DNA from: Candidatus Promineifilum breve
GTDB lineage: Bacteria > Chloroflexota > Anaerolineae > Promineifilales > Promineifilaceae
Assembly: GCF_900066015.1 (NCBI RefSeq)
Contig: NZ_LN890656.1
Span: 372,001-436,000 of the forward strand
Direction: 5' to 3'
Length of the DNA stretch: 64,000 nt
Position 1 is the stretch's first letter. Each line of letters opens with the position of its first letter. Under the pieces are notes generated by a model that saw only the letters and a list, made by a program, of their open reading frames with translations, had not been told where the DNA came from and did no database searches. Both the position numbers and the translations under genes were made by a program. Shown here piece after piece: positions 1-64,000 of this stretch.

Positions 1-638
1 CCGGCCAGCCGGGCCACCCGCGCCCCCCACGGCCCGGCGCAGTTGACGACGACCGGCGCGGCCAGATCGCCGGCGGCCGTGGCCACGCCCGTCACCCGGC
101 CGCCGCTCTGGTGGATGGCCGTCACAGCGGTGTTGGTCAACAGCCGCGCCCCGGCCCGTTTGGCGGCGGCGGCGTAGGCGTTGACGGTCAGATACGGGTC
201 GGCATAGCCGCTATCCTCTTCCCAGGCGGCGGCCACCAGATCGTCGCTGGCGATGCCGGGCATGACTTCGCGCAGGGCTTCGGGCGACAGCAGTTCGGTG
301 CGGATGCCCACGCCGCGCTGCATGGCGACGTTGGCCGCCAGCCCGGCCTGGTCCTTGGCCGCGGCGATGGCGACGAAGCCGGTTCGCCGGAAGCCGCATT
401 CGCCGCCGACACGCTCTTCAAAATCCTGGAAGACGCCCAGGCTGTAGTGGGCCATGCGGGCCGTCAGTTCGTTGGAGTAATGCTGGCGGATGATGGCCGA
501 CGAGCGGCCGGTGGGGCCGTCGCCGATGTTGTCTTTCTCCACCAGAGCGACGCGCACGCCGCGCTGGGCCAGTTCCAGGGCGGTGGAGCAACCATTGATG
601 CCCCCGCCGATGATGATGACGTCGTAGGTGTTGATCAT
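1..638 (-). CDS. FAD-dependent oxidoreductase, DAO/sarcosine oxidase beta type (3' end outside window)
   Basis: The reverse strand reads MINTYDVIIIGGGINGCSTA, a Rossmann dinucleotide-binding start with the GGGINGCS glycine loop at residues 10-17. An acidic strand end (LVEK) follows, then a GPTGRSSAIIRQHYS segment typical of the D-amino-acid/sarcosine/glycine oxidase superfamily. About 212 residues are present; the C-terminal substrate domain lies beyond base 1. Proteins of this family oxidise secondary amines or amino acids in the cytoplasm with FAD; the substrate cannot be told here. The ATG at 638 starts directly at the conserved fold. No Shine-Dalgarno is visible: the upstream strand reads CTCCTCCT, with a GATACT box 8 bases before the ATG, so leaderless initiation is possible. 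Confidence 0.8.
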   Translation of the reverse strand, partial: MINTYDVIIIGGGINGCSTALELAQRGVRVALVEKDNIGDGPTGRSSAIIRQHYSNELTARMAHYSLGVFQDFEERVGGECGFRRTGFVAIAAAKDQAGLAANVAMQRGVGIRTELLSPEALREVMPGIASDDLVAAAWEEDSGYADPYLTVNAYAAAAKRAGARLLTNTAVTAIHQSGGRVTGVATAAGDLAAPVVVNCAGPWGARVARLA

Positions 639-650
639 AGGAGGAGAGTA

Positions 651-803
651 TCCACAGATTACAAAGAAAAGAAAACCACAGATTGCACAGATTTCACAGA
701 TTAAGAAAAGTGGGTAGTGGTTAGTGGGCAGTGGGCAGTCTCGTTACTGCCCACTGCCCACTATCCACTGTCTTAAATCTGTGAAATCTGTGAAATCTGT
801 GGT
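651..803. repeat. Nested palindrome: CACAGATT arms around a GTGGGCAGT hairpin
   Basis: The outer arms are runs of (C)ACAGATTTCACAGATT on the left and AATCTGTGAAATCTGTG on the right. Inside them lies an inverted repeat of AGTGGGCAGTGGGCAGT and ACTGCCCACTGCCCACT. The right outer arm overlaps the 3' end of the adenylate cyclase gene and encodes its last residues. The same composite occurs at 55104-55238, and its parts recur at several other sites in the window. Confidence 0.85.
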
Positions 804-3800
804 TTCTCCGTCTGGGCCAGGAAGGAAGCGCGCAGGTCGTCGGGCCAGGTGTTGGCGGCCACGAAGGCGATCTCGGCCGCGGCCTCGGCGTGGAGCGTGG
901 CCGCCGCCGCGTCATCGCCGCGTTGCCCGGCCAGCGCCGCCGCCGCCGCCAGAAAGCGCCACAGCGAACCGCGCATGTCCAGCGTCCGCGCCAGGTCGAT
1001 GGCCGCGGCGAAGGAGCCGGCCGCTTCGTCGGCGCGCCCGGCGGCCAGCAGCGCCCTGGCCCGCAGGTAGTAGACGGGCGGCAAGATGCCCCGGCTGTCC
1101 ATGGCCGTGAAGCGCGTGACGGCGGCCTCGGCCCGCGCCAGCGCCTCGGCCACATCCCCCTGGGCCAGGGCCAACTCGATGCCCGCCAGCGACAGATCGA
1201 ATAGCTGGAAGACCTGTTGCTGCTCCTGATAGGCCGCCGCGTCGGCATATAGGTCGGCCGCAGCGTCGATTTCGCCCCGGGCGACAAGGCAATTGACGAT
1301 GCGGCCGATGCACATGCCCACGAATTGCGGCAATTGCTCGCGGGCCAATGTCAGGGCCGCCCGCGCCCGCCGCAGCGCCTCGTCCAGGTCGCCCGCTTCC
1401 TGCAACACGCGGGCCAGGAAGGTGTTGGACAGGATGTCCCCGGCCACGAAACCGGCGGCGCGGGTTTTCTCGTTGCCGCCGGACAAATCGTCCACGGCGC
1501 GCCCCACCTCGCCCAGATAGCCCAGGATTTGGCCGCGCACCGCCTGGCTATAAGCCTCGCCCCAGATGTTGCCGATGCGCGTGGTGATGAGAAACGCCTC
1601 CTCGACCTTGACCAAGCCGGCGCGGAAGTGGCCGCCGATCTGTTCCCAGACGGCCGAACTGGTCAGGCTATCGGCCAGCATGGCCTCGTTGCCCAGCGCC
1701 CGCCAGCGGTCGCGGGCCTCGCCCAGCAGCTCGCCAGCCCGGTCGAGACGGCCGAACGTGCCGTACAACTCGCCCAGGTCGTTGACCAGGTAGGCCAACT
1801 CCTCGCCCAGCCCCAGTTCCCGGGCCAGAGCCAGGCCGCGCTCGCCGTGGACGGTGGCCCATTCCAGGCCGTTCAGGTCGAAACGGCCGATATTGAGCAG
1901 GTTCCAGAGGATACGCACCTCGGCCACGCGGTTGCCGGCGGCCTCGGCCAATGCCACCGCCCGCTCCATCAGCGCCCGGCCGCGCGCGGCGTCATAGAAC
2001 GGGGTGACGTTGCTATGCAGCTTGCCCTGGGCGATGACCGCCTCCAGTTCCAGGGCCACATCGCCGCGCGCCCGCGCCTCGGCCTCGATGCTCTCGTAGA
2101 ACGCTTTGGCCTCGGCGAAGCGCGATTGCAACTCCAGCGCCCGGCCGCGATTGGTGGCGATGGCGATCAACGCCGGGCTGTCGGCCGCGGCCAGAGCGAC
2201 GGGCAGGGCGCGCTCGTAGAGGACAATGGCCTCGGCCGTGGCGTGGAGGCGCAGCGCGTCGGCCGCGGCCAGCAGCAGATAGGGCAGCGCCCGCTCCGGC
2301 GCTTCCCCCTCCATGAAATGATGGGCCAGCACCGGGGCGACGCTGTTGGCCTCATTGGCGGCCAGCGCCTCGATCACCTCGGCCACGCGCCGGTGCATGG
2401 CCCGCCGCTGCTTCAGCAGGATGGTGTGGTAGACCGCCTCCTGGGTCAGGGTGTGACTGAATGAATAGGTGGCTTCGGGCAGGCGGCTCACCTCGCGCAC
2501 CAGTTCCATGCGCTGCAATTCGCGCAGGTGGCCGTCGAGGGCGTCGGGGTCATCGACCAGCGCGGCCAACGGCGAGCGGGCGAAGTGGCGGCCGATGACC
2601 GCCGCGGCCTGCAACACGCGGCGCGGGGCGTCGTCCAGCCGGTCGATGCGGGCCGTGATCAGCGCCTGGAGCGAGTCGGGCAGGATGACCCCGGCCGGGG
2701 GGGCGGCCGTCCACGGGCCACCGGCGGCGCGGCTCAGGTCGCCGCGCTCGATCAGATGGCGCACGACCTCCTCCAGGAAGAGCGGGTTGCCCTCGGCCTT
2801 TTCCAGCACCAGTGCGGCCAGCGCGTCGGGCAGTTCGCCGTCCAGCAGCCCGGCCAGCAGTTGGCGGCTGTCGCCGTCGTTCAGCGGGTGCAGGGCGATC
2901 TCGCTCAGGCGGTGGGGCAGGTCGCGCCCGGCCGTCTCCAACAGGCTCCAGCCGGGGCTGCGGCGCTCGCGGCGCAGGGCGCAGAGGAAGAGGACGGGCG
3001 CGCTCTCGGTCAGATGAAACAGCGCGGCCAGCCGCTCGGCGCTGGAGGCATCGAGCCATTGCAACTCATCGAGGGCCAACACCAGCGGCCCGGCGGCGGC
3101 CTGGGCGCGCCAGGAACGCTCCAGACAGGCATCGAGCGCGGCGGCGAAGCCTTCGCCGCTCAGTTCGTGGCCATCGGGCGCGGCCACGCCGAACAGGGTT
3201 TCCATCAGGGCGCGGTCGTCGGGGGGCACGGCGGCGGCGAGGCGCTCGCGGACGCGCTCCGGTGGGTCGCCGGGCAGCAGGCCCAACGGCGGGCGCAGCA
3301 GGCGGATGAGCGTGCTGTAAGGCTGACTGGTCTCGTAGGACACGGCCGCGGCGTCGAACAGGCGGGCCGGTGGGTCGAGCATGGGCAACAGGCGTTCGGC
3401 CACCTCGTCGATGAGGCGCGTCTTGCCCAGCCCGGCGTCGCCAGTGAGAAAGACGAGGCCGCCACGCCCCGCGCCCAACCCGGCGACGGCCCGTTCCAGC
3501 GCGCTCCACTCCATGCGCCGGTTGACGAGGGGGGCGCGGGCCACGGTGGCGGCCCGTCGCCCGCCGCCGGCCCGCCGCAACACGCGATAGGCGGGCACGG
3601 GCGCGGCCTTGCCCTTGACGGCGATGGGGCCAAGCGGCTCGACCTCGAACTGCCCGGCGACGAGGCGATAGGTGTCCTCGGCGATCTGCACCGTGCCCGG
3701 CGCGGCCGTCTGCTCCATGCGCGCGGCCAGATTGATGGCGTCGCCGATGGCGCTGTACTCCAGCCGCAAATCGGAGCCGACCGCGCCGACGACGACCAGG

Positions 3801-4462
3801 CCGGTGTTGATGCCCACGCGCACGTCAAGCTCGGCGGCGGCCGGCGGCAGCCCGGCGCGGTAGGCGCGGATGCCCTCGACGATGCTCAGCCCGGCCAGCA
3901 CGGCACGGCGCGGGTCGTCCTCGTGGGCGATGGGCGCGCCGAAGAAGGCCAGCAGGCCGTCGCCCATGAGGCGGGCCACCGTGCCCTCGTATTTGTAGAT
4001 CGGTCGCACCATCTGCTCGAACGCGCCGTTGACGATCTCCGTCCACTCTTCGGGGTCGAGCTGCCCGGCCAGGGCGGTCGAACCCTGGATGTCGCAGAAC
4101 AGCAGCGTGACGACGCGCCGCTCGGCCGAAGCGCCACGGGCGGCCGTCAGCTTGCCCAGCAGCTCGCGGGGGATGTAGCGGTCGAGGTCGAGGGGCGCGG
4201 GGGTGGTGGGGGGCAGGGGAGCAGGGGGGCGGGGGAGCAGGGGGGCGGAGCCGCCCTCTTCATTCGTAATTCGTAATTCGTCATTCGTAATTTGGCCTGT
4301 CCAGGCCCTGGGGCTGAGGGGCGCGCCGCAACTGTCGCAGAAATTGGCTCCCGGCTCGGCCGCGGCGCGGCAGCGGGGGCAGGCGGACAGGAGGAGGCGG
4401 CCGCAGTGGCGGCAGAAGGCGGCGTTGTCACGGTTATTCGCGCCACAAGTGGGGCAGATCAT
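773..4462 (-). CDS. Double zinc ribbon / adenylate-guanylate cyclase / AAA ATPase / TPR signalling protein
   Basis: This is a 1229-residue multidomain protein. Residues 1-50 form two CxxC zinc ribbons (C3, C6, C17, C20 and C28, C31, C42, C45). Residues about 110-290 are a class III nucleotide cyclase with the metal aspartates D124 (FCDIQGS) and D168 (GDGL). A P-loop (GDAGLGKT) and a Walker B-like LALDELQ mark an ATPase of the type found in LuxR/AfsR-like regulators. The C-terminal half is alpha-helical TPR-like repeats. It probably makes cAMP or acts as an NTP-dependent signalling hub in the cytoplasm. Two oddities come from repeats: residues 57-70 (ITNDELRITNEE) are a translated microsatellite, and the C-terminus QISQISQI is translated CACAGATT repeat. 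The start codon overlaps the preceding stop as ATGA. Confidence 0.88.
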   Translation of the reverse strand: MICPTCGANNRDNAAFCRHCGRLLLSACPRCRAAAEPGANFCDSCGAPLSPRAWTGQITNDELRITNEEGGSAPLLPRPPAPLPPTTPAPLDLDRYIPRELLGKLTAARGASAERRVVTLLFCDIQGSTALAGQLDPEEWTEIVNGAFEQMVRPIYKYEGTVARLMGDGLLAFFGAPIAHEDDPRRAVLAGLSIVEGIRAYRAGLPPAAAELDVRVGINTGLVVVGAVGSDLRLEYSAIGDAINLAARMEQTAAPGTVQIAEDTYRLVAGQFEVEPLGPIAVKGKAAPVPAYRVLRRAGGGRRAATVARAPLVNRRMEWSALERAVAGLGAGRGGLVFLTGDAGLGKTRLIDEVAERLLPMLDPPARLFDAAAVSYETSQPYSTLIRLLRPPLGLLPGDPPERVRERLAAAVPPDDRALMETLFGVAAPDGHELSGEGFAAALDACLERSWRAQAAAGPLVLALDELQWLDASSAERLAALFHLTESAPVLFLCALRRERRSPGWSLLETAGRDLPHRLSEIALHPLNDGDSRQLLAGLLDGELPDALAALVLEKAEGNPLFLEEVVRHLIERGDLSRAAGGPWTAAPPAGVILPDSLQALITARIDRLDDAPRRVLQAAAVIGRHFARSPLAALVDDPDALDGHLRELQRMELVREVSRLPEATYSFSHTLTQEAVYHTILLKQRRAMHRRVAEVIEALAANEANSVAPVLAHHFMEGEAPERALPYLLLAAADALRLHATAEAIVLYERALPVALAAADSPALIAIATNRGRALELQSRFAEAKAFYESIEAEARARGDVALELEAVIAQGKLHSNVTPFYDAARGRALMERAVALAEAAGNRVAEVRILWNLLNIGRFDLNGLEWATVHGERGLALARELGLGEELAYLVNDLGELYGTFGRLDRAGELLGEARDRWRALGNEAMLADSLTSSAVWEQIGGHFRAGLVKVEEAFLITTRIGNIWGEAYSQAVRGQILGYLGEVGRAVDDLSGGNEKTRAAGFVAGDILSNTFLARVLQEAGDLDEALRRARAALTLAREQLPQFVGMCIGRIVNCLVARGEIDAAADLYADAAAYQEQQQVFQLFDLSLAGIELALAQGDVAEALARAEAAVTRFTAMDSRGILPPVYYLRARALLAAGRADEAAGSFAAAIDLARTLDMRGSLWRFLAAAAALAGQRGDDAAAATLHAEAAAEIAFVAANTWPDDLRASFLAQTEKPQISQISQI

Positions 4463-4698
4463 GGGGTGCCGCTGCTGGAATCGCCTAAAAGCGGTATGAC
4501 GTCAATCAAGTGGCTAAAGCGTTTAAAATCGGCCACATTATGCGTGAATAGGTAGTTGACATTGTTTACCAACATTGTAGCCACGATGTTGGTATCGTGA
4601 ATCTGTTTGCCCTTGACATCCAGGGATAGGATTAGCTCAAGCAATTGGAATGTCACCAGCGACGTGTCGTCGAAGATCGATTCACCGGCCGGTATCAT
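4459..4698 (-). pseudogene. C-terminal remnant of a PIN-domain (VapC-like) toxin
   Basis: The 79-residue frame contains the second half of a PIN domain: KGKQIHDTNIVATML and LFTHNVADFKRF correspond to the conserved HD..iva and T.n..DF blocks that carry the later acidic residues. The N-terminal block with the first catalytic aspartate (normally VDTN near the start) is missing, as are about 60-70 residues. Its first ATG lies inside the 3' end of the upstream antitoxin-like gene (17-base overlap), which suggests an internal deletion that joined the antitoxin end to the middle of the toxin. It is probably non-functional as a nuclease. A sequencing-free alternative, a minimal PIN, is unlikely given the absent active site. 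Confidence 0.65.
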
Positions 4699-4918
4699 CG
4701 TAAAGGTCTTCTCGACTTAGGGATAACATGACCGGCCAAGGGCCGTAGTCATCCACAGGAAAATCCAATGTGGTGTGTGTGCCGTTATCGTCTAGCGGGT
4801 TCTGATCGATCACCACGACGACTCGATGCTCGCCGGGGGGCATGTCGAACGGTAATTGCACCGATAGACGTAAGGTACGTTCAACTGTGACAGTTCCGAC
4901 TAATTCAAGAGTCTTCAT
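4682..4918 (-). CDS. Small antitoxin-like protein paired with the PIN remnant
   Basis: The 78-residue protein starts MKTLELVGTVTVERTLRLSV. It has a PPGEHRVVVVID strand and ends with a WPxxLSLSREDLYDDTGR-type tail. This pattern is familiar from small proteins encoded directly upstream of PIN toxins in Chloroflexota and Cyanobacteria, where the tail is thought to neutralise the toxin. The reading frame is intact although its partner is truncated. A GGAAA stretch lies about 8 bases before the ATG. No DNA-binding motif can be assigned by eye, so the antitoxin role rests on context and family resemblance. Confidence 0.6.
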   Translation of the reverse strand: MKTLELVGTVTVERTLRLSVQLPFDMPPGEHRVVVVIDQNPLDDNGTHTTLDFPVDDYGPWPVMLSLSREDLYDDTGR

Positions 4919-4954
4919 ACCATATTTCCTTTCCTTTATGCCGTGTATGCCAGG

Positions 4955-4960
4955 ATTATA
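4955..4960 (-). promoter_or_regulatory. -10 box TATAAT for the antitoxin-like gene
   Basis: The reverse strand carries a perfect TATAAT about 37 bases upstream of the ATG at 4918, giving a short leader. No good -35 hexamer is seen at 16-18 bases. The 111-base gap 4919-5029 holds nothing else recognisable. Confidence 0.4.
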
Positions 4961-5029
4961 ACCGTCAGGGAGCCTTCGTGTCTACGGGCATACTTTCGGA
5001 ACTTACAGATTGAAGGTACCCGTTATGCC

Positions 5030-6652
5030 TTAAACCTTTAATGCGGCTATATCATGCCTTTTAAAAATCTCCAACGTATCCGCCTCCCCGATCGCTTTAT
5101 CCCGCCGCCAACGCAAGATACGCGGAAAGCGCACCGCCACGCCCGACTTATGCCGGTTCGAGGCCTGGATGGCCTCGAAGGCGATCTCCATCACCAGTTC
5201 GGGCGTGACGGAGCGCACGGGGCCGAAGCGGTCGGTGGTGTGGCTGGTGATGAAGCGGTCGACCTCGCGGATTTCGGCGTCGGTCAGCCCGCCGTAGGCT
5301 TTGGTGAAGGGCACCAGCTCGCGGCCGGGGTCGTCGGGCGGGCCGTTCCAGAGGGCGAAGGTGTAGTCGGTGTAGAGACCGGCGCGCCGGCCGCTGCCCC
5401 GCTGGGCGTAGATGAGCACGGCGTCGATGCTGTAGGGATCGACCTTCCACTTCCACCAGTCGCCCCGGCGGCGGCCGACGCGATAGGGGGAGGAGCGGCG
5501 CTTGAGCATGAAGCCCTCGACGCCGCGCGCCCGGCTTTCTTCGCGTAGTCGAATTAGGTCGTCCCAGGTGGCGGCCTCCACCACGGTAGAAATGGGCAAC
5601 CGTTGGCTGCCGGCCGCGGCGATTATCTCGGCCAGCCGCGCCCGGCGCTCGGTCAACGGCCGTTCGCGCCAATCCTCGCCGGCCCACTCCAGCAGGTCGT
5701 AGGCCAGCAGCACGACCGGCGTGTCGGCCAGCGTCCGCGCGGTCACGTTCTTGCGGCCGATGCGTTGTTGCAGCGCGGCGAAGGGCTGCGGCCGGTCGGC
5801 GGCGAAGTCCCAGACCAACAGTTCGCCGTCGAGGACGCAATCGGCTAGGGCGGCGGCGGCCTCGATGACCTCCGGGTAGCGGTCGGTCACCAGTTCCTCG
5901 CCGCGCGACCAGAGGAAGGTTTGCCCCTGGCGGCGGATGAGTTGGGCGCGGATGCCGTCCCATTTCCATTCCACCTGCCACTCGGCCGGGTCGCCCAGCG
6001 TGGCCGGGTCGGCCTCCAGCGCGTAGGCCAGGAAGAACGGGTAGGGGCGGCCGATGGTGTCGCCTAGCTCCTCGTCGGGGTGGACGAGCGCGGCGTAGAA
6101 GTCGGGCGTGGCCTCCCACGTGCCCATCAGGCGTTGGGCGATGGTGGCGTCGGGCAGGGCGGCGGCCTCGGCCAGGGCGCGCACCAGCAGCCGCTGGGAC
6201 ACGCCGACGCGGAAGCCGCCGGTGATGAGCTTGTTGAAGACGTAGCGCTGCGGGTCGTCCAGTTCGGCCCAGGCGGCCAGGACGGCGGCGCGTTGGTCGG
6301 CCTCGTCTTTTTCGCGTAGTTGAAAAATGACGTTCTCCACCCACTGGTGGAGCGGCCGGTCGGAGAGTTGGTCGGCGGCGGGCAGCAGCAGGGCGGCGGC
6401 TTCGGCCGAGTCGCCCACGGCGTGGTAGGCTTCTTCTTGCAGCCAGTCGGGGATGGCCGCCGATTCGGCCGCCCAACGGCGCAGCAGCGCGGCCGAGAGC
6501 AGCCGTTTGGGCCGGCGGCCGCTCAGGAAGTAGACGGCCCAGGCGGCATCGGCCGGCGGCGCGTCGTCGAAGTAGGCGCGCATGGCGGCGATTTTGTCGT
6601 TGGTGCGGGTGGTGGCGTCGAGGGCGAAGTAGAGGTTGGCGAAGCGGTTCAT
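5030..6652 (-). CDS. ATP-dependent DNA ligase
   Basis: The 540-residue protein joins DNA nicks using ATP. The adenylated lysine is K230 in VEWKWDGIRAQ (motif I, KxDG). Further motifs are visible: SRGEE (motif III region), VLDGELLVWD (IIIa), GVEGFMLKRR (IV) and WWKWKVD (V). Residues 1-200 match the N-terminal DNA-binding domain of this bacterial LigB-like group, and the C-terminal third is the OB-fold. In many bacteria this ligase is encoded with a metallo-beta-lactamase nuclease and an Lhr-type helicase; here the nuclease gene lies at 7426-8430, separated by a DUF433/DUF5615 pair, and no helicase is in the window. The likely role is repair, with the nuclease. Confidence 0.92.
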   Translation of the reverse strand: MNRFANLYFALDATTRTNDKIAAMRAYFDDAPPADAAWAVYFLSGRRPKRLLSAALLRRWAAESAAIPDWLQEEAYHAVGDSAEAAALLLPAADQLSDRPLHQWVENVIFQLREKDEADQRAAVLAAWAELDDPQRYVFNKLITGGFRVGVSQRLLVRALAEAAALPDATIAQRLMGTWEATPDFYAALVHPDEELGDTIGRPYPFFLAYALEADPATLGDPAEWQVEWKWDGIRAQLIRRQGQTFLWSRGEELVTDRYPEVIEAAAALADCVLDGELLVWDFAADRPQPFAALQQRIGRKNVTARTLADTPVVLLAYDLLEWAGEDWRERPLTERRARLAEIIAAAGSQRLPISTVVEAATWDDLIRLREESRARGVEGFMLKRRSSPYRVGRRRGDWWKWKVDPYSIDAVLIYAQRGSGRRAGLYTDYTFALWNGPPDDPGRELVPFTKAYGGLTDAEIREVDRFITSHTTDRFGPVRSVTPELVMEIAFEAIQASNRHKSGVAVRFPRILRWRRDKAIGEADTLEIFKRHDIAALKV

Positions 6653-6668
6653 CCGTTTGTTGGCTCAC

Positions 6669-7028
6669 CTAGAAGGGAATCCACATGATTGTGTTGATCC
6701 AATCCTCGGCCTCGGACGCTCCTTCGACAATGCTCAACGATTCGATGATGTCGCGCAGGCGCGCCCCTTCACGAATGGTCAAAATGCCCCAATGCTTGCC
6801 TCCTTGAGCGAAGTGCCGGCGCAAGTGTTCGGGCATGCTGGCGCGGTTCTTGGTTATCAGTATCCGGCCCGCATCGTTAAGGTAGAGCAGGATCGTCTCA
6901 TCGGGCGTTTGCAGGGGAGGCGCATCAGGATCGCCAACCCGAATGACATCTAGATCCGATATATAAGCACGTAGAGTAGCCGCGAAGTGCGGCGACATAT
7001 TCTCATCCAGCAGGAACCGTGGTTTCAC
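6669..7028 (-). CDS. DUF5615-type PIN-like protein (putative toxin)
   Basis: The 119-residue protein opens KPRFLLDENMSPHFAATLR, the LLDENxS hallmark of DUF5615, a PIN-like nuclease fold. It continues with DVIRVGDP, DETILLYLND and a RILITKNRA strand matching the conserved iltkD/N block. The start is GTG at 7028, directly after the TGA of the DUF433 gene (no gap), so the two are translationally coupled. In other genomes DUF433 and DUF5615 proteins are adjacent and are regarded as antitoxin and toxin-like partners; activity has not been shown for this pair. The second acidic residue of the usual TxD motif reads N (TKN), which may weaken or abolish catalysis. Confidence 0.72.
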   Translation of the reverse strand: MKPRFLLDENMSPHFAATLRAYISDLDVIRVGDPDAPPLQTPDETILLYLNDAGRILITKNRASMPEHLRRHFAQGGKHWGILTIREGARLRDIIESLSIVEGASEAEDWINTIMWIPF

Positions 7029-7367
7029 TCAGGACTCGGCTTCCACTTGCCTGAGCGCTTTCAATGTGCGCAGACGGCGCACGACTTCGGGCAATTCCGA
7101 TTCAGGCAACCGGTCGTAGGCGGCCATGCGCTCGGCGGTCATGCGACGCACCCGTTCCAGATAGGCATCAACCTCAGTTCGATTATGCCAGTAGTAGGTA
7201 ATCGTAGCATGAATCTCTTCGAGTGAGAGCGTGGGAAACGTCCATTGAATCTGCTCCGGGTCTTGACCTTCCAGGTAGAGGGTCAGAATGTCGTCAATGC
7301 CCAGACGGTGTCCCCGAAGGCGAATATCGTCAGGATCAAGGAAGTCGAAGTAGTCTTCAAGTAACAT
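7029..7367 (-). CDS. DUF433 protein (putative antitoxin)
   Basis: The 112-residue protein contains RLRGHRLGIDDILTLYLEG and a PEQIQWTFPTLSLEEIHATI segment. These are the conserved strand and helix-turn-helix portions of DUF433, a small winged or HTH domain usually encoded upstream of a DUF5615 protein. A TTGGAGAA ribosome site precedes the ATG at 7367, and an extended -10 promoter lies 30 bases upstream. It is the first gene of a unit that runs into the DUF5615 gene and possibly the ligase (16-base gap). The C-terminal tail is helical and charged. Autoregulation is typical for such pairs, but no operator can be pointed out. Confidence 0.72.
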   Translation of the reverse strand: MLLEDYFDFLDPDDIRLRGHRLGIDDILTLYLEGQDPEQIQWTFPTLSLEEIHATITYYWHNRTEVDAYLERVRRMTAERMAAYDRLPESELPEVVRRLRTLKALRQVEAES

Positions 7368-7396
7368 AGTCGTTCTCCAAATGTGGCCTGAGGAAA

Positions 7397-7405
7397 ATTA
7401 TACCA
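7397..7405 (-). promoter_or_regulatory. Extended -10 promoter TGgTATAAT before DUF433
   Basis: The reverse strand reads TGGTATAAT, an extended -10 element, 30 bases before the DUF433 start. No clear -35 hexamer is present, as expected for extended -10 promoters. Confidence 0.5.
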
Positions 7406-7425
7406 CATTCGCACGGGCGTTTGGT

Positions 7426-8430
7426 TCACTCGTTAGCTTCTTCATCCGCCGGCTGGTCATCGAAAGGCGTGTCGAGTTCGTACGCCTCCAGGCCGCGCTC
7501 GCGCAGGTAGCGCACGACGACGGCCGAGTAGCCGTGCGTCACCAGCACGCGGCTCGCTCCGGTGGCCGCTATCGCGCCCAGCAGCCCCGGCCAATCGACG
7601 TGGTCGGACAGGACGAAGCCGCGGTCGACGGCGCGGCGGCGGCGCTGGCCGCGCACGCGCATCCAGCCCGAGGCGAAGGCGGCCGACTGCTCGCCGAAGC
7701 GCCGCAGCCAGGGCGTGCCCTGGGCCGAGGTGGGGGCGATGATCAGCGCCCGCGTCCAGTCCGTTTTGGGCGGCGCGTCCCCCACGTAGGCCCAATCGGG
7801 CAGGGCCACCCCGGCGGCGCGATAGGCCGCGTTCAGCCGCGCCACCGCGCCGTGGACGTAGATCGGCCCGATGGCCGGATCGATGCCGGCCATGACCCGC
7901 TGGGCCTTGCCCAATGCATAGGCGAAGAGGACGCTGGCCCGCCCGGTGGCCTGGTTGGCCCGCCACCAGTCGTTGACCCCGGCGAAGACCTCGGCCTGAG
8001 CCGGCCAACGGTAGATGGGCAGGCCAAAGGTGGCTTCGGTGATGAAGGTGTGGCAGGGCACGGACGCGAACGGGGCGCAGGTGGGGTCGGGGTCGGTCTT
8101 GTAGTCGCCGCTGACGACCCACACTTCGCCGCCGTGTGCCAGCCGCACCTGAGCCGAGCCGAGGATGTGGCCGGCGGGATGGAGCGAGACGGCCACCCCG
8201 TTGATCGTCGTCGCCTCGCCATAGGCCAGCGTTTCGATGGCCGCGTCCGGCCCCAGGCGGGCGCGCAGGATGCCCGCGCCGGGGGCGGCGCACAGATAGG
8301 CGGCCGAGCCGGGGCGGGCGTGGTCGGCGTGGGCGTGGGTGATGACCGCCCGCGCCACCGGCTGCCAGGGATCGACGAAGAAGTCGCCCGCCGCGCAGTA
8401 GAGGCCGAGGTCAGTGAGGCTGAGGAGCAT
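7426..8430 (-). CDS. Ligase-associated metallo-beta-lactamase-fold exonuclease
   Basis: The 334-residue protein has the metal-binding HAHADH motif at residues 32-37. It then has the AGHILGSAQVRLxxGGEVWVVSGDYK block of the beta-CASP/mRNA 3'-end-processing group, with PTCAPFAxVPCHTFITEATF and a late SDHVDWPGLL motif. This combination is characteristic of the ligase-associated DNA exonuclease family that accompanies the ATP-dependent ligase encoded about 800 bases downstream. It probably trims DNA ends before sealing. The frame stays open for another 540 bases upstream, but the fold begins at the ATG at 8430, which follows a TATAAT by 7 bases with no ribosome site. Confidence 0.85.
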   Translation of the reverse strand: MLLSLTDLGLYCAAGDFFVDPWQPVARAVITHAHADHARPGSAAYLCAAPGAGILRARLGPDAAIETLAYGEATTINGVAVSLHPAGHILGSAQVRLAHGGEVWVVSGDYKTDPDPTCAPFASVPCHTFITEATFGLPIYRWPAQAEVFAGVNDWWRANQATGRASVLFAYALGKAQRVMAGIDPAIGPIYVHGAVARLNAAYRAAGVALPDWAYVGDAPPKTDWTRALIIAPTSAQGTPWLRRFGEQSAAFASGWMRVRGQRRRRAVDRGFVLSDHVDWPGLLGAIAATGASRVLVTHGYSAVVVRYLRERGLEAYELDTPFDDQPADEEANE

Positions 8431-8437
8431 GGGCGGG

Positions 8438-8443
8438 ATTATA
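8438..8443 (-). promoter_or_regulatory. -10 box TATAAT 7 bases before the nuclease ATG
   Basis: A perfect TATAAT on the reverse strand overlaps the stop codon of the DUF3307 gene and sits 7 bases from the ATG at 8430. A transcript started here would begin at or next to the start codon (leaderless). No -35 match was found. Confidence 0.45.
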
Positions 8444-9131
8444 ACGCACTCAATCCCACCCCCACCCCCACCGCCAGCGCCACGCTGGAAATGAGTTCGG
8501 TCAGGTAGATAGTATCGCCCCCAGCCTGGATCACCCGGGGCCATTCGACGATGAGGCGCGGCAGCGTGACCAGTGGCACGAGCAGGGCCAGCCCGGATAG
8601 CACCAGCGAGGTAATGATCACCCGCTCGGTGATGCCCACGAACTTGTTTGGCCCAGCTGGGAAGTTGGGCGGCTGGCCCTTCACCAGGGCGTAGACGACG
8701 AATTTCAGCAGCACCCAGGCCGGCATGGTGATGAAGGCGTAGCCCAGCAGGGCCGTCAGCAGCGGCGTGGCCCGCGCGCTGTCCACGAGGCCGCCCCACA
8801 GGTTGCCCCAGGCCAGATAGCCGGTCAAGGTCAGGGCCAGGATGATGAAGAAGAAGTGGGCCAGTTGGTCGAGGATGAAGCGCAGCAGGGGGGAGAAGGT
8901 CGGGCGGATATAGAATTGCAGGGCGTCGATGGTGAAGTGACTGAGACTGATGATCAGGATGCCGCCCCACCAGTTGGGGTTAATGGGCAGGGCGAAGGCG
9001 GCGGTGACGGCGGCCAGGATGGCGCTGTGGACGATGACGCCGCGCAACTCGCGGCTCTTCCATTGGGCCAGGGCGTCCCATTGTAGCACGTAATCGCCCA
9101 TCAGATGGGCCAACAGCATGGCGATGACCAT
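8439..9131 (-). CDS. DUF3307 family integral membrane protein
   Basis: The 230-residue protein starts with a helix containing LLAHLMGDYVLQ, followed by W at residue 18, K at residue 25 and an HSAIL helix; this matches the DUF3307 pattern (hlxgDfxlQ...K....xxHxxxy). A second conserved SLSHFTIDALQFY segment follows. Six or so hydrophobic segments predict an inner-membrane protein. Function is unknown for the family. The stop codon overlaps the promoter of the downstream nuclease gene. The ATG at 9131 has no ribosome site; a 15-base palindrome, TGGTGAttgTCACCA, lies directly against it (9132-9146) and could be an operator or leader hairpin. The rest of the 9132-9254 gap is AT-rich without a clear feature. 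Confidence 0.8.
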   Translation of the reverse strand: MVIAMLLAHLMGDYVLQWDALAQWKSRELRGVIVHSAILAAVTAAFALPINPNWWGGILIISLSHFTIDALQFYIRPTFSPLLRFILDQLAHFFFIILALTLTGYLAWGNLWGGLVDSARATPLLTALLGYAFITMPAWVLLKFVVYALVKGQPPNFPAGPNKFVGITERVIITSLVLSGLALLVPLVTLPRLIVEWPRVIQAGGDTIYLTELISSVALAVGVGVGLSAL

Positions 9132-9254
9132 TGGTGATTGTCACCATAAACGCAAGCATAGGGAAATATACATACAGCGATCATAACAACAATCGCCACG
9201 GCGCGATGTATCGCGGGATACAGTTAGCCGGCTGTTGATTGACATTCTGACCAA

Positions 9255-12164
9255 TTACTCAGTTTGGTCGATGACCGCGCTTAGCTCCGTCAAGGTCTGC
9301 TGCAACGCCTCCAACTCGCGGCCATAGGTGGCCCAGTCGCCGTTGCGTTGTGCCTCTTCGGCCGCCGCCAGATGGGCGTTGGCCGCGGCCACGTACTCCT
9401 CGATGGTCTGCGGATTCAGGATCACTTCCGGCGTGGGTGCGGGCGTCGGTTCGGCCCCGTCATCAACCACTCCGTCATCGACGACCACGATCGGCGTGTC
9501 GGTGGAGCCGCGCGACAGGGCCACCAGCGACCCGCTCAGCGTTTCGGCCATGGCCACGGCGCTGTTGCTGGCGGTGACGATGCGCTTCAGCTCCGGCAGC
9601 GCGCTGGTGTCCGATTCCAGATAGACCGGCTCGATGTAGAGGAAGCTCTGATTGATGGGCAGCACCAGCAGATTGCCGCGAATGACGCTGGAGCCGCGCT
9701 GATCCCAGAGCGTGAACTGTTCGGAGATGGCCGGCTCCTGGTCGATGCGCCCCTCGATCTGGATCGGCCCAAATACCAATTCCTGCTTGGGCAGTTCGTA
9801 GACGATGAGCTGGCCGTAATGGGCCGGATCGTTGCGGGCGGCCAGCCAGGCGATCATGTTGTTCTTGGTGGCCGGGCTGAAGGGCAGGATGAGCAGGTAT
9901 TCCGGTTCGTTCGAGCCGGGCAGCGGCAGGGTGACGTAATACGGCTCAATCGGCCCCTCCTGCCCGTTGGCGACCTCGTTGGGGATTTGCCACAGGTCTT
10001 CCTTGTTGTAGAAGACGCGCACGTCGGTCATGTGGTAGGTGGTATAGAGATCGGCCTGCACATTGAGCAGCCCTTCAGGGTAGCGCACGTGGGCCATGAG
10101 GTCGGCGGGCATGTTCTCGAAGGGCTGGAAAACACCGGGGAAGGCGCGGGCATAGCTGCGGATGATCGGATCGTTGGGGTCGCTGACGTAGTAGCTGACC
10201 GTGCCGTTGTAGGCATCGACGGCAATCTTGACCGCGTTGCGCATGTAGTTGACGGTGCGGGTGGTCGTCACCGGCTGCGTGGGGTCATCGGTCGCGGCCC
10301 CCGTCGGTATGCGCACCGGCGTGGCGTAGGGGAAATCGTCGCTGACGGTGTAGGCGTCCTGCAACCAGATGAGCCGCCCCTCGTCGTTGACCACCATATA
10401 GGGGTCGGCGTCGAGCAGCAGGAAGGGCGTCAGGGCGCGGATGCGTTCCTGGATCTGGCGGCGGAACTGGGCGCGGGTGGTGGGGGTGATGTCGTCGTTG
10501 AGCAGGACGTTGGGGTCGCTCTGCCGCATGGCGAAGGCCAGCCGCTTGAGAAATGAATCGAGGACGACGCCGCCCGTACCGGAATAATTCGTGTAGACGT
10601 TCGTATTGCCGCTGGGATAGCTGAACTCCTGGCGATTGCTGCCCACGTAGACGGTATCGTTGGTCAGTTCGCCGTAATAGATCTCCGGGCGCGTCACTTC
10701 GATCGACACCCGGCTGCGCGGGGGGAAGTCCTGGATGAAAAAGCTGGGCTGGCCGTCGGCCGTCACTTCGTTGACCGGATTCATCACGATGCCGTAGCCG
10801 TGGGTAAACTCCAGATTGCGGTTGACCCACGACGGGGCGGGCAGCTTGCTCTTGTCCAGTTCGCGCGTGCCCAGCATCACCTGCCGCTGCTCGCCGTCGA
10901 TGACGTAGCGGTCAACGTCGACGTCGGTGAAGGAGTAATACGGCCGCAGCCCCTGTAACTGGATGTACGTCCGTTGCAGCGGTCGCCAATCCCACAGGCG
11001 AATGTTGCGCAGCACGTCCTCGTTGTCCAGCAAATCCTGCGGCTGAAGGTCCTGCACCTGGCCGAAGTCGCGGGCTTCGATGCGCTCCAGATCGTAGGCG
11101 CGGCGGGTGAGGGCGATGTTGTTCTCGATGTAGGGCGTCTCCAGCGTCAGTTCGTTCGGCTCGACGACGTAGCGCTGCATGACGCCGGGCAGCACGCCGC
11201 CGATGACCAGCACGGAGAACAGCCACAGTGCTCCGGTGATGAGCGGCAGGCGTGGCGCGGGGCGCAGGGCATTGTAGAACACGCCCAACGCGGTCAGGAG
11301 CATGAAGGCCATTTGCAGCCGCAAGGCCCATAGCCCGGCGCGCAGGTCGGTGTAGCCCGCCCCAAAGGCCACGCCGCGCGTGGAGTAGAGCAGGTCGAAC
11401 ATATCCAGCGCGTAGCCGGCGGCCCACAGCAGCAGCAGGACGCCGCCCAACACGGCCGCGTGCCGCCACAATAATTCCGAACGCAATGGCCGCCACGTGC
11501 CACGCTGCAACTCTTCGAGGTTGGGGATGGAGTAGATGGGCAGCAGACCCAGCAGGGCGATGAGCACCAGCGTGAACAGCCAGCCCTGGATGAAGCGGTA
11601 GACGGGCAGGTTGAAGACGTAGAAGGCCACATCGCGGCCGAAGATGGGCACTTCGATGCCGAACGGCTGGGCGTTGAGATAGAGCAGCAGCTCTTCCCAT
11701 TGGCCGGCGGCGGCCGAGGCCAGCAGGAAGCTGAGCACCACGGCCACGCCGCTGATGATCGGCCCCAGGCCGGGCGCGCTGCCGCCGGTGGCCTGCGCGG
11801 CGCGGACGGCGCGCAACCGGGCCGGCAGCCAGTTCCCCAGCAGGACGACTATCGCCAGGACGAAAGCCACGCCGAAGACGATCGCCCGCACCGTCAGCCG
11901 CTTGACGAACATATCGCGAAAGCCGAGATGGTCGAACCACAGAAAATCGGTGTAGAACGAGGCGATGCTGCCCAGACTGAAGATGAAGAGAAGGGCCAGA
12001 AAGACGAGGATGAGCATCCGGTTGAAGCGCGGCGAGCGGGCGGGTGGGGCGAAGGGGCGGCGCGGTGGCCGGTCGCCGCCGTCGTCTTCCTGCTCGGCCC
12101 GCCAGCCAGCCTCTTCCATCGCCCGCCGAAATACTTCCGGGATGTCAAAATCTTCTTGTTTCAT
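9255..12164 (-). CDS. UPF0182 family membrane protein
   Basis: The roughly 969-residue protein has an acidic N-terminal tail, then about seven hydrophobic segments in the first 320 residues, and a long outer domain with VVEPNEL, YIENNIALTRRAYDL and FPPRSRVSIEVTRPEIYYGE, which are signature stretches of UPF0182. The family is widespread in Actinobacteria, Chloroflexota and Cyanobacteria; its role is unknown, though an envelope function is likely. The C-terminus has a PTPAPTPE linker and a helical tail with QRNGDWATYGRELEALQQTL, as in relatives. The ATG at 12164 is preferred over one at 12188 because a GGAGAAGA ribosome site precedes it. Confidence 0.88.
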   Translation of the reverse strand: MKQEDFDIPEVFRRAMEEAGWRAEQEDDGGDRPPRRPFAPPARSPRFNRMLILVFLALLFIFSLGSIASFYTDFLWFDHLGFRDMFVKRLTVRAIVFGVAFVLAIVVLLGNWLPARLRAVRAAQATGGSAPGLGPIISGVAVVLSFLLASAAAGQWEELLLYLNAQPFGIEVPIFGRDVAFYVFNLPVYRFIQGWLFTLVLIALLGLLPIYSIPNLEELQRGTWRPLRSELLWRHAAVLGGVLLLLWAAGYALDMFDLLYSTRGVAFGAGYTDLRAGLWALRLQMAFMLLTALGVFYNALRPAPRLPLITGALWLFSVLVIGGVLPGVMQRYVVEPNELTLETPYIENNIALTRRAYDLERIEARDFGQVQDLQPQDLLDNEDVLRNIRLWDWRPLQRTYIQLQGLRPYYSFTDVDVDRYVIDGEQRQVMLGTRELDKSKLPAPSWVNRNLEFTHGYGIVMNPVNEVTADGQPSFFIQDFPPRSRVSIEVTRPEIYYGELTNDTVYVGSNRQEFSYPSGNTNVYTNYSGTGGVVLDSFLKRLAFAMRQSDPNVLLNDDITPTTRAQFRRQIQERIRALTPFLLLDADPYMVVNDEGRLIWLQDAYTVSDDFPYATPVRIPTGAATDDPTQPVTTTRTVNYMRNAVKIAVDAYNGTVSYYVSDPNDPIIRSYARAFPGVFQPFENMPADLMAHVRYPEGLLNVQADLYTTYHMTDVRVFYNKEDLWQIPNEVANGQEGPIEPYYVTLPLPGSNEPEYLLILPFSPATKNNMIAWLAARNDPAHYGQLIVYELPKQELVFGPIQIEGRIDQEPAISEQFTLWDQRGSSVIRGNLLVLPINQSFLYIEPVYLESDTSALPELKRIVTASNSAVAMAETLSGSLVALSRGSTDTPIVVVDDGVVDDGAEPTPAPTPEVILNPQTIEEYVAAANAHLAAAEEAQRNGDWATYGRELEALQQTLTELSAVIDQTE

Positions 12165-12211
12165 AGATCGTCTTCTCCGCCAACGCATGGCCGGATTGTA
12201 CCGTCAATCGG

Positions 12212-12217
12212 ATTATA
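12212..12217 (-). promoter_or_regulatory. -10 box TATAAT upstream of UPF0182 gene
   Basis: TATAAT on the reverse strand lies 47 bases before the preferred ATG. A second -10-like TACAAT is at 12195-12200. Neither has a convincing -35 element. Confidence 0.4.
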
Positions 12218-12261
12218 GCCCCCCTGCGATTACCGGCGATTAATGTGGGGTGGTTAGAGGA

Positions 12262-12371
12262 AGAGGGACACGGAGATCACAGAGGGCGGACACAGAGGTC
12301 ACAGAGGTTAAGAACTTCTTTTTCCTCCGTGTTCACTGTGTTCCGTCTCCGTGTTCTCTGTGTCCCTCTTT
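12262..12371. repeat. Inverted repeat of CACAGAGGNCACGGAG type
   Basis: GAGGGACACGGAGATCACAG on the left is mirrored by CTCCGTGTTCTCTGTGTCCC on the right around AAGAACTTCTTTTTCC. The same word family occurs at 37853-37978 and 57874-57972. The right part lies inside the 3' end of the transglutaminase gene. Confidence 0.8.
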
Positions 12372-14635
12372 GCTTCCTGACCGGGCTGGAAGCGGTGGCG
12401 CAGGGCCAACCGGCGTAAGGAGCCGCCCAAGTGCCCCCACAGGTCGCGCGCCTCGGCCGCGCCGGTCGCCCCCTCGGCTCGGCCATACTGGCGGCCGATG
12501 AATAGCGCCGTCAACCGTTCGATCGACGGCCGCAGGGTCGCGCCGTCCGGCCGGTCGAACAGCGGGTCGGCCAGGAGCGTGGCGGCGAACTCGGCCGGGG
12601 TCTGCGAGGGGCGCGGCCGGTGGCCCAGGTCGGCGGCGCGGCGCTGGAGCCGGGCGAAGGCCAATTGCGTCTCGTCCAGGCCGGGGCCGGGGCCGCCCAA
12701 GCGCTCGGCCAGCCGCCGCCCCCACAAGCGCCAACCGACCAGCGCTGCCGCCGCCAGCCCCAGTAGCAGCAACCACGGCGTCTGGCGCTGGGGCGCGCGG
12801 TCGGGGATGGCGACGGCCGCGCCGCCGAAAGGTTCGTAGGTGGCGGCGGGGCCGGCCGTGGCCGATGGGGCCGGGGCGCTGGGGGCGGCGGCGGCCGAGG
12901 CGGTCGGCTCGAACTCCACCCAGCCGTAGCCGGGGAAGTAGATTTCGGCCCAGGAGTGGGCGTCGATCTGGCGGATGATCTGCTCCCCCGCGCTGTTGGT
13001 CGGGCGTTGCAAAAAGCCCACGCCCAGCCGCGCCGGCAGCCCCACCGCGCGGGCCATGACCACCATCGCCGAGGCGTAGTAGTCGCAAAAACCCGTTTGC
13101 AGGTCGAACAAAAAGTAATCGACGATGTCGACGTCGGCCGGCGGCGGGCTCAGATCGAGCGAGTAGGGGTATTGACGCAGGAAGGCCTCGATGGCCCGCG
13201 CCTGGTCGTAGGCCGTCGGTTGCGGATCGGCTATCGTGTGGGCCAGTTGGTGAACGCGGGCGGGCAGGTCGCGCGGCAATTGGGTGTAGCGGGCGCGAAT
13301 CTCCGGCGGCGCGTCCTGGGGCCGGGTGGCGCGCAGGCCGTCGGCCGTGGCGGCGATGAGCGTCGTCTCGGCCGCATAGCGCCGGGGGGCATTGTTGCGG
13401 CCGCGCACGCCGACCAGATCGGCCGTGCCGCGCCACATGGCGACCACGTCGTGGCTGAACAGCAGCGGCCGGCCCAACGTGTAGCGCGTGGCCCGATGGT
13501 CGTAGAGCCAGTTGACCGTCTGATTTACGTGGATAATTGCCCCGGCTGGGGTTTCGTCCGACGGGGGGATGGGTTGCCCGGCGTCGATGTCGGCCTCGCG
13601 TTCCGGCGAGCGTTGCCAGCCGCGGCCGGTGTAGATGTCGAAGCTGACCGACCGCCAATGGAAGGGGGACAGATCGGCCGGTGGGTCGGCGCTGGTGGTG
13701 GCCGTCATCACCACCGTGGCCGCCAGCTCGGGGCCGCCGCCCAGCAGGAACGCCCGCGGCATACCGCCGCCGCCGCCCACGCCTTCGTCCTGGCGCGGCT
13801 GGGCCACCCCGGCAAAGGCGCGGGCCAGCGTTTGCTCGGCGGCGATGACCGCGTTCCGGCTCTGGAAGGCGGCGGCGATGGCCCGGAAATTGATGGCCGG
13901 GATGGCCGTTGCCAGCGACATGATGCCCAGACTGATGCCCGCGGCGTAGATGAGCACGTCGGCGCGCACTTCGGTCGAGTAATCCGTGCCCGCCGCGCTC
14001 CAGTCGATCTCGCGGTAGAGATAGCTTAGATACGTCCCGGCGGTGATCGCCAGCCCGAAGAAGAAGACGGCCCAATATAGCCCGGCGCGGCCGTAGAAAG
14101 TATTGGCGATCAGCGCCAGACCGGCCAGCGTCAGACCCAGGTAGGGGCGGCGCAGACGGTAGGCGCTCCAGGCCAGCAGCGCCCCCACCGCCCAACCGGC
14201 CAGGGCCAGGAACAGGGCGAAGACGACCGTCTCCGTGCTGCGCCCGCCACCGCGCACGGCGGCCAGCCAGCCGGCGGCGCGATCGACGAACAGGGCGGCG
14301 CGGATGCGCCAGAAGTCGGCCAGCGCCGGCAGCCCCTCGGCCACCACGCGCGGCGGCGGCGTCATTTCGGCGGCCAGCAGAACGCCTAGCGCCAGCCCGG
14401 TGGCGATCAGGATGACGGCCGCCAACCACGGCCGCGCCGTGCCGAAGGCCAATCCCGCGGCCAATAGAAAGCCCAGGAAGAAGGCCGGAATGACGATGGC
14501 GTCGTTGGCAACCCAGTTGACTTCGAGGACGGAGAAGGCCAGCGCCGCCAACGCGCCGAGCAGCAGCAGAAAGGGCAGCCAGCCGCGCGGCGGGCGGTAG
14601 CGGGCGATGAGGGCGGCGATGCGGGCTTCGTCCAT
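12308..14635 (-). CDS. Transglutaminase-like membrane protein (TgpA type)
   Basis: The 775-residue protein starts with several transmembrane helices (residues about 18-260). It then has a periplasmic transglutaminase-core domain: GFCDYYASAMVVMARAVG carries the catalytic cysteine, AHSWAEIYFPGYGW the histidine and FEPT the acidic residue. One more hydrophobic helix (WLLLLGLAAAALVGW) and a cytoplasmic DUF4129-like tail follow. It is encoded 5 bases after the DUF58 gene, the usual partner; the MoxR ATPase that commonly completes this trio is absent from the window. The frame remains open far upstream, but the ATG at 14635 begins the fold. The last roughly 20 residues (RDTENTETEHSEHGG) are translated intergenic repeat, so the natural stop seems to have been lost or displaced. 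Confidence 0.88.
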   Translation of the reverse strand: MDEARIAALIARYRPPRGWLPFLLLLGALAALAFSVLEVNWVANDAIVIPAFFLGFLLAAGLAFGTARPWLAAVILIATGLALGVLLAAEMTPPPRVVAEGLPALADFWRIRAALFVDRAAGWLAAVRGGGRSTETVVFALFLALAGWAVGALLAWSAYRLRRPYLGLTLAGLALIANTFYGRAGLYWAVFFFGLAITAGTYLSYLYREIDWSAAGTDYSTEVRADVLIYAAGISLGIMSLATAIPAINFRAIAAAFQSRNAVIAAEQTLARAFAGVAQPRQDEGVGGGGGMPRAFLLGGGPELAATVVMTATTSADPPADLSPFHWRSVSFDIYTGRGWQRSPEREADIDAGQPIPPSDETPAGAIIHVNQTVNWLYDHRATRYTLGRPLLFSHDVVAMWRGTADLVGVRGRNNAPRRYAAETTLIAATADGLRATRPQDAPPEIRARYTQLPRDLPARVHQLAHTIADPQPTAYDQARAIEAFLRQYPYSLDLSPPPADVDIVDYFLFDLQTGFCDYYASAMVVMARAVGLPARLGVGFLQRPTNSAGEQIIRQIDAHSWAEIYFPGYGWVEFEPTASAAAAPSAPAPSATAGPAATYEPFGGAAVAIPDRAPQRQTPWLLLLGLAAAALVGWRLWGRRLAERLGGPGPGLDETQLAFARLQRRAADLGHRPRPSQTPAEFAATLLADPLFDRPDGATLRPSIERLTALFIGRQYGRAEGATGAAEARDLWGHLGGSLRRLALRHRFQPGQEAKRDTENTETEHSEHGGKRSS

Positions 14636-14640
14636 GGCGC

Positions 14641-15984
14641 TCACCCGTCTTGCGGCCGGCGCACGGCCACGGCCTTGCCCGTGCCGGTTACTTTGAATTC
14701 CCAGAAGCCGTGGTGGGCGCTCTCGACCAGCGGCCGGCCCAGATCGCCGCGCCGAACCACGGCGCAGCGCCCGCCGAGCAGGTTGATCGTCCGCCGCAGC
14801 CCCTCGCTGTGGCCCGCGCCGCCGAACGATTCCCGATCCAGCAGCAGGACGTGGCATTCGATGCCGCGCCGGTCGAGACTGGTCAGTTCGGGCAGCCAGG
14901 CGGTATCGGCGCTGGGGGTGATGATGATGGCCGCCGCGCCGCGCCGCGCCGTGTCGCCGAATTCGCGCAGCGCCCGCGCCAGGTCGATCTCCCCGTCGGC
15001 TTGCAGCAGGGCCAGGGCGCGGAGGATGCGCCATTGCTGCCCCTCGCCCAGGCCAGGCGTGACGATTTGCGGCGCGCGGCCATAGGCGGCCAGGCCCACG
15101 CCGCGCGTTTCGCCCAGGGCGCGGGCGGCCAACGACGCCGCCAGCAAGACGGCGTACTCCTCGGTGCCCGCCGCGCCCTCGCCCAATTGGGTCGCGGCCT
15201 GGGCGTCGAGCAGCAGCCAGATGTCGCCGGCGGCGTCGCGCTCGAACTGGCGCACGTAGAGGGCATCGCGGCGGGCGCTGGTGGGCCAGTGGATCCAGCG
15301 GTAGGGGTCGTCGATGTGGTAGTCGCGCACGGTGGCGGCGTTGACGGTGGCCCGCCGCACGCGCTCGCGGCTGCGGGCGCGCCCCTCGGCCCGGCCGGGC
15401 GGCAGGGGGATGGCCGGCGCGGCGTGGATGGGGGGATGGATGATGATCTCCTCGGCCGCGTCGTAGCGGCGGGTGACCTGGAAAATGCCGAAGGGATCGC
15501 CGCTGATGATGGCCCACGGCCCGAGGTGGTATTGGCCGCGCCGGCTGCAAATAGAGCCTTGCCGCCAGCGCGCCCGGTCGCCCGTCCCCACCGCCCGCAC
15601 TGCCCCCACGCGATAGCCGGGCACGTTCGATTCATCCTGGATTTCGACCCACAGCGCGGGCAGCCCGGCGCGGTTGACGAGGGTGAACTCCTCTTCCAGC
15701 CGGTCGCCGACGGCTACCCAGCCGTATTGCAACCGCCGCTCCGCCTCCAGTCCGCGGGCCAGACTGCGCGCCCAGAGCAGCGCGACCAGCATCAGACCCA
15801 GCACGGCCACCAGCAACGTCGTCCAGATGCGGTCGGGCAGGAGCAGCGCCCCGGCCAGCAGCCCGGCCAGCCACAGGAAGGGCAGCCGCCGGCGCACGGT
15901 CAGGCGGGCCGGCGCGTTGCCCAGCAGGGCGCGGTTGGCGCGGTCGGCCCACTTGTCCCAAAGTCGTGGCGGCGCGGCGACCAT
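14641..15984 (-). CDS. DUF58 domain protein
   Basis: The 447-residue protein has two N-terminal hydrophobic helices (about residues 27-70). A beta-rich domain follows, with CSRRGQYHLGPWAIISGDPFG, the classic RG.y.lgp....DPfGl signature of DUF58 proteins. The core DUF58 segment RDYHIDDPYRWIHWPTSARR comes next, then a von Willebrand A-like domain with DIWLLLDAQAA. Such proteins sit at the membrane beside a transglutaminase and MoxR ATPase; the process they serve is unsettled. The ATG at 15984 is preferred because upstream codons derive from the CACGGAT repeat. A -10 element lies 6 bases upstream and there is no ribosome site. Confidence 0.85.
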   Translation of the reverse strand: MVAAPPRLWDKWADRANRALLGNAPARLTVRRRLPFLWLAGLLAGALLLPDRIWTTLLVAVLGLMLVALLWARSLARGLEAERRLQYGWVAVGDRLEEEFTLVNRAGLPALWVEIQDESNVPGYRVGAVRAVGTGDRARWRQGSICSRRGQYHLGPWAIISGDPFGIFQVTRRYDAAEEIIIHPPIHAAPAIPLPPGRAEGRARSRERVRRATVNAATVRDYHIDDPYRWIHWPTSARRDALYVRQFERDAAGDIWLLLDAQAATQLGEGAAGTEEYAVLLAASLAARALGETRGVGLAAYGRAPQIVTPGLGEGQQWRILRALALLQADGEIDLARALREFGDTARRGAAAIIITPSADTAWLPELTSLDRRGIECHVLLLDRESFGGAGHSEGLRRTINLLGGRCAVVRRGDLGRPLVESAHHGFWEFKVTGTGKAVAVRRPQDG

Positions 15985-15990
15985 GGGGGC

Positions 15991-16019
15991 ATTGTGCCAC
16001 AAGCGGCGCCGGGCGTCTA
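15991..16019 (-). promoter_or_regulatory. Promoter with extended -10 (TGgCACAAT) 6 bases before DUF58 ATG
   Basis: The reverse strand shows TAGACG (4 of 6 to the -35 consensus), a 17-base spacer and CACAAT preceded by TGG. The -10 ends 6 bases before the ATG, which predicts a leaderless message. Confidence 0.42.
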
Positions 16020-16036
16020 CATTGGTGGAAAACGGG

Positions 16037-16215
16037 AGAATTAAACACGGATGGGACACGGATGCCACGGATTTTACGGATTGAACTCAATCCATTGGCT
16101 TCTACTTGGTGATAACAGGAAGAATTAAACACGGATGGGACACGGATGCCACGGATTTTACGGATTGAACTCAATCCGTTTGATCCGTTTAATCCGTGTC
16201 CCATCCGTGTTTAAT
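16037..16215. repeat. CACGGAT repeat with a 57-base direct duplication and an inverted arm
   Basis: The stretch 16037-16093 recurs nearly exactly at 16121-16177 (AGAATTAAACACGGATGGGA and onward). The right end, ATCCGTGTCCCATCCGTGTT, is the inverse of the repeat's left end, so the second copy closes into a hairpin. The family also occurs at 25601-25694 and 31629-31765. Confidence 0.85.
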
Positions 16216-16219
16216 TCTT

Positions 16220-16891
16220 CTACAACCCGGAAAACCAATCGCGCAAATCGCGCATCCCCTCGGCCGTCAGCTTGTGGCCGGTGGCGTATTCGCGGTAGGT
16301 CAGGTCGGCGCCGCTGTGACGCAGCAGGGCGGCGGCCCGTTGCGACTGCTCATAGGGCACGGTCTTGTCCTCCGTGCCGACGGCCCAGAAGGCGGGGCGG
16401 CCCGACAGGCGACCGGCGATCTCCTCTTCCGTCGCGGCGGGCGCGAAGCCGACCAGCCCGGCCACGCCCCGTGCCAATGCCGGCTCGCGCCAGGCGGCGG
16501 CCAGCGACACGGCCGCGCCCTGACTGAAGCCCAACAGGTAGAGCCGGTCGGGGTCGGCGTTATAGAGGCGGGGCAGGGCGTGGATGAAGCGGGCCAGCGC
16601 GGCCACGGCGGAGTCGAACCCGGCCAGGTCGGGCCAGCCGTCGTTGGGTTGGATCTGCCAGGAGAACAGATCGCCATCGGCCAGCGGCGCGCGCGGGGCG
16701 ACGACCAGCCACGGCCGGGGAATGGCCCGGCGAAAGACCCACATCACGTCCTCGTCGCCGCGACGGCCGTGGACCATCACCACCGTGGGATACGGCCCGG
16801 CCCCGTCCGGCGTTTGGACGCGATAGGCCAACCCGGCCTCGTAAAACTCAGGGCCATCCTGGACTAATTTGGGGGGATTTGACTCGACCAT
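16220..16891 (-). CDS. Phospholipase/carboxylesterase family alpha/beta hydrolase
   Basis: The 223-residue protein has an alpha/beta-hydrolase core: VMVHGRRGDE forms the oxyanion region, S123 in GFSQGA is the nucleophile, D175 in GTEDKTVP the acid and H206 in TGHKL the base. Size and motifs match the small carboxylesterase/lysophospholipase group (YpfH-like), cytosolic enzymes that cleave short acyl esters; the substrate is not predictable. The ATG at 16891 has no strong ribosome site. Upstream on the same strand are a TTGACA/TATACT promoter and a strong intrinsic terminator before the start codon, so expression is either attenuated or driven by read-through. Confidence 0.83.
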   Translation of the reverse strand: MVESNPPKLVQDGPEFYEAGLAYRVQTPDGAGPYPTVVMVHGRRGDEDVMWVFRRAIPRPWLVVAPRAPLADGDLFSWQIQPNDGWPDLAGFDSAVAALARFIHALPRLYNADPDRLYLLGFSQGAAVSLAAAWREPALARGVAGLVGFAPAATEEEIAGRLSGRPAFWAVGTEDKTVPYEQSQRAAALLRHSGADLTYREYATGHKLTAEGMRDLRDWFSGL

Positions 16892-16904
16892 ACGGTGTGT
16901 AGGT

Positions 16905-16964
16905 AAAAAAAATGAGGTGGCAGTAAGACGGGCGTCCTACTGCTCACCTCTGGGGGGGGAGCCA
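16905..16964 (-). ncRNA. Candidate ~60-nt small RNA or attenuator leader
   Basis: From a predicted start near 16964 the reverse strand runs through a C7 tract. It then forms a hairpin of about 16 base pairs (GAGGTG, bulged A, GCAGTA, GGAC / GTCT, TACTGC, CACCTC) with a GCCC loop, and ends in ATTTTTTTT. This is a textbook intrinsic terminator. The promoter-to-terminator distance of about 60 bases fits a small RNA whose UCCCCCCCA segment could pair with G-rich ribosome sites. Alternatively it is an attenuated leader of the esterase gene, which starts 14 bases after the T run. The two readings cannot be separated from sequence alone. Confidence 0.5.
16906..16950 (-). terminator. Intrinsic terminator (16-bp stem, T8)
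   Basis: The stem arms are 16950-16934 and 16929-16914 (reverse strand). They are followed immediately by A and eight T residues. On the forward strand the hairpin is followed by G-rich DNA, so termination is predicted in one direction only. Confidence 0.75.
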
Positions 16965-16970
16965 ATTACT

Positions 16971-16998
16971 AGTATACTCAGATCAATCCATTTGTCAA
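16971..16998 (-). promoter_or_regulatory. Sigma-70 promoter TTGACA-16-TATACT
   Basis: The reverse strand has TTGACA (16998-16993), a 16-base spacer and TATACT (16976-16971). It is one of the best consensus promoters in the window and reads toward the candidate small RNA and esterase. Confidence 0.65.
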
Positions 16999-17043
16999 TA
17001 AGGAAGATAATAATCATAAAAATCCAGTAAATTGTCGTAGGGA

Positions 17044-17072
17044 TTGACCCGACAAAAGACCTATATTAGGAT
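17044..17072 (+). promoter_or_regulatory. Promoter TTGACC-17-TAGGAT ending 7 bases before the GlcD/F ATG
   Basis: TTGACC (17044-17049), 17 bases, TAGGAT (17067-17072), then 7 bases to the ATG at 17080. A leaderless transcript is predicted. The TTG at 17044 could be read as an in-frame start, but as part of the -35 it is a poor choice. Confidence 0.4.
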
Positions 17073-17079
17073 TCATTCC

Positions 17080-20000
17080 ATGCCGCCAGCGCGCCCAATG
17101 GTTGAAAGAATCGCCGATTTCAGCGCCGAATGCCGCCGCCACGTCGCCGGGGAATTGCGCGACGACCTGACCACGCGCGTATTGTATAGCAGCGACGCCA
17201 GCCTGTACCAGTTAATGCCGTTGGCGGTGCTCATCCCGCGCACGATTGAGGACGTCATCGCCGCCGTGGCCCTGGCCGCCGCCCATGGCCTGCCGGTGTT
17301 GCCGCGCGCCGCCGGCACCAGCCTGGCCGGGCAGGCGGTCAACGAGGCACTGGTCATTGACTTCAGCCGCCATCTGGATGCCATCCTCGCCATCGACCCC
17401 GCGGCGCGGACGGCGCGGGTGCAGCCGGGGGTGGTGCTCGACGACCTGGACGCGGCACTGCGGCCCTACGGCCTGCAATTCGGCCCCGACCCGGCCAGCA
17501 GCAACCGCTCGACCATCGGCGGCGCGGTCGCCAACAACGCCACCGGCAGCCATTCGCTGCTCTATGGCATGACCGCCGATCACGTGCGCGGGATGCGGGT
17601 CGTCCTGAGCGATGGGTCGCCGGCCGAGCTATCGGCCGCCACGCGACAGGGCAGGGGCAGCAGCGAATTTCGTATAGCAAATTGGGTTGACCGACTGCTG
17701 GCCGACCCGGCCCACCGGCAGATGATTCGCGACGGCACGCCGCGCTACTGGCGGCGCTGCGGCGGCTACAATCTCGACCGGCTGCTGGGGGATGGGTCGC
17801 CCGACCTGGCCCAACTGGTCTGCGGCTCGGAGGGCACGCTGGCGGTGATGACCGAGATCACCGTCGGTCTCGTGCCGCGCCCGGCGCATAGCGGGTTGGC
17901 GCTGGTGGAGTTCGACACGTTGGCTAGTGCGCTGGCCGCCGTGCCCGCCATCCTGGACACGGGGCCGTCGGCCGTCGAGTTGCTGGACAACCTTAGCCTG
18001 GCGCTATGCCGTGACGTGCCGGAATATGCCCGTTTGCTGGCCTCGGTCATCACCGGGCAGCCCCATTGCCTGCTGGTCGTCGAATACCAGGGGGAGAGTG
18101 CGGCGGCGGTGGGGGCGGGTGTGGAGCGGCTGGCGGCGCGGCTGGAACGGGACGCGCCGGGGGCTACCGGGCTGACGCGGGCGCTGACCCCGGCGGCGCA
18201 GGCGGCGGTGTGGCGGGTGCGCAAGGTGAGCCTGGGCCTGCTGATGTCGATGCGCGGCGACGTGAAGCCGGTGCCGTTCATCGAGGACGCGGCCGTGCCC
18301 GTGGAGCATCTGGGCGAGTATGTGCGCCAAATTGAGGAATACTGCGCCGGGCTGGGCACGCCCATCACCTATTACGCCCATGCCGGGGCGGGCTGCCTGC
18401 ACATCCGGCCGCTCATCAACCGGCGGCGGGCGGCCGAGATCGCCAAGATGCCCGACATCGCCCGCTTCGCCGCCGGGCTGGTGCAGGGCTACGGCGGGGC
18501 GCTGTCGAGCGAGCACGGCGACGGACGCACGCGCAGTTGGCTCAACGAGAGCTTCCACGGCCCGGCGCTCTACGACCTGTTCCGGAAGGTGAAGCGCGCC
18601 TTCGACCCGGACAACCGGCTCAATCCGGGGATTATCGTGGACGCCGGGCCGATGACGGTAGGGCTGCGGCCGGTGGCCCATGACGATTCTGTGCCCCATT
18701 TGTCATTCAGGGATTATGAAGGGAATGACGAAGAGAAATTTCGCATAGTGAAATTTTCACCCTCCGACACCCTGCCTACTAACCCGGTTCTCCCCCCAAC
18801 TTCCAACCCTTCCAACCAACCCCACGATTCCAATCGTTCCACCATTCCGATTGACCAACCGGCAACCACTGCCAACAAATCCTTTAACCTGTCGTCCCAA
18901 CCCCGGCCCGCTGCCGTTCCCCTTCCGCCACCTTCCGACCATATGGCGGACAACGACCCCATCACCCCCTCCGGCTTCGCCCGCGCCATCGAGATGTGCA
19001 ACGGCGCGGGCATCTGCCGCCAGCGCAGCAGCGGCACGATGTGCCCCAGCTTCATGGTGACGCGCGACGAGGAGCACAGCACCCGCGGCCGGGCCAATGC
19101 TTTGCGGGCGGCGCTGGCGGGGGTGTTGCCGGTCGCCGCGCTGACCAGCCCGCGGATGTACGCGGTCATGGATCTGTGCATCGGCTGCAAGGCGTGCAAG
19201 GCGGAGTGCCCCTCGGCCGTCGATATGGCCCGGCTCAAGATCGAATTCCTGGCCCGCTATCAGGCGGTGCATGGCGTTTCGCGGCGGGCGCGCTTCTTCG
19301 GCCATGCCGCAACGCTGAACCGGCTGGGCAGCGGGGCGGCGGCCCCCCTCGCCAACGCGGTATTGCAGTCGGCCGCCGGGCGGCGGGTGATGAACCAATT
19401 GTTCGGCCTGGCTCCCCAGCGGCCGTTGCCGTCGCTGGCCCGGCAGACGTTCGCGGCCTGGTGGCGGGCGCGCCGTCCGCCGGTCATCGCCGACGCCAAG
19501 GGCGAGATCGCGCTGCTGATCGACCCATTCACCAATTACAACGAGCCGCGGGTGGGGATGGCCGCGGTGGCGTTTTTCGAGGCGGTGGGGGTGCGGGTGG
19601 TCGTCGCCCCGGCTGTTGATGACGGGCGGCCGTTGCTATCGAAAGGGCTGGTCAGCGAGGCGCGGCGGGCGGCCGAGCGGGCGATGCGGGCGCTGTGGCC
19701 GCTGGTGGAGCGCGGGCTGCCCATCGTGGGGCTGGAGCCGAGCAGCCTGCTGACGTTGCGCGATGAGTATCTCTATCTGCTGCCCGATGACCCGCGCGTG
19801 GCCGCCGTGGCCGGGCGGGCGCTGACGTTTGAGGAGTACGTGGCCGACCTGGCCGAGCGCCACGACTTGCGGCCGTATTTCGCCCCGGCCGAGCGCCGGG
19901 TGCTGCTCCACGGCCATTGCCACCAGAAGGCGCTGGTCGGCAGCGGCCCGGCGCGGCGGGCGCTGGCCTTGCCGCCGGGCTATACGGTGGAGGAGGTCGA

Positions 20001-20223
20001 TTCGGGCTGTTGCGGCATGGCCGGATCGTTCGGCTATGAGGCTGAGCATTACGCCATCTCGCTGCAAATGGCCGAGCGGCGTCTGTTGCCGGCAGTGCGG
20101 GCGGCCGGCGAGGCGACGATTATCGCCGCCGCCGGGGTCAGTTGCCGGCAGCAGATCGCGCAGGGGAGCGGGCGGGTGGCGCTGCACCCGGCGGAGGTGT
20201 TGGCGAAGGCGTTGGTTGATTAA
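17080..20223 (+). CDS. FAD-linked oxidase fused to Fe-S/CCG domain (GlcD-GlcF type)
   Basis: The 1047-residue protein fuses two functions. Residues about 30-210 are the FAD-binding PCMH domain (PRAAGTSLAGQAVN; GPDPASSNRSTIGGAVANNA) and about 210-500 the FAD-oxidase C domain with THxRP-like HIRPLIN and SSEHGDGRTRSW. After a low-complexity linker (about 560-625) come a 4Fe-4S dicluster region (CNGAGICR, CIGCKACKAECP) and two cysteine-rich CCG repeats (HGHCHQKAL, DSGCCGMAGSFGYE). This is the architecture of D-2-hydroxyacid (glycolate, lactate or hydroxyglutarate) dehydrogenases that pass electrons to the chain. The ATG at 17080 was chosen over an upstream in-frame TTG. The linker looks like translated intergenic repeat (NPSNQPHDSNRST). 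Confidence 0.9.
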   Translation: MPPARPMVERIADFSAECRRHVAGELRDDLTTRVLYSSDASLYQLMPLAVLIPRTIEDVIAAVALAAAHGLPVLPRAAGTSLAGQAVNEALVIDFSRHLDAILAIDPAARTARVQPGVVLDDLDAALRPYGLQFGPDPASSNRSTIGGAVANNATGSHSLLYGMTADHVRGMRVVLSDGSPAELSAATRQGRGSSEFRIANWVDRLLADPAHRQMIRDGTPRYWRRCGGYNLDRLLGDGSPDLAQLVCGSEGTLAVMTEITVGLVPRPAHSGLALVEFDTLASALAAVPAILDTGPSAVELLDNLSLALCRDVPEYARLLASVITGQPHCLLVVEYQGESAAAVGAGVERLAARLERDAPGATGLTRALTPAAQAAVWRVRKVSLGLLMSMRGDVKPVPFIEDAAVPVEHLGEYVRQIEEYCAGLGTPITYYAHAGAGCLHIRPLINRRRAAEIAKMPDIARFAAGLVQGYGGALSSEHGDGRTRSWLNESFHGPALYDLFRKVKRAFDPDNRLNPGIIVDAGPMTVGLRPVAHDDSVPHLSFRDYEGNDEEKFRIVKFSPSDTLPTNPVLPPTSNPSNQPHDSNRSTIPIDQPATTANKSFNLSSQPRPAAVPLPPPSDHMADNDPITPSGFARAIEMCNGAGICRQRSSGTMCPSFMVTRDEEHSTRGRANALRAALAGVLPVAALTSPRMYAVMDLCIGCKACKAECPSAVDMARLKIEFLARYQAVHGVSRRARFFGHAATLNRLGSGAAAPLANAVLQSAAGRRVMNQLFGLAPQRPLPSLARQTFAAWWRARRPPVIADAKGEIALLIDPFTNYNEPRVGMAAVAFFEAVGVRVVVAPAVDDGRPLLSKGLVSEARRAAERAMRALWPLVERGLPIVGLEPSSLLTLRDEYLYLLPDDPRVAAVAGRALTFEEYVADLAERHDLRPYFAPAERRVLLHGHCHQKALVGSGPARRALALPPGYTVEEVDSGCCGMAGSFGYEAEHYAISLQMAERRLLPAVRAAGEATIIAAAGVSCRQQIAQGSGRVALHPAEVLAKALVD

Positions 20224-20255
20224 TTATAAACAATTAAATGAACATATCCCCACGA

Positions 20256-20525
20256 TGGATGAATCCATCGGCTGGTACACAAAACCGCGTTAAAACGCGT
20301 TGCCGGAGCCTCTGCAACCGGCTTCAGCCGGGTTTTTTGTAGCAGCAGCAGGATTGAACCCGCCGGGGCGTTGGTCGCGCAAAGGCCGTTGGGTGTAAGA
20401 AAGCCGGGTTCAAACCCAGCGCTGATAAACGAAACCCGGCTAAAGCCGGTTAGGGAGGTCGATTGCTTCTTCAACCGGCTTCAGCCGGGTTTTGTGTAGC
20501 AGGCGCGGGTTTGAACCCGCGTCGA
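20256..20525. repeat. CCGGCTTCAGCCGG palindrome cluster
   Basis: A chain of small hairpins: GATGGATgaATCCATC, CGCGTTAAAACGCG, CCGGCTTCAGCCGG followed by T6 (20316-20339, a plausible terminator for the oxidase gene), GGGTTCAAACCC, then an inverted copy and a further forward copy ending near 20520. The same chain with the same order flanks the IS element at 46482-46530 and 47711-47800. Confidence 0.85.
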
Positions 20526-20676
20526 GAATATGCTAAGGATTGCGAATCGAGCCGTTGTCCAAAAAAAATAAAATATTCGGTTAGGTCGACAGGATTCCAA
20601 ACCATGATCTCATTATACAATATTCTCCCAATAATTATTCGGATATGATCAACTCATACTAACTCACTAGTATTCC
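20526..20676. other. AT-rich spacer without recognised gene
   Basis: About 150 bases of AT-rich DNA (runs such as CCAAAAAAAATAAAATATTC and ATTATACAATATTC) contrast with the GC-rich surroundings. No reading frame, tRNA or clear promoter-terminator pair was found. Confidence 0.4.
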
Positions 20677-20762
20677 GAGGTTCGTAGTCAGCAACTTTAG
20701 TTGCGTTCTTCATAGCCGTTCCATGTCGTCCGACGGCGCTGAAGCGCCTGACTACGAAGAAA
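20677..20762. repeat. GGTTCGTAGTCAG nested palindrome
   Basis: Outer arms TTCGTAGTCAG and CTGACTACGAA enclose two small hairpins, GCAACTttAGTTGC and GGCGCTgaAGCGCC. A half copy with the same left arm and first hairpin is at 31835-31882. Confidence 0.8.
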
Positions 20763-20811
20763 AAGTGATTTTCAACGTAACAGCAGTGTACTAACAACGA
20801 GAAAACAACCA

Positions 20812-21225
20812 ATGCCCAATTATCGCAATTGCTTACGATTATTCTTTTTGGCGACATTGCTCATCCTGCCGGCTGCCTGTGGCGGCGACGCACAACCGGA
20901 GAACGTCTACATCGCCGACGCGGCCGACGACGGCCAGACGGTGACCATGGCCGTGGGCGACGCCTTGCAGGTGATGCTGGCCGAGAACCCGACGACCGGC
21001 TACGTCTGGGCTATCGTCACCAACGACGACGCCGTCCTGCGCCTGAGCGACGAACCGGCCTACGAGGCCGAGAGCGACGCCCTCGGCGCGGGCGGCACGC
21101 GCACCTTCCTGTTCAACGCGGTCGGCGCGGGCACGAGTGTGCTGCGGCTGGTGAACGCCCGGCAACAGGCGACGGCCGTGGAGCCGGCGGCCACGTTTGA
21201 GATAACGGTGCAAGTCAGTGACTAG
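20812..21225 (+). CDS. Lipoprotein with chagasin/I42-type protease inhibitor domain
   Basis: The 137-residue protein has a signal peptide ending in a lipobox (LILPAAC, Cys at residue 23), so it is probably lipid-anchored outside the cytoplasm. The mature part carries NPTTGYVWA, matching the NPTTGxxW loop of the inhibitor family I42 (chagasin, inhibits papain-like cysteine peptidases), then GGTRTFLFNAVGAGTSVLRL, the conserved G...F.....G...l.l strand pair. The third loop (normally RPW) is replaced by VNARQQ, so inhibitory strength is uncertain. It faces the HEAT-repeat gene in convergent orientation, with a GTGGTCAGT repeat between. Confidence 0.78.
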   Translation: MPNYRNCLRLFFLATLLILPAACGGDAQPENVYIADAADDGQTVTMAVGDALQVMLAENPTTGYVWAIVTNDDAVLRLSDEPAYEAESDALGAGGTRTFLFNAVGAGTSVLRLVNARQQATAVEPAATFEITVQVSD

Positions 21226-21228
21226 GGG

Positions 21229-21270
21229 ACAGTGGGTAGTGGTCAGTGGTCTGTGGTCAGTGGTCAGCTA
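21229..21270. repeat. GTGGTCAGTGG repeat, half copy
   Basis: Direct AGTGGGTAGTGGTCAGTGG words lie between convergent genes and run into the last codons of the HEAT-repeat gene. It belongs to the same family as 35097-35167 and 62653-62714. Confidence 0.7.
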
Positions 21271-22204
21271 GATCGGCGCGGCGGCGCTTGATCTTTTCGA
21301 TACGGCGGCGGCGGCGTTCATCGTCGTGGAAGCGCTCCAGGACGGCCGCGGCGAGGTTGGCGTCCGGCGGCGGGCCGTTTTCCAGCAGGCCCAGCAGGAA
21401 GGCGAAGGCCGCGTCATCGCCCAGCGCGGCGATAGCGACCAGCGCCGCGCGGCGGCGGATGACCTCAACCGCCTGCTCCCAGGCCGGCACCAATTCGCTC
21501 AGCACCTCCGGCCGGCGCGAATCGCCCAGGGCAGCCAGAGCCACCTCGGCCTCGACGCCATCCTCGCCCCTGGCCCGCCGGCCGACGAAGGGCAAGGCCG
21601 CCTCCGGCACGAGGGCCAGCAGCGCGGCGAAGCATTCATAGCGCACGGCCGGTTCGTCGTCCCCCTGGTGGGCCTTAAACCACAGCAGCGGCGCGCCGCC
21701 CGGCCGCGCGGCATAGGCGATGGCCCGTGTCGCGCCGAGGCGGGCGTCGGTCTGGCTGTCGGCCAGCAGGGCGGCCAGCACCAGCAGCACGTCGGGCGGG
21801 TCGCAGCGGGCCAGCCCCAACGCGCACACCGCCCGCAGCCGCGCCGCCGTGTCCTCGGGGCCGCCCCAGGCCGGTTCCAGTTGCACGTGGCCGATGCCGC
21901 GACGAAACAGGGCCGTCTCGCGCGAATCCAGTTTGTTCAGGGCCTCGGCGATGGCGATCTTGGCGGCGCAGGTCGGGTCGCGGCGGACGGCGTCGTCCTG
22001 CACAAAGCGGTCGAAGGCGGCGATCAATGCCGGCTCAAAGGCCGCCAGTTCCCATTCGCCCACGATCTCGGCCGCGCGGGCCACCAGTAGATAGGAGCGC
22101 GCGGCCAGGGCGCGGCGCAGTGTATCGGCCGCGCCCGGCGCGTGGGGGTCGGCGCGGACGGCAACGAGCCGCGCCAGGTCTTGCTCCAGCGTGTCGCGTG
22201 GCAT
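21257..22204 (-). CDS. HEAT-repeat-like protein
   Basis: The 315-residue protein is alanine/leucine-rich and almost wholly helical. Repeating helix pairs such as ARLRAVCALGLARCDPPDVL, DARLGATRAIAYAA and AVRYECFAALLALVPEAALP resemble HEAT/PBS-lyase repeats, which serve as protein-binding scaffolds. The C-terminal tail is strongly basic (RRRRRIEKIKRRR). It starts 3 bases after the stop of the sugar-binding-protein gene and is probably in the same transcript, so it might act with the transporter, but no specific role can be assigned. No signal peptide is seen. Confidence 0.65.
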   Translation of the reverse strand: MPRDTLEQDLARLVAVRADPHAPGAADTLRRALAARSYLLVARAAEIVGEWELAAFEPALIAAFDRFVQDDAVRRDPTCAAKIAIAEALNKLDSRETALFRRGIGHVQLEPAWGGPEDTAARLRAVCALGLARCDPPDVLLVLAALLADSQTDARLGATRAIAYAARPGGAPLLWFKAHQGDDEPAVRYECFAALLALVPEAALPFVGRRARGEDGVEAEVALAALGDSRRPEVLSELVPAWEQAVEVIRRRAALVAIAALGDDAAFAFLLGLLENGPPPDANLAAAVLERFHDDERRRRRIEKIKRRRADLADH

Positions 22205-22207
22205 GGG

Positions 22208-23473
22208 CTAGGGGCGCAGGGCCAGCGTGAAGTACTCCTCGGTGCGGTCGCGGGCCAGAATGGCCGCTTCCTCGGCGCTGATGTCGCCGAAGAAGGCGCG
22301 CTCGATCTCCTCGGTGGCCGTGTTCTCGATCTCGGCCCAGGTGCTGAGCAGGGGCACCATTTGCAGGTCGGGGATGGTGTCGAGGAAGACGCGACTGCGG
22401 GCCGGGCGCACGGCGGGGTCGAGGAAGGCCTCGGATTCGGCCACGGCGATGAGCGAGGGCACGGTGCGGCCGCTGCGGGCGACGATGGTCTGCCCGGCGG
22501 GCGAATTGGCGAATTCGATGAACTCCCAGGCGGCGTCCTTGTTGGCGGCGGCGGCCGAGAGGCAGTAGGCGTCGCTATGGAGCACGCCGGCGGCCTGTGT
22601 GCCGCGCGGCAGGGGGGCCACGTCCCAATCGAAGGCGGCCGATTCGCGATAGGTGGGCGTGCCGCGCCGGCTGTTCAGGTACATGGCCGTCGTGCCGTTG
22701 ATAAAGCGCGTCTCGCTGTCCATCGACGCTTCGGCTTCGCGGTTAGGCACGACGCCGTGCTCCGTTTGCAGGGCGACGAACCACTCGAAGGCCACCAGCG
22801 ACGGCTCGCGGGTCAGGCCCAACTGGCTGGGGTTGGCCGGGTCATCGACAATGCGGCCGCCGTTCTGCCAGACGAAGGGGGAGATGCGATAGAGCGAGGC
22901 CTCGACGCCCGCGCCGTATTGATCGGTCACGCCGTCGCCGTCCAGGTCAAGGGTCAACGTCTGGGCCGCGGCCAGGAAGTCGTCCCAGGTCCAGTCGTCG
23001 GCCGGTTCGGGCACGCCGGCGGCGGTGAACAGGTCGCGGTTGTAGTAGACGACCAGGCTGGAGATATTCTGGGGGATGCAGGCCAGTTCGCCGCCCCAGG
23101 TGAAGGAGTCCAACGTGATGGGGTAGAAATCGTCGCGGGCGATGACGTCGCTGTCGTCAAGGTAGGCACCGAGCGGCTCCAGTTGGTCGGCGGCGGCGAA
23201 GGCTCCGAAGCGGCGGTAGCTGAGCAGCGAGACATCGGGCGGCGTCCCGGCGGCGAAGTCGGTCGCCAGGCGGGTGCGGTAGTCGCCCTGGGACGGGATG
23301 TGGGTCAGGGTCACATCCACGCCGGTCTGCGATTCCTCGAAGGCGGCGACGAGGGCTTCATAGGCGGCGAACTCGGCCGCGTCGCCGAAGACCATGAAGG
23401 AGACGGGGGCCGGGTCTGATTGACAGGCGGCGAGGCAAAGCAGGCAGACAAATAGGACAGCTAATTTTCGCAT
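22208..23473 (-). CDS. Carbohydrate ABC transporter substrate-binding lipoprotein
   Basis: The 421-residue protein has a short signal peptide with lipobox CLAAC (Cys at residue 17), then a family 1 solute-binding fold (SBP_bac_1): [57 protein letters not shown] and a late [20 protein letters not shown]. Family members bind oligosaccharides or polyols outside the membrane. Two permease genes lie upstream on the same strand (23757-25522); no ATPase gene is present, so a shared MsmX/MalK-like ATPase encoded elsewhere is expected. An AGGAG lies about 13 bases before the ATG. Confidence 0.87.
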
Positions 23474-23574
23474 AGTTGGGTTTTCTCCTGTGGTAACTTA
23501 TCGCGAAGCAGGCTGATGCTGAATAAATTACTCTGGAATTCTGAAAAGCGCAATTTGTTGGGAGCCGCGCCGGC

Positions 23575-23756
23575 TTCCATGTAGGTGGAACTTCCAGTTC
23601 CACCCGCTGGGAGGAGTGGAGCTGGAAGCTCCACCTACGAGTCTATTTCCGAATTAATTGGGCAAAAAGCATCAACCCGCCGGGCCGCCGGTCGCGCAGC
23701 ACCCGCCGGGGCTGAGGGTTTGACAGGATGTACAGGATTGACAGGATCAAGTGGAT
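23575..23756. repeat. Two repeat words: TGGAACTTCCAGTTCC palindrome and TTGACAGGAT tandem
   Basis: At 23580-23640, GTAGGTGGAACTTCCAGTTC is mirrored by GAGCTGGAAGCTCCACCTAC. Near 23719-23755 the word (T)TGACAGGATNTACAGGAT is repeated. No gene is seen in 23474-23756, which separates the permease and binding-protein genes. Confidence 0.7.
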
Positions 23757-24566
23757 TTAGGGGGCGTCGTCGCTTGGCTTGGGTTGAAGAAGCGGGTTGG
23801 TATGGGGGGGCTGAAGAGGCGGGTTGCCAACCCGCCCTACATGCTGACGCTCCACGAGGGCTACGGCCAGGGCGGCGACCACTACCAGCGCCAACGGGGC
23901 CAGCGTGGCCCAGACCGCCCCGGCCATGAGCAGGGGGTAGTCGGAGCGGCCCAGCTGCTCCAACAGTTGCAGGCCGACGGGCAGGGTGTAGCGGCGGGCG
24001 TCGTCGAGATAGAGCAGCGGCGAGAGGAAATCGCCCCAGTAGAGGATGAAGGTCAGCACGGCCACGGCCACGGCCGTGGGGCGGGCGATGGGCAGGGCGA
24101 CGCGCCCCCAGGTCGCCAGGACGCCCGCGCCGTCGAGCCGGGCCGCGTCATAGACGGCCGAGGGGATGCGGCGAAAGGCGCGGTAGAACATGAGCACGAA
24201 GAAGGGGCTGCTGCCCATCAGAGCCGGGGCGATGAGCGCCGCCAGCGTGCCGCCGATGCCCAGGCGGTGGTAGACGAGAAAGCGCGACGACCACAGGGCC
24301 ACACCGGGAACCATGAGGGCCATGAACGACAACAGCACCCAGCGCCGCTGGGTCGGGCGGGGCAGCCGGGCCATGGCGAAGCCGGCCCAGGAGGCGGTCA
24401 GGAGGGTCAGGGGCACGGCGGCCACGACCACCAGCAGCGAATTGAGCGTGAAGCGGCCGATGGGCAGGACGGCGAAGAGGCGCTGGAAGTTGTCGAGCGA
24501 CGGCCGCGCCGGCCACAAGGCCGAGGCCAACGGCTGGCCGGGCGGGCGGAAGGCGGCCAGGAACAT
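23757..24566 (-). CDS. Carbohydrate ABC transporter permease, MalG type (true start unclear)
   Basis: The 269-residue frame from the first ATG has the MalG-type membrane segments and the EAA loop AVYDAARLDGAGVLATWGRVALP that contacts the ATPase. The first transmembrane helix of this family lies upstream of the ATG at 24566: codons back to about 24651 encode a typical basic-then-hydrophobic start (TRASLFLLRLTIAALFILP), but no ATG, GTG or TTG exists there before an in-frame stop. A CTG or ATC overlapping the stop of the preceding permease gene, with translational coupling, could be the real start. The last 25 residues (VGRVGNPPLQPPHTNP) are translated GGTTGGCAACCCGCC repeat. Confidence 0.82.
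   Translation of the reverse strand: MFLAAFRPPGQPLASALWPARPSLDNFQRLFAVLPIGRFTLNSLLVVVAAVPLTLLTASWAGFAMARLPRPTQRRWVLLSFMALMVPGVALWSSRFLVYHRLGIGGTLAALIAPALMGSSPFFVLMFYRAFRRIPSAVYDAARLDGAGVLATWGRVALPIARPTAVAVAVLTFILYWGDFLSPLLYLDDARRYTLPVGLQLLEQLGRSDYPLLMAGAVWATLAPLALVVVAALAVALVERQHVGRVGNPPLQPPHTNPLLQPKPSDDAP
23811..23842. repeat. GCGGGTTGGCAACCCGCCCTAC word
   Basis: It overlaps the end of the MalG-like gene and supplies part of its C-terminal codons. Related words are clustered at 59787-59892. Confidence 0.7.
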
Positions 24567-24640
24567 GAACAGGACCGGCAGAATGAATAGCGCGGCGATG
24601 GTTAGGCGGAGGAGGAAGAGTGAGGCGCGGGTGGGCGTGA

Positions 24641-25522
24641 TCAGAGCAAGAACTCCTCTTCACTCAGGCCAACCTGCCACTGCCGGGCGACAACGTAGAC
24701 GAAGGCCAGGATGAGGCCGGTCAGCACGTAGAGCACCCACAGCGCGGCCGAGGCCACGCCGAAGTCGAGCCGGTCGAAGGCGGCCTCGTAGATGAATTGG
24801 GGCAGGGTGTAGGTGGCGTAATAAGGGCCGCCGCCGGTCAGCAGCCAGGTCAGACTGAAGGTGTCTTGCAGCAGCAGCACGGCGTCGCGGGCCAGCAGCA
24901 GCAGCAAGACCGGGGCCAGCAGCGGCAGCAGGACGTGGCGCAGCGTGGCCCACGTCCCGGCCCCATCGACGGCCGCGGCGTCTTCCAACTCCTGGGGCAC
25001 GTCGTAGAGGGCGGCCAGGCAGACCAGGAAGCCCTCGCCCACCAGCCACAGCAGGGCCAAGGCGATGCCCGGCCGCGCCCATTGCCCATCGGCCAGCCAG
25101 CCCGGCGTGTCCAGGGCCACGGCGGCCAGCAGCCGGTTGAGCGGGCCATACAGCGGGTTGAGGATCCACAGCCAGGCCAGGGCGAAGGCCGAGGCGGGCA
25201 CGGCCGACGGCAGAAAGACGGCCGCCCGCAACAGATGGCGCAGACGGCCGCCGCGGGCCAATCGCGCCGCCAGAAACGCCCCGGTCACGCGCAACGGCGC
25301 GGGCAGGACGACCAGGGCCAGCGAGTTGGCGATGCTGAGGCCGAACAGTTCGTCGGTGCGGGCCAACTGGAAGTTGAGTAGCCCGGCGAAGCGCGGCGGG
25401 CTGAGGGCGTCGTAGCGGAAGAAGGCCAGGCCGAAGGACAGCAGGGCGGGCAGGATGAACAAGAGGACGAGGCCGACGGCGTAGGGGAGTAATAAGAGCC
25501 GTAGCCGGCGGTCGTGGTTCAT
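24641..25522 (-). CDS. Carbohydrate ABC transporter permease, MalF/UgpA type
   Basis: The 293-residue protein has about six transmembrane helices and the EAA motif LEDAAAVDGAGTWATLRHVL near residue 200. Homologues form the membrane channel with the MalG-type partner encoded next. The ATG at 25522 (MNHDRRLRLLLLPY) gives the usual short basic N-terminus; codons further upstream belong to the AAACTCGGTTTC repeat. The gene is first of the transporter operon: permease, permease, binding protein, then the HEAT protein. Its stop overlaps the presumed start region of the next gene. No ribosome site is obvious. Confidence 0.87.
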   Translation of the reverse strand: MNHDRRLRLLLLPYAVGLVLLFILPALLSFGLAFFRYDALSPPRFAGLLNFQLARTDELFGLSIANSLALVVLPAPLRVTGAFLAARLARGGRLRHLLRAAVFLPSAVPASAFALAWLWILNPLYGPLNRLLAAVALDTPGWLADGQWARPGIALALLWLVGEGFLVCLAALYDVPQELEDAAAVDGAGTWATLRHVLLPLLAPVLLLLLARDAVLLLQDTFSLTWLLTGGGPYYATYTLPQFIYEAAFDRLDFGVASAALWVLYVLTGLILAFVYVVARQWQVGLSEEEFLL

Positions 25523-25550
25523 CGTATAGGAGATTAGAAATAGGAGATTA

Positions 25551-25583
25551 GAAACCGAGGTTTTTCTTGAAAACTCGGTTTCT
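25551..25583. repeat. GAAACCGAG...CTCGGTTTC palindrome
   Basis: Left arm GAAACCGAGGTTTTTC, right arm GAAAACTCGGTTTC. The same family is doubled at 39826-39906. Confidence 0.8.
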
Positions 25584-25600
25584 AGGGGCAAATGAATTAA

Positions 25601-25694
25601 CCACGGATTTCACGGATGAGACGGATTAGCACGGATTGAATGAGACTAAGCTTCCTTCCGTGTTAATCCGTGAAATCCGTGTCAATCCGTGGCT
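25601..25694. repeat. CCACGGATTTCACGGAT inverted repeat
   Basis: The left arm CCACGGATTTCACGGAT mirrors the right arm AATCCGTGAAATCCGTG. Same family as 16037-16215. Confidence 0.8.
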
Positions 25695-25706
25695 AAATCA
25701 TTCTCT

Positions 25707-26237
25707 TCAGGCGCTCAGTTCGGCCTTGATCTGGTCCAGCACCGACTGCTCGGCCTCGGAGACACGCACGCCGCCGAAGCCCAGGAAGCCGCCTTCCTTG
25801 CTGGCCGCGGCCGTGGCTTCGGCCACGGCGATCATCATCGCCTTGAAGGCGCTGACGTCGGCCTCATCGGCACCCTTGGCCCGCAGCGTGGTCAGCGATT
25901 CGCCGACCTTGTCGCGCACGTACTGCTTCATCTCTTCCGGGTTCTGCGGCCGGTCGGTCTTCATTTCGGCCTGCTGCGTCTCGGCCCATTGCTTGAGTTC
26001 GGCTTCCTCTTCCTGGCTGGGCTTGGTAGCCATGTAGGATTGGAAGGCGGCCATCAGCGGGCTGGCGGCGGCGTGGGCGTCCACGTACTTTTTCATGGAT
26101 TTCATGATGGCCTGGAACTCGTTGAGCAGGCCAATGGGGCCGGAGGGATCGGCGGTGACGACCAGCGCCCCGACCGAAGCGGGCACGGCGATGATCTGTG
26201 CCCACTCTTCCACGGTGAACGTATTGCGATCGATCAT
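25707..26237 (-). CDS. Conserved-looking hypothetical protein
   Basis: The 176-residue protein is not recognised. It begins MIDRNTFTVEEWAQIIAVPA and contains a hydrophobic SVGALVVTADPSGPIGLLNE stretch. The middle is highly charged and helical (SQEEEAELKQWAETQQAEMK), and the end has a glycine-rich GGFLGFGGVRVSEAEQ segment. An AAGGAG ribosome site lies upstream of the ATG at 26237. No signal peptide is present. Codon and amino-acid use are like a real gene rather than a shadow frame. It is flanked by repeats on both sides and is probably transcribed alone. Confidence 0.6.
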   Translation of the reverse strand: MIDRNTFTVEEWAQIIAVPASVGALVVTADPSGPIGLLNEFQAIMKSMKKYVDAHAAASPLMAAFQSYMATKPSQEEEAELKQWAETQQAEMKTDRPQNPEEMKQYVRDKVGESLTTLRAKGADEADVSAFKAMMIAVAEATAAASKEGGFLGFGGVRVSEAEQSVLDQIKAELSA

Positions 26238-26353
26238 GGGACTGACTCCTTGCTAGGTTAAGTTGGGTGTTGGTGAGGCCGCGGCGACGATTGGTGACGA
26301 TGCGGTTAGAGGTGTTTTTACTCTAATCAGTCGGAAACGGCAAGATGACTTGA

Positions 26354-26407
26354 CCCAGACCCGACAGGTTGGCGAACCGAGTTCGCGGCAAACCTGTCAG
26401 GTCTGGG
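26354..26407. repeat. CCCAGACC(C)GACAGGTT inverted repeat
   Basis: The arms CCCAGACC-GACAGGTT and AACCTGTC-GGTCTGGG, each with one extra base, enclose a GCGAAccgagTTCGC hairpin. It ends 10 bases before the extended -10 of the ComB-like gene. Same family as the perfect stem at 36852-36897. Confidence 0.8.
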
Positions 26408-26416
26408 ATTGGCTTG

Positions 26417-26425
26417 TGCTACAAT
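26417..26425 (+). promoter_or_regulatory. Extended -10 promoter TGcTACAAT for the six-gene operon
   Basis: TG at 26417-26418, one base, TACAAT at 26420-26425, with the first ATG at 26453, giving a leader of about 20 bases. No -35 is evident. Confidence 0.5.
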
Positions 26426-26452
26426 CGTCTTCGTCCAACCGTGAATCAACTT

Positions 26453-27181
26453 ATGTATACCGATCAGACTTTCGATGATGTCCGCTGCGAATGGGGCGAG
26501 CGGGGTGTGGCGGCGCTGGCTCCGGCGAGTGACGTCATCATCATCGTGGACGTGTTGTCCTTCTCGACCTGCGTGGCCGTGGCGACGGGGCGGGGGGCCG
26601 TGGTCTACCCATTCGCCGGGGAGGGGGCGGCCGCCTTCACCCAGGCCCACGACGCCCTCCTGGCCGCGCCGGGCCGCCCGCGTGAGGGCTATTCCCTCTC
26701 GCCCCACTCGCTGCTGACGCTGCCGGACGGGGCGCGGCTGGTCTTGCCCTCGCCCAACGGCGCCACGGTGACGCTGGCCGCGCGCCGGGCCGCGCCGAAT
26801 GCGGTGATTCTGGCCGGCTGTCTGCGCAACGCGGCGGCCGTGGCCGGGGCGGCGGCGGGGCTGGGCCGGCGGGTGGCCGTGATCGCCGCCGGCGAGCGCT
26901 GGCCGGGTGACGGCTCGTTGCGCCCGGCGGTCGAAGATGTGGCCGGCGCGGGGGCGATCATCGCCCAACTGCCGGGAACGCGGTCGGTGGAGGCCCAGGC
27001 GGCCGTGGCCGTCTTCGAGGCGGCGCGGGGCGACCTGCCGGGATTCTTGCGGCGGGCGGGGTCGGGACGGGAGTTGATCGAACGCGGCTTTGCCGAGGAC
27101 TTAGCCCTGGCCGCCGAACTGAATGCCGACGCGTGCGCGCCGCGCCTGATGGCGGATGGCGCTTACGCCTGGAGGAGATAA
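26453..27181 (+). CDS. ComB-like 2-phosphosulfolactate phosphatase family protein
   Basis: The 242-residue protein has the ComB family pattern: IIIVDVLSFSTCVAVATGRG near residue 28, LVLPSPNGATVTLAA (the conserved SPNGA block), ILAGCLRNAAAVAG and a late VIAAGERWPGDGSLRPAVED (the GE.w..g..RpavED motif). Archaeal ComB removes phosphate from 2-phosphosulfolactate in coenzyme M synthesis; many bacterial homologues have unknown substrates, and nothing nearby suggests coenzyme M. The ATG at 26453 is preferred since upstream codons come from a repeat. It is first of six closely spaced genes. Confidence 0.78.
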   Translation: MYTDQTFDDVRCEWGERGVAALAPASDVIIIVDVLSFSTCVAVATGRGAVVYPFAGEGAAAFTQAHDALLAAPGRPREGYSLSPHSLLTLPDGARLVLPSPNGATVTLAARRAAPNAVILAGCLRNAAAVAGAAAGLGRRVAVIAAGERWPGDGSLRPAVEDVAGAGAIIAQLPGTRSVEAQAAVAVFEAARGDLPGFLRRAGSGRELIERGFAEDLALAAELNADACAPRLMADGAYAWRR

Positions 27182-27185
27182 ACGT

Positions 27186-27677
27186 ATGAGTGACCCATTG
27201 CGACAGGCCAAAATCGAATCCTACGGCCAAGCCCATGGGCGACTGGAGAATGCCCTGCGCGCCTTCCCGCCGGGGATGTGGACTTACCGGCCGGACGCCA
27301 GCGACTGGACGATCCATGAGATCATCATCCACATCGCCGACAGCGAGGTGAACAGCTACGTGCGCTGCCGCCGCCTCATCGCCGAACCGGGCAGCGAGGT
27401 GCTGGGCTACGACGAGGCGGGCTGGGCGCGGCGGCTGGATTATCATCGGCAGGACACGGCCATGGCCCTGGAACTGTTTCGCCTATTGCGCCGCGGTTCC
27501 TATGAATTGATCCGCGACCTGCCGGACGGGGTGTGGGCGCACACGGTCGTCCATTCCGACAGCGGCCGGATGACCTTCGACGATTGGCTCGACACCTACG
27601 AGCGCCACGTGCCGGAGCACATCGCCCAGATGCGGGCTATCTATGAGACGTGGCGGCTGGAGCAGGAAGGCTCGTGA
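27186..27677 (+). CDS. DinB/YfiT-like four-helix protein
   Basis: The 163-residue protein shows the DinB superfamily signature: RPDASDWTIHEIIIHIADSE with the metal-binding histidine, and a late YERHVPEHIAQMRAIYE helix holding two more histidines. Members are often metal-dependent thiol S-transferases or of unknown function. A strong GGAGGAGAT site precedes the ATG at 27186, which lies 4 bases after the ComB-like stop. The gene ends by overlapping the next start as GTGA. The substrate is unknown. Confidence 0.82.
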   Translation: MSDPLRQAKIESYGQAHGRLENALRAFPPGMWTYRPDASDWTIHEIIIHIADSEVNSYVRCRRLIAEPGSEVLGYDEAGWARRLDYHRQDTAMALELFRLLRRGSYELIRDLPDGVWAHTVVHSDSGRMTFDDWLDTYERHVPEHIAQMRAIYETWRLEQEGS

Positions 27678-28564
27678 CCACGGAAGCCAGGCTACGCATC
27701 GTCCGCTGCCACCCGTCGCGCCTCGACGCGCTGGTGGCCTTCGTCGCTGCCCACAACGGCGCGCCGGAGCACCACATCGGCTACTTTGGCCTGTCGGCCG
27801 ACGACGTGCGCCAGTCGATCCTGATGCTCAACCTGCGCTATGATCGCGGCTTTCGGCTGGCGTTGCGCGGCAATCACCTGGTGGGGGTACTGGGCGTCGA
27901 TTTCGACCGCGAGATCGGCCGCGCCTGGCTCTATGGGCCGCTGGTCATCGATGCCGACTGGGCGGCCGTGGCCGATGCGCTCTATGACGCCGCGCGGCAG
28001 GGCATTCCGGCCGGCATCGTCGAACAGCAACTGTTTATCGACGCGGCCAATCAGAATGGCGGCCAATTCGCCGCGCGCCACGGCTTTCACGAGCACGGGG
28101 CGTGGGCCATCTATGGCATCACACCGCAGCGGATGGATGCCCTGCCGGCGGCGGCGGCCGAGCCGTGGGACGCGGCCTATGCCGATCAACTGGCCGCGCT
28201 CCACGACGAACTTTTCCCCGGCTCCAACTACACCCTGAGCTATATGTTGTCGGAATTGGCGAAGGGCGGCATTCTTTGGCTGCTGACTGACAACGGCCGG
28301 CTGGCGGGCTACTTCTTCGGCCGGGCCGAGCCGGAATCGGGCGAGGCCTACGTCGATCTGCTCGGTGTGGCCGCGGATTATCGGCGGCAAGGGCTGGGAC
28401 GGCAATTGGTGTTGGCCGGGTTGAGCGCCTTGCGGCCGATGCCCGGCTTGCGGCAGGTGAGCCTGTCGGTGGCCGCCGGCAACGAGGCGGCGATGAACTT
28501 GTATGACGCGCTGGGCTTTATCAAGGAGCGCGACATGGTGGCCTGGCAGAAGCGGGATGAATAG
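27674..28564 (+). CDS. GNAT acetyltransferase with two GNAT-like halves
   Basis: The 296-residue protein starts at GTG 27674, overlapping the previous stop, with AGGAAGG just upstream. The C-terminal half is a clear GNAT domain: YVDLLGVAADYRRQGLGRQL is the acetyl-CoA loop (V.....RrqGlGrql), followed by VSLSVAAGNEAAMNLYDALG. The N-terminal half resembles a degenerate GNAT fold (LVGVLGVDFDREIGRAWLYG) without an intact pyrophosphate loop, as in mycothiol-synthase-like double-GNAT proteins. The acceptor is unknown. Confidence 0.78.
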   Translation: MTTEARLRIVRCHPSRLDALVAFVAAHNGAPEHHIGYFGLSADDVRQSILMLNLRYDRGFRLALRGNHLVGVLGVDFDREIGRAWLYGPLVIDADWAAVADALYDAARQGIPAGIVEQQLFIDAANQNGGQFAARHGFHEHGAWAIYGITPQRMDALPAAAAEPWDAAYADQLAALHDELFPGSNYTLSYMLSELAKGGILWLLTDNGRLAGYFFGRAEPESGEAYVDLLGVAADYRRQGLGRQLVLAGLSALRPMPGLRQVSLSVAAGNEAAMNLYDALGFIKERDMVAWQKRDE

Positions 28565-28571
28565 GAGACCA

Positions 28572-29006
28572 ATGGACGAGAAGATCCCCCCGACAATGGA
28601 ATTGCTGGACGCGGCCGACCCGGCCGACGTGGAGTTCGTACACAACGGCTTGCGCGGTTACAATGCCCAATACGCCCCATCGGAATTTGCCCATCTCTAC
28701 GTTTTTCTGCGCGACGAGGCTGGGACGCTGGTGGGCGGTCTGCTGGGCGGCACCTTTTGGGGCTGGCTGGCGGTCGATATCCTGTGGCTCGATGAACGGT
28801 ATCGCGGGCAGGGGTACGGCGAGCGTATGCTGGCGGCGGCCGAGGCCGAGGGGCGGCGGCGCGGCTGCGCCCACGTCCAACTGGACACGCTCAGCTTCCA
28901 GGCGCGGCCGTTTTATGAGAAACTTGGCTATCGTGTCTACGGTGAATTAGAAGATTATCCGGCGGGAACGGGCCATAAACGGTATTATTTGACCAAGCAG
29001 TTGTGA
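28572..29006 (+). CDS. GNAT family N-acetyltransferase
   Basis: The 144-residue protein has one GNAT domain: LAVDILWLDERYRGQGYGER is strand 4 plus the acetyl-CoA-binding RGQGYG loop, then AHVQLDTLSFQARPFYEKLG, close to the group that modifies small molecules. The ATG at 28572 follows an AGGAGA site and lies 7 bases after the preceding GNAT gene. The stop overlaps the next ATG (TGATG). Substrate unknown. Confidence 0.82.
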   Translation: MDEKIPPTMELLDAADPADVEFVHNGLRGYNAQYAPSEFAHLYVFLRDEAGTLVGGLLGGTFWGWLAVDILWLDERYRGQGYGERMLAAAEAEGRRRGCAHVQLDTLSFQARPFYEKLGYRVYGELEDYPAGTGHKRYYLTKQL

Positions 29007-30259
29007 TGAGTTTTGCCATGACCCGCCAAAAAATCCTGATCCTCACCGCCGACGCCGGCTTCGGCCACCGGAGCGCGGCCAACGCCATCTGCCGCGCCTT
29101 GGAGTTGCGCTATGGCGAGGCCGCCCATACGATCATCGTCAACCCGCTTGATGAGCCGGGCGCGCCGCCCTTCATGCGCGGGGCCGAGAACGACTACGAC
29201 AAGCTGGCCCGTGAATGGCCGCAGTTCTATAAACTGGGCTACAAGATGTCGGACATGTCGCTGACGACCAATGTCACCGAGATGGCCTACGTGATGATGA
29301 TGTACGACGTCATCGCCCGGCTGATGAAGCAGCACGCGCCCGACATCGTCGTCATCACCTTTCCCACCTACCAATACCCCGTGGCCGCCCACCGACGGCT
29401 GACCAACAGCGCCATCCCCATCGCCACCATCGTCACCGATCTGGTGTCGCTGCAAAAGATGTGGTTCAGCCAATCGGTCGATCTGTGCCTGGTGCCGACG
29501 GCGATCGCCGCCCGGCTGGCCGTGGAGCGCGGCCTCGACGCCGACCTGGTGCACGTGACCGGGCTGCCGGTGAATCCGGCGCTGGCCGACGTGCCGGCCA
29601 GCAAAGCCGCCGCCCGCCGCGCCCTGGGCTGGCCGGAAGACAAGTTCACCGTTCTGGCCGTGGGCAGCAAGCGCGTCGAGCGGCTGGACGCTTTCGTGCA
29701 GGTGCTCAATCACACCGGCTTCGATCTGCATCTGGTGGCCGTGGCCGGCGGCAACGAGACCCTCTACCAGTCGCTGCAAGCCACCGAGTGGCACGTGCCG
29801 ACCACGGTCTACGACTTCGTGCGCAACATGCCCGACCTGATGCACGCCGCCGACTGCCTGATCAGCAAGGCCGGCGGGCTGATCGTCACCGAGTCGCTGG
29901 CCTGCGGCCTGCCGCTCATCCTGACCCAGTTCATCCCCGGCCAGGAGACGGGCAACGTCCGCTTCGTCGTGGAGCAGGGCGCGGGCGAGCTGGCGCTGGA
30001 GCCGCTGGCGCTGCTGGAGACCCTGGCCCATTGGTTGGCCGACGATCGCCAGCTGTTCCATGAGCGCGCCGCCAACGCCCGGCGGCTGGGCAAGCCGGAA
30101 GCCGCCTTCGCCGCCGCCGATCTCATCTGGCAGACAGCGCAGGCCGGCGCCACCCAACGCGGCCGGCGCTTCCCCATCTCGCGCGACAAGATGAAAGCGT
30201 TATTGCGCCAGTTCGGCGGCGACCGCTGGTCATCGCCGGATCGAGGGCTTACGGCGTGA
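29006..30259 (+). CDS. Glycolipid glycosyltransferase, MGDG synthase/UgtP-like (GT28)
   Basis: The 417-residue protein begins with ILILTADAGFGHRSAANAI, the lipid-binding GxGH loop of MGDG synthases and diacylglycerol glucosyltransferases. The N-terminal part ends with a TDLVSLQKMWF segment. The C-terminal GT-B domain has VTGLPVNPAL, a VLAVGSKRVERL turn, and KAGGLIVTESLACGLPLIL, the sugar-nucleotide-binding block. It probably transfers a hexose from a UDP-sugar to diacylglycerol at the inner membrane face. Its ATG overlaps the previous stop and its stop overlaps the start of the GH1 gene, so synthesis and possible breakdown of glycosides are coupled. Confidence 0.84.
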   Translation: MSFAMTRQKILILTADAGFGHRSAANAICRALELRYGEAAHTIIVNPLDEPGAPPFMRGAENDYDKLAREWPQFYKLGYKMSDMSLTTNVTEMAYVMMMYDVIARLMKQHAPDIVVITFPTYQYPVAAHRRLTNSAIPIATIVTDLVSLQKMWFSQSVDLCLVPTAIAARLAVERGLDADLVHVTGLPVNPALADVPASKAAARRALGWPEDKFTVLAVGSKRVERLDAFVQVLNHTGFDLHLVAVAGGNETLYQSLQATEWHVPTTVYDFVRNMPDLMHAADCLISKAGGLIVTESLACGLPLILTQFIPGQETGNVRFVVEQGAGELALEPLALLETLAHWLADDRQLFHERAANARRLGKPEAAFAAADLIWQTAQAGATQRGRRFPISRDKMKALLRQFGGDRWSSPDRGLTA

Positions 30260-31629
30260 TGCCCATCGACCTGCCGCCCGGCTTTCTGCTGGGCGCGGCC
30301 ACCTCGGCCTATCAGATCGAGGGCGGCCGGGATGCCGACGGCAAGGGGCCATCCATCTGGGATCACTTCAGCCACCGCCGCGGCCGCATCCGCCACGGTC
30401 ACAACGGCGACCACGCCTGCGACACCTACCGCGACTTTCAAACCGATATCGACATCATGCGCCAATTGGGGCTGGATGCCTATCGGCTGTCGGTCAGTTG
30501 GCCGCGGGTGATGCCCGAGGGGCGCGGCCGGGTGAATGAGAAGGGGCTGGACTACTACGAACGCCTCATCGACGCCCTGTTGGCGGCCGGGATCGCCCCG
30601 TTCGTCACCCTGTTCCATTGGGATTTGCCGCTGGCGCTGCACCGCGAGCGGGGCGGCTTTGCCCGGCGCGAGGGGGCGGAGCACTTCGCCGATTATGCCG
30701 CCGTCGTCGTCGGGCGGCTGGGCGACCGGGTGAGCCACTGGATCACCCTCAATGAGCCGTGGGTCTATGCCACCTTCGGCCACATGGCCGGCAACCACGC
30801 CCCCGGCCGGCGCAACCCGTGGGCCTATCTGCGGGCGACCCACCACCAATTGCTGGGCCACGGGCTGGCCGCGGCGCGCATCAAGGCCCTGCGGCCGGCG
30901 GCGCAAGTCGGCATCAGCCTGAACCTGACCCCCGCTCACCCGGCCACGCCCCGCGCGGCCGACCGGCAGGCGGCGGCGCTGGCCGACCAGATGGTGAACC
31001 GCCTCTTCCTCGATCCGCTGTTCCACGGCCACTACCCTGAGCCGTATTGGGGTAAATTGCGCCTCTTCCGGCCCACCGTCCGGCCGGACGACATGGCGAT
31101 TATCAGCAACTCGCTCGATTTTCTGGGGGTCAACTATTACACCCGCGCCCGCGTGCGCCACCACCGGCTGGTGCCCCTGGTGCAACTGTGGCCGGAAACG
31201 TTGCCGGCCGTCGCCACCGAGGGGCAGGTGGCCGCCGGGGTCGAATATAGCCGCATGGGTTGGGAGGTCTACCCGGCCGGGCTGTTCGAGTTGCTCTTTC
31301 GCCTCAAGAAAGAGTATGGCAACCCGCCGGTCTACATCACCGAGAACGGCGCGGCCTTTGATGACGTGGTTACCGCCGACGGCCGCGTCCATGACGAACA
31401 GCGTCGATCCTATCTGGCGCAACACCTGGCCGTGACCGGGGCCGCGGCGCGGGTCGGCGTGGACGTGCGCGGCTATTTCGTCTGGTCCTTGCTCGACAAC
31501 TTTGAATGGACGTATGGCTATAACAAGCGCTTCGGCATCGTCCACGTCGATTTCGCCAGCCAGCGGCGGACGATTAAGGATAGCGGGTTGTGGTATGGGG
31601 AGTTGATTCGGGGGAAGAGGAAGAATTAG
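30259..31629 (+). CDS. GH1 family beta-glucosidase
   Basis: The 456-residue protein is a full-length glycoside hydrolase family 1 enzyme. The acid/base is E166 in TLNEP and the nucleophile E362 in YITENGA. FLLGAATSAYQIEGG near the start and WSLLDNFEWTYGYNKRFG near the end are the family signatures. There is no signal peptide, so it acts in the cytoplasm on beta-glucosides or -galactosides. The ATG overlaps the stop of the glycosyltransferase gene (TGATG). This is the last gene of the operon; repeats follow. Confidence 0.93.
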   Translation: MPIDLPPGFLLGAATSAYQIEGGRDADGKGPSIWDHFSHRRGRIRHGHNGDHACDTYRDFQTDIDIMRQLGLDAYRLSVSWPRVMPEGRGRVNEKGLDYYERLIDALLAAGIAPFVTLFHWDLPLALHRERGGFARREGAEHFADYAAVVVGRLGDRVSHWITLNEPWVYATFGHMAGNHAPGRRNPWAYLRATHHQLLGHGLAAARIKALRPAAQVGISLNLTPAHPATPRAADRQAAALADQMVNRLFLDPLFHGHYPEPYWGKLRLFRPTVRPDDMAIISNSLDFLGVNYYTRARVRHHRLVPLVQLWPETLPAVATEGQVAAGVEYSRMGWEVYPAGLFELLFRLKKEYGNPPVYITENGAAFDDVVTADGRVHDEQRRSYLAQHLAVTGAAARVGVDVRGYFVWSLLDNFEWTYGYNKRFGIVHVDFASQRRTIKDSGLWYGELIRGKRKN

Positions 31630-31882
31630 CTACGGATTGACACGGATAGCACGGATGGGTACGGATAAGAGGGTTGGGCATGGAGAGAATGAATTAGCCA
31701 CGGATGGAGAATGATTTAGCCACGGATTGGCACGGATAGCACGGATTATCACAGATAAGAGGGTTGGGGACGGATTGAAGACGGAACATTCGCCGGGTTT
31801 GGGGCGTCCTAACCATAGACGTGATACCTGACAGGTGAAAGGATTCTGAGGTTCGTAGTCAGCAACTTTAGTTGCGTTCTTG
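31629..31882. repeat. CACGGAT tracts followed by a GGTTCGTAGTCAG half palindrome
   Basis: 31629-31765 holds CACGGATAGCACGGAT words and two GATAAGAGGGTTGGG copies. Near 31825 is a CCTGACAGGT word, and 31835-31882 repeats the left half of the 20677-20762 element (TTCGTAGTCAGCAACTTTAG). No gene is seen in 31630-31925. Confidence 0.75.
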
Positions 31883-31925
31883 TGATCGCCCATCTGTCAG
31901 GCGTGAACAATTCGGAGGAAAACCC

Positions 31926-32558
31926 ATGCACAAGATAATGATGTTGGCGGCGCTCTTGATCGCCTTGCTGGCGGCCTGCACGACGGGCGGCCAGACCGAG
32001 CCGGACGTGGACAGCGCCGGCGAGACCGCCGACAGCGACGGCCCGGCCCTGGAACTGGTCACGCCCACTAGTGGCGACGACTACCCCGCGCCCGATAGCG
32101 ATGACGCTTACCCACCCGCGCCCGACCTCGCCAATATGCCCACCGGCTACCCGGAGTTGACCGTCGTGGCCCCGTCGGGCGAGATCGATTTGGCCGAGTT
32201 GACGCCCGCGCCGCCCGCCCTGGGCACGCCACAGGTGATGCCCGCCCCCGGCCGGCCGGGCGCTGTGCCGCCGCAACTGGCGGTGATGATCGAGACCATC
32301 CGCCTGCATCTGAGCAGGCAGTCGGATCATGCGGTTGAGGCGATCAACTTCGTCTCGGCCGAGGCGGTGACCTGGCCCAACGGCGCGCTGGGCTGCCCGG
32401 CCGAAGGGCTGAGCTACATCGAGGTGCAGGTCGAGGGGGCGCGCATCACGCTGGAGGCCGAGGGCGAAACTTACACCTATCACACCGACGGTGGGCGCAA
32501 TTTTGTGCTATGTCGGGAGGGGCGGCCGGTGTCGACGGGGGTGGTGCCGCAGCGGTAG
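31926..32558 (+). CDS. Hypothetical lipoprotein
   Basis: The 210-residue protein has a signal peptide and lipobox LLAAC (Cys near residue 18). A long Asp/Pro-rich disordered segment follows (about 20-115). A C-terminal domain reads VEAINFVSAEAVTWPNGALG, then CPAEGLSYIEVQVEGARITL, then YTYHTDGGRNFVLC; this pattern of WpdgsLGCP...y......G..i.l......y.yH is common in small extracytoplasmic proteins of Chloroflexota and Cyanobacteria, function unknown. A GGAGGAAAA site precedes the ATG at 31926. Confidence 0.7.
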   Translation: MHKIMMLAALLIALLAACTTGGQTEPDVDSAGETADSDGPALELVTPTSGDDYPAPDSDDAYPPAPDLANMPTGYPELTVVAPSGEIDLAELTPAPPALGTPQVMPAPGRPGAVPPQLAVMIETIRLHLSRQSDHAVEAINFVSAEAVTWPNGALGCPAEGLSYIEVQVEGARITLEAEGETYTYHTDGGRNFVLCREGRPVSTGVVPQR

Positions 32559-32561
32559 GGT

Positions 32562-32832
32562 GAAGGGCAGGGGAGCAGGGGGGCAGGGGGGCAGGGGAGA
32601 AGAACCCGGAACCCTCTCCTAACCTCTCCCAGGGGGAGAGGGATCAGAGCGGAACCCTCTCCTAGCCTCTCCCAGGGGGAGAGGGACCAGAGCGGAACCC
32701 TCTCCTAGCCTCTCCCGGGGGGGAGAGGGACCAGAGCGGAACCCTCTCCTAACCTCTCCCAGGGGGAGAGGGACGAGAGGCGCGCCTCCCTTTCTCCCCT
32801 GCACCCCTGCACCCCTGCACCCCTGCACCACC
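32562..32832. repeat. GCAGGGGAGCAGGGG arms around four 43-base tandem repeats
   Basis: Units of 43 bases at 32609-32780 each contain ACCCTCTCCTAACCTCTCCC and its near-inverse GGGGGAGAGGG; four copies differ by a few bases. They are flanked by GCAGGGGAGCAGGGGGG on the left and CCCCTGCACCCCTGCACC on the right, which are mutually inverted. No gene is seen in 32559-32946. Confidence 0.88.
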
Positions 32833-32859
32833 TACCACCCAATTGCCACCATATTTCCG

Positions 32860-32888
32860 TTGCACATTCAGGCGTGAGGCGGCATACT
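32860..32888 (+). promoter_or_regulatory. Promoter TTGCAC-17-CATACT
   Basis: TTGCAC at 32860-32865, a 17-base spacer, CATACT at 32883-32888. The predicted leader to the ATG at 32947 is about 52 bases. Confidence 0.5.
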
Positions 32889-32946
32889 TACGGGGGCGAA
32901 TCTGCCACGTCCAGGCTGAGGGAAATCAAACAACGGAGAACAAGTG

Positions 32947-35094
32947 ATGCTATCGAGAATAAGTCGAATTGTGCTGGTGATTGGGCTGATTATCGGCGGC
33001 GTGTGGCTGGCAACACGCACGGCCCGACCGGCCCTGGAGGGCGCCGCCCGCGTCCAGGCGGTGCAACTGGCCGCGCCGGGCGCGCGCGTGGCCGCCGGGG
33101 CCAACAACCAACCGGTGCCGGAACTGGCTATCGCCCAGCCGGTGACGGTCGATCTGAGTACCATCCCGGCCGGTGTGCTGGACCCCAACAACCAGTATGA
33201 CCGCTGGCAGCGGGGCGAGATCGATTTGCTGGAGGATGAGAACATTCTGCCGCCGGCGGAGATGGCCGCTCTGCGCCACGCCGCCATGAATTTGCCGCCG
33301 TCGAGCAACATCTCGTCGGCCGCGCCCGCCGAGGGGGTGGCCCCCAACGCGCCGGCCGCCGGGGCCAGCTTCGACAGCATCGACTACACCGAATGTTGTG
33401 GTGGCGGCGGCAACGTGCCGCCCGATCCCGAATTGGCCGTTGGCTCTAACCACGTCATCGCCGTGGTCAACGTGGCCTTCGAGATCTACAACAAGGCCGG
33501 CACCAGCGTCGTCGGCCCCACGACGTTCTCCAGCTTCTTCGCGTCCAATGCCAATTGCACCGGCGTCTTCGACCCCAACGCGCTGTATGACGAGGAAGCC
33601 GACCGCTACATCCTGGGCATCGACGCCGCCGGCTTCTACTACTGCGTGGCCGTGTCGCAGACCAACAACCCGACGGGCAGTTGGAATATCTACGCCTTCC
33701 CGACGGCCAGCGGCAACGACTTCTTCGACTATCCCCACGCCGGTGTCGGCCGCGACGCCATCTACATGGGGGCCAACATCTTCGGCGCGACCAGCTTCAA
33801 GGAAAGCCGCGTGTGGGCCTTCAACAAGTGGTCGATGTACAACGGCCAACCGGCGGCCAGCGCCAATAAGGGGCTGCCGACGAGCGAGGACACGCCGCAA
33901 CCGTTGAACCTCCACGGCTTTGCCCAGGGCACGTGGCCCAGCAGCGGCCCGCACTACTTCTTCACCGAGACCAACTTCAACGGCGCGAACTACTCCGTCT
34001 GGCAGTGGGCCAACCCGTTCACCGGCACGTCGCCGACGAAGGTCGGCAGCACCCTGAACCTGACCACCTACACCGGTGTGGCCGCCGGGATGCCGGTCAA
34101 TGTGCCCCAGAGCGGCGGCAGCGCCATTCAGGCCAACGACTACCGGCCGCAGGATTTTGAATACCGCAACGGCTACGCCTGGAGCATCAGCACCATCGCC
34201 TGTAACCCCGGCAGCGGCACGGTCAACTGCATCCGCTGGGCGAAGATCAATCCGGCCACGGCCACCATCGTCGACGCGGGCGTCTATGGCAGCAACGGCC
34301 AGCACCGCTTCTTCGGCGACCTGGCCGTGAACCATTGCGACGACATGGCCGTGGGTTACACCAAGTCGTCCACCAGCATGTGGCCGTCGATCTTCTATAC
34401 CGGGCGCAAGGCCGGCGACGCGGCGGGCACGCTGCAAGCCGAGGCGCAACTGAAGGCCGGCGAAATCGCCTACACCGCCTTCGACACCGTGCCGCGCCGC
34501 TGGGGCGACTACACCGAGATGACCATCGCCCCCGACGGTGTGACCTTCTGGTATCTGGGCGAATATAGCAAGATCACCGGCAGCACCGGCGGCCGGTGGG
34601 GCACGTGGATCGGCTCGTTCAGCTACGCCGATTGCACTACCGGCCCCGGGCCGTCGCCCACGCCGACCCTGACGCCGACCATCACGCCCACACCCACCAT
34701 CACGCCCACACCCACCATCACGCCCACGCCGACCAACACCCCGACCGCGACCGTGATGCATGTCGGTGACCTCGACGGTGTCAGCGTCCTCACCAACAAC
34801 GGCCGCCGTTGGCAGGCGACGGTGACCATCAAGGTCGTCAACCAAAGTAACGCGCCGGTCAGTGGGGCCGTCGTCAAAGGCAACTGGCGCAACGGAGCCA
34901 GCGGCAACCCCTCGTGCACGACCAATGCCTCCGGTATGTGTTCGGTCGTTAAAGGCGGCCTGCGCAATAACGTCAATAGCGTGCGCTTCAACGTGACCGG
35001 CGTCACCAAGTCCGGGGCCACCTATAACGCCGCGGCCAACACTGACCCCGACGGCGACAGCAACGGCACGACGATCGTCGTCAACGAACCGTAA
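32947..35094 (+). CDS. Secreted beta-propeller-like protein with Pro/Thr linker and Ig-like C-terminal domain
   Basis: The 715-residue protein has an N-terminal signal or anchor helix (IVLVIGLIIGGVWLA). A large domain follows with repeated short strands such as VPPDPELAVGSNHVIAVVN, DRYILGIDAAGFYYCVAVSQ, and DYPHAGVGRDAIYMGANIFG that suggest a beta-propeller of unknown ligand. Residues about 560-600 are a PTPT linker built from a DNA microsatellite (CACGCCCACACC type). The end is an Ig-like domain with VTIKVVNQSNAPVSGAVVKG, often found at C-termini of secreted Chloroflexota proteins. A GTG three bases upstream could also start translation. Function unknown. Confidence 0.72.
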   Translation: MLSRISRIVLVIGLIIGGVWLATRTARPALEGAARVQAVQLAAPGARVAAGANNQPVPELAIAQPVTVDLSTIPAGVLDPNNQYDRWQRGEIDLLEDENILPPAEMAALRHAAMNLPPSSNISSAAPAEGVAPNAPAAGASFDSIDYTECCGGGGNVPPDPELAVGSNHVIAVVNVAFEIYNKAGTSVVGPTTFSSFFASNANCTGVFDPNALYDEEADRYILGIDAAGFYYCVAVSQTNNPTGSWNIYAFPTASGNDFFDYPHAGVGRDAIYMGANIFGATSFKESRVWAFNKWSMYNGQPAASANKGLPTSEDTPQPLNLHGFAQGTWPSSGPHYFFTETNFNGANYSVWQWANPFTGTSPTKVGSTLNLTTYTGVAAGMPVNVPQSGGSAIQANDYRPQDFEYRNGYAWSISTIACNPGSGTVNCIRWAKINPATATIVDAGVYGSNGQHRFFGDLAVNHCDDMAVGYTKSSTSMWPSIFYTGRKAGDAAGTLQAEAQLKAGEIAYTAFDTVPRRWGDYTEMTIAPDGVTFWYLGEYSKITGSTGGRWGTWIGSFSYADCTTGPGPSPTPTLTPTITPTPTITPTPTITPTPTNTPTATVMHVGDLDGVSVLTNNGRRWQATVTIKVVNQSNAPVSGAVVKGNWRNGASGNPSCTTNASGMCSVVKGGLRNNVNSVRFNVTGVTKSGATYNAAANTDPDGDSNGTTIVVNEP

Positions 35095-35096
35095 AC

Positions 35097-35167
35097 AGTC
35101 GATAGTGGGCAGTGGGCAGTGGTCAGTAAAGATACTGCCCACTGTCCACTACCCACTATCCACTACT
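35097..35167. repeat. ATAGTGGGCAGTGGGCAGTGG inverted repeat between convergent genes
   Basis: The left arm GATAGTGGGCAGTGGGCAGT is mirrored by ACTGCCCACTGTCCACTACC. It occupies the entire gap between two convergent genes and could end transcription from both. Confidence 0.85.
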
Positions 35168-35169
35168 TC

Positions 35170-35958
35170 TTAGTGCAGATGTTCGCGCGGTTGGTGGATG
35201 TGGAGATGGCTCAGGAACTGGCGGGTGCGCTCGTCCTGGGGGTTGTCGAATAGCTCTTCCGGCGGGCCGATCTCCACGAAGCGGCCGTTGTCCATAAACA
35301 GGATGCGGTCGGCAAAGCGCCGGGCGAAGCTCATCTCGTGGGTGACGGTCATCATCGTCATCCCCTCTTCGACCAGCTTTTGCATCACCGCCAGCACCTC
35401 GCCCACCAGTTCGGGGTCGAGGGCCGAAGTCGGCTCGTCGAAGAGCATCACCTTGGGCTGCATGGTCATGGCCCGCGCGATGGCGACGCGCTGCTGCTGA
35501 CCGCCCGACAGACGCGACGGGTATTGCCCGGCCTTGTCGGCCAGCCCCACCTTGGTCAGATTGTGCATCCCCAACTCTGTGGCCTCGGCGCGGGCCATCT
35601 TCTTGACCGTGATCGGCCCCTCGATGACGTTCTCCAGGGCCGTCATGTGGCCCCACAGGTTGAACGATTGGAAGACCATGCCCGTCTTCAGCCGCAGATC
35701 GTGCACCTGATGGCGCCACTCGCGGCTGTGGCCGCCGCAGGTGACGCGCACGCCGTCGATCTCCACCACACCGAAGTCGGGCTGCTCCAGAAAATTGAGG
35801 CAGCGCAACAGCGTGCTCTTGCCCGACCCGCTGCGGCCGATGATGCACACCACCTCTTTGGCCGCCACGTCCAGATCGATGTCGCGCAGGACGTGGAGGT
35901 CGTCGAAATATTTGTCCAGGCCCCGCACCTGGACGATGGGCGCGGCAAAAGTGGTCAC
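35170..35958 (-). CDS. Polar amino acid ABC transporter ATP-binding protein
   Basis: The 262-residue protein has Walker [11 protein letters not shown], the Q-loop in [17 protein letters not shown], signature [14 protein letters not shown], Walker [18 protein letters not shown] and H-loop VTHEMSFA, all typical of the GlnQ/HisP group. It powers the permease encoded immediately upstream; the start is GTG at 35958 overlapping the permease stop (GTGA). It sits on the inner membrane face. The frame open further upstream is a shadow of the permease gene. Confidence 0.92.
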
Positions 35959-36830
35959 GATAGCGTTCGCTCCCCCCGCGCCAGGCGGGCCTCCAGACGG
36001 TCTTGCACGGCCGAGAAGATGATGGTGATGATCCAGTAGAACACGGCGGCGATGAGCAGCGCTTCCAGGCTGCGGAAGTTGGCCCGGCCGACTTTCTGCG
36101 CCCGCCACAGCAATTCCCAGACGAAGCCGGTCGTCGCCACCAGCGAGGTATCCTTGAGCATGGCGATGAACTGGTTGCCCAGCGGCGGGATGGTCAGCTT
36201 GAGGGCCTGGGGCAGCACCACGCGGCGCATGATCTGGCCGTTGGTCATGCCGATGGCCAGAGCCGCCTCGCGCTGGCCCACGCCGACGGACTGGATGCCG
36301 GCGCGCACGATCTCGGTATTATACGCGCCGTAGTTGATGCCCAGGGCCAGCACCCCGGCGGTCATGCCACCCAGCACGATGCCCAGTTGGGGCAGGGCCA
36401 GGAAGATGAAGAACAGTTGTAGCAGCAGCGGCGTGCCGCGAATGAGCGAGACGTAGAACGTCGCCAGGGCATAGGCGGGCGGCGACTTGGACAGACGGCC
36501 GAGCGCCCCGGCCACGGCCAGCACAATCGACAGGGCAATCGCCAGAATCGACAGCAGGATGGTCAGCCACACGCCCTTGATGATGAACGGCGCGTAGGTG
36601 CGGATGAACTCCCAGTCAAGCTGGATGGTGCGGATGGTCAGGCCGCCCGCCTCGAAGCGGAAGCCGCTAAAGAGGAAGGCCAGGAAGAGGAGCAAGGCCA
36701 CGTAGGACAGGCGCACGCCCGCACTGAAGCGGCGCGCCCGGCTGCGGCGGCGTTGGGTCAATTGTTCCGCCTGGCTCCGCAACCGCTCGTTGTCGGGCGG
36801 CGCGCCGGGCGGATCGGCGGTGATGCTCAT
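35955..36830 (-). CDS. Polar amino acid ABC transporter permease
   Basis: The 291-residue membrane protein of the HisM/GlnP type has [17 protein letters not shown], the conserved RGTPlLvQl motif, [31 protein letters not shown], the EAA loop that contacts the ATPase, and [17 protein letters not shown]. The N-terminus carries a roughly 40-residue charged extension before the first helix. It is preceded by a perfect 20-bp stem-loop separating it from the binding-protein gene, and followed by the overlapping ATPase gene. Confidence 0.92.
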
Positions 36831-36851
36831 CTGCGCCTCTTTTCTTACTTC

Positions 36852-36897
36852 GACCTGACAGGTTGGCCGCCGTCCGCGGCGGCCAACCTGTCAGGTC
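36852..36897. repeat. Perfect 20-bp stem-loop between binding protein and permease
   Basis: GACCTGACAGGTTGGCCGCC and its exact inverse flank the loop GTCCGC. It lies 6 bases after the binding-protein stop codon in the transcribed order and belongs to the GACAGGTT family also found at 26354-26407. The position suggests mRNA stabilisation or partial termination that lets the binding protein exceed the permease. Confidence 0.88.
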
Positions 36898-36903
36898 TAT
36901 AAG

Positions 36904-37761
36904 CTACTGCGTTGGGCTGGCCGACAGGTCGGAATCGAACCACTTCAGCGACAACTCGCGCAGCGTGCCGTCGTCGTGCATGGCCTGGATGATCTCGCCC
37001 ACGCGCTGCACGGCCGAAGCGTTGTCCAGTTCGGCCCCCTTGTCGAAGGCCACGGCCAGATTCTCGGAAAAGACCGGCGAGCCGACGCGGTGGATGGGCA
37101 GGCCGCCATCGATGGCCGCCTGGACGACGGTGTTGGAACTCAGGAAGACCTGGAACTCCTGCCGCCCGGCCTGGATCGATTGCGGGCATTCGGCGTCGGT
37201 CGCCAGGGGGATGACGGTGATGCCGGTCGGCGGGTCGGCGTAGAAGCTGGTTTCGGGCAGGCCCAGATCGGCCGCCGCGCCGTTGAGCCACGTCTCATAG
37301 GTGGTGGAAACGCCGGCGCAGACCGCCTGGTTGTTCACGTCTTCCAGGGCGTCAATGCCCGAACCGTCGGCGGCGGCGAATTGGGCGGGGGTGAAGTAGT
37401 AGGCCGGCTCGGCGAAGTCGAGCACTTCCTGGCGGGCGGTGGTCACGGTCATGGAACCGACGCTCATGTCCCATTGCCCGGCCCAGTTGCCGGCGGTGAT
37501 GACGTCCCAATCGGGCGTGATGAATTCCACTTCGACGCCCAGCCGTTCGCCGATCTCGCGGGCCACGTCGATGTCGAAGCCGACGAATTCGCCGTTCTCA
37601 TCGAGGAAGGATTGCGGCTCGTAATTGGGGTCGGTGGAGACGCGCACGACGCCGCGCCCCTCGATATCCGATAGCAGGTCATTGCCTCCACCGCCGCCGG
37701 CGGTGCAGCCAACCAGGGACAAGAGCAACACAACGAGCAAAACGGGTATCAATCGCTTCAC
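36904..37761 (-). CDS. Polar amino acid ABC transporter substrate-binding lipoprotein
   Basis: The 285-residue protein has a signal peptide with lipobox LVGC (Cys at residue 19), then a family 3 solute-binding fold: GVVRVSTDPNYEPQSFLDEN, FVGFDIDVAREIGERLGVEV, and WDMSVGSMTVTTARQEVLDF (the tt.eR...dFs motif). It delivers amino acids to the permease and ATPase encoded downstream. The start is GTG at 37761 with an AGGAG about 10 bases upstream. Specificity cannot be deduced. Confidence 0.9.
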   Translation of the reverse strand: MKRLIPVLLVVLLLSLVGCTAGGGGGNDLLSDIEGRGVVRVSTDPNYEPQSFLDENGEFVGFDIDVAREIGERLGVEVEFITPDWDVITAGNWAGQWDMSVGSMTVTTARQEVLDFAEPAYYFTPAQFAAADGSGIDALEDVNNQAVCAGVSTTYETWLNGAAADLGLPETSFYADPPTGITVIPLATDAECPQSIQAGRQEFQVFLSSNTVVQAAIDGGLPIHRVGSPVFSENLAVAFDKGAELDNASAVQRVGEIIQAMHDDGTLRELSLKWFDSDLSASPTQ

Positions 37762-37852
37762 GGCTCACTTCTCCTATTCTTAATGGTGCGGGTTCAGGAC
37801 AGACGATCACATTATCCACACAGTGGACAGGATCGCAAACGTGAAGAGGAAG

Positions 37853-37978
37853 AAGACACGGAGGGCACGGAGATGGGACACAGAGGACACGGAGTGACAC
37901 AGAGACCACAGAGTAAGATTAACCTCCCTCCCAATCTCTGTGTAACTCTGTGACTCCTCTGTGTCCTCTGTGTAACAG
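37853..37978. repeat. CACGGAG/CACAGAG inverted repeat
   Basis: GACACGGAGGGCACGGAGAT and GACACAGAGGACACGGAG on the left are mirrored by CTCTGTGTAACTCTGTG and CTCTGTGTCCTCTGTGTAAC on the right. Same family as 12262-12371. Confidence 0.8.
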
Positions 37979-37991
37979 AGACGATAACACT

Positions 37992-38657
<666 letters not shown>

Positions 38658-38669
38658 ACTCACCCCCAA

Positions 38670-38793
38670 GAGTTTGATCCGCAGATTACGCAGATTACGC
38701 AGATTTTGAAGAAATATTCTTCATAATCTGCGAAATCTGCGGATGCTCTCTCTTCAATCTGTGAAATCTGTGTAATCTGTGGTTTCTCTTTAA
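38670..38793. repeat. CGCAGATTACGCAGATT / CACAGATT inverted repeats
   Basis: Two palindromes: GCAGATTACGCAGATT...AATCTGCGAAATCTGCGG, and an AATCTGTGAAATCTGTGT arm that runs into the last codons of glpX. Same family as 651-803 and 44565-44735. Confidence 0.8.
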
Positions 38794-39776
38794 GCGTATT
38801 CGACTTTGCTGATCTCCATCAGCTTATCCCAGCGGTGGAACGCCTCAATCGTCCGCCACGTGCCGGAGCGGGAGCGCGTGACGAGCGAGTGGGTGACGGC
38901 CCCGGTGGCCGTGTAGCGCACGCCGCGCAGGAAGTCGCCCTGGGTGATGCCCGTAGCGGCGAAGAAATGTTCGTCGCCCGCGGCCAGGTCGGCCAGGGTC
39001 AGCTTGCGGCCGATGTCGATGCCCGCCTCGGCCAGCCGTTGCCGCTCGCCGTCCGATTGCGGCGCGAGGCGGGCCTGAATCTCGCCGCCCAGGCCGTGCA
39101 TGGCGCAGGCGGTGATGACCCCCTCCGGCGTGCCGCCGATGCCCATCACCACGTCGATGCCGGTGCCGGGCAGGGCGGTCATCAGCGAGGGGGCCACGTC
39201 GCCGTCGCTGATGAGGCGCACGCGCGCCCCGGCCTCGCGGATGGCCTGAATGGTGGCCTTGTTGCGCGGGCGGTCGAGGATGACCACCGTCACCTCGCTC
39301 ACGTCCAGCCCCTTGGCCGCGGCCACGGCGGCCAGATTGTCGGCCGTGGTGGCGTCGATATCGACCTTGCCCAGCGCCTCCGGGCCGACGACCAGCTTGT
39401 CCATGTAGAACGCCGGGCCGGGGTCGAATAGCGCGCCGCGCGGGGCGATGGCGACGACGGAGATGGAGTTGGGCAGCCCCTTGGCCAGCAGGTTCGTCCC
39501 CTCCACCGGATCGACGGCCACGTCCACCAGCGGCCCGCTGCCGTTGCCGACGACCTCGCCGTTATAGAGCATGGGCGCTTCGTCCTTCTCGCCCTCGCCG
39601 ATGACGACGATGCCGTTCATGCGCACTGTGCCCAGCAATAGCCGCAGGGCATCGACGGCCGCGCCATCTCCCTCTTCCTTCTGCCCGCGGCCGACCCAAC
39701 GGGCCGCGGCCAGCGCCGCCGCCTCCGTCGCCCGCACCAACTCCAGCGCCAGATTGCGATCCGGTGCTTCAGACAT
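38790..39776 (-). CDS. glpX: Class II fructose-1,6-bisphosphatase
   Basis: The 328-residue protein is a GlpX-type fructose (or sedoheptulose) bisphosphatase. It has VVIGEGEKDEAPMLYNGE, the metal-binding GEGE.DeaPml motif, VDVAVDPVEGTNLLAKG (the second metal site DPxEGT), and MGIGGTPEGVITACA. An AGGAGG site is 7 bases before the ATG at 39776. A -10 TATACT (39820-39815) lies 39 bases upstream of the ATG, and a CTAGcCCGGT/ACCGG-CTAG hairpin in the leader abuts the ribosome site. Confidence 0.95.
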   Translation of the reverse strand: MSEAPDRNLALELVRATEAAALAAARWVGRGQKEEGDGAAVDALRLLLGTVRMNGIVVIGEGEKDEAPMLYNGEVVGNGSGPLVDVAVDPVEGTNLLAKGLPNSISVVAIAPRGALFDPGPAFYMDKLVVGPEALGKVDIDATTADNLAAVAAAKGLDVSEVTVVILDRPRNKATIQAIREAGARVRLISDGDVAPSLMTALPGTGIDVVMGIGGTPEGVITACAMHGLGGEIQARLAPQSDGERQRLAEAGIDIGRKLTLADLAAGDEHFFAATGITQGDFLRGVRYTATGAVTHSLVTRSRSGTWRTIEAFHRWDKLMEISKVEYA

Positions 39777-39825
39777 GGTATAGCCTCCTAGCCGGTAGAA
39801 CAACCGGCCAGGCTAGTATAGCCTA

Positions 39826-39906
39826 GAAACCGAGTTTTTTCCTGAAAACTCGGTTTCTTTCCTGACAAGAAAGAAACCGAGTTTTCAAGAAAAAACTCGG
39901 TTTCGA
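39826..39906. repeat. Double GAAACCGAGTTTT palindrome
   Basis: Two complete hairpins in tandem, each of AAACCGAGTTTT and AAAACTCGGTTT arms, with TTTCCTGACAAGAAA between. Same family as 25551-25583. Confidence 0.85.
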
Positions 39907-39914
39907 GTGACCAC

Positions 39915-40628
39915 CTACCAAATCCCCGGCACGAGGCGAAAGCGTGTTTTTTGGGCGTACTCCCGATAACCGGGCAACTCCTCTTGCAACGTCCGGTCTT
40001 CATTGACCGTACGCCAGACGAACAGGCCGACGAGCAGCGCCGCCGGCGCGGCCATCCACCACGAACCGAAAGCCAGGGGCGCGAACACGTAGCCAAGGAC
40101 GACCGCCGTGTAGAGGGGGTGGCGCACGATGCGATAGGGGCCGGTGGTGATGACGTGCTGGCCGCGCTCCGTTTCCACGCGCACCGTGGTCGCCGCGTAA
40201 GCGTTGACCAGCATCACCCAATAGGGCACGAGCACGCCGGGCAACAGGCCGATGAAGCCCACGATCTGCGCCCACAGCGGCACAGTCGACCAGCCAAAAC
40301 GGTAATCCAGCCCGGCCACGACCAGCGACCCCAGGTGGAGCGGCGGGGTTAGGGCAGCGAAAACTTTGTCAAACGATTTGGTCTTGGCCGACGGACGGCC
40401 GCGCTCGTTGATCGCCGCCGGATTCTTGCGGATGACGTATAAGCCGGCGGTCAGCGTAGCGCCGACGAACAGCCCCAGATAGGCCCAGGCGTTCCACCAG
40501 CGGAGTGACCCGGCTGGAATAAACAGACACAGGGCGTAGACGACGACCATGCCGAAAACCTGCACCAGACGACGGCGGCCGTCTTCATTCAAGCCTTCTC
40601 GTGGCGCTTGACTCGTTAGGTGTGACAT
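39915..40628 (-). CDS. Isoprenylcysteine carboxyl methyltransferase-like membrane protein (copy 1)
   Basis: The 237-residue protein has five or six hydrophobic segments and the ICMT/PEMT C-terminal motif GPYRIVRHPLYTAVVLGY followed by EEELPGYREYAQKTRFRL-like residues (LQEELPGYREYAQKTR). This forms the S-adenosylmethionine site of membrane methyltransferases. The acceptor is unknown; bacterial relatives are diverse. A GGGAGAG site precedes the ATG. It is a paralogue of the next gene, with similar order of helices and an identical LPGYREYAQ stretch. Confidence 0.8.
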   Translation of the reverse strand: MSHLTSQAPREGLNEDGRRRLVQVFGMVVVYALCLFIPAGSLRWWNAWAYLGLFVGATLTAGLYVIRKNPAAINERGRPSAKTKSFDKVFAALTPPLHLGSLVVAGLDYRFGWSTVPLWAQIVGFIGLLPGVLVPYWVMLVNAYAATTVRVETERGQHVITTGPYRIVRHPLYTAVVLGYVFAPLAFGSWWMAAPAALLVGLFVWRTVNEDRTLQEELPGYREYAQKTRFRLVPGIW

Positions 40629-40747
40629 GATGGCTCTCCCATAAACGAACTGTTGCTATATGCTGGCTCTGCGCTCTCCGCGTCTTCTCCCTTCGCGCGC
40701 TCCGCGTTCCTCTGCCCATTGTTGGCATTTGGCAAAGCCCTGAGTAT

Positions 40748-41458
40748 TTACCAGACGCCGGGCATCAGCCGATAGCGCGTCCGTTGCGCATACTCCCGAT
40801 AGCCGGGCAATTTCTCCTGCAACATCGCGTCCTCGTGGGCCGTGCGCCAGACGAACAGGACAATCCCCGCCGCGGCCGGGACGAGCATCCACCACGAGCC
40901 GAGGGCCAATGCCGCCGCCACGAAGGCCAGCAGCGTGCCGCTGTACATCGGGTGGCGGACGTAGCGGTATGGCCCGGTCGAGATGACCTGATGCCCGTCT
41001 TGCAGGCGCACGACCCGCGCGGCGTAGGCGTTGCTCGCCAACACCCAGACGGCCAGCAGCAGGGCCGGGACGAGCAGCGCCAGCCCCACGATTTGCAACC
41101 AACCGGGCACGGCCGACCAGCCGAAGCGATGATCCAGCCCGCCGACGATCAGCCCGCCGAAGAGGAGCAGCGGCATCAGGCGGTGGAAGCGTTGGTCAAA
41201 CTCTTCCGTATTGGTCGAGCGCCGGCCACGCTCATTGATGACCGCCGGGTTGACCGAGGCCACCCAGGCCAGACCGAGCGCATAGCACAGGGCATACACC
41301 CCGAAGTAGGCCCAGGCCGCCGGCCAGCGCACCGTGCCCGCGGCGATGAACAACACCGCCGCCTGAACGGCCTGAAAGGCGAAGATGCCGATGAACAGGC
41401 GCGCGCCGTCGCGGTTGAGGCGGGGTTTGGTGGGTGATTGTTGGGTTGTTGAGGTCAT
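40748..41458 (-). CDS. Isoprenylcysteine carboxyl methyltransferase-like membrane protein (copy 2)
   Basis: The 236-residue protein resembles the downstream gene along its whole length: NPAVINERGRRSTNTEEFDQ, GPYRYVRHPMYSGTLLAF, LALGSWWML and LPGYREYAQRTRYRLMPGVW at the end. Conserved R and H in VRHPMY and E in the following helix match the cofactor site. A TGGAGAA ribosome site precedes the ATG at 41458. The pair looks like a tandem duplication that has diverged. The 119-base spacer 40629-40747 contains CTCTGCGCTCTCCGCG repeat-like words. Confidence 0.8.
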   Translation of the reverse strand: MTSTTQQSPTKPRLNRDGARLFIGIFAFQAVQAAVLFIAAGTVRWPAAWAYFGVYALCYALGLAWVASVNPAVINERGRRSTNTEEFDQRFHRLMPLLLFGGLIVGGLDHRFGWSAVPGWLQIVGLALLVPALLLAVWVLASNAYAARVVRLQDGHQVISTGPYRYVRHPMYSGTLLAFVAAALALGSWWMLVPAAAGIVLFVWRTAHEDAMLQEKLPGYREYAQRTRYRLMPGVW

Positions 41459-41480
41459 GTTGTTCTCCAGAGTGTGTTAA

Positions 41481-42587
41481 TCAAACATGCACCAACGCCG
41501 TCCTGGCCCGCGCCCGCCCATCATCAGTCAGATGCAAATCGCCATTATTGCGCCACACCAGCCCACCGCGCTCCGCCTGGTCAACCACGGTTGACGCGAA
41601 GTTCGGCTCCCAGCGCAGGTGGTAATGCAGATGATCGACGCGGCACTCGCTCGACATCTCCGGCGTGTGCTCGTGGTTCAGCAGGTGGATCGCCAGCGCG
41701 GTCTGGGCGAACTCCCAGCGCTGGTGGGCGCGCCGCGTCGCCTGGGCCGCCAACCCACGCTGGGGGGCCAGCAGGAACGCGCCCAAAAACAGCACGCCCA
41801 ACACGGCGGCGATGGCCCCGGCGATGTTGGCATCGAGGAACCAGGCCAGCCAGAAGCCGCCGATGGCCCCGGCCGCGGCCAGGGCGGCGCTATAGAGCAA
41901 CATGCGGCTCAGCCGGTCGGTCAGCAGATAGGCGGCCGAGGCTGGGGCGATCATCAGGGCCACGACGAGGACGGAGCCGACGGCATCGAACGCGCCCACG
42001 GCCGTGACCGACACCATGACCATCAGCCCGTAGTGGATGAGGGCAGGCGAAAAGCCCAGCGCAGCGGCCAGCCCGGCGTCAAACGTCGTCAGCTTCAGCT
42101 CCTTGTAGAACAGGCCGATGACCACGACGTTGATCAGCAGGATGAGGCCCATGACGACCAGACTGCGCGGCAGATCGACGCCGCCGATGTCCACGCGGTC
42201 GAGGGGGGCGAAGGTCAATTCGCCCAGCAGCACGGCGTCCACGTCCAGATGGACGCCGCGGGCGAAGCGCGAGATGAGGATGACGGCCACGCTGAACAGG
42301 GCGGGAAAGACCAGGCCGATGGCCGCGTCCTGGCGCACCAGCCGGGTGCGCAGCAGCAACTCGACCAGACTGACGGTGATCACCCCCATGCCCGCCGCGG
42401 CCAACACCAGCAGCGGCGACTCCAGCGAGCCGATGGCGAAGAAGCCGAGGACGATGCCCAGCAGCACGGTATGGCTGATGGCGTCGCTCATCATCGCCAT
42501 ACGCCGCAGCACGAGGAAGACCCCCGGCAGGGCGCAGGCGACGGCGACGATGACGGCGATGAGTTGAATTTCGGTGGCGGCGCTCAT
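41481..42587 (-). CDS. Metal ABC transporter permease with C-terminal winged-helix tail (second permease)
   Basis: The 368-residue protein has an ABC-3 (ZnuB/MntB/TroD) membrane domain with about eight helices: RRMAMMSDAISHTVLLGIVL, LLGELTFAPLDRVD and VSVTAVGAFDAVGSVLVVAL are typical. Residues about 285-368 form an extra soluble tail, TALAIHLLNHEHTPEMSSEC and onward, ending in a VVDQAERGGLVWRNNGDLHL winged-helix-like turn and LTDDGRARA, resembling MntR/DtxR-type DNA-binding domains. The start overlaps the stop of the first permease gene (ATGA). It carries Mn, Fe or Zn across the membrane. What the tail does is unknown. Confidence 0.86.
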   Translation of the reverse strand: MSAATEIQLIAVIVAVACALPGVFLVLRRMAMMSDAISHTVLLGIVLGFFAIGSLESPLLVLAAAGMGVITVSLVELLLRTRLVRQDAAIGLVFPALFSVAVILISRFARGVHLDVDAVLLGELTFAPLDRVDIGGVDLPRSLVVMGLILLINVVVIGLFYKELKLTTFDAGLAAALGFSPALIHYGLMVMVSVTAVGAFDAVGSVLVVALMIAPASAAYLLTDRLSRMLLYSAALAAAGAIGGFWLAWFLDANIAGAIAAVLGVLFLGAFLLAPQRGLAAQATRRAHQRWEFAQTALAIHLLNHEHTPEMSSECRVDHLHYHLRWEPNFASTVVDQAERGGLVWRNNGDLHLTDDGRARARTALVHV

Positions 42588-43720
42588 AGTTGGGCCTCGA
42601 ATTGTCCGGTTTGGCGCAGTTGTTGGGCCTGGCTCAGGCCGGCGGCGGTCAAGGCCCATTCGCCCCGCGCCGCCTCGCGCACCAGGCCCGATTCGGCCAA
42701 CGTGCGCAGGCTATGGCGCACGCCGCCCTGATAGCGGTTCATGGCCCGTAACAACTCGTAATTGTGGGCGTAATAGGGGTCGCCGTGCTTGTCGGCCAGC
42801 GTGTAGAGGTCGGCCAGCACGGCCTGGGTGCGCAGCGTGCGCCGGCTGCGTTGCCGCCGCGCCCACGACCAGACCAGCCCGCGCGCCGCCCCAAACAGCA
42901 GCGAGAGCAGCACGATGGCGCTGATGACCAGCACCACGACCGGCCCGGTGGAGAGGCCCGTGCCCAGGCTGCTGAGCAGCGCCCCGGCCACCCCGGCGAT
43001 CGCGCCGAAGGTCGACGCCACGACCAGCATCACGCTCAGCCGGTCGGTCCACTGCCGCGCGGCGGCGGCCGGGGCCACGATGAGGGCGCTCATCAGCACC
43101 ACGCCCACCGCTTGCAGGCCGATGACCACACCGATGACCAGCAGCGTGGTCAGGGCCATATCGAGCGCGGTCATGGGGTAGCCCAGGCTGGAGCCGAAGT
43201 CGCGGTCGAAGCTGAGCAGCTTGAACTCCTTCCACAGCACGACCAGGGCCAGCAGCGCCGCGCCGCCGAAGACGGCCATGGTGATCACGTCGCTGACCAG
43301 CAGCGTGGCCGCCTGGCCGAAGAGGAAGGAGTTCAGCCCGGCCTGGGCCGCCGTCGGGTTGCGTTGCAGGTAGGTCAGCAGCATCAGGCCGAAGCCGAAG
43401 AAGACGGACAGGATGATGCCCAGCGCCGCGTCTTCCTTGATGCGGCTGTAGCGGGTGATGGTCAGCAGCAGGAACGTGCCCAGGACGCCGGCCACGGCCG
43501 CGCCCAGCACCAGCACCAGCGGGGCCTTGCTGCCGGTCAGCATGAAGGCGATGAGCACGCCGGGCAGCGCCGCGTGGGACATGGCGTCGCCCAGCAAGCT
43601 CTGGCGGCGCAGCAGGGCGAACGTGCCCAGCGCCCCGGCCACGATGCCCAGCACGGCCGCGCCCAACGCCACGGTGCGGATGGTGTAATCGAAAAAGAGG
43701 CTGTTGATTAAGTCGATCAT
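42584..43720 (-). CDS. Metal ABC transporter permease with C-terminal winged-helix tail (first permease)
   Basis: The 378-residue protein has an ABC-3 membrane domain (LRRQSLLGDAMSHAALPGVL; FGFGLMLLTYLQRNP; LIVAPAAAARQWTDRLSVML). After residue about 295, a tail with YYAHNYELLRAMNRYQGGVR and SLRTLAESGLVREAARGEWA, then LTAAGLSQAQ, looks like a winged helix ending in the wing and the usual LT..G pattern. Paired with the next permease it forms the channel. The ATG at 43720 is favoured by GAGGCG upstream; a GTG at 43726 is also in frame. Confidence 0.86.
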   Translation of the reverse strand: MIDLINSLFFDYTIRTVALGAAVLGIVAGALGTFALLRRQSLLGDAMSHAALPGVLIAFMLTGSKAPLVLVLGAAVAGVLGTFLLLTITRYSRIKEDAALGIILSVFFGFGLMLLTYLQRNPTAAQAGLNSFLFGQAATLLVSDVITMAVFGGAALLALVVLWKEFKLLSFDRDFGSSLGYPMTALDMALTTLLVIGVVIGLQAVGVVLMSALIVAPAAAARQWTDRLSVMLVVASTFGAIAGVAGALLSSLGTGLSTGPVVVLVISAIVLLSLLFGAARGLVWSWARRQRSRRTLRTQAVLADLYTLADKHGDPYYAHNYELLRAMNRYQGGVRHSLRTLAESGLVREAARGEWALTAAGLSQAQQLRQTGQFEAQL

Positions 43721-43732
43721 CGTCACGCCTCG

Positions 43733-44554
43733 TTAGCGGGGCCGGCTGCCCGTGACGGTAAACTCGGTCGTCGTTCCATCCGTGGTCAGTGGTCTGTCGT
43801 CCGTGGTCGTATGCCCATTCCCGCCCAGGAACCCGATGCGCCCGCCATAGGCCCGGCGCAAGTTCTCCTCGGTGAAGACGACGCCCACCGGCCCGGCGGC
43901 GACGCGGCTGACGTTGAGCAGCATCACCCAGTCGAAATATTCGGGCACGGTCTGCAAGTCGTGGTGGACGACGACGACCGTCTTGCCCGCGCCGCGCAGC
44001 TCCTTGAGCAGTTCGACAATGGCCCGCTCGGTGGTGGCATCGACGCCCTGAAACGGCTCGTCCATGAAGTAGATTTGGGCGTCCTGCACCAGGGCGCGGG
44101 CCAGGAACGTGCGCTGCTGCTGGCCGCCGGAGAGCTGGCTGATCTGCCGCCCGGCATAGCGGGCCATGCCGACCTTCTCCAGCGCCTCCAGCGCCCGCTC
44201 GCGGTCGGCGCGGCCGGGGCGACGCAACCAGCCCAGTTCGCCGTAGCGGCCCATCATCACCACGTCGAGGACGCTGGTCGGGAAGTCCCAGTCAACGCTG
44301 CCGCGCTGGGGCACGTAGCCGACAAGACGGCGCTGGGCGGCGTAGGGCTTGCCGTAGATGAGCATCTGCCCGGCGGCGGGCTTGATGAGGCCCAGCACGG
44401 CCTTGATGAACGTCGTCTTGCCCGCGCCGTTGGGGCCGACGATGGCCAGCAACACGCCCGGTGGGGCTTGCAGGTCGATGTCCCACAGCACCGGCTTTTC
44501 CTGATAGGCGACCGTCAGATCGGTCACGTCAATTGCATAAGGTGTCTCGGTCAT
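43733..44554 (-). CDS. Metal ABC transporter ATP-binding protein
   Basis: The 273-residue protein has Walker [34 protein letters not shown] (Q-loop region typical for MntB/ZnuC), signature [16 protein letters not shown], Walker [18 protein letters not shown] and H-loop VVHHDLQTV. It drives the permeases encoded next (12 bases to the ATG). The tail, residues about 250-273 ([17 protein letters not shown]), is translated GTGGTCAGTGGTCTG-type repeat and is absent from normal family members. Manganese, iron or zinc is the likely cargo. Confidence 0.92.
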
Positions 44555-44564
44555 AATTATCCTT

Positions 44565-44735
44565 AAAGAGAATCCACAGATTTCACAGATTTCACAGATT
44601 TTTCAGAGGATTTATCCGCAGATTTGGCAGATTCGGCAGATTATCCGGATTGATTTGGTTCTTGAAATCTGCCTAATCTGCTTAATCTGCGGATGATAAT
44701 TCTTCTATCTGTGAAATCTGTGTAATCTGTGGATT
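44565..44735. repeat. CACAGATT and GGCAGATT nested inverted repeats
   Basis: Outer arms ATCCACAGATTTCACAGATT and AATCTGTGTAATCTGTGGAT enclose inner arms CCGCAGATTTGGCAGATT and AATCTGCCTAATCTGC. It separates the binding-protein and ATPase genes of the metal transporter by about 180 bases and may affect their ratio. Confidence 0.85.
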
Positions 44736-45675
44736 ATTCTTCCCCTCTTAGCGAGGAGACGATGGTATCGATGTTATAGCGCACCATTCCGGCGTAGGTT
44801 CCCTCCGGCGTGCCCGTGTCGCCCATGGCATCGGAGAAGAGGCGGCCGCCGATCACCACGTCGAAGTCGCGGGCGCGCACGGCGGCCTGCACCGCTTCGA
44901 TGTTGCGCACCGGCACCGACGACTCGACGAACACGGCCGGGATGCGCCGCGTGGCGATGGTGTCGGCCAGCCGCTGTACGTCGGCCGTGCCCGCCTCCGA
45001 CGCGGTGGAGATGCCCTGTAGGCCCAGCACCTCAAAGCCGTAGGCCCGGCCGAAGTAGCTGAAGGCGTCGTGGGCCGTGACGAGCACGCGCTGCTCGGCG
45101 GGGATGGTCGCCGCCTGCTCGGCCACGTAGGCATGGAGCGCGGCCAGTTCGGCCAGATAGGCGGCGGCGTTGGCCTCGTAGGCGGCGGCATTGGCCGGGT
45201 CGGCGGCCATCAGCGTGTCGCGCACCTGCTCGACGGTCTGCATCCACAGGGCCACGTCGAACCAGATGTGGGGGTCGTATTCGTCGGCGTAGTTGGCCGA
45301 GGGCAGCAGGCCGGCCGGGTCGATGCCGGCCGACACGGCCACCACCGTCTGTAATTCGCCCAGCTGCTCCAGCACTTCCTCCATCTGCGCCTCCAGGAAG
45401 AGGCCGTTGTAGAACACCACATCGGCCGCCCGCAGCCTGTCCACGTCGCGGGCGCTGGCTTTGTAGAGATGGGGGTCGGTGCCCGGCCCCATCAGCCCGG
45501 TCACGCGCACGTGATCGCCGCCGACGATGCGCGCCACGTCGGCGATCTGGCCGATGGTCGTGACGATGAACAGGCGGCCGTCGTCGGCCTCGTCGGCCGC
45601 CGCGCCCCGGCCACAGGCTACCAGGAGCAGGGCGATCAACAGTTGAATCAGTAGCAAAGGAATAATGCGTTTCAT
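44734..45675 (-). CDS. Metal ABC transporter substrate-binding lipoprotein (ZnuA/MntC/TroA type)
   Basis: The 313-residue protein has a signal peptide with lipobox LLVAC, then a cluster A-1 metal-binding fold: LMGPGTDPHLYKASARDVDR has the first metal His, DEYDPHIWFDVALWMQTVEQ the second, TAHDAFSYFGRAYGFEVLGL the third region, and a late IGGRLFSDAMG. The fourth ligand, usually Asp/Glu, would be in FVESSV or FSDAM. There is no His-rich loop, which favours Mn/Fe over Zn, as an inference. It starts 16 bases after the repressor gene, so it is in the same operon. Confidence 0.9.
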   Translation of the reverse strand: MKRIIPLLLIQLLIALLLVACGRGAAADEADDGRLFIVTTIGQIADVARIVGGDHVRVTGLMGPGTDPHLYKASARDVDRLRAADVVFYNGLFLEAQMEEVLEQLGELQTVVAVSAGIDPAGLLPSANYADEYDPHIWFDVALWMQTVEQVRDTLMAADPANAAAYEANAAAYLAELAALHAYVAEQAATIPAEQRVLVTAHDAFSYFGRAYGFEVLGLQGISTASEAGTADVQRLADTIATRRIPAVFVESSVPVRNIEAVQAAVRARDFDVVIGGRLFSDAMGDTGTPEGTYAGMVRYNIDTIVSSLRGEE

Positions 45676-45691
45676 GCGTCTTGTTATCCGA

Positions 45692-46429
45692 TTAATGGCT
45701 TGGCGTTTGTTCCGGCTGGTTGACGTAGACGTGGTGGGCCGCGGCCGTATCCAGCGCCAGCGGCTCATGGCCGTTGACCGCTGTCCATAGCCGGGCCGCG
45801 TCGCGCCGGGCGATGACCACGGTCGCGCCGGGGCGCAGACCGGTGGCAGCCAGCGCGCGCAGCACGGCCGGGTCGTCGTCGGTCACGTATTGCACCGTCG
45901 CCGCCTCGCCGGCAGCCAGCTCAGGCAGCGGCCGGCCGGCGGGCGGGTCATACGACAGGTCGGCGGCGGGGATGGCGTGGCCGTGGGGGTCGTGGGTGGG
46001 GTGATCCAGCGCCGCGGCCAGCCGTTCGGTCATGGCCGCGCTGACGACGTGCTCCAGCCGGTCGGCCTCGGCGTGCACTTCGTCCCAGCCGTAGCCCAGT
46101 TTGTCATGGAGATAAAGCTCCAGCAGCCGGTGGCAGCGGGCCACCCGCAGCGCGGCCGTTTCGCCCTCGGGTGTCAGGCGCGCGCCGTGGCTTTTGTGGT
46201 AATCGACGAGGGCGGGGGCGGCGGCGGCCATCTTTTGCAGCATGGCCGTGACCGACGCCGGGCGCACGCCCAGCCGCTCGGCCAGGGCCGAGGTGGTGAC
46301 GCGGCCGTCCTGTTGCGCCCCCAACTGGTGGATGGCGCGGATGTAGTCCTGCGCCGCCGGGCTGCAATTGGCCGCCGGGCTGCAATAGGTCGCCGTGGCG
46401 TCGAAATTAGCCTCGTCTAAATTAGACAT
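45692..46429 (-). CDS. DtxR/MntR-family metal-dependent repressor
   Basis: The 245-residue protein has an N-terminal winged helix (AAQDYIRAIHQLGAQQDGRV; TTSALAERLGVRPASVTAML), a metal-binding and dimer domain (ARCHRLLELYLHDKLGYGWD; EVHAEADRLEHVVSAAMTER; DHPTHDPHGHAIP), and a FeoA/SH3-like C-terminal domain. These are canonical for DtxR/IdeR/MntR proteins. With metal bound it would repress its own operon: repressor, binding protein, ATPase, two permeases. The ATG at 46429 lies inside the operator palindrome and 6 bases after a perfect -10, so the message is predicted to be leaderless. An upstream in-frame start at 46456 would lie inside the promoter. Confidence 0.9.
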   Translation of the reverse strand: MSNLDEANFDATATYCSPAANCSPAAQDYIRAIHQLGAQQDGRVTTSALAERLGVRPASVTAMLQKMAAAAPALVDYHKSHGARLTPEGETAALRVARCHRLLELYLHDKLGYGWDEVHAEADRLEHVVSAAMTERLAAALDHPTHDPHGHAIPAADLSYDPPAGRPLPELAAGEAATVQYVTDDDPAVLRALAATGLRPGATVVIARRDAARLWTAVNGHEPLALDTAAAHHVYVNQPEQTPSH

Positions 46430-46435
46430 ATCTAA
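46415..46435 (-). promoter_or_regulatory. Operator TTAGATATGTCTAA plus overlapping TCTAATTTAGA
   Basis: Reverse strand 46435-46422 reads TTAGATATGTCTAA (arms TTAGA/TCTAA, 4-base centre), and an adjoining TCTAA-t-TTAGA palindrome follows to 46416. It begins right after the -10 box and covers the start codon, so a bound repressor would block RNA polymerase. It resembles binding sites of DtxR-family regulators. Confidence 0.65.
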
Positions 46436-46463
46436 ATTATATAGAAGACGGGACAAATGTCAA
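46436..46463 (-). promoter_or_regulatory. Consensus promoter TTGACA-16-TATAAT for the metal transport operon
   Basis: Perfect -35 (46463-46458) and -10 (46441-46436) hexamers with a 16-base spacer. The predicted transcription start coincides with the ATG at 46429. Confidence 0.8.
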
Positions 46464-46481
46464 CGCTCTAACGAAATCCGT

Positions 46482-46530
46482 TCGTAGCAGCGCGGGATGA
46501 ATCCCGCGGCTGGTACACAAAGTGCGTTGT
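46482..46530. repeat. Left half of the CCGGCTTCAGCCGG repeat, interrupted by the IS
   Basis: GCGGGATGAATCCCGC and CTGGTACACAAAGTGCGTT match the beginning of the 20256-20525 cluster (CTGGTACACAAAACCGCGTT). The continuation lies at 47711-47800, on the other side of the IS element. Confidence 0.8.
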
Positions 46531-46544
46531 AGGACATTAACAAA

Positions 46545-47396
46545 TTAATCTCCATATTGGTTTAGGTCGTCGCGCGAGAGCAGGCCGATGAAGAACAGCA
46601 AGTGGCGCGAGCCGGAACGGAAGCGGTCGAGCCAACGGGTGACCGCCTGGCGGAGGTGGTCGAGGTCGTCGGCGAAGGGATGGCAATGGAGCACATCCTG
46701 CCGCAACCAGCGCCAGAGCTTCTCGATGGGATTGAGCCAGGAAGCATAGGTCGGCAGGAAGAGCAAACGCAGGGCGTGGTGCTGAGCCGCCTCCAGGACG
46801 AGCGGATGCTTGTGCGTGGGCCAGTTATCCATGACGAGGTACAGCCGGGGAACGGCGGGATAATCCTGACGCAGCTGTTCATAGAAGGCGACCAACTCGA
46901 AGCGCCCGACGCGACTCCGCTGACGATAGGTGACCTGGCCGGTACAGGCGTTGACGACGGCGACGATGCGGGTCTGGGTGTTAGCCCCTGGCCGGTTAAC
47001 CACGCGACGCTGCTTCTGTCCGCGCCGTTGGTGCACGGCCCGTACCACCGGACGACGCCAGTAGGTCAGTTCATCCCCGAACAACAAGACCGCCTGCTCC
47101 GGGTGCTCAACAGCGTCCTGATAAGCGGCCAGGATAGCCCGCCATTTGAGCGCATAAGCGGTGTCTGGGCTGCGGATGAAGGCTTGCGCCTGCTTGCGAC
47201 TGAACCCCAGCCGTTTGAGCACCTTGTAGATGCCGGGCAGGCTGCGCCTGGTCAACCAACTCAGCACCTGACCCACGTCGGCCAGTCGCCAGCGGGTGAC
47301 GTCAATCCCGTACTGGCGGGGCGACTGGTGCAGCAGATGGGCGACGGCCTCGCCGGCCTCCGTCGCCGTCAGAGGGGGAAAAAGCCGGCTTGCGCC
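46545..47396 (-). CDS. IS630 transposase, C-terminal catalytic frame (orfB)
   Basis: This frame encodes the DDE domain: D in LLFGDELTYW, D in LYLVMDNWPTHKH and E in SWLNPIEKLWRW, the spaced triad of the IS630/Tc1-mariner group, plus the N-terminal part LTATEAGEAVAHLLHQSPRQ and a KVLKRLGFSRKQAQ helix. It has no good start of its own; the family needs fusion to the first frame, which ends at the slippery run near 47380-47393. No stop or disabling change is seen, so the transposase may be active. Confidence 0.88.
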   Translation of the reverse strand, partial: GASRLFPPLTATEAGEAVAHLLHQSPRQYGIDVTRWRLADVGQVLSWLTRRSLPGIYKVLKRLGFSRKQAQAFIRSPDTAYALKWRAILAAYQDAVEHPEQAVLLFGDELTYWRRPVVRAVHQRRGQKQRRVVNRPGANTQTRIVAVVNACTGQVTYRQRSRVGRFELVAFYEQLRQDYPAVPRLYLVMDNWPTHKHPLVLEAAQHHALRLLFLPTYASWLNPIEKLWRWLRQDVLHCHPFADDLDHLRQAVTRWLDRFRSGSRHLLFFIGLLSRDDLNQYGD

Positions 47397-47643
47397 CCCG
47401 CCCTGGACGAATCTCCAGCCCGGCCACGCCCTCGGCCAGGTAGCGGTTGAGCCACGCCGCCACCGTCCGTTCCCCTCGCCGCCGGTACAGCCCATGCAGC
47501 GCCACTTGCCTGACCGACCGTCCTTCGACCACCTTCAGGATCGCCGCCGCTCGTTCTCGCAAGTACGGCACAGGGGCATGGTCTCGTACGGCCTGCAATT
47601 CCGCCACCTGCGCCGCCGACAATGTCACCTGACGCGGTTTCAT
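47302..47643 (-). CDS. IS630 transposase, N-terminal DNA-binding frame (orfA)
   Basis: The 113-residue frame carries a helix-turn-helix region typical of IS630: VPYLRERAAAILKVVEGRSV, then ALHGLYRRRGERTVAAWLNR and the GRGRKPAFS motif at its end. At the reverse-strand run CTTTTTCCCCCT the reading must shift into the +1 frame to give GRKPAFFPLTATEAGEAV, the normal continuation. Either programmed slippage on the T5C5 run or a simple mutation could explain this. Confidence 0.85.
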   Translation of the reverse strand: MKPRQVTLSAAQVAELQAVRDHAPVPYLRERAAAILKVVEGRSVRQVALHGLYRRRGERTVAAWLNRYLAEGVAGLEIRPGRGRKPAFSPSDGDGGRRGRRPSAAPVAPPVRD

Positions 47644-47710
47644 CGCTTACCTCCGCTTGTTGTCTCTGCCGGTAGTATAACCGATATGGCGATTTATTTG
47701 TTAATGTCCT

Positions 47711-47800
47711 AAAACGCACTGGCAGAGGGGCGTACGCTCTTCAACCGGCTTCAGCCGGTTTCGTGTGGCAGCGGCGGGTTTCAACCCGCCACGAACATCA
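47711..47800. repeat. Right half of the CCGGCTTCAGCCGG repeat
   Basis: AAACGCACTGGCAGAGG, then AACCGGCTTCAGCCGGTTT and GCGGGTTTCAACCCGCC, in the same order as at 20285-20360. It continues the repeat cut by the IS. Confidence 0.85.
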
Positions 47801-47844
47801 TCATCCTTATGTAACCAGTCACGCTTGTTGGATTATTCACAATG

Positions 47845-47874
47845 TTGACAGGGCGCGGCTCGGCGATCTACACT
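47845..47874 (+). promoter_or_regulatory. Promoter TTGACA-18-TACACT
   Basis: TTGACA at 47845-47850, an 18-base spacer and TACACT at 47869-47874, about 48 bases before the protease-VWA start codon. Confidence 0.6.
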
Positions 47875-47921
47875 GCCCACGGACAAGGCGCAGTCTAGTG
47901 GGGTGGGGGAGAAGGAATCAC

Positions 47922-50879
47922 ATGACCCACAATCTCGGCCGCCTCATACTGGATGGCCGCACCTTTGACCAAGCCGGCGGTCTGAACCTGACGCCCGCGG
48001 CGGGGGCGCGCTTTCTTATTCTCCACATTGACGCCATCAATCTGAGCGGCGGCGCGCAGGTCACCGTCGATCTGGGCTATGGCACAGACGTGTTCAGCGC
48101 CGGGGCCGGCGACAACTTCTGGACGCGGCCGATCGACGTGGCGGCGGTCAATCCCGTGCCCCTGCGCATCAGCGGCGGCAACGGCAGCGCCCGCCTGCGA
48201 GCCATCGGCATCGGCGAGGCGACGACGACGGGCAGTCCCGGCACGCCCTGCGGCAGCCGCAGCAACCCCGACATGTTTCTCCACGACGCGACCTATCTGG
48301 AGCCGGACTACGAGACGCGACTACGCTGCCATAACCCGTTTCAATGGCAAAATGCCGCCGTCTCGTTGCCTGGCATTCCCGACGCCGTCCGGCAGCGGGT
48401 GATGGCGGCCACGGGTATCATCGTCGTCATCCACGAGGGGCACGTCAGCAGTTGCACCGGCACGCTCATCGCCCCCGACCTGTTCGTGACCGCCCGCCAC
48501 TGCCTCAACGATCCCAGCGGCGAGGACGTGCGCAGCGGCTCGGTGACGTTCGATTACCACACCGACGCCGCCGGCGGTCGGCCGCCGGGTCACGCCACGC
48601 GCTTCTTCAAGGTCATGGGCGAGGTGCGCTCCGGCGGGCCACCCACGGGGTCGCAGCCCGGCTCGTCGATCGATTGGGTCATCGTGCGCCTCGACGCTGC
48701 GCCGGGGGCACTGCCCGCGCCGCTGGAGATGCGGGCCACGGCCCTGATGAACGGCGAGACGATCTTCACCATGCACCATCCCGGCGGCGCAGCCAAGAAG
48801 ACGCAGGCCGGAATCCACAGCGGCGGCACGTCGATCACCAACTTCGATTACGCCGGCGGCAGCTCCGGCTCGGCCCTGTTCGACGTCAACGGCCGCCTGG
48901 TACGCGGCCCGCTGAGCATCGGCGGCTCGTGCGCGTCGCCGGGGGCGTGTTCGGTCACCTACGCGCCCATTGAGCCGGTGCGGGCCGCGCTGGGCACGCC
49001 GCCGCCGCCGCCGGTGCCGATGGACGTGATGGTCGTCTTTGACCGCTCGGGCAGCATGGCCGCCGCCGCGCCGCCGGCCGGGCGCAGCAAGCTGGACGAG
49101 GCCCAGGACGCGGCGGCGCTGTTCGTGCGCCTGGTGCGCGACGGCCAGGGCGACCGGCTGGGGCTGGTGACGTTCAGTTCCATCGCCGACTTCGTGCGCC
49201 ACCCGCAAGCGGCGGCGGCGGCCAAGCCGCTGCTCGTCGGGCCGCCGCCGTTCACCAGCGGCGACATCGGGGCCACCACCGCCGGCGGGGCGACCAGTAT
49301 CGGCGCGGGGCTGGGCAATGCGTTGCTGGCCTTCCCATCCGGCACGCCCAACGGCCGGGCCATCCTGCTGCTGAGCGACGGCCTGCAAAATACGCCGCCG
49401 ATGATCGAAGAGATCGAGGGCGCATTGGGTGCGACCCGGCTCAGCGTCGTCGGCTTCGGCTCCGACGCCGAGATCGATGGGCCGCTGCTGAGCCGCGTGG
49501 CCCGCCAGCACGGCGGCGATTTCACGCGGGCCATCGACGGCCTGTCGCTGCGCAAGTTCTTCGGCCTCAACTTCGGCAATATCTTCGAGGCCGGGGCCTT
49601 GGGCGACCCGGAGCACATTTTGAAAGGCAGCCAGCGGGAATCGGAGCCGCACCGCTTCCACGTCTGCGGCGAGGAGCGCTTCACGCTGGTGCTGGGCTGG
49701 GACGACCCGGCCACGCCGCTACAGGCCAACATTCGCACCCCGGCCGGCAACGCGGTGAATCAGAAATTGATCGAGATCGAGTACGGCCGCAGTTGGGCCT
49801 TCTACCGCGTGCCGCTGCCCCACAACGGCGAGCGCGACGGCGAATGGTGGTTCACGGTCAGCCGCGCGCCGATCATCACCGTGGCCGGTGGCGAGGCGGA
49901 GAGTGATGTCAACGCGCAGCAGGACGGCCCGCGCGACGTGCGCTACTTCTATCTGATCCTGTGCGACGGCGGGCCGAAGCTGACCCAACTGGGCGGGCCG
50001 CGACGGGTCTACACTGGCGACGCCATCGACCCGCGGGTGGGGCTGCATTATCCCAACGGCACGACGCCGCGCCCGGCCACGGTGGAGCTGACCATTACCG
50101 GGCCGCAGGTGGCGCTGGGGCAATTGGTGAGTGCCGCCGGGTTGCGCCCGCCCGATGTGGCCGCCGATGCCGTGGGGGCGTTCCGAGCCACGCTCCAGGC
50201 CATTGCCCGCGAGGCGGGCGGCGCGCTGCCGGTCGGCCGCAGCAGCATCACCGTGCCGCTGTTCGACGACGGCGACCACGACGACGGGGCGATGGAGCCG
50301 GACGGCATCTATAACCACCGGCTGACCGACCTGACCAAAGTCGAGGGCACGTATGAGTTCCGCGCCGTGGCGACGTTTGGCGAGGGCTGCCGGGCCACGC
50401 GCGAGGCCCACTGGTCGATCCACGTTGAGCCGGGCATCGACCCCGGTTGCACCAAGGTGACATTAGTTGACATAAGTGAACAACCCGGCGGGCGGCAGGG
50501 CACGCTGGTCATCTGTCCCTGCGACCGCTACGGCAACCCGCTGGGGCCGGGGCGGGGGGATACGTTCACGGTCACGCCCTGGCCGGGGGTGACCATCGAC
50601 GGCGGCCTGCGCGACCGGGGCGACGGCTGCTACAGCGTGCCGGTCAGTTGGGACCCGGCGGTGGTCAATGAGCCGGGCGTGGTCGTCGGCCAGCCGGATC
50701 GGCCGCCGGTGGTCGTGTCGCCCACGGGCGGCGGCCCGGGACGGCCGTGCCCGCCCTGCGACGACGCGGCCGAGAAGCTGCTCGATTGCCTGGGCCTGCC
50801 GGGGGTCGATGTAAAGCGGGCGCGGATCAAGAGCGTCAACGTGGAGATCGATTTGGATGATTGTGGCTGTGGGAAGTAG
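47922..50879 (+). CDS. Trypsin-like protease fused to a von Willebrand A domain
   Basis: The 985-residue protein has an N-terminal beta-rich domain of unknown type (1-110). A trypsin-like domain follows with H193 in FVTARHC, D251 in SIDWVIVRLD and S315 in GGSSGSALF. A Pro-rich joint (359-366) leads to a VWA domain with an intact MIDAS start, VVFDRSGSM (D374, S376, S378). The last 400 residues are Ig- or invasin-like beta domains (LDDGDHDDG-type VPLFDDGDHDDGAMEPDGIY) and end in a Cys-rich PCPPCDD and CGCGK tail. No signal peptide is seen at the chosen ATG, which has GAGAAGGA upstream. It could be an unusual secreted enzyme or an intracellular sensor-protease of a conflict system. Confidence 0.8.
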   Translation: MTHNLGRLILDGRTFDQAGGLNLTPAAGARFLILHIDAINLSGGAQVTVDLGYGTDVFSAGAGDNFWTRPIDVAAVNPVPLRISGGNGSARLRAIGIGEATTTGSPGTPCGSRSNPDMFLHDATYLEPDYETRLRCHNPFQWQNAAVSLPGIPDAVRQRVMAATGIIVVIHEGHVSSCTGTLIAPDLFVTARHCLNDPSGEDVRSGSVTFDYHTDAAGGRPPGHATRFFKVMGEVRSGGPPTGSQPGSSIDWVIVRLDAAPGALPAPLEMRATALMNGETIFTMHHPGGAAKKTQAGIHSGGTSITNFDYAGGSSGSALFDVNGRLVRGPLSIGGSCASPGACSVTYAPIEPVRAALGTPPPPPVPMDVMVVFDRSGSMAAAAPPAGRSKLDEAQDAAALFVRLVRDGQGDRLGLVTFSSIADFVRHPQAAAAAKPLLVGPPPFTSGDIGATTAGGATSIGAGLGNALLAFPSGTPNGRAILLLSDGLQNTPPMIEEIEGALGATRLSVVGFGSDAEIDGPLLSRVARQHGGDFTRAIDGLSLRKFFGLNFGNIFEAGALGDPEHILKGSQRESEPHRFHVCGEERFTLVLGWDDPATPLQANIRTPAGNAVNQKLIEIEYGRSWAFYRVPLPHNGERDGEWWFTVSRAPIITVAGGEAESDVNAQQDGPRDVRYFYLILCDGGPKLTQLGGPRRVYTGDAIDPRVGLHYPNGTTPRPATVELTITGPQVALGQLVSAAGLRPPDVAADAVGAFRATLQAIAREAGGALPVGRSSITVPLFDDGDHDDGAMEPDGIYNHRLTDLTKVEGTYEFRAVATFGEGCRATREAHWSIHVEPGIDPGCTKVTLVDISEQPGGRQGTLVICPCDRYGNPLGPGRGDTFTVTPWPGVTIDGGLRDRGDGCYSVPVSWDPAVVNEPGVVVGQPDRPPVVVSPTGGGPGRPCPPCDDAAEKLLDCLGLPGVDVKRARIKSVNVEIDLDDCGCGK

Positions 50880-51001
50880 CGACGAGTGGCGAATGACGAG
50901 TCCAGAATCTGCGAATTGAACGGGTCGTATTTCGCATAGCCCGGATTAATGGCGCAATTTGTTGCTACTCAGATGAGTCCGACTCACAATAGGTAAGGGT
51001 A

Positions 51002-51030
51002 GGCGCGGCGACCGAGGTGGTCGCCGCGCC
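51002..51030. terminator. Perfect 12-bp GC hairpin after the protease-VWA gene
   Basis: GGCGCGGCGACC, loop GAGGT, GGTCGCCGCGCC. It has no T tract. It lies 122 bases after the stop and could end transcription or stabilise the message. Confidence 0.5.
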
Positions 51031-51071
51031 GTTGCCTGAATCCTTCCTGTTTACTGAATGAGGCACAATCT

Positions 51072-51593
51072 GTGACGCTGTTTGCTCTGGCCTTTCCCCG
51101 TACCGAAATCCGCGATTGGGCGGCGCGCTATGACTATCCGGCCGAGGACGCGATGGCTCTCAAGCTCGTGCCGGGCATCCGCGACCGTCGTTACCTGACC
51201 TACGACGACCTGGTGGCTATCGGCCGCTGGAAAAGCCCACGCAGCGGGCCGCGCCTTGCCGCCAACGACCCCGACGACGTGGCGGCCATTACGGCTGTTG
51301 CCCTGACTACGGCCAATGAACGCCTACGCATCGAAGTGCTTACGCTGTTGTCCGGCGTCGCCTGGCCCATGGCCTCGACCATTCTGCACTGGGGCCACGT
51401 TGACCGCTATCCCATCCTCGATTTCCGCGCCCTATGGTCGCTAGGCATCGACCCGCTGCCACGGTATGACTTTCCTTTTTGGCAAGCCTATACCCACTTT
51501 AGTCGTGAGCTGGCCGAACAGGCGCAGGTGTCGATGCGCGAGCTTGACCGGGCGCTGTGGCAATATTGCTATGAAAAGAAGCCCAAAAGATAA
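51072..51593 (+). CDS. Hypothetical protein with HhH-GPD-like segment
   Basis: The 173-residue protein starts at GTG 51072. Its middle, EVLTLLSGVAWPMASTILHW then YPILDFRALWSLG, resembles the helix-hairpin-helix plus Gly/Pro/Asp (D in iLDfR) region of DNA glycosylases, as noted for a family of small uncharacterised proteins. Typical endonuclease III lysine and iron-sulfur cysteines are missing. There is no signal peptide. Whether it binds DNA is unknown. The 274 bases that follow (51594-51867) show nothing recognisable. Confidence 0.6.
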   Translation: MTLFALAFPRTEIRDWAARYDYPAEDAMALKLVPGIRDRRYLTYDDLVAIGRWKSPRSGPRLAANDPDDVAAITAVALTTANERLRIEVLTLLSGVAWPMASTILHWGHVDRYPILDFRALWSLGIDPLPRYDFPFWQAYTHFSRELAEQAQVSMRELDRALWQYCYEKKPKR

Positions 51594-51867
51594 ATGCCGC
51601 TGGGTTGAGCCTCTGTTATTCACGAATGGCAACCGCGGGGTCAGAATATCGCAAATGACGACTAATATACCTTAATTTAAGTATGATTCATGACAAAGGG
51701 CAGTCCTGGGTGAAGCGCTGTCCCCTACCCCAAGCAGTGGATAAGATGAATTGCGCCAGGTGTCTGGCTACTTCGTCGCGTGTGACAATTCGCTCAGGTG
51801 GCGGGTATGGGGCGCTTACCACTTAGATCAAGCAGCGAGATGGTTAATGGTGTCGGCCGACGACACC

Positions 51868-52725
51868 TTACCACCCTACCAACGCTCGTATCGCCGGCAG
51901 CGCCGCCACGGCCGCCGCTTCCCCGGCGGCGATGATCTCCGTGGCCCGGTTGAAGCCGGTCAGCAGCGTGACGTCGCGCGGCAGCGTCGGCCGAATCAGC
52001 AGATCGGGCGGATATTCCCGCAGGCGGCTCTCGGTCAGGGCGGCGATCATGATCATCAGGACGTTATAGGTCTCGTTCAGGTTGAGCGGCGCGAACCGCA
52101 GGGCCAGCCCGACCTCCTCCGGCGCCACGCCGGGCGCGTCATGGCCGAAGCTGGGCAACACATCCACGGCGATGGTGCGCTCGGCCCCCATGCTACGGGC
52201 CACGTCAACCGGCACGTTATCCAGCACGCCGCCATCGACCAGCCGGTAATCGCCCAATTCCACCGGCTCAAACACGCCGGGGATGGAAATGCTGGCCCGC
52301 ACGGCGTCGATGACCAGCCCGCCTTGCAGGACGACCTCGCGCCCGTAGCGGATGTCGGTGGCGACCATCGCCAACGGCAGGCGCAGATCGGCGAAGGTCA
52401 GGTCTTCGCCCAACAGGTCGGCCATGAAGTTGTAGATGCGCCGGCCGCGCACGCTGAGGCCGGCGGCGCTGATGTTCCAGTCCACCAGCCGGATTTGCTC
52501 CGACAGGCGGCTGAGCTTGGTGATCTCTTCCTCGACCACCGCCAGCGGCAGCCCGGCGGCATAGAGCGCGCCAATCAGCCCGCCCATGCTCGTCCCGGCG
52601 ATGTAGTCGATGGGGATGGCCTGCTGTTGCAGCACGCGCAACACGCCGACGTGGGCCAGGCCGCGCGCCCCGCCGCCGCCCAGCACCAGGCCAATCGTCG
52701 GCCGCCCTAGTTCCGTGGCGCTCAT
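51868..52725 (-). CDS. Patatin-like phospholipase
   Basis: The 285-residue protein has the patatin oxyanion loop GLVLGGGGARGLAHVGVLR, nucleophile Ser in YIAGTSMGGLIGALYAAG (GTSMG) and the dyad Asp in YRLVDGGVLDNVPVDVAR (DGG). This matches the RssA/NTE-like bacterial group, which cleaves acyl chains from phospholipids or lysophospholipids in the cytoplasm or at the membrane. The ATG at 52725 overlaps the stop of the DUF4177-like gene (ATGA). Upstream codons in this frame belong to that gene's shadow. Confidence 0.9.
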   Translation of the reverse strand: MSATELGRPTIGLVLGGGGARGLAHVGVLRVLQQQAIPIDYIAGTSMGGLIGALYAAGLPLAVVEEEITKLSRLSEQIRLVDWNISAAGLSVRGRRIYNFMADLLGEDLTFADLRLPLAMVATDIRYGREVVLQGGLVIDAVRASISIPGVFEPVELGDYRLVDGGVLDNVPVDVARSMGAERTIAVDVLPSFGHDAPGVAPEEVGLALRFAPLNLNETYNVLMIMIAALTESRLREYPPDLLIRPTLPRDVTLLTGFNRATEIIAAGEAAAVAALPAIRALVGW

Positions 52726-53018
52726 AATGCGGCCGCCGGGCGCTTGAAGACGCACAAATGTTGGTGACGCCAGGTGTTGACCTGGGGATAGATGAAACCC
52801 AGATCGCCGTTTTTGCCCACCGAATCCACCGGCTCCAGCCGCACCAGTTCCCAACCCTCCGCGCCGCACTGGTTGAGCCACGCTTCCAGACTCAACAGGT
52901 CGTACTTGGGCAGCTCTTTCCAGTCGCGGTCGGGGTATTCCTGCATAATATAGCTGACGGCGACTTCGTCTTCCTTGTCACAGACGAAAACGCGAACGAG
53001 ATATTCCCACTTTGCCAT
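52722..53018 (-). CDS. DUF4177-like small protein
   Basis: The 98-residue protein opens MAKWEYLVRVFV and has LEAWLNQCGAEGWELVRLEP, the WEY....lN..G.eGWElv pattern of DUF4177, and ends with a strand HLCVFKRP. Family function is unknown. A GAGGTGG ribosome site precedes the ATG. Coupled to the patatin gene by an ATGA overlap, so the two probably act in one process. Confidence 0.72.
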   Translation of the reverse strand: MAKWEYLVRVFVCDKEDEVAVSYIMQEYPDRDWKELPKYDLLSLEAWLNQCGAEGWELVRLEPVDSVGKNGDLGFIYPQVNTWRHQHLCVFKRPAAAL

Positions 53019-53174
53019 GCGGCCACCTCATCTAAAATCGGTCGATGAGGCCAATACTATTACGTTCCCCGATGCGCGCCAAACGTGGCTGGGTTGTTGT
53101 TTGGCGATCATCGTTAGCCGATTTACAATGCCTGCATTGGCTGTCCGATTCTGGCAGCCCCAATCGTCTTGACC

Positions 53175-54131
53175 ATGCGCCGCCTGCTGCTCATCCTTCT
53201 CAGCCCCCTATGGCTAACCCTGGCCGCCGTCAGCCTGATCGTAGGGCTGGCCTTCGCCTCGGACAGCAACCCGGCGGCCATCGCCGCCGCGGCCTATACC
53301 GGCACGCCGCAATCCGAGCAGTTGGCCTATTTGCTGGCCCGCGTCCTGCTGCTGCCGTTGCAATTACTGTTTATCGTCATCATCTTCAGCGTGGCGTTGC
53401 GCGTCTTTCGGCGGCGCGAGCAGATCGGCCGCTGGCTCGTCGACGACCCGTCGCCCACCGCCCCGCTCAGCCGCCGGCGCACCATCCAACAGATCGCCGC
53501 CAGCCTGATCGCCATCAGCGTCATCATCGCCGCCTTCGTCCTCAGCCTGGCCCAATTCGTGGGCCGGGCCGACCTGGCTATCGTCGTGGCCGCCCTCACC
53601 AGTAGCCTGGCCTGGGGCGCGCGCCTGCCCATCGGCGACCTGCTGGGCGGCATCAGCAACATCTTCGAGAGCAATCTCGTCGTCGGCGACCACATCCATT
53701 ACCGCACCTTCGATCAGACGGTGGAGGGCTTCGTGGAGGCGGTCGATATCCGCTTCGTGTCGGTGCGGGCCATGACCGGCGAACTGACCACCATCCCCTT
53801 CGGCGATCTGCGCATCTTCACCAACTACAGCCGCGGCGGCTTTAGCGGCGTCTATGCCGCCTTCCCCGTCGCCATCACCGATTTCGATCAGGCCGTGGCG
53901 ATCCTCAGCGATCTGGCCCCGGACTCCCCCGCCCTGCTGCCCGCCCTGCTGGAGCCGTTCCAGCCCATCTCGCTCGACGGCCAACTCGGCGCGCAAGTGC
54001 AAGTGAACCTCTTCGGCAAGACCAGCCACGGCCGCGAGCTGGAATTGCAACTGGCCATGCGCGAACTGGTGCAGACCCATTTTGCCGCCGCGGGCATCAT
54101 CCTCGGCGGCGCGGAGGACAACCCGGCATGA
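53175..54131 (+). CDS. MscS-family mechanosensitive channel-like protein (copy 1)
   Basis: The 318-residue protein has about three transmembrane helices and the MscS pore and beta-domain pattern: LAIVVAALTSSLAWGARLPI, GDLLGGISNIFESNLVVGDH (the conserved g...G..i..e....vGD), and a VEGFVEAVDIRFVSVRAMTG strand followed by IPFGDLRIFTNYSRG. The ATG at 53175 is chosen over a TTG at 53169. The stop overlaps the next gene (ATGA). Whether it gates by tension or acts as a sensor is not known. Confidence 0.82.
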   Translation: MRRLLLILLSPLWLTLAAVSLIVGLAFASDSNPAAIAAAAYTGTPQSEQLAYLLARVLLLPLQLLFIVIIFSVALRVFRRREQIGRWLVDDPSPTAPLSRRRTIQQIAASLIAISVIIAAFVLSLAQFVGRADLAIVVAALTSSLAWGARLPIGDLLGGISNIFESNLVVGDHIHYRTFDQTVEGFVEAVDIRFVSVRAMTGELTTIPFGDLRIFTNYSRGGFSGVYAAFPVAITDFDQAVAILSDLAPDSPALLPALLEPFQPISLDGQLGAQVQVNLFGKTSHGRELELQLAMRELVQTHFAAAGIILGGAEDNPA

Positions 54132-55099
54132 TCAGGCGCTTGCTCCTCATCCTGCTCATCATCCTGGCCGTCATCATCGGCCCGTTGGCACTGGCCTTCG
54201 GCATCCTGCGCGTGGCCGGCATCGATGTCGTGCCCCTGTTGCAATCGGTGGGCGGCACGACCGGCTTCATGCAGTTGTTGATTGAGTATTACGATCTCAT
54301 CCGCCTGCCGCTGCACCTGCTCTTTATCACCGCCGTCTTTTTCCTGGCCTGGGGCGTCAGCCGGGTCAGCGGCCAACTGGCCGGCTGGCTCCTGCGCGCC
54401 GCCGGCTACCTGCCGCATGGGGCGCGTCTCGGCCCGGAGGCGGCGCTGGCGGCCGATCGGCGGCGGCAAACGGCCCAACAGATCGTCGGCGGCTTCATCA
54501 CCCTCATCGCCTTCACGCTGGCGATTCTGCTATCCATCAGCCAGTTCTTCAGCCTGTCCAATCTGGCGATCATCGCCACCGTGGGGGCCAATGCCTTCGG
54601 TTTTGCCGCCCGCGATTACGTGGGCGATCTGCTCAACGGCGTCAGCAATATCTTCGAGAATCGCTTCAACGTCGGCGACAAGGTGGAGGTGTACCGTGTC
54701 GGCAACAAGGTCGAGGGGCAGGTTGAAAATGTGACGGTACGCACGTTGAGCCTGCGCACGCGGGAGGGCGAGCTGATCAACGTGCCCCAGGGCGAGGTAC
54801 GCATCCTGCGCAATTACAGCCGCGGCAGCTACTCCGGCGTGGACGTTATCTGTCGCGTGCGGGCCAACGATTTGCCGGCGGCCATGGCCGAATTGCACCG
54901 GCTGGGCCAGGACGCGCCGGCGCTGTTGCCCGACCTGATCGAGCCGTGGATGTTGATGTCGCGTGACGGCGAACTGGGGAGCGCGGCCGAGATTCGCATC
55001 CACGCCAAAGCCCGCTTCGGCTATGGCGCGGGGCTGCGGCTGCAAATTATGATGCTGGTCGAGGGGCAACTCTCGGCCGCCGCTATCCCTCTAGCCTAA
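54128..55099 (+). CDS. MscS-family mechanosensitive channel-like protein (copy 2)
   Basis: The 323-residue paralogue of the preceding gene has LAIIATVGANAFGFAARDYV then GDLLNGVSNIFENRFNVGDK and VEGQVENVTVRTLSLRTREG, INVPQGEVRILRNYSRGSYS. The pore-lining helix is closer to standard MscS than copy 1. The pair probably arose by duplication and may form a mixed channel. Converges on the acetyltransferase gene, with a nested palindrome between. Confidence 0.84.
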   Translation: MIRRLLLILLIILAVIIGPLALAFGILRVAGIDVVPLLQSVGGTTGFMQLLIEYYDLIRLPLHLLFITAVFFLAWGVSRVSGQLAGWLLRAAGYLPHGARLGPEAALAADRRRQTAQQIVGGFITLIAFTLAILLSISQFFSLSNLAIIATVGANAFGFAARDYVGDLLNGVSNIFENRFNVGDKVEVYRVGNKVEGQVENVTVRTLSLRTREGELINVPQGEVRILRNYSRGSYSGVDVICRVRANDLPAAMAELHRLGQDAPALLPDLIEPWMLMSRDGELGSAAEIRIHAKARFGYGAGLRLQIMMLVEGQLSAAAIPLA

Positions 55100-55103
55100 T
55101 AAA

Positions 55104-55238
55104 GAGAATCCACAGATTACACAGATTTCACAGATTGAAGAGAGTGATCAGTGGACAGTATTCAGACTGTCCACTGCCCACTGATCACTACCCACTATTC
55201 TTCATCTGTGAAATCTGTGTAATCTGTGGATTTCTTAT
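55104..55238. repeat. Nested palindrome: CACAGATT arms around GATCAGTGGACAGT hairpin
   Basis: Outer arms GAGAATCCACAGATTACACA and TGTGTAATCTGTGGATTTC; inner arms GTGATCAGTGGACAGT and ACTGCCCACTGATCAC, with GAAGA/TCTTC steps between. It has the same composite build as 651-803 and sits between convergent genes. Confidence 0.88.
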
Positions 55239-56089
55239 CTTCTCTTCTCATTCATCCACTGCACGGCGAAGTCGACCAGGGCGCGTTGGGGCATGAGGCG
55301 GGCCACGCCGCGGCCGACCGGGCCGACAGTGGCCGCGCCGGTCTCGGCCTCGAAGGCCGCGCCGATCTGCGGAAAGTCCTCGGCGTCGAGGTCAATGTCA
55401 CGCAGGGTGACCCACTCGCGCCGGCCGTCGCGCAGCATCGGGGAGCCGTTGTCGACGATCACCTTGCCCGGAAAGTTGGATCGATACTCGGCCAGATGGA
55501 GCGAGGTGTTGTTAGCGTGGCCCACGCCCAACAGCAGCACCCAGCCATCCAGATCGTAGATACGGGCCAGCGGTGAATGCTCGCCCAGACCGAAATCGAG
55601 GGCGTGGCCGGCGGTGATGGGCTCGGCCAGCGGCCCCCGGGCGGCAAACGACGCCTGCGGATGAGCGCTGCGCCGGACACCCCGGCCGCGGCGAAACGTC
55701 TCCGGGATGGCCCCCATGCCGCGCGTCGGTGTCAGGTCGGGGTCATAGGCGGGCATCGTGTCGCGGATGACCGGCCACCACGCTTCGGGCACGGGCGGGT
55801 TTTGCCAATAGGCCGGGTCGGAGAGATCGTTCGACTGGGTGGGCATGACCAGCGTGCCCTCGCGGCCGAGAGCCAGCTCCAGGGCCAGAATGACAGCCAC
55901 CGCCCCGCCCGCCACCCAGCCCAGAGCACTGAGCGACGAATGGACGAGGACGACCGAACCCGGTCGCAGCCCCAGAGCCAGCAAATCGGCCCGCAGCGAT
56001 TCGATGGTCGCCGGCGGGCCGTCGCGCGCCCGGTCGACGGCCAGGTATTCACCCATCGGCTGTTCAGTCGAGGCCATCGATCCGTCCAT
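55235..56089 (-). CDS. Aminoglycoside N3-acetyltransferase-like protein
   Basis: The 284-residue protein matches the AAC(3)/YokD family: [20 protein letters not shown] near residue 44, [20 protein letters not shown], the P.[11 protein letters not shown] block, and [16 protein letters not shown] with [10 protein letters not shown]-like residues [17 protein letters not shown]. Homologues acetylate aminoglycosides, but many chromosomal copies have other substrates; resistance is not implied. ATGs at 56089, 56077 and 56056 are all possible; the first overlaps the preceding gene by 26 bases, the last avoids overlap. Confidence 0.86.
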
Positions 56090-56999
56090 AGGCGCGCAGG
56101 GTCAGCAGGTGGCGCAGGGTCAGCACGCCGCGCCATTCCCGTTCGGCCGCAGCCCAGGCGTCGCCATCGACGAAATCCCACGACCAGTTGGGCGGCCACG
56201 CGCCATCCGCGCCCTGCCGGGCGATGACGTAAGCGAGACCGGCGTCGATCACTTCGTCATCGAGGACCCCGGCCAGCGGCGAAGTGGGCGTGGGCAGCAC
56301 GTCGAGCGGGTGCAGGCCGTAGCCGTCCCACTCGGCCGGGTCGAGGGCGACCGATTGCGGCAGGGCGCGGCGCAATTTGTCGAGGACGTGCTCGTAATCC
56401 TCGCGCGGCAGTTCGGCCGTCAGCAGCAGGTCGATGAAACTGAGCAGGTCGTGCTTCTCCATGTGTTGCGAATAGCGCATCAGATCGTCAATGACGCCGC
56501 GCCGCGCCCCAGTCAGAAACTCCGTGGGGGCCAGGCGGTTGAACTGTTGCAGGTAGCCGATGACCGCCGCCCGCGGGTTGGCCCAGAAGCCGCGAAAATT
56601 CTCGGCCGCGTCGGCATACGTCCACCACGGCGCGTGGGGCGCGTCTTCCACTGCCGGCGGCACGATGGGCCAGCGTTCGCTCGCCACGTCGTAGGCGTCC
56701 ATCAGGTAGGCCAGCGCCGCCGGCAGCCCGGGCGTGTCCTCGTCGGCCCCGATCTGCCGCAGCACGTCGAGGGCAGTGATGGTGGCGATGACCGAGGAGG
56801 CCGGCGCGCGCATATCCGGCTCCAGCGCGTGGCCGAAGCCGCCGTCGTGATTCTGATAGGGCACCAGCGCGGCCAGCACGTTGGTGCGACTGCCGTTCTC
56901 AAAATGGAATTCGTAGAGAGCTTTTTCCAGCGGCCGGGCCTCGTGGCGCAGATAGTGGACGGCCCGCTCATAGGCCGCGCGGCTCAGCAGTTCGGTCAT
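56064..56999 (-). CDS. Hypothetical protein, alpha/alpha-toroid (prenyltransferase/cyclase-like)
   Basis: The 311-residue protein has regularly spaced helices and short Gly-Gly turns: [20 protein letters not shown] near residue 45 and [20 protein letters not shown] near the end are like QW-type repeats in squalene-cyclase and prenyltransferase-like toroids. The catalytic DxDD motif is not seen, so it is unlikely to be an active cyclase. An AAGGAGAAA site precedes the ATG at 56999. The frame open further upstream overlaps the LysM gene and is a shadow. Confidence 0.68.
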
Positions 57000-57034
57000 G
57001 TGTTTCTCCTTTGAACGCTTACGGGCGAGCGCGA

Positions 57035-57760
57035 TCAGGGCACGCGCGGCACCCAGATGGCGCGGCCGACGACCAGCGCGCCGGGGTTGGCCCGTTGCAG
57101 GATGGCCGTCGTCGTGGCGTGGCGCTGGGCCAGCGATTGCCACGTGTCGCCGGCGGCCACGGTATAGCCGACGACGCACGGCGCGCCGACGATTGGCCCC
57201 TGGCTGCCGATGTTGGGCACGGTCAGCCGTTGGCCGGGCAGGATGTAGTGGGGGTTAGGCATGGGGTTGGCGGCCAGCAGGGCGTTATAGTCCACGCCAT
57301 AGCAGCGGGCGATCTGTAGCAGCCATTCGCCGCGCGAGACGATGTGGCCGACGGTGGCGCCGGGCACGTAGACCGTGGCAATGGGTGGGACGGCCGTCGC
57401 GACGGGGACGGTGGTCGCGCCCGGATTCGTAATATTGCCGGGATCAGTGGTTGCGCCGGGCGTGATGACAGCGCCGGGATCAGTCGTGGTGGTTGGGGTG
57501 GCGGTCGGGCCGGGGTAGGCCGTGGCCGGGCCGGTCGGCGTGGGGCTGGGGGCCAGGGTGACACTGGGCCACGTGGGCGACGGCCCCGCCGGCACCTGTG
57601 TGCCGACGAGGGGCGTGGCCGAGGCCGCCAGCGCCGTGGCCGTGGCCGCCGGGTCCGCCCCCAACGGCCGGCAGGAAATCGCCAGACCCAAGACCAACAG
57701 GGCGAGCAGCAACGCCCCAAAGACAATGAGGACAACTTGCGCGATACGGTCCAGAACCAT
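57035..57760 (-). CDS. Membrane-anchored protein with two LysM domains
   Basis: The 241-residue protein has an N-terminal hydrophobic anchor (VLIVFGALLLALLVLGLAI), a long Pro/Thr/Ala linker (about 35-130), and two LysM domains: HIVSRGEWLLQIARCYGVDY with LLAANPMPNPHYILPGQRL, and YTVAAGDTWQSLAQRHATTT with ILQRANPGALVVGRAIWVP. LysM binds N-acetylglucosamine polymers such as peptidoglycan. A GGAGGGG site precedes the ATG. It diverges from the malic enzyme gene. Confidence 0.83.
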   Translation of the reverse strand: MVLDRIAQVVLIVFGALLLALLVLGLAISCRPLGADPAATATALAASATPLVGTQVPAGPSPTWPSVTLAPSPTPTGPATAYPGPTATPTTTTDPGAVITPGATTDPGNITNPGATTVPVATAVPPIATVYVPGATVGHIVSRGEWLLQIARCYGVDYNALLAANPMPNPHYILPGQRLTVPNIGSQGPIVGAPCVVGYTVAAGDTWQSLAQRHATTTAILQRANPGALVVGRAIWVPRVP

Positions 57761-57873
57761 CTTACCCCTCCAGGCAGCGGCGCATTGGGTTATGTAAGGT
57801 CGCTGCCTCTATCATAGCGAAAAGATGCGTCTGACACAAGACCATGAATGTGGGAAACAGGGCTTTTGGGAGT

Positions 57874-57972
57874 AACACAGAGGCCACGGAGGACCACAGA
57901 GAACGCGGAGGAAGATGCGTAGCGTAGACAAGGTGACCCTCTGTGACTTCTCTGTGATCTCTGTGTAATTTC
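57874..57972. repeat. CACAGAGGCCACGGAGG inverted repeat
   Basis: AACACAGAGGCCACGGAGG and CACAGAGAACGCGGAGGA are mirrored by CTCTGTGACTTCTCTGTG and CTCTGTGTAATTTCTT. The 337-base gap 57761-58097 otherwise holds only the promoter region of the malic enzyme gene. Confidence 0.78.
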
Positions 57973-58016
57973 TTAAGGCGTGGCGACAACCTAAACCCTT
58001 CGCGGCCAGAAAACGA

Positions 58017-58045
58017 TTGCGGAAGGGCTGCCTTCCCGGTAAACT
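58017..58045 (+). promoter_or_regulatory. Candidate promoter TTGCGG-17-TAAACT with GGAAGG/CCTTCC palindrome in the spacer
   Basis: TTGCGG (58017-58022), 17 bases, TAAACT (58040-58045). GGAAGGgctgCCTTCC fills most of the spacer (58021-58036) and might be a regulator site. Confidence 0.38.
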
Positions 58046-58097
58046 ACACGTATCCTCTCTCCCTAATGAGTTCTTGTTCGCACCCTTGGAGGTAGCC

Positions 58098-59786
58098 ATG
58101 AACACTTTGCCCCCGTCGGCCGATGAGACGGCCGAAAATTCCCAACCCATGCCGCAAGGCGTCGCATTGCTGCACAACCCGCTCTACAATCGCGGCACCG
58201 GCTTCACCGCCGCCGAGCGCGAGGCGTTCGGTCTGCGCGGCCTGTTACCGCCGCGCGTGTTGTCCATCGAGGAGCACGCCGCCCGCATCCTGGAGAACCT
58301 GCGCAAGAAGCCGACCGATCTGGAGAAGTACGTCTACCTGATCGACACCGAAGACCGCAACGAGACGCTCTTCTATCGCATCCTGATCGACAACATGGAA
58401 GAGATGATGCCCATCGTCTATACGCCGACGGTGGGCCAGGCCTGCCAGCAATACGGCCACATCTTTCGCCGGCCGCGCGGCCTCTTCCTCTCGGCCGACG
58501 ACCGCGGCCACATCGCCGAGCTGCTGGCGAACTGGCCCAACGACGACATCCGCGTCATCGTCGTCACCGACGGCGAGCGCATCCTGGGCCTGGGCGACCA
58601 GGGGGCCAACGGCATGGGCATCCCCGTGGGCAAGCTGTCGCTCTACACCGCCTGCGCCGGCATCCCGCCCTCCACCACGCTGCCGATCATGCTCGACGTG
58701 GGCACGGAGAACGAGACGTTCCTCAACGACCCGCTCTACATCGGCCTGCCCCAGCGGCGGCTGCGCGGCGCGGAATACGACGCCTTCATCGAGGAGTTCA
58801 TGGTGGCCGTCACCGAGCGCTTCCCCCACGTGCTGGTGCAGTTCGAGGACTTCGCCAACATCCACGCCTTCCACCTGTTGCAGCGCTACCGCGACCGTTT
58901 CCGGGTGTTCAACGACGACATCCAGGGCACGGCGGCGGTCACGCTGGCCGGGCTGTTCGCCGCGCTGCGCCTCATCGCCGTCGAGGGCGGGCCGCGCCGC
59001 CGCCTGGGCGATCAACGGCTGCTGTTCCTCGGCGCGGGCGAGGCGGGCGTGGGCATCGCCGATCTGGTCGTCTCGGCCATGGTCGAGGAAGGGCTGACGG
59101 CCGACGAAGCCCGCGGCCGCTGCTGGTTTGTCGATTCGCGCGGGCTGGTGGTACAGAGTCGCGACGACTTGCAGGCCCACAAGCTGCCCTATGCCCACGA
59201 CCACCCGCCGCTGGCCGATCTGGCGGCGGCAGTCGAGGAGTTGCGCCCCACGGCCCTCATCGGCGTCTCCGGCCAGCCGCGCACCTTCACCCGCGCCATC
59301 ATCGAGCGCATGGCCCATTACAACGAGCGGCCGATTATCTTCGCCCTCTCCAACCCCACGTCCAAATCGGAGTGCACGGCCGAGGAAGCCTACACCTTCA
59401 CCGGCGGCCGGGCCATCTTCGCCAGCGGCAGCCCGTTCCCGTCGTTCAAGCTGTACGGCAAGACCTATTACCCCGGTCAGGGCAACAATGCCTACATCTT
59501 CCCCGGCGTGGGGCTGGGCGTCGTCGTCAGCGGGGCGCGCCACGTGACCGACGAGATGTTCCAGGCCGCGGCCCGCACCCTGGCCGAGCAGGTGACCGAG
59601 GCCGACATGGCCGCCGGGCGCATCTATCCCACCCTGTCGCGCATTCGCGAGGTGTCGGCAGCCATCGCCACCGCCGTGGCCGCTATCGCCTACCGCGCCG
59701 GACTGGCGACCCAGCCCGAGCCGGCCGATCTGCCCGCCCATATCCAGGACTTTATGTATAAGCCCGACTACCGCCCGCTGGTGTAG
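58098..59786 (+). CDS. NAD-dependent malic enzyme (decarboxylating)
   Basis: The 562-residue protein is a long-form malic enzyme that converts malate to pyruvate, CO2 and NADH. It has MEEMMPIVYTPTVGQACQQY, GLGDQGANGMGIPVGKLSLY, FEDFANIHAFHLLQRYRDRF, VFNDDIQGTAAVTLAG (the metal-binding DDIQGT signature), FLGAGEAGVGIADL (Rossmann loop) and IIFALSNPTSKSECTAEEAY. The ATG at 58098 follows GGAGGTAG; the codons upstream in frame overlap the promoter. No partner gene is adjacent. Confidence 0.95.
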   Translation: MNTLPPSADETAENSQPMPQGVALLHNPLYNRGTGFTAAEREAFGLRGLLPPRVLSIEEHAARILENLRKKPTDLEKYVYLIDTEDRNETLFYRILIDNMEEMMPIVYTPTVGQACQQYGHIFRRPRGLFLSADDRGHIAELLANWPNDDIRVIVVTDGERILGLGDQGANGMGIPVGKLSLYTACAGIPPSTTLPIMLDVGTENETFLNDPLYIGLPQRRLRGAEYDAFIEEFMVAVTERFPHVLVQFEDFANIHAFHLLQRYRDRFRVFNDDIQGTAAVTLAGLFAALRLIAVEGGPRRRLGDQRLLFLGAGEAGVGIADLVVSAMVEEGLTADEARGRCWFVDSRGLVVQSRDDLQAHKLPYAHDHPPLADLAAAVEELRPTALIGVSGQPRTFTRAIIERMAHYNERPIIFALSNPTSKSECTAEEAYTFTGGRAIFASGSPFPSFKLYGKTYYPGQGNNAYIFPGVGLGVVVSGARHVTDEMFQAAARTLAEQVTEADMAAGRIYPTLSRIREVSAAIATAVAAIAYRAGLATQPEPADLPAHIQDFMYKPDYRPLV

Positions 59787-59892
59787 GGCGGGTAGGCTAC
59801 CCGCCCATGTATGACGGATTGGCAATCCGCCGGGTGTTAGCCTAGTAACCAATCCGCCAAAAAAGAAGACGGGTTACCAACCCGTCCTACAA
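59787..59892. repeat. GCGGGTAGGCTACCCGCC hairpin chain
   Basis: Successive small hairpins: GGCGGGTAGGCTACCCGCC, GGATTGGCAATCC, then GACGGGTTACCAACCCGTC, bounded by GTAGG and CCTAC. It fills the gap between the malic enzyme gene and the next gene. Confidence 0.82.
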
Positions 59893-59893
59893 T

Positions 59894-61129
59894 ATGTACG
59901 ACTCGCTGGCCCAGGACGATTTCGAAAAAGCGTATCTGCGCTCCACGTGGCGCAAGATGATCGCCCGCGTCACCGGCCGCAGCAACGAACTGCTGCCGTT
60001 CGATGAGGTGCGCAGCGCCCTGCCCTATCGCGGCCAGCGCGACATCGGCCTGCGCACCGTGCCGCTCGATCTGATCGTGGGCAGCGTCGGCCGCTATCGT
60101 GATTTCGACCGCGCCTTCCTGCCCACGCAGCGCCAGACCACCGACCGCTGGGTCAACATCAGCAAGGCCCGCTATAAGGACGTGCCCCTGCCCCCGGTGG
60201 AGCTATACAAGATCGGCGAGGTGTATTTCGTCAAGGACGGCAACCATCGCGTGTCGGTGGCCCGCGACCGGGATCAGGTGGATATCGACGCCTACGTGAC
60301 GGAGATCGACATCCCTTTCCGCCTGACGGCCGACATGGATATCGACACCGTACTACACGAAAAAGAGTATGGGCGTCTGGTGCAGCAAACACGGCTGGAT
60401 GAACTACGGCCGGAGGTCGATCTGCATCTGAGCAACCCGGCCGAATATGAGCGGCTGCTGGGCCACATCGACGCCCATCACTACTATCTGGGCACGGAGC
60501 GGCAAGCTGACGTGGGCTACGAGGACGCGGTGCTCTCCTGGTACGACAGCGTCTACCGGCCGCTCGTGGAGACCATCGAGGCCGAGGGGTTATTGCAGCA
60601 ATTCCCCAAAATGACGACGGCCGACCTCTATCTGCGCGTCAGCGAATACCAATGGCTGGTGCGCGAGGCAGCCCAGGACACGCTGCTGGATGAGGAAGCC
60701 CGCGCCGGGGCCACGGCGCGCATGGCCGAAATCTACCGCCAGCGCGTCGTGCGCCGGGTCATCCGCACGCTGCGCCACGAGACGTGGATCGACACGATGA
60801 TTCGCGATAAGGAGTATGCCGCCTTCCTGGAACGCACCCGCCTGCGCGACTTGCGGCCCGAGGCCGAGATTCTGGCCAGCCTGCCCGGCAAGTACGAGAA
60901 GATCCTGGAGCACATCCACGTCCACCAATACTACCTGGGCCTCGACCAACAGCGCGACGTGAGCTACGAGGAAGCGGTGGCGTCATGGTACGACAACGTC
61001 TACCTGCCAACCATCCAGCCCATCCGCCAACAAGGGCTGCTGGCCCAGTTCCCCGGCCGGACGGAGACGGATGCTTATATCTGGATTATTGAGCATCGGG
61101 AGGCGTTGGGGGAAGAGGTGGGGGAGTAA
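59894..61129 (+). CDS. ParB-like domain protein with a duplicated helical module
   Basis: The 411-residue protein has an N-terminal ParB/sulfiredoxin-like segment (VGRYRDFDRAFL...; LYKIGEVYFVKDGNHRVSVA, the DGnHRv motif) ending near residue 145. The rest is two copies of one module of about 100 residues: RLDELRPEVDLHLSNPAEYE with HHYYLGTERQADVGYEDAVL, and RLRDLRPEAEILASLPGKYE with HQYYLGLDQQRDVSYEEAVA; each ends in a SWYD segment and a LLxQFP stretch. It recalls DUF4032-type proteins but is not firmly assigned. No catalytic domain is recognised. A regulatory or nucleotide-binding role is possible. The ATG at 59894 is the first in frame after the repeat. Confidence 0.7.
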   Translation: MYDSLAQDDFEKAYLRSTWRKMIARVTGRSNELLPFDEVRSALPYRGQRDIGLRTVPLDLIVGSVGRYRDFDRAFLPTQRQTTDRWVNISKARYKDVPLPPVELYKIGEVYFVKDGNHRVSVARDRDQVDIDAYVTEIDIPFRLTADMDIDTVLHEKEYGRLVQQTRLDELRPEVDLHLSNPAEYERLLGHIDAHHYYLGTERQADVGYEDAVLSWYDSVYRPLVETIEAEGLLQQFPKMTTADLYLRVSEYQWLVREAAQDTLLDEEARAGATARMAEIYRQRVVRRVIRTLRHETWIDTMIRDKEYAAFLERTRLRDLRPEAEILASLPGKYEKILEHIHVHQYYLGLDQQRDVSYEEAVASWYDNVYLPTIQPIRQQGLLAQFPGRTETDAYIWIIEHREALGEEVGE

Positions 61130-61138
61130 CGCGGAAAA

Positions 61139-61312
61139 CCTCAGTGTAGGGGCAAGGCAACCGGGAAGGGCTTCGGCCGATAACCTGAGCCGCCGCTCCC
61201 GGTTGCCTGGCCCTCTGGGGCGAAGAGGGCCAGGCGACGGCGAGACAACGTTCCATGTTTCAGCCACGTTATTCGCCGTCGCCTCGCCCCTACCTAAAAT
61301 CGCCGTGTAAAT
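61139..61312. repeat. GTAGGGGCAAGGCAACCGGGAA hairpins
   Basis: Two large imperfect hairpins in a row: AGGCAACCGGGAAGGGCTTC with CGCTCCCGGTTGCCTGGCCC, and AGGCGACGGCGAGACAACG with ATTCGCCGTCGCCTCGCCCC. The outer ends GTAGGGGC and GCCCCTAC also pair. It fills the convergent gap between two genes; no gene is seen in 61130-61350. Confidence 0.8.
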
Positions 61313-61350
61313 CCGTCATAACGCATGAACCCGCTGGGGCAGTATATTGA

Positions 61351-62640
61351 TTAATGTCCAACAGCCGGATTCAACTCGGCCGCCCGCGCCAGCGCCGCCT
61401 GCGCGCCCGCCTCATCGCCGGCCGCAGCCAGAGCCAGCCCGCGATAGTAATACGTCTCTTCCACATTGCGGCCGCCCTGATTCTCCAGCGTGGCCTCGGT
61501 CAGGGCCAGCACGTCGGCGGCGCGCCCGGCGGCCAGATAGGCCGCATACATGCCGAATTGATACCACACCATGCGCGGCGGCAGGCCAAGCAACCGAGCC
61601 TGATCGTAGGCGGCCGTCGCTGTCCCAAAGAGCGCGTTGTCGCCGTTCAGCGCAGCCAGTTCGGTCAGGCTCGTCCCCAGATTGAACCAGGCGAAGGCGT
61701 CGTCGGGCGTCAATCGCGCCGCTGCCCGCGCCCGTTCGGCGGCGGCGGCCCACATCGTCGCCGGGTCGGCGAAGGTCGGGCCGAGGGTGGCGGCGACGTC
61801 GGCGGCGCGCTCGGCGGGGTAGACGACGATGAAGGTGTTGTTGAACTGCGCCCAATAGTGCTCCGTGTCGGCATAGCGCGCCAGCCCGTCGCCGCGCCAC
61901 GGGCCGAGAAACGTATCGCGCACCAGAAAATGGCTGGTGATGTCGTCGTAGCCGTAGACGGTCAGATAGTGGCCCATCCAGCCGGTGGCCGCGTCCGGCT
62001 CCAGCCCCTTCTCGATGATGACCGGCAGCCCGGCGCGGAGCAGTCGCCGCAGCAGGTCGAGGTCGCCCCCGGCGTAGGCCGCGGCCCGCAGTGGCGTGTG
62101 GTCATTGACGTAGGCCACCAGTTCGCCGGGCGAGACGTTGCGATCCTCGTAGTTCGGCCGCACCACCCCGGCCACGTCGAATTGATCCACGTCCACGCCG
62201 TAATGATTGAGGACGATGGTCAGATTGGTCGGGCCGCAGTTGTTAAATTTTTGGGGAATGATGGGCAGTTCGCCGACGCGGGCGTAGGGCGGCGGCTGGG
62301 TCGGTATGGGGCTGGGCGTGGTGATTGGCGCAGGCGTGGCCGTGGTCGAAAGCGATTGGTCGGCCGGGCGCGTGGCGGTGGGCGGTGGCGGTGTCAGGGT
62401 GGGCATGGCGAGCGTAGCAATAGGCGCGGCCAGGGCCGTTGCCAACGCCGCCGGGGTCGGGCCGGTGGGCGCGGGCAGGGCCGCCGGCAACGGCGTCGTC
62501 AGCTCGGCCAGCACCGCCTCGGGCACGTATTGCCGCACCCGGCCGGGCATGGCCGCCAGCAGGCGCGGCATGGCCCACCAGCCGGCCAGCGCCAGCACGG
62601 CCGCGGCGACGATGAGAAGAACCAGACGTTGCCTGTTCAT
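61351..62640 (-). CDS. C39-like cysteine peptidase domain with TPR tail
   Basis: The 429-residue protein has an N-terminal membrane anchor (LVLLIVAAAVLALAGWWAM) and a Pro/Thr linker to about residue 120. A C39-type domain follows, with C135 in FNNCGPTNLTIVLNHYG and H224 in GWMGHYLTVYGYDD. A C-terminal TPR-like region ends with YYYRGLALAAAGDEAGAQAA. Such proteins act outside the membrane; substrate unknown. The ATG at 62640 lies 6 bases after TATAAT and has no ribosome site; codons upstream in frame are a translated GTGGGCAGT repeat. Confidence 0.8.
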   Translation of the reverse strand: MNRQRLVLLIVAAAVLALAGWWAMPRLLAAMPGRVRQYVPEAVLAELTTPLPAALPAPTGPTPAALATALAAPIATLAMPTLTPPPPTATRPADQSLSTTATPAPITTPSPIPTQPPPYARVGELPIIPQKFNNCGPTNLTIVLNHYGVDVDQFDVAGVVRPNYEDRNVSPGELVAYVNDHTPLRAAAYAGGDLDLLRRLLRAGLPVIIEKGLEPDAATGWMGHYLTVYGYDDITSHFLVRDTFLGPWRGDGLARYADTEHYWAQFNNTFIVVYPAERAADVAATLGPTFADPATMWAAAAERARAAARLTPDDAFAWFNLGTSLTELAALNGDNALFGTATAAYDQARLLGLPPRMVWYQFGMYAAYLAAGRAADVLALTEATLENQGGRNVEETYYYRGLALAAAGDEAGAQAALARAAELNPAVGH

Positions 62641-62646
62641 CTGGGC

Positions 62647-62652
62647 ATTATA
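62647..62652 (-). promoter_or_regulatory. -10 box TATAAT 6 bases before the C39 gene
   Basis: Perfect TATAAT on the reverse strand at the edge of a GTGGGCAGT repeat. Any -35 would lie within the repeat (TGCCCA, weak). Leaderless start predicted. Confidence 0.5.
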
Positions 62653-62745
62653 CAGTGGACAGTGGATAGTGGGCAGTGGACAGTGGTCAGCCCACTGTCC
62701 ACTGCCCACTATTCACTCTACAAAATCTGTGAAATCCGCGGATAA
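62653..62745. repeat. CAGTGGACAGTGG inverted repeat with CTGTGAAATC arm
   Basis: CAGTGGACAGTGGATAGTGG and CCACTGTCCACTGCCCACTA form a hairpin (62653-62714); an AAATCTGTGAAATCCGCGGA arm follows. It lies between divergent genes, so it is not restricted to 3' ends. Confidence 0.82.
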
Positions 62746-62779
62746 TACCTCTTCATCTCTACGAGGTTACCATTCAACC

Positions 62780-63673
62780 ATGAACGAATCGATCGGATTT
62801 ATCGGCTTGGGTATTATGGGCGGCGGGATGGCCGCCAATCTGTTGCGGGCGGGGTTCAACGTGACGGTCTGGAACCGCACGCCGGGGCGCATCACGCCGC
62901 TGGCGCAGGCCGGCGCGGCCGTGGCCGGCAGCCCGGCCGATTTGGCCGCCGGGCGCGACATCATCATCATCTGTGTCAGCGACACGCCCGACGTGGAGGA
63001 GATCATCCTCGGCCCGCGCGGCATTCTGGAGCGCGTCCGCGCCGGCGCGCTGGTCATCGATTGCAGCACCATCAGCCCGGCCACCACCCGCGCCATCGCC
63101 GCGCGTCTGAAGGAAAAGGGCGTCCACATGCTCGATGCCCCGGTCAGCGGCGGCAGCGAGGGCGCGGCCAAGGGCACACTGAGCATCATGGTCGGCGGCG
63201 AGGCGGCCCAGGTGGAGCGGGCCAGGCCGGTGCTGGCGGCGATGGGGCGCACCATCACCCACGTCGGCGGCCACGGCGCGGGCCAACTGGCGAAGCTGGT
63301 CAACCAGGTGCTGGTGGTGGTCACCATGCAGGGCGTGGCCGAGGCGCTGCTCTTCGCCCAGGCCGGCGGGCTGGACCTGGAGACGACGCTGGCCGCCGTG
63401 GGTGGCGGCGCGGCCGGATCGTGGATGCTCAACAATCGCGGCCCGCAGGTCATCCGCCGCGACTGGCGGCCGGGCTTCACCATTGATTTGCAGCAGAAGG
63501 ATTTGCGGCTGGTGCTGGAAGCGGCCGATGAGATGGGCATCCCCCTGCCCACGACGGCCCTTGTCTTCCAATATTACCGCGCGCTGCAGCAGCAAGGGCT
63601 GGGCGGTGAGGGCAATCACGCCCTCGTCAAGGCGCTGGAGCGGTTGGCGGGCGTGGAGATTGGCGGCGCGTAG
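62780..63673 (+). CDS. NAD(P)-dependent beta-hydroxyacid dehydrogenase (3-hydroxyisobutyrate dehydrogenase-like)
   Basis: The 297-residue protein starts with IGFIGLGIMGGGMAANLLRA, the Rossmann loop of the family, and has LDAPVSGGSEGAAKGTLSIM (substrate-binding D.PVSGG), and GAGQLAKLVNQVLVVVTMQG with the catalytic Lys in KLvNq. It oxidises a 3-hydroxyacid, perhaps tartronate semialdehyde or hydroxyisobutyrate; the substrate is not decidable. The ATG at 62780 starts the fold; the long frame upstream runs through repeats. Confidence 0.92.
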   Translation: MNESIGFIGLGIMGGGMAANLLRAGFNVTVWNRTPGRITPLAQAGAAVAGSPADLAAGRDIIIICVSDTPDVEEIILGPRGILERVRAGALVIDCSTISPATTRAIAARLKEKGVHMLDAPVSGGSEGAAKGTLSIMVGGEAAQVERARPVLAAMGRTITHVGGHGAGQLAKLVNQVLVVVTMQGVAEALLFAQAGGLDLETTLAAVGGGAAGSWMLNNRGPQVIRRDWRPGFTIDLQQKDLRLVLEAADEMGIPLPTTALVFQYYRALQQQGLGGEGNHALVKALERLAGVEIGGA

Positions 63674-63692
63674 GTCCGCGCGCTCTCAATTC

Positions 63693-63701
63693 TGCTATAC
63701 T
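63693..63701 (+). promoter_or_regulatory. Extended -10 promoter TGcTATACT
   Basis: TG, one base, TATACT, 47 bases before the ATG at 63749. It resembles the extended -10 before the ComB-like gene. Confidence 0.5.
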
Positions 63702-63748
63702 AGAGATCAGGCAAGCGGCCCGTGATCCGCTTGCCGGGAGCAACAACC

Positions 63749-64000
63749 ATGTCCGGCAAACGCGAATTCACTGTTGAAGAAGCGCGGCGCATCGGCGACG
63801 AGATCGGCGTCGATTGGGCCAGGTACCCGCTGGAAGAGTTTCGCCTGGGCCTGGCCGTCGAGTTGGAGCACGGCGCGCATGATCCACAGACCAACGTCAC
63901 CGGCGATGACGAGATCACCACGGGCAAGATTGCCCTGGCCCATCTCAAGGAGATTCGCGATTACTACTCGCGGCTGGCGATCATGGAGCGCGACGCCGAG
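63749..64000 (+). CDS. DUF5661-like protein (3' end outside window)
   Basis: The 84 residues in view read MSGKREFTVEEARRIGDEIG then VDWARYPLEEFRLGLAVELE, TNVTGDDEITTGKIALAHLK and EIRDYYSRLAIMERDAE. The FTVEEAr.iG..iGvdw..y..e.fr.Gl..ElEHG...p.TnVt.dD...tgkIAlaHL.E..dYY..L pattern is that of small DUF5661 proteins, function unknown. The frame stays open to the edge and is near its expected end. The competing reverse frames here are shadows. Confidence 0.65.
   Translation, partial: MSGKREFTVEEARRIGDEIGVDWARYPLEEFRLGLAVELEHGAHDPQTNVTGDDEITTGKIALAHLKEIRDYYSRLAIMERDAE

Follow-up and report, generated by a model that had tools for sequence, protein, structure and literature searches.

A candidate C-rich small RNA from a lineage-specific, multi-copy family in the Chloroflexota

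A promoter, a hairpin, and a T-run follow each other on the minus strand directly upstream of an esterase gene in the window (the whole stretch of 64,000 nucleotides analyzed here, from Candidatus Promineifilum breve), which raises the question of whether they encode a small RNA in its own right or serve as a conditional leader of the esterase mRNA. The arrangement, pointed out by the first-pass annotation, is confirmed by the sequence and by its fold, the 74-nt stretch having an MFE of -28.5 kcal/mol (z = -6.4) that none of 200 shuffled sequences equaled. The -35 and -10 boxes, separated by a 16-nt spacer, match the consensus at 11 of 12 positions (0.6 promoter-like pairs with at least 9/12 matches are expected by chance per 6 kb). 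TATACT is directly followed by AGTAATT and then by GGCTCCCCCCCCA, and the order after the promoter is GGCUCCCCCCCCA, the 16-bp hairpin with the loop GCCC, and eight T (table 1). The predicted start is the GG at 16963/16962, and CUCCCCCCCCA carries eight C (16959-16952), so that the C-rich start described earlier is present, with a run longer by one C than had been written. Likewise, the distance of 14 nt reported for the stem holds only when counted from a start at 16964, the stem beginning 20 nt downstream of the -10 box. A single A at 16913 separates the hairpin from the T-run, 13 nt downstream of which lies the esterase ATG (16891). A simple terminator scan made no call at the hairpin, presumably because of its bulge. 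Just past the 3' end of the esterase gene, an 84-bp unit is tandemly duplicated (16012-16177); some short pieces of it recur elsewhere in the contig, which also holds two 409-aa ORFs whose starts and upstream regions are identical (G000:C2:290320-291546 and 525934-527160), possibly a duplicated mobile gene.

Table 1. Features of the small RNA locus and its neighbors (window positions)
Feature	Positions	Strand	Basis or remark
-35 box TTGACA	16993..16998	-	Sequence; TTGAC(A/T/G/C) at the equivalent place in type A copies
-10 box TATACT	16971..16976	-	Sequence; in most of 74 copies, the box ends 6-7 nt upstream of GGCUCCC
Small RNA gene, predicted transcript ~58-59 nt	16905..16963	-	Ends inferred from promoter and T-run
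5' unpaired head GGCUCCCCCCCC	16952..16963	-	Core GCUCCC kept in nearly all copies
Hairpin of 16 pairs with a single bulged A; a C-G pair closes the GCCC loop	16914..16950	-	Fold and covariation; CGCCCG conserved
Run of 8 T, completes intrinsic terminator	16905..16912	-	T-run in almost all copies
Esterase/hydrolase gene, Pfam Abhydrolase_2 (PF02230)	16220..16891	-	Follows type A copies
Divergent neighbor ORF, FAD-linked oxidase and Fe-S domains	17044..20223	+	Separate from the RNA; start codon as listed

When 52 genomes from the family of the window's organism were searched at the DNA level, matches appeared upstream of the esterase gene and also elsewhere, and in distant genera the aligned region begins near the -10 box and ends with the T-run. 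In an alignment of 42 copies, CUCCC..., GAG..CUC, and CGCCCG are near-invariant, the conservation of the head being somewhat favored by the search because the copies were chosen by their C-rich head. A covariance-model search that did not require a perfect head also recovered the variants CUCCCCGCCC in genus g7 and CUCCCUCU in genus g22. The stem is variable in this alignment, yet two-sided changes occur in 12 of its 16 pairs and 96.5% of the cells are paired, a proportion that drops to 37-47% in a slid control that preserves relatedness. The covariation score is 0.656, against 0.19 for shuffled and at most 0.16 for slid alignments; all five covariation measures are higher than in any of the 500 shuffles or the slid controls, although, the aligned sequences being related, the shuffle counts are not to be read as probabilities. 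RNAalifold, unaided, predicted the identical hairpin. As read from these sequences, compensatory changes maintain the stem, and the unpaired CUCCC tract and the loop sequence CGCCCG are kept, i.e., a conserved unpaired CU-rich seed stands beside a stem whose sequence is free to change. Conservation of hairpin and C tract in relatives, proposed at the outset as a check, is thus borne out with strong covariation, and the promoter is found in most copies.

The covariance model identified the RNA in 46 of the 52 family genomes, in all 22 genera and in 17 of 17 good-quality genomes; the window copy (16906-16963) scores 75.6 bits (E-value 5.1e-12), being itself part of the training set. The RNA was not found in four sister-family genomes of the same order nor in six genomes of the family, also under laxer filters. 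In class-wide (396) and phylum-wide (400) genome samples, every match fell within this same family, probably the Promineifilaceae, and among named genomes all model-confirmed copies belong to assemblies titled Chloroflexota or subgroups. In unrelated phyla, six sequences that matched the pattern (L116, L118, L119, L147, L155, and L157) were discarded as they had no model score, about six such matches being expected by chance on a rough estimate. The window's own genome contains a single copy, no second one rising above noise (E-values 0.4 and 0.7); some genomes carry 5-8 copies, with up to 7-8 in g7 and g22. Rfam 15 gave no match at the gathering score and, at a permissive threshold, only chance matches (E-values about 5-10). 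That these sequences constitute a conserved RNA gene family is, in our view, close to certain.

The predicted transcription unit is conserved together with the hairpin, its elements keeping a fixed order. Among 74 unique copies, 80% have a sigma-70-like promoter matching at 9/12 positions or more, versus 10% of shuffled upstream sequences, and because the -10 box mostly ends 6-7 nt upstream of the GG, conservation restarts at the expected transcription start; in g22, the head begins about 12 nt downstream of the -10 box. By its sequence, the locus thus has what is expected of an independent small RNA gene: a promoter and a terminator of its own, enclosing a conserved predicted transcript. G048, a genome of g22, has nearly identical RNAs preceded by dissimilar upstream sequences (L186-L188); selection therefore acts on the transcript. 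A single metagenome assembly (G021:C168) contains two RNA units arranged head to tail with no gap (L167, 2371-2479), the first of which lacks a T-run, indicating that the hairpin is kept there without termination; a transcript of this arrangement would be a dimer and bear two C-rich heads.

The copies differ in their surroundings, which bears directly on the leader question. Those termed type A lie upstream of the esterase gene in 28 of the 29 family orthologue loci inspected (L003-L031, the window's own excluded; the exception is L027), with gaps between T-run and ATG of 6-101 nt (median 32). Such a position is what would be expected of a cis-acting attenuator, whose hairpin would keep the polymerase from reaching the esterase unless a signal intervened, the short RNA being a mere by-product. 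The narrowest gaps (6-13 nt in the window, G033, G016, G017, and G011) also point this way, because they leave little room for another promoter, so that read-through is the simplest route to esterase expression there, as does the observation that in genus g1 the RNA is missing wherever a strong esterase match is missing. A -10-like element is, on the other hand, found 4-8 nt before the esterase ATG in 7/28 type A loci (8% of genes genome-wide), suggesting that the gene has its own leaderless promoter in these cases; a Shine-Dalgarno-like site precedes it in 7/28, and half of the loci have neither element. In the 42-copy alignment, which ends at the T-run, RNAalifold returned the terminator hairpin as the sole consensus structure, with no competing anti-terminator nor any conserved alternative pairing, and no leader peptide was seen by eye in the predicted 59-nt transcript. 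The RNA moreover persists without any esterase match in G018, G021, G022, G041, and G048 and in G044, where the only match is weak and non-orthologous, and in G008 (L197) it lies about 1.5 kb from the esterase gene with an opposing ORF between them; several of these assemblies are incomplete.

Type B copies also speak against attenuation as a general explanation. They mostly have GAGAUG/CAUCUC as stem base and a differing -35 box (TTTGCA or TTGCC), and they have no same-strand gene directly behind them. Instead, they point at the 3' end of a convergent gene (often DinB_2-like or Clp-like, or other) in several genera and cannot, therefore, be the leader of that gene; the RNA is thus conserved at loci that exclude a leader role. 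At five type B loci from several genera (L055, L064, L069, L071, and L203), the 3' end of the DinB_2-like gene lies a few bases past the copy, a Clp-type ATPase gene is often near type B copies, and GCC is conserved directly after the T-run in most of them. Three of the copies in a g7 genome (G015; L169, L172, and L173) lie upstream of genes with response-regulator-like starts, which may be a chance association. The type A hairpin base, GAGGUG/CACCUC followed by the U tail (window 16905-16950), resembles a Shine-Dalgarno/16S 3'-end pair, with CACCUCCUUU in several copies; most type B copies lack it, and as type B has GAGAUG/CAUCUC this likeness was set aside.

Constant linkage to the esterase, which the first-pass annotation had taken to support an attenuator, is thus nearly complete for type A and absent from type B and the extra copies; conservation away from the esterase, given as support for a small RNA, was observed in many copies without a same-strand gene directly downstream, at esterase-free loci, and in genomes without an esterase match. 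Attenuation is conceivable for type A but cannot explain the whole RNA family, and as an account of the latter we consider it unlikely. Conversely, a pure trans role does not explain the near-constant association of type A with the esterase. Judging from the layout of their loci, type A copies may act additionally as esterase leaders, read-through of the terminator possibly supplying the leader of the esterase mRNA where another promoter has no room. Of the two possibilities originally proposed, the small RNA is thus the better supported, and an extra leader role is possible for type A.

Because type B copies cannot be leaders and some genomes contain 5-8 copies, an independent family of C-rich small RNAs is the most likely explanation. 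We therefore favor, with some reserve and from sequence comparisons, an independently transcribed small noncoding RNA of ~58 nt that belongs to a lineage-specific, multi-copy family and would act in trans through its C-rich head. Transcription would start at the GG and stop in the T-run, the unpaired CUCCC(CCCC) head would serve as a pairing seed on G-rich stretches of target mRNAs, the CGCCCG loop might be a second seed, and the hairpin would both end and protect the transcript. The parts of this scenario do not carry equal weight: that the RNA acts mainly as a free molecule and not as a leader appears quite probable, whereas for its acting by base pairing with mRNAs the arguments seem to us evenly balanced. 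A composite scenario, in which the regulatory RNA originated in the ancestor of a single Chloroflexota family and is a conditional esterase leader at one locus and trans-acting or protein-binding elsewhere, is possible but doubtful.

We searched for pairing partners at translation starts in 800 kb of the window's genome, where a simple purpose-written caller gave 572 genes, 570 of whose starts were scored. The first-pass annotation had described many ribosome sites as G-rich; across these 800 kb they are ordinary AGGAG/GGAG Shine-Dalgarno sites, GGGGAG preceding only 3/570 starts and GGGG being barely more frequent before starts than in the control (30 vs 20 of 570). Duplex energies of the head at the 570 starts were no better than in shuffled or control windows and weaker than inside genes. 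Genome-wide, GGGGGGAGCC occurs four times, once as the complement of the RNA gene itself, and the reversed pattern seven times. Across the family, GGGGGAGC located 0-10 nt before an ATG outnumbers its reversed control by a factor of 1.67 where the genome has the RNA and of 1.59 where it does not; given this similarity, the excess of GGGGGAGC probably reflects ordinary ribosome sites. Neither the single-genome energies nor the family-wide counts thus revealed complementary targets at translation starts beyond chance, in tests that are coarse and that a handful of specific targets would escape. That the C-rich head pairs with G-rich ribosome sites, as first suggested, is thus not supported: gene starts show no excess complementarity, and the sites are equally frequent in genomes without the RNA. 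One individual candidate was a DUF2726 gene (L217, 14100-14787; G000:C2:274100-274787) with GGAGGGGGGGAGC directly before its ATG, which places its start among the strongest predicted complements of the head in the 800 kb examined; we rejected it because it has matches in only 9/52 genomes and because two same-genus relatives have no GGAGGGGGGGAGC-type site in the stretch examined.

The lack of detectable pairing targets in the 800-kb energies and in the genome and family-wide counts would also be compatible with a decoy or scaffold RNA, whose C-rich single strand and CGCCCG loop would titrate an RNA-binding protein, by analogy with the CsrB/RsmX-type RNAs that titrate CsrA. An invariant unpaired sequence on a stem of free sequence, the high copy numbers of g7 and g22, and the tandem dimer would suit such a role. 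Each RNA, however, bears only one short motif set, and the window's genome has a single copy, so that we regard a decoy as improbable, slightly more so than the attenuator. Far less credible is an element that has no function as RNA, whether a mobile palindrome, a DNA-binding site, or just a terminator: several scattered copies do occur in some genomes, but the synteny of types A and B is stable across genera, promoter placement is conserved, the stem changes in sequence with its pairing kept, and no pattern match was found in the viral contigs of IMG/VR. The least plausible alternative is a nucleotide-sensing start site like that of the Bacillus pyrG leader, which begins with GGC and a C-rich stretch and in which G-run slippage under pyrimidine starvation prevents attenuation: the conserved GGC start, C run, and terminator recall it, but the geometry is unsuited, as the C run is not part of the terminator stem and extra G would therefore leave the stem intact. 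The long C run is, moreover, broken in g22 and g7 copies, which keep CUCCC, and type B has no gene to control.

If the composite scenario is correct, the RNA, a leader at one locus and free elsewhere, would be a core regulator in a group with no experimentally described small RNA in the literature searched, in which we found no experimental small-RNA work on these Chloroflexota. With a calibrated covariance model at hand, existing wastewater metatranscriptomes can be checked at once, and the separate A and B loci, which have like products, allow gene-linked and gene-free RNAs to be compared.

Among known systems, a pyrG-type leader is similar to type A in its GGC start, C-rich stretch, and intrinsic terminator before a gene; here, the C run is outside the stem, many copies are not followed by a gene, and the gene is an esterase and not CTP synthase. 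The control of pyrG by reiterative transcription is described in PMC4448216. The Chloroflexi-1 motif (RF01698), a structured RNA candidate from Chloroflexota (PMC2864571), shares the phylum, but the Rfam 15 scan showed no match between it and the window RNA. The closest parallels are in design. The alpha-r14/cuckoo RNAs (NfeR1) of alpha-proteobacteria are trans RNAs that combine an ultraconserved unpaired CU-rich anti-Shine-Dalgarno motif with freely varying stems (PMC10746234), a combination of conserved unpaired CU-rich motif and variable stem also seen here; they have three hairpins, CCUCCUCCC motifs, and tested targets, whereas the window RNA, from Chloroflexota, has one hairpin, the GGCUCCCCCC head, and the CGCCCG loop. 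LhrC1-5 of Listeria, which like other UCCC-motif small RNAs (RsaE, FsrA) exposes CU-rich single-stranded UCCC seeds (PMC4132741), is similarly multi-copy; it differs in being 111-114 nt long, in folding into two stem-loops with three seeds, and in having a target that is proven, and no sequence relation to the window RNA was found. The architecture described here and the negative outcome of the target tests set the RNA apart from alpha-r14/cuckoo and LhrC, and no family in Rfam 15 matched it; it is thus a new RNA family of known design.
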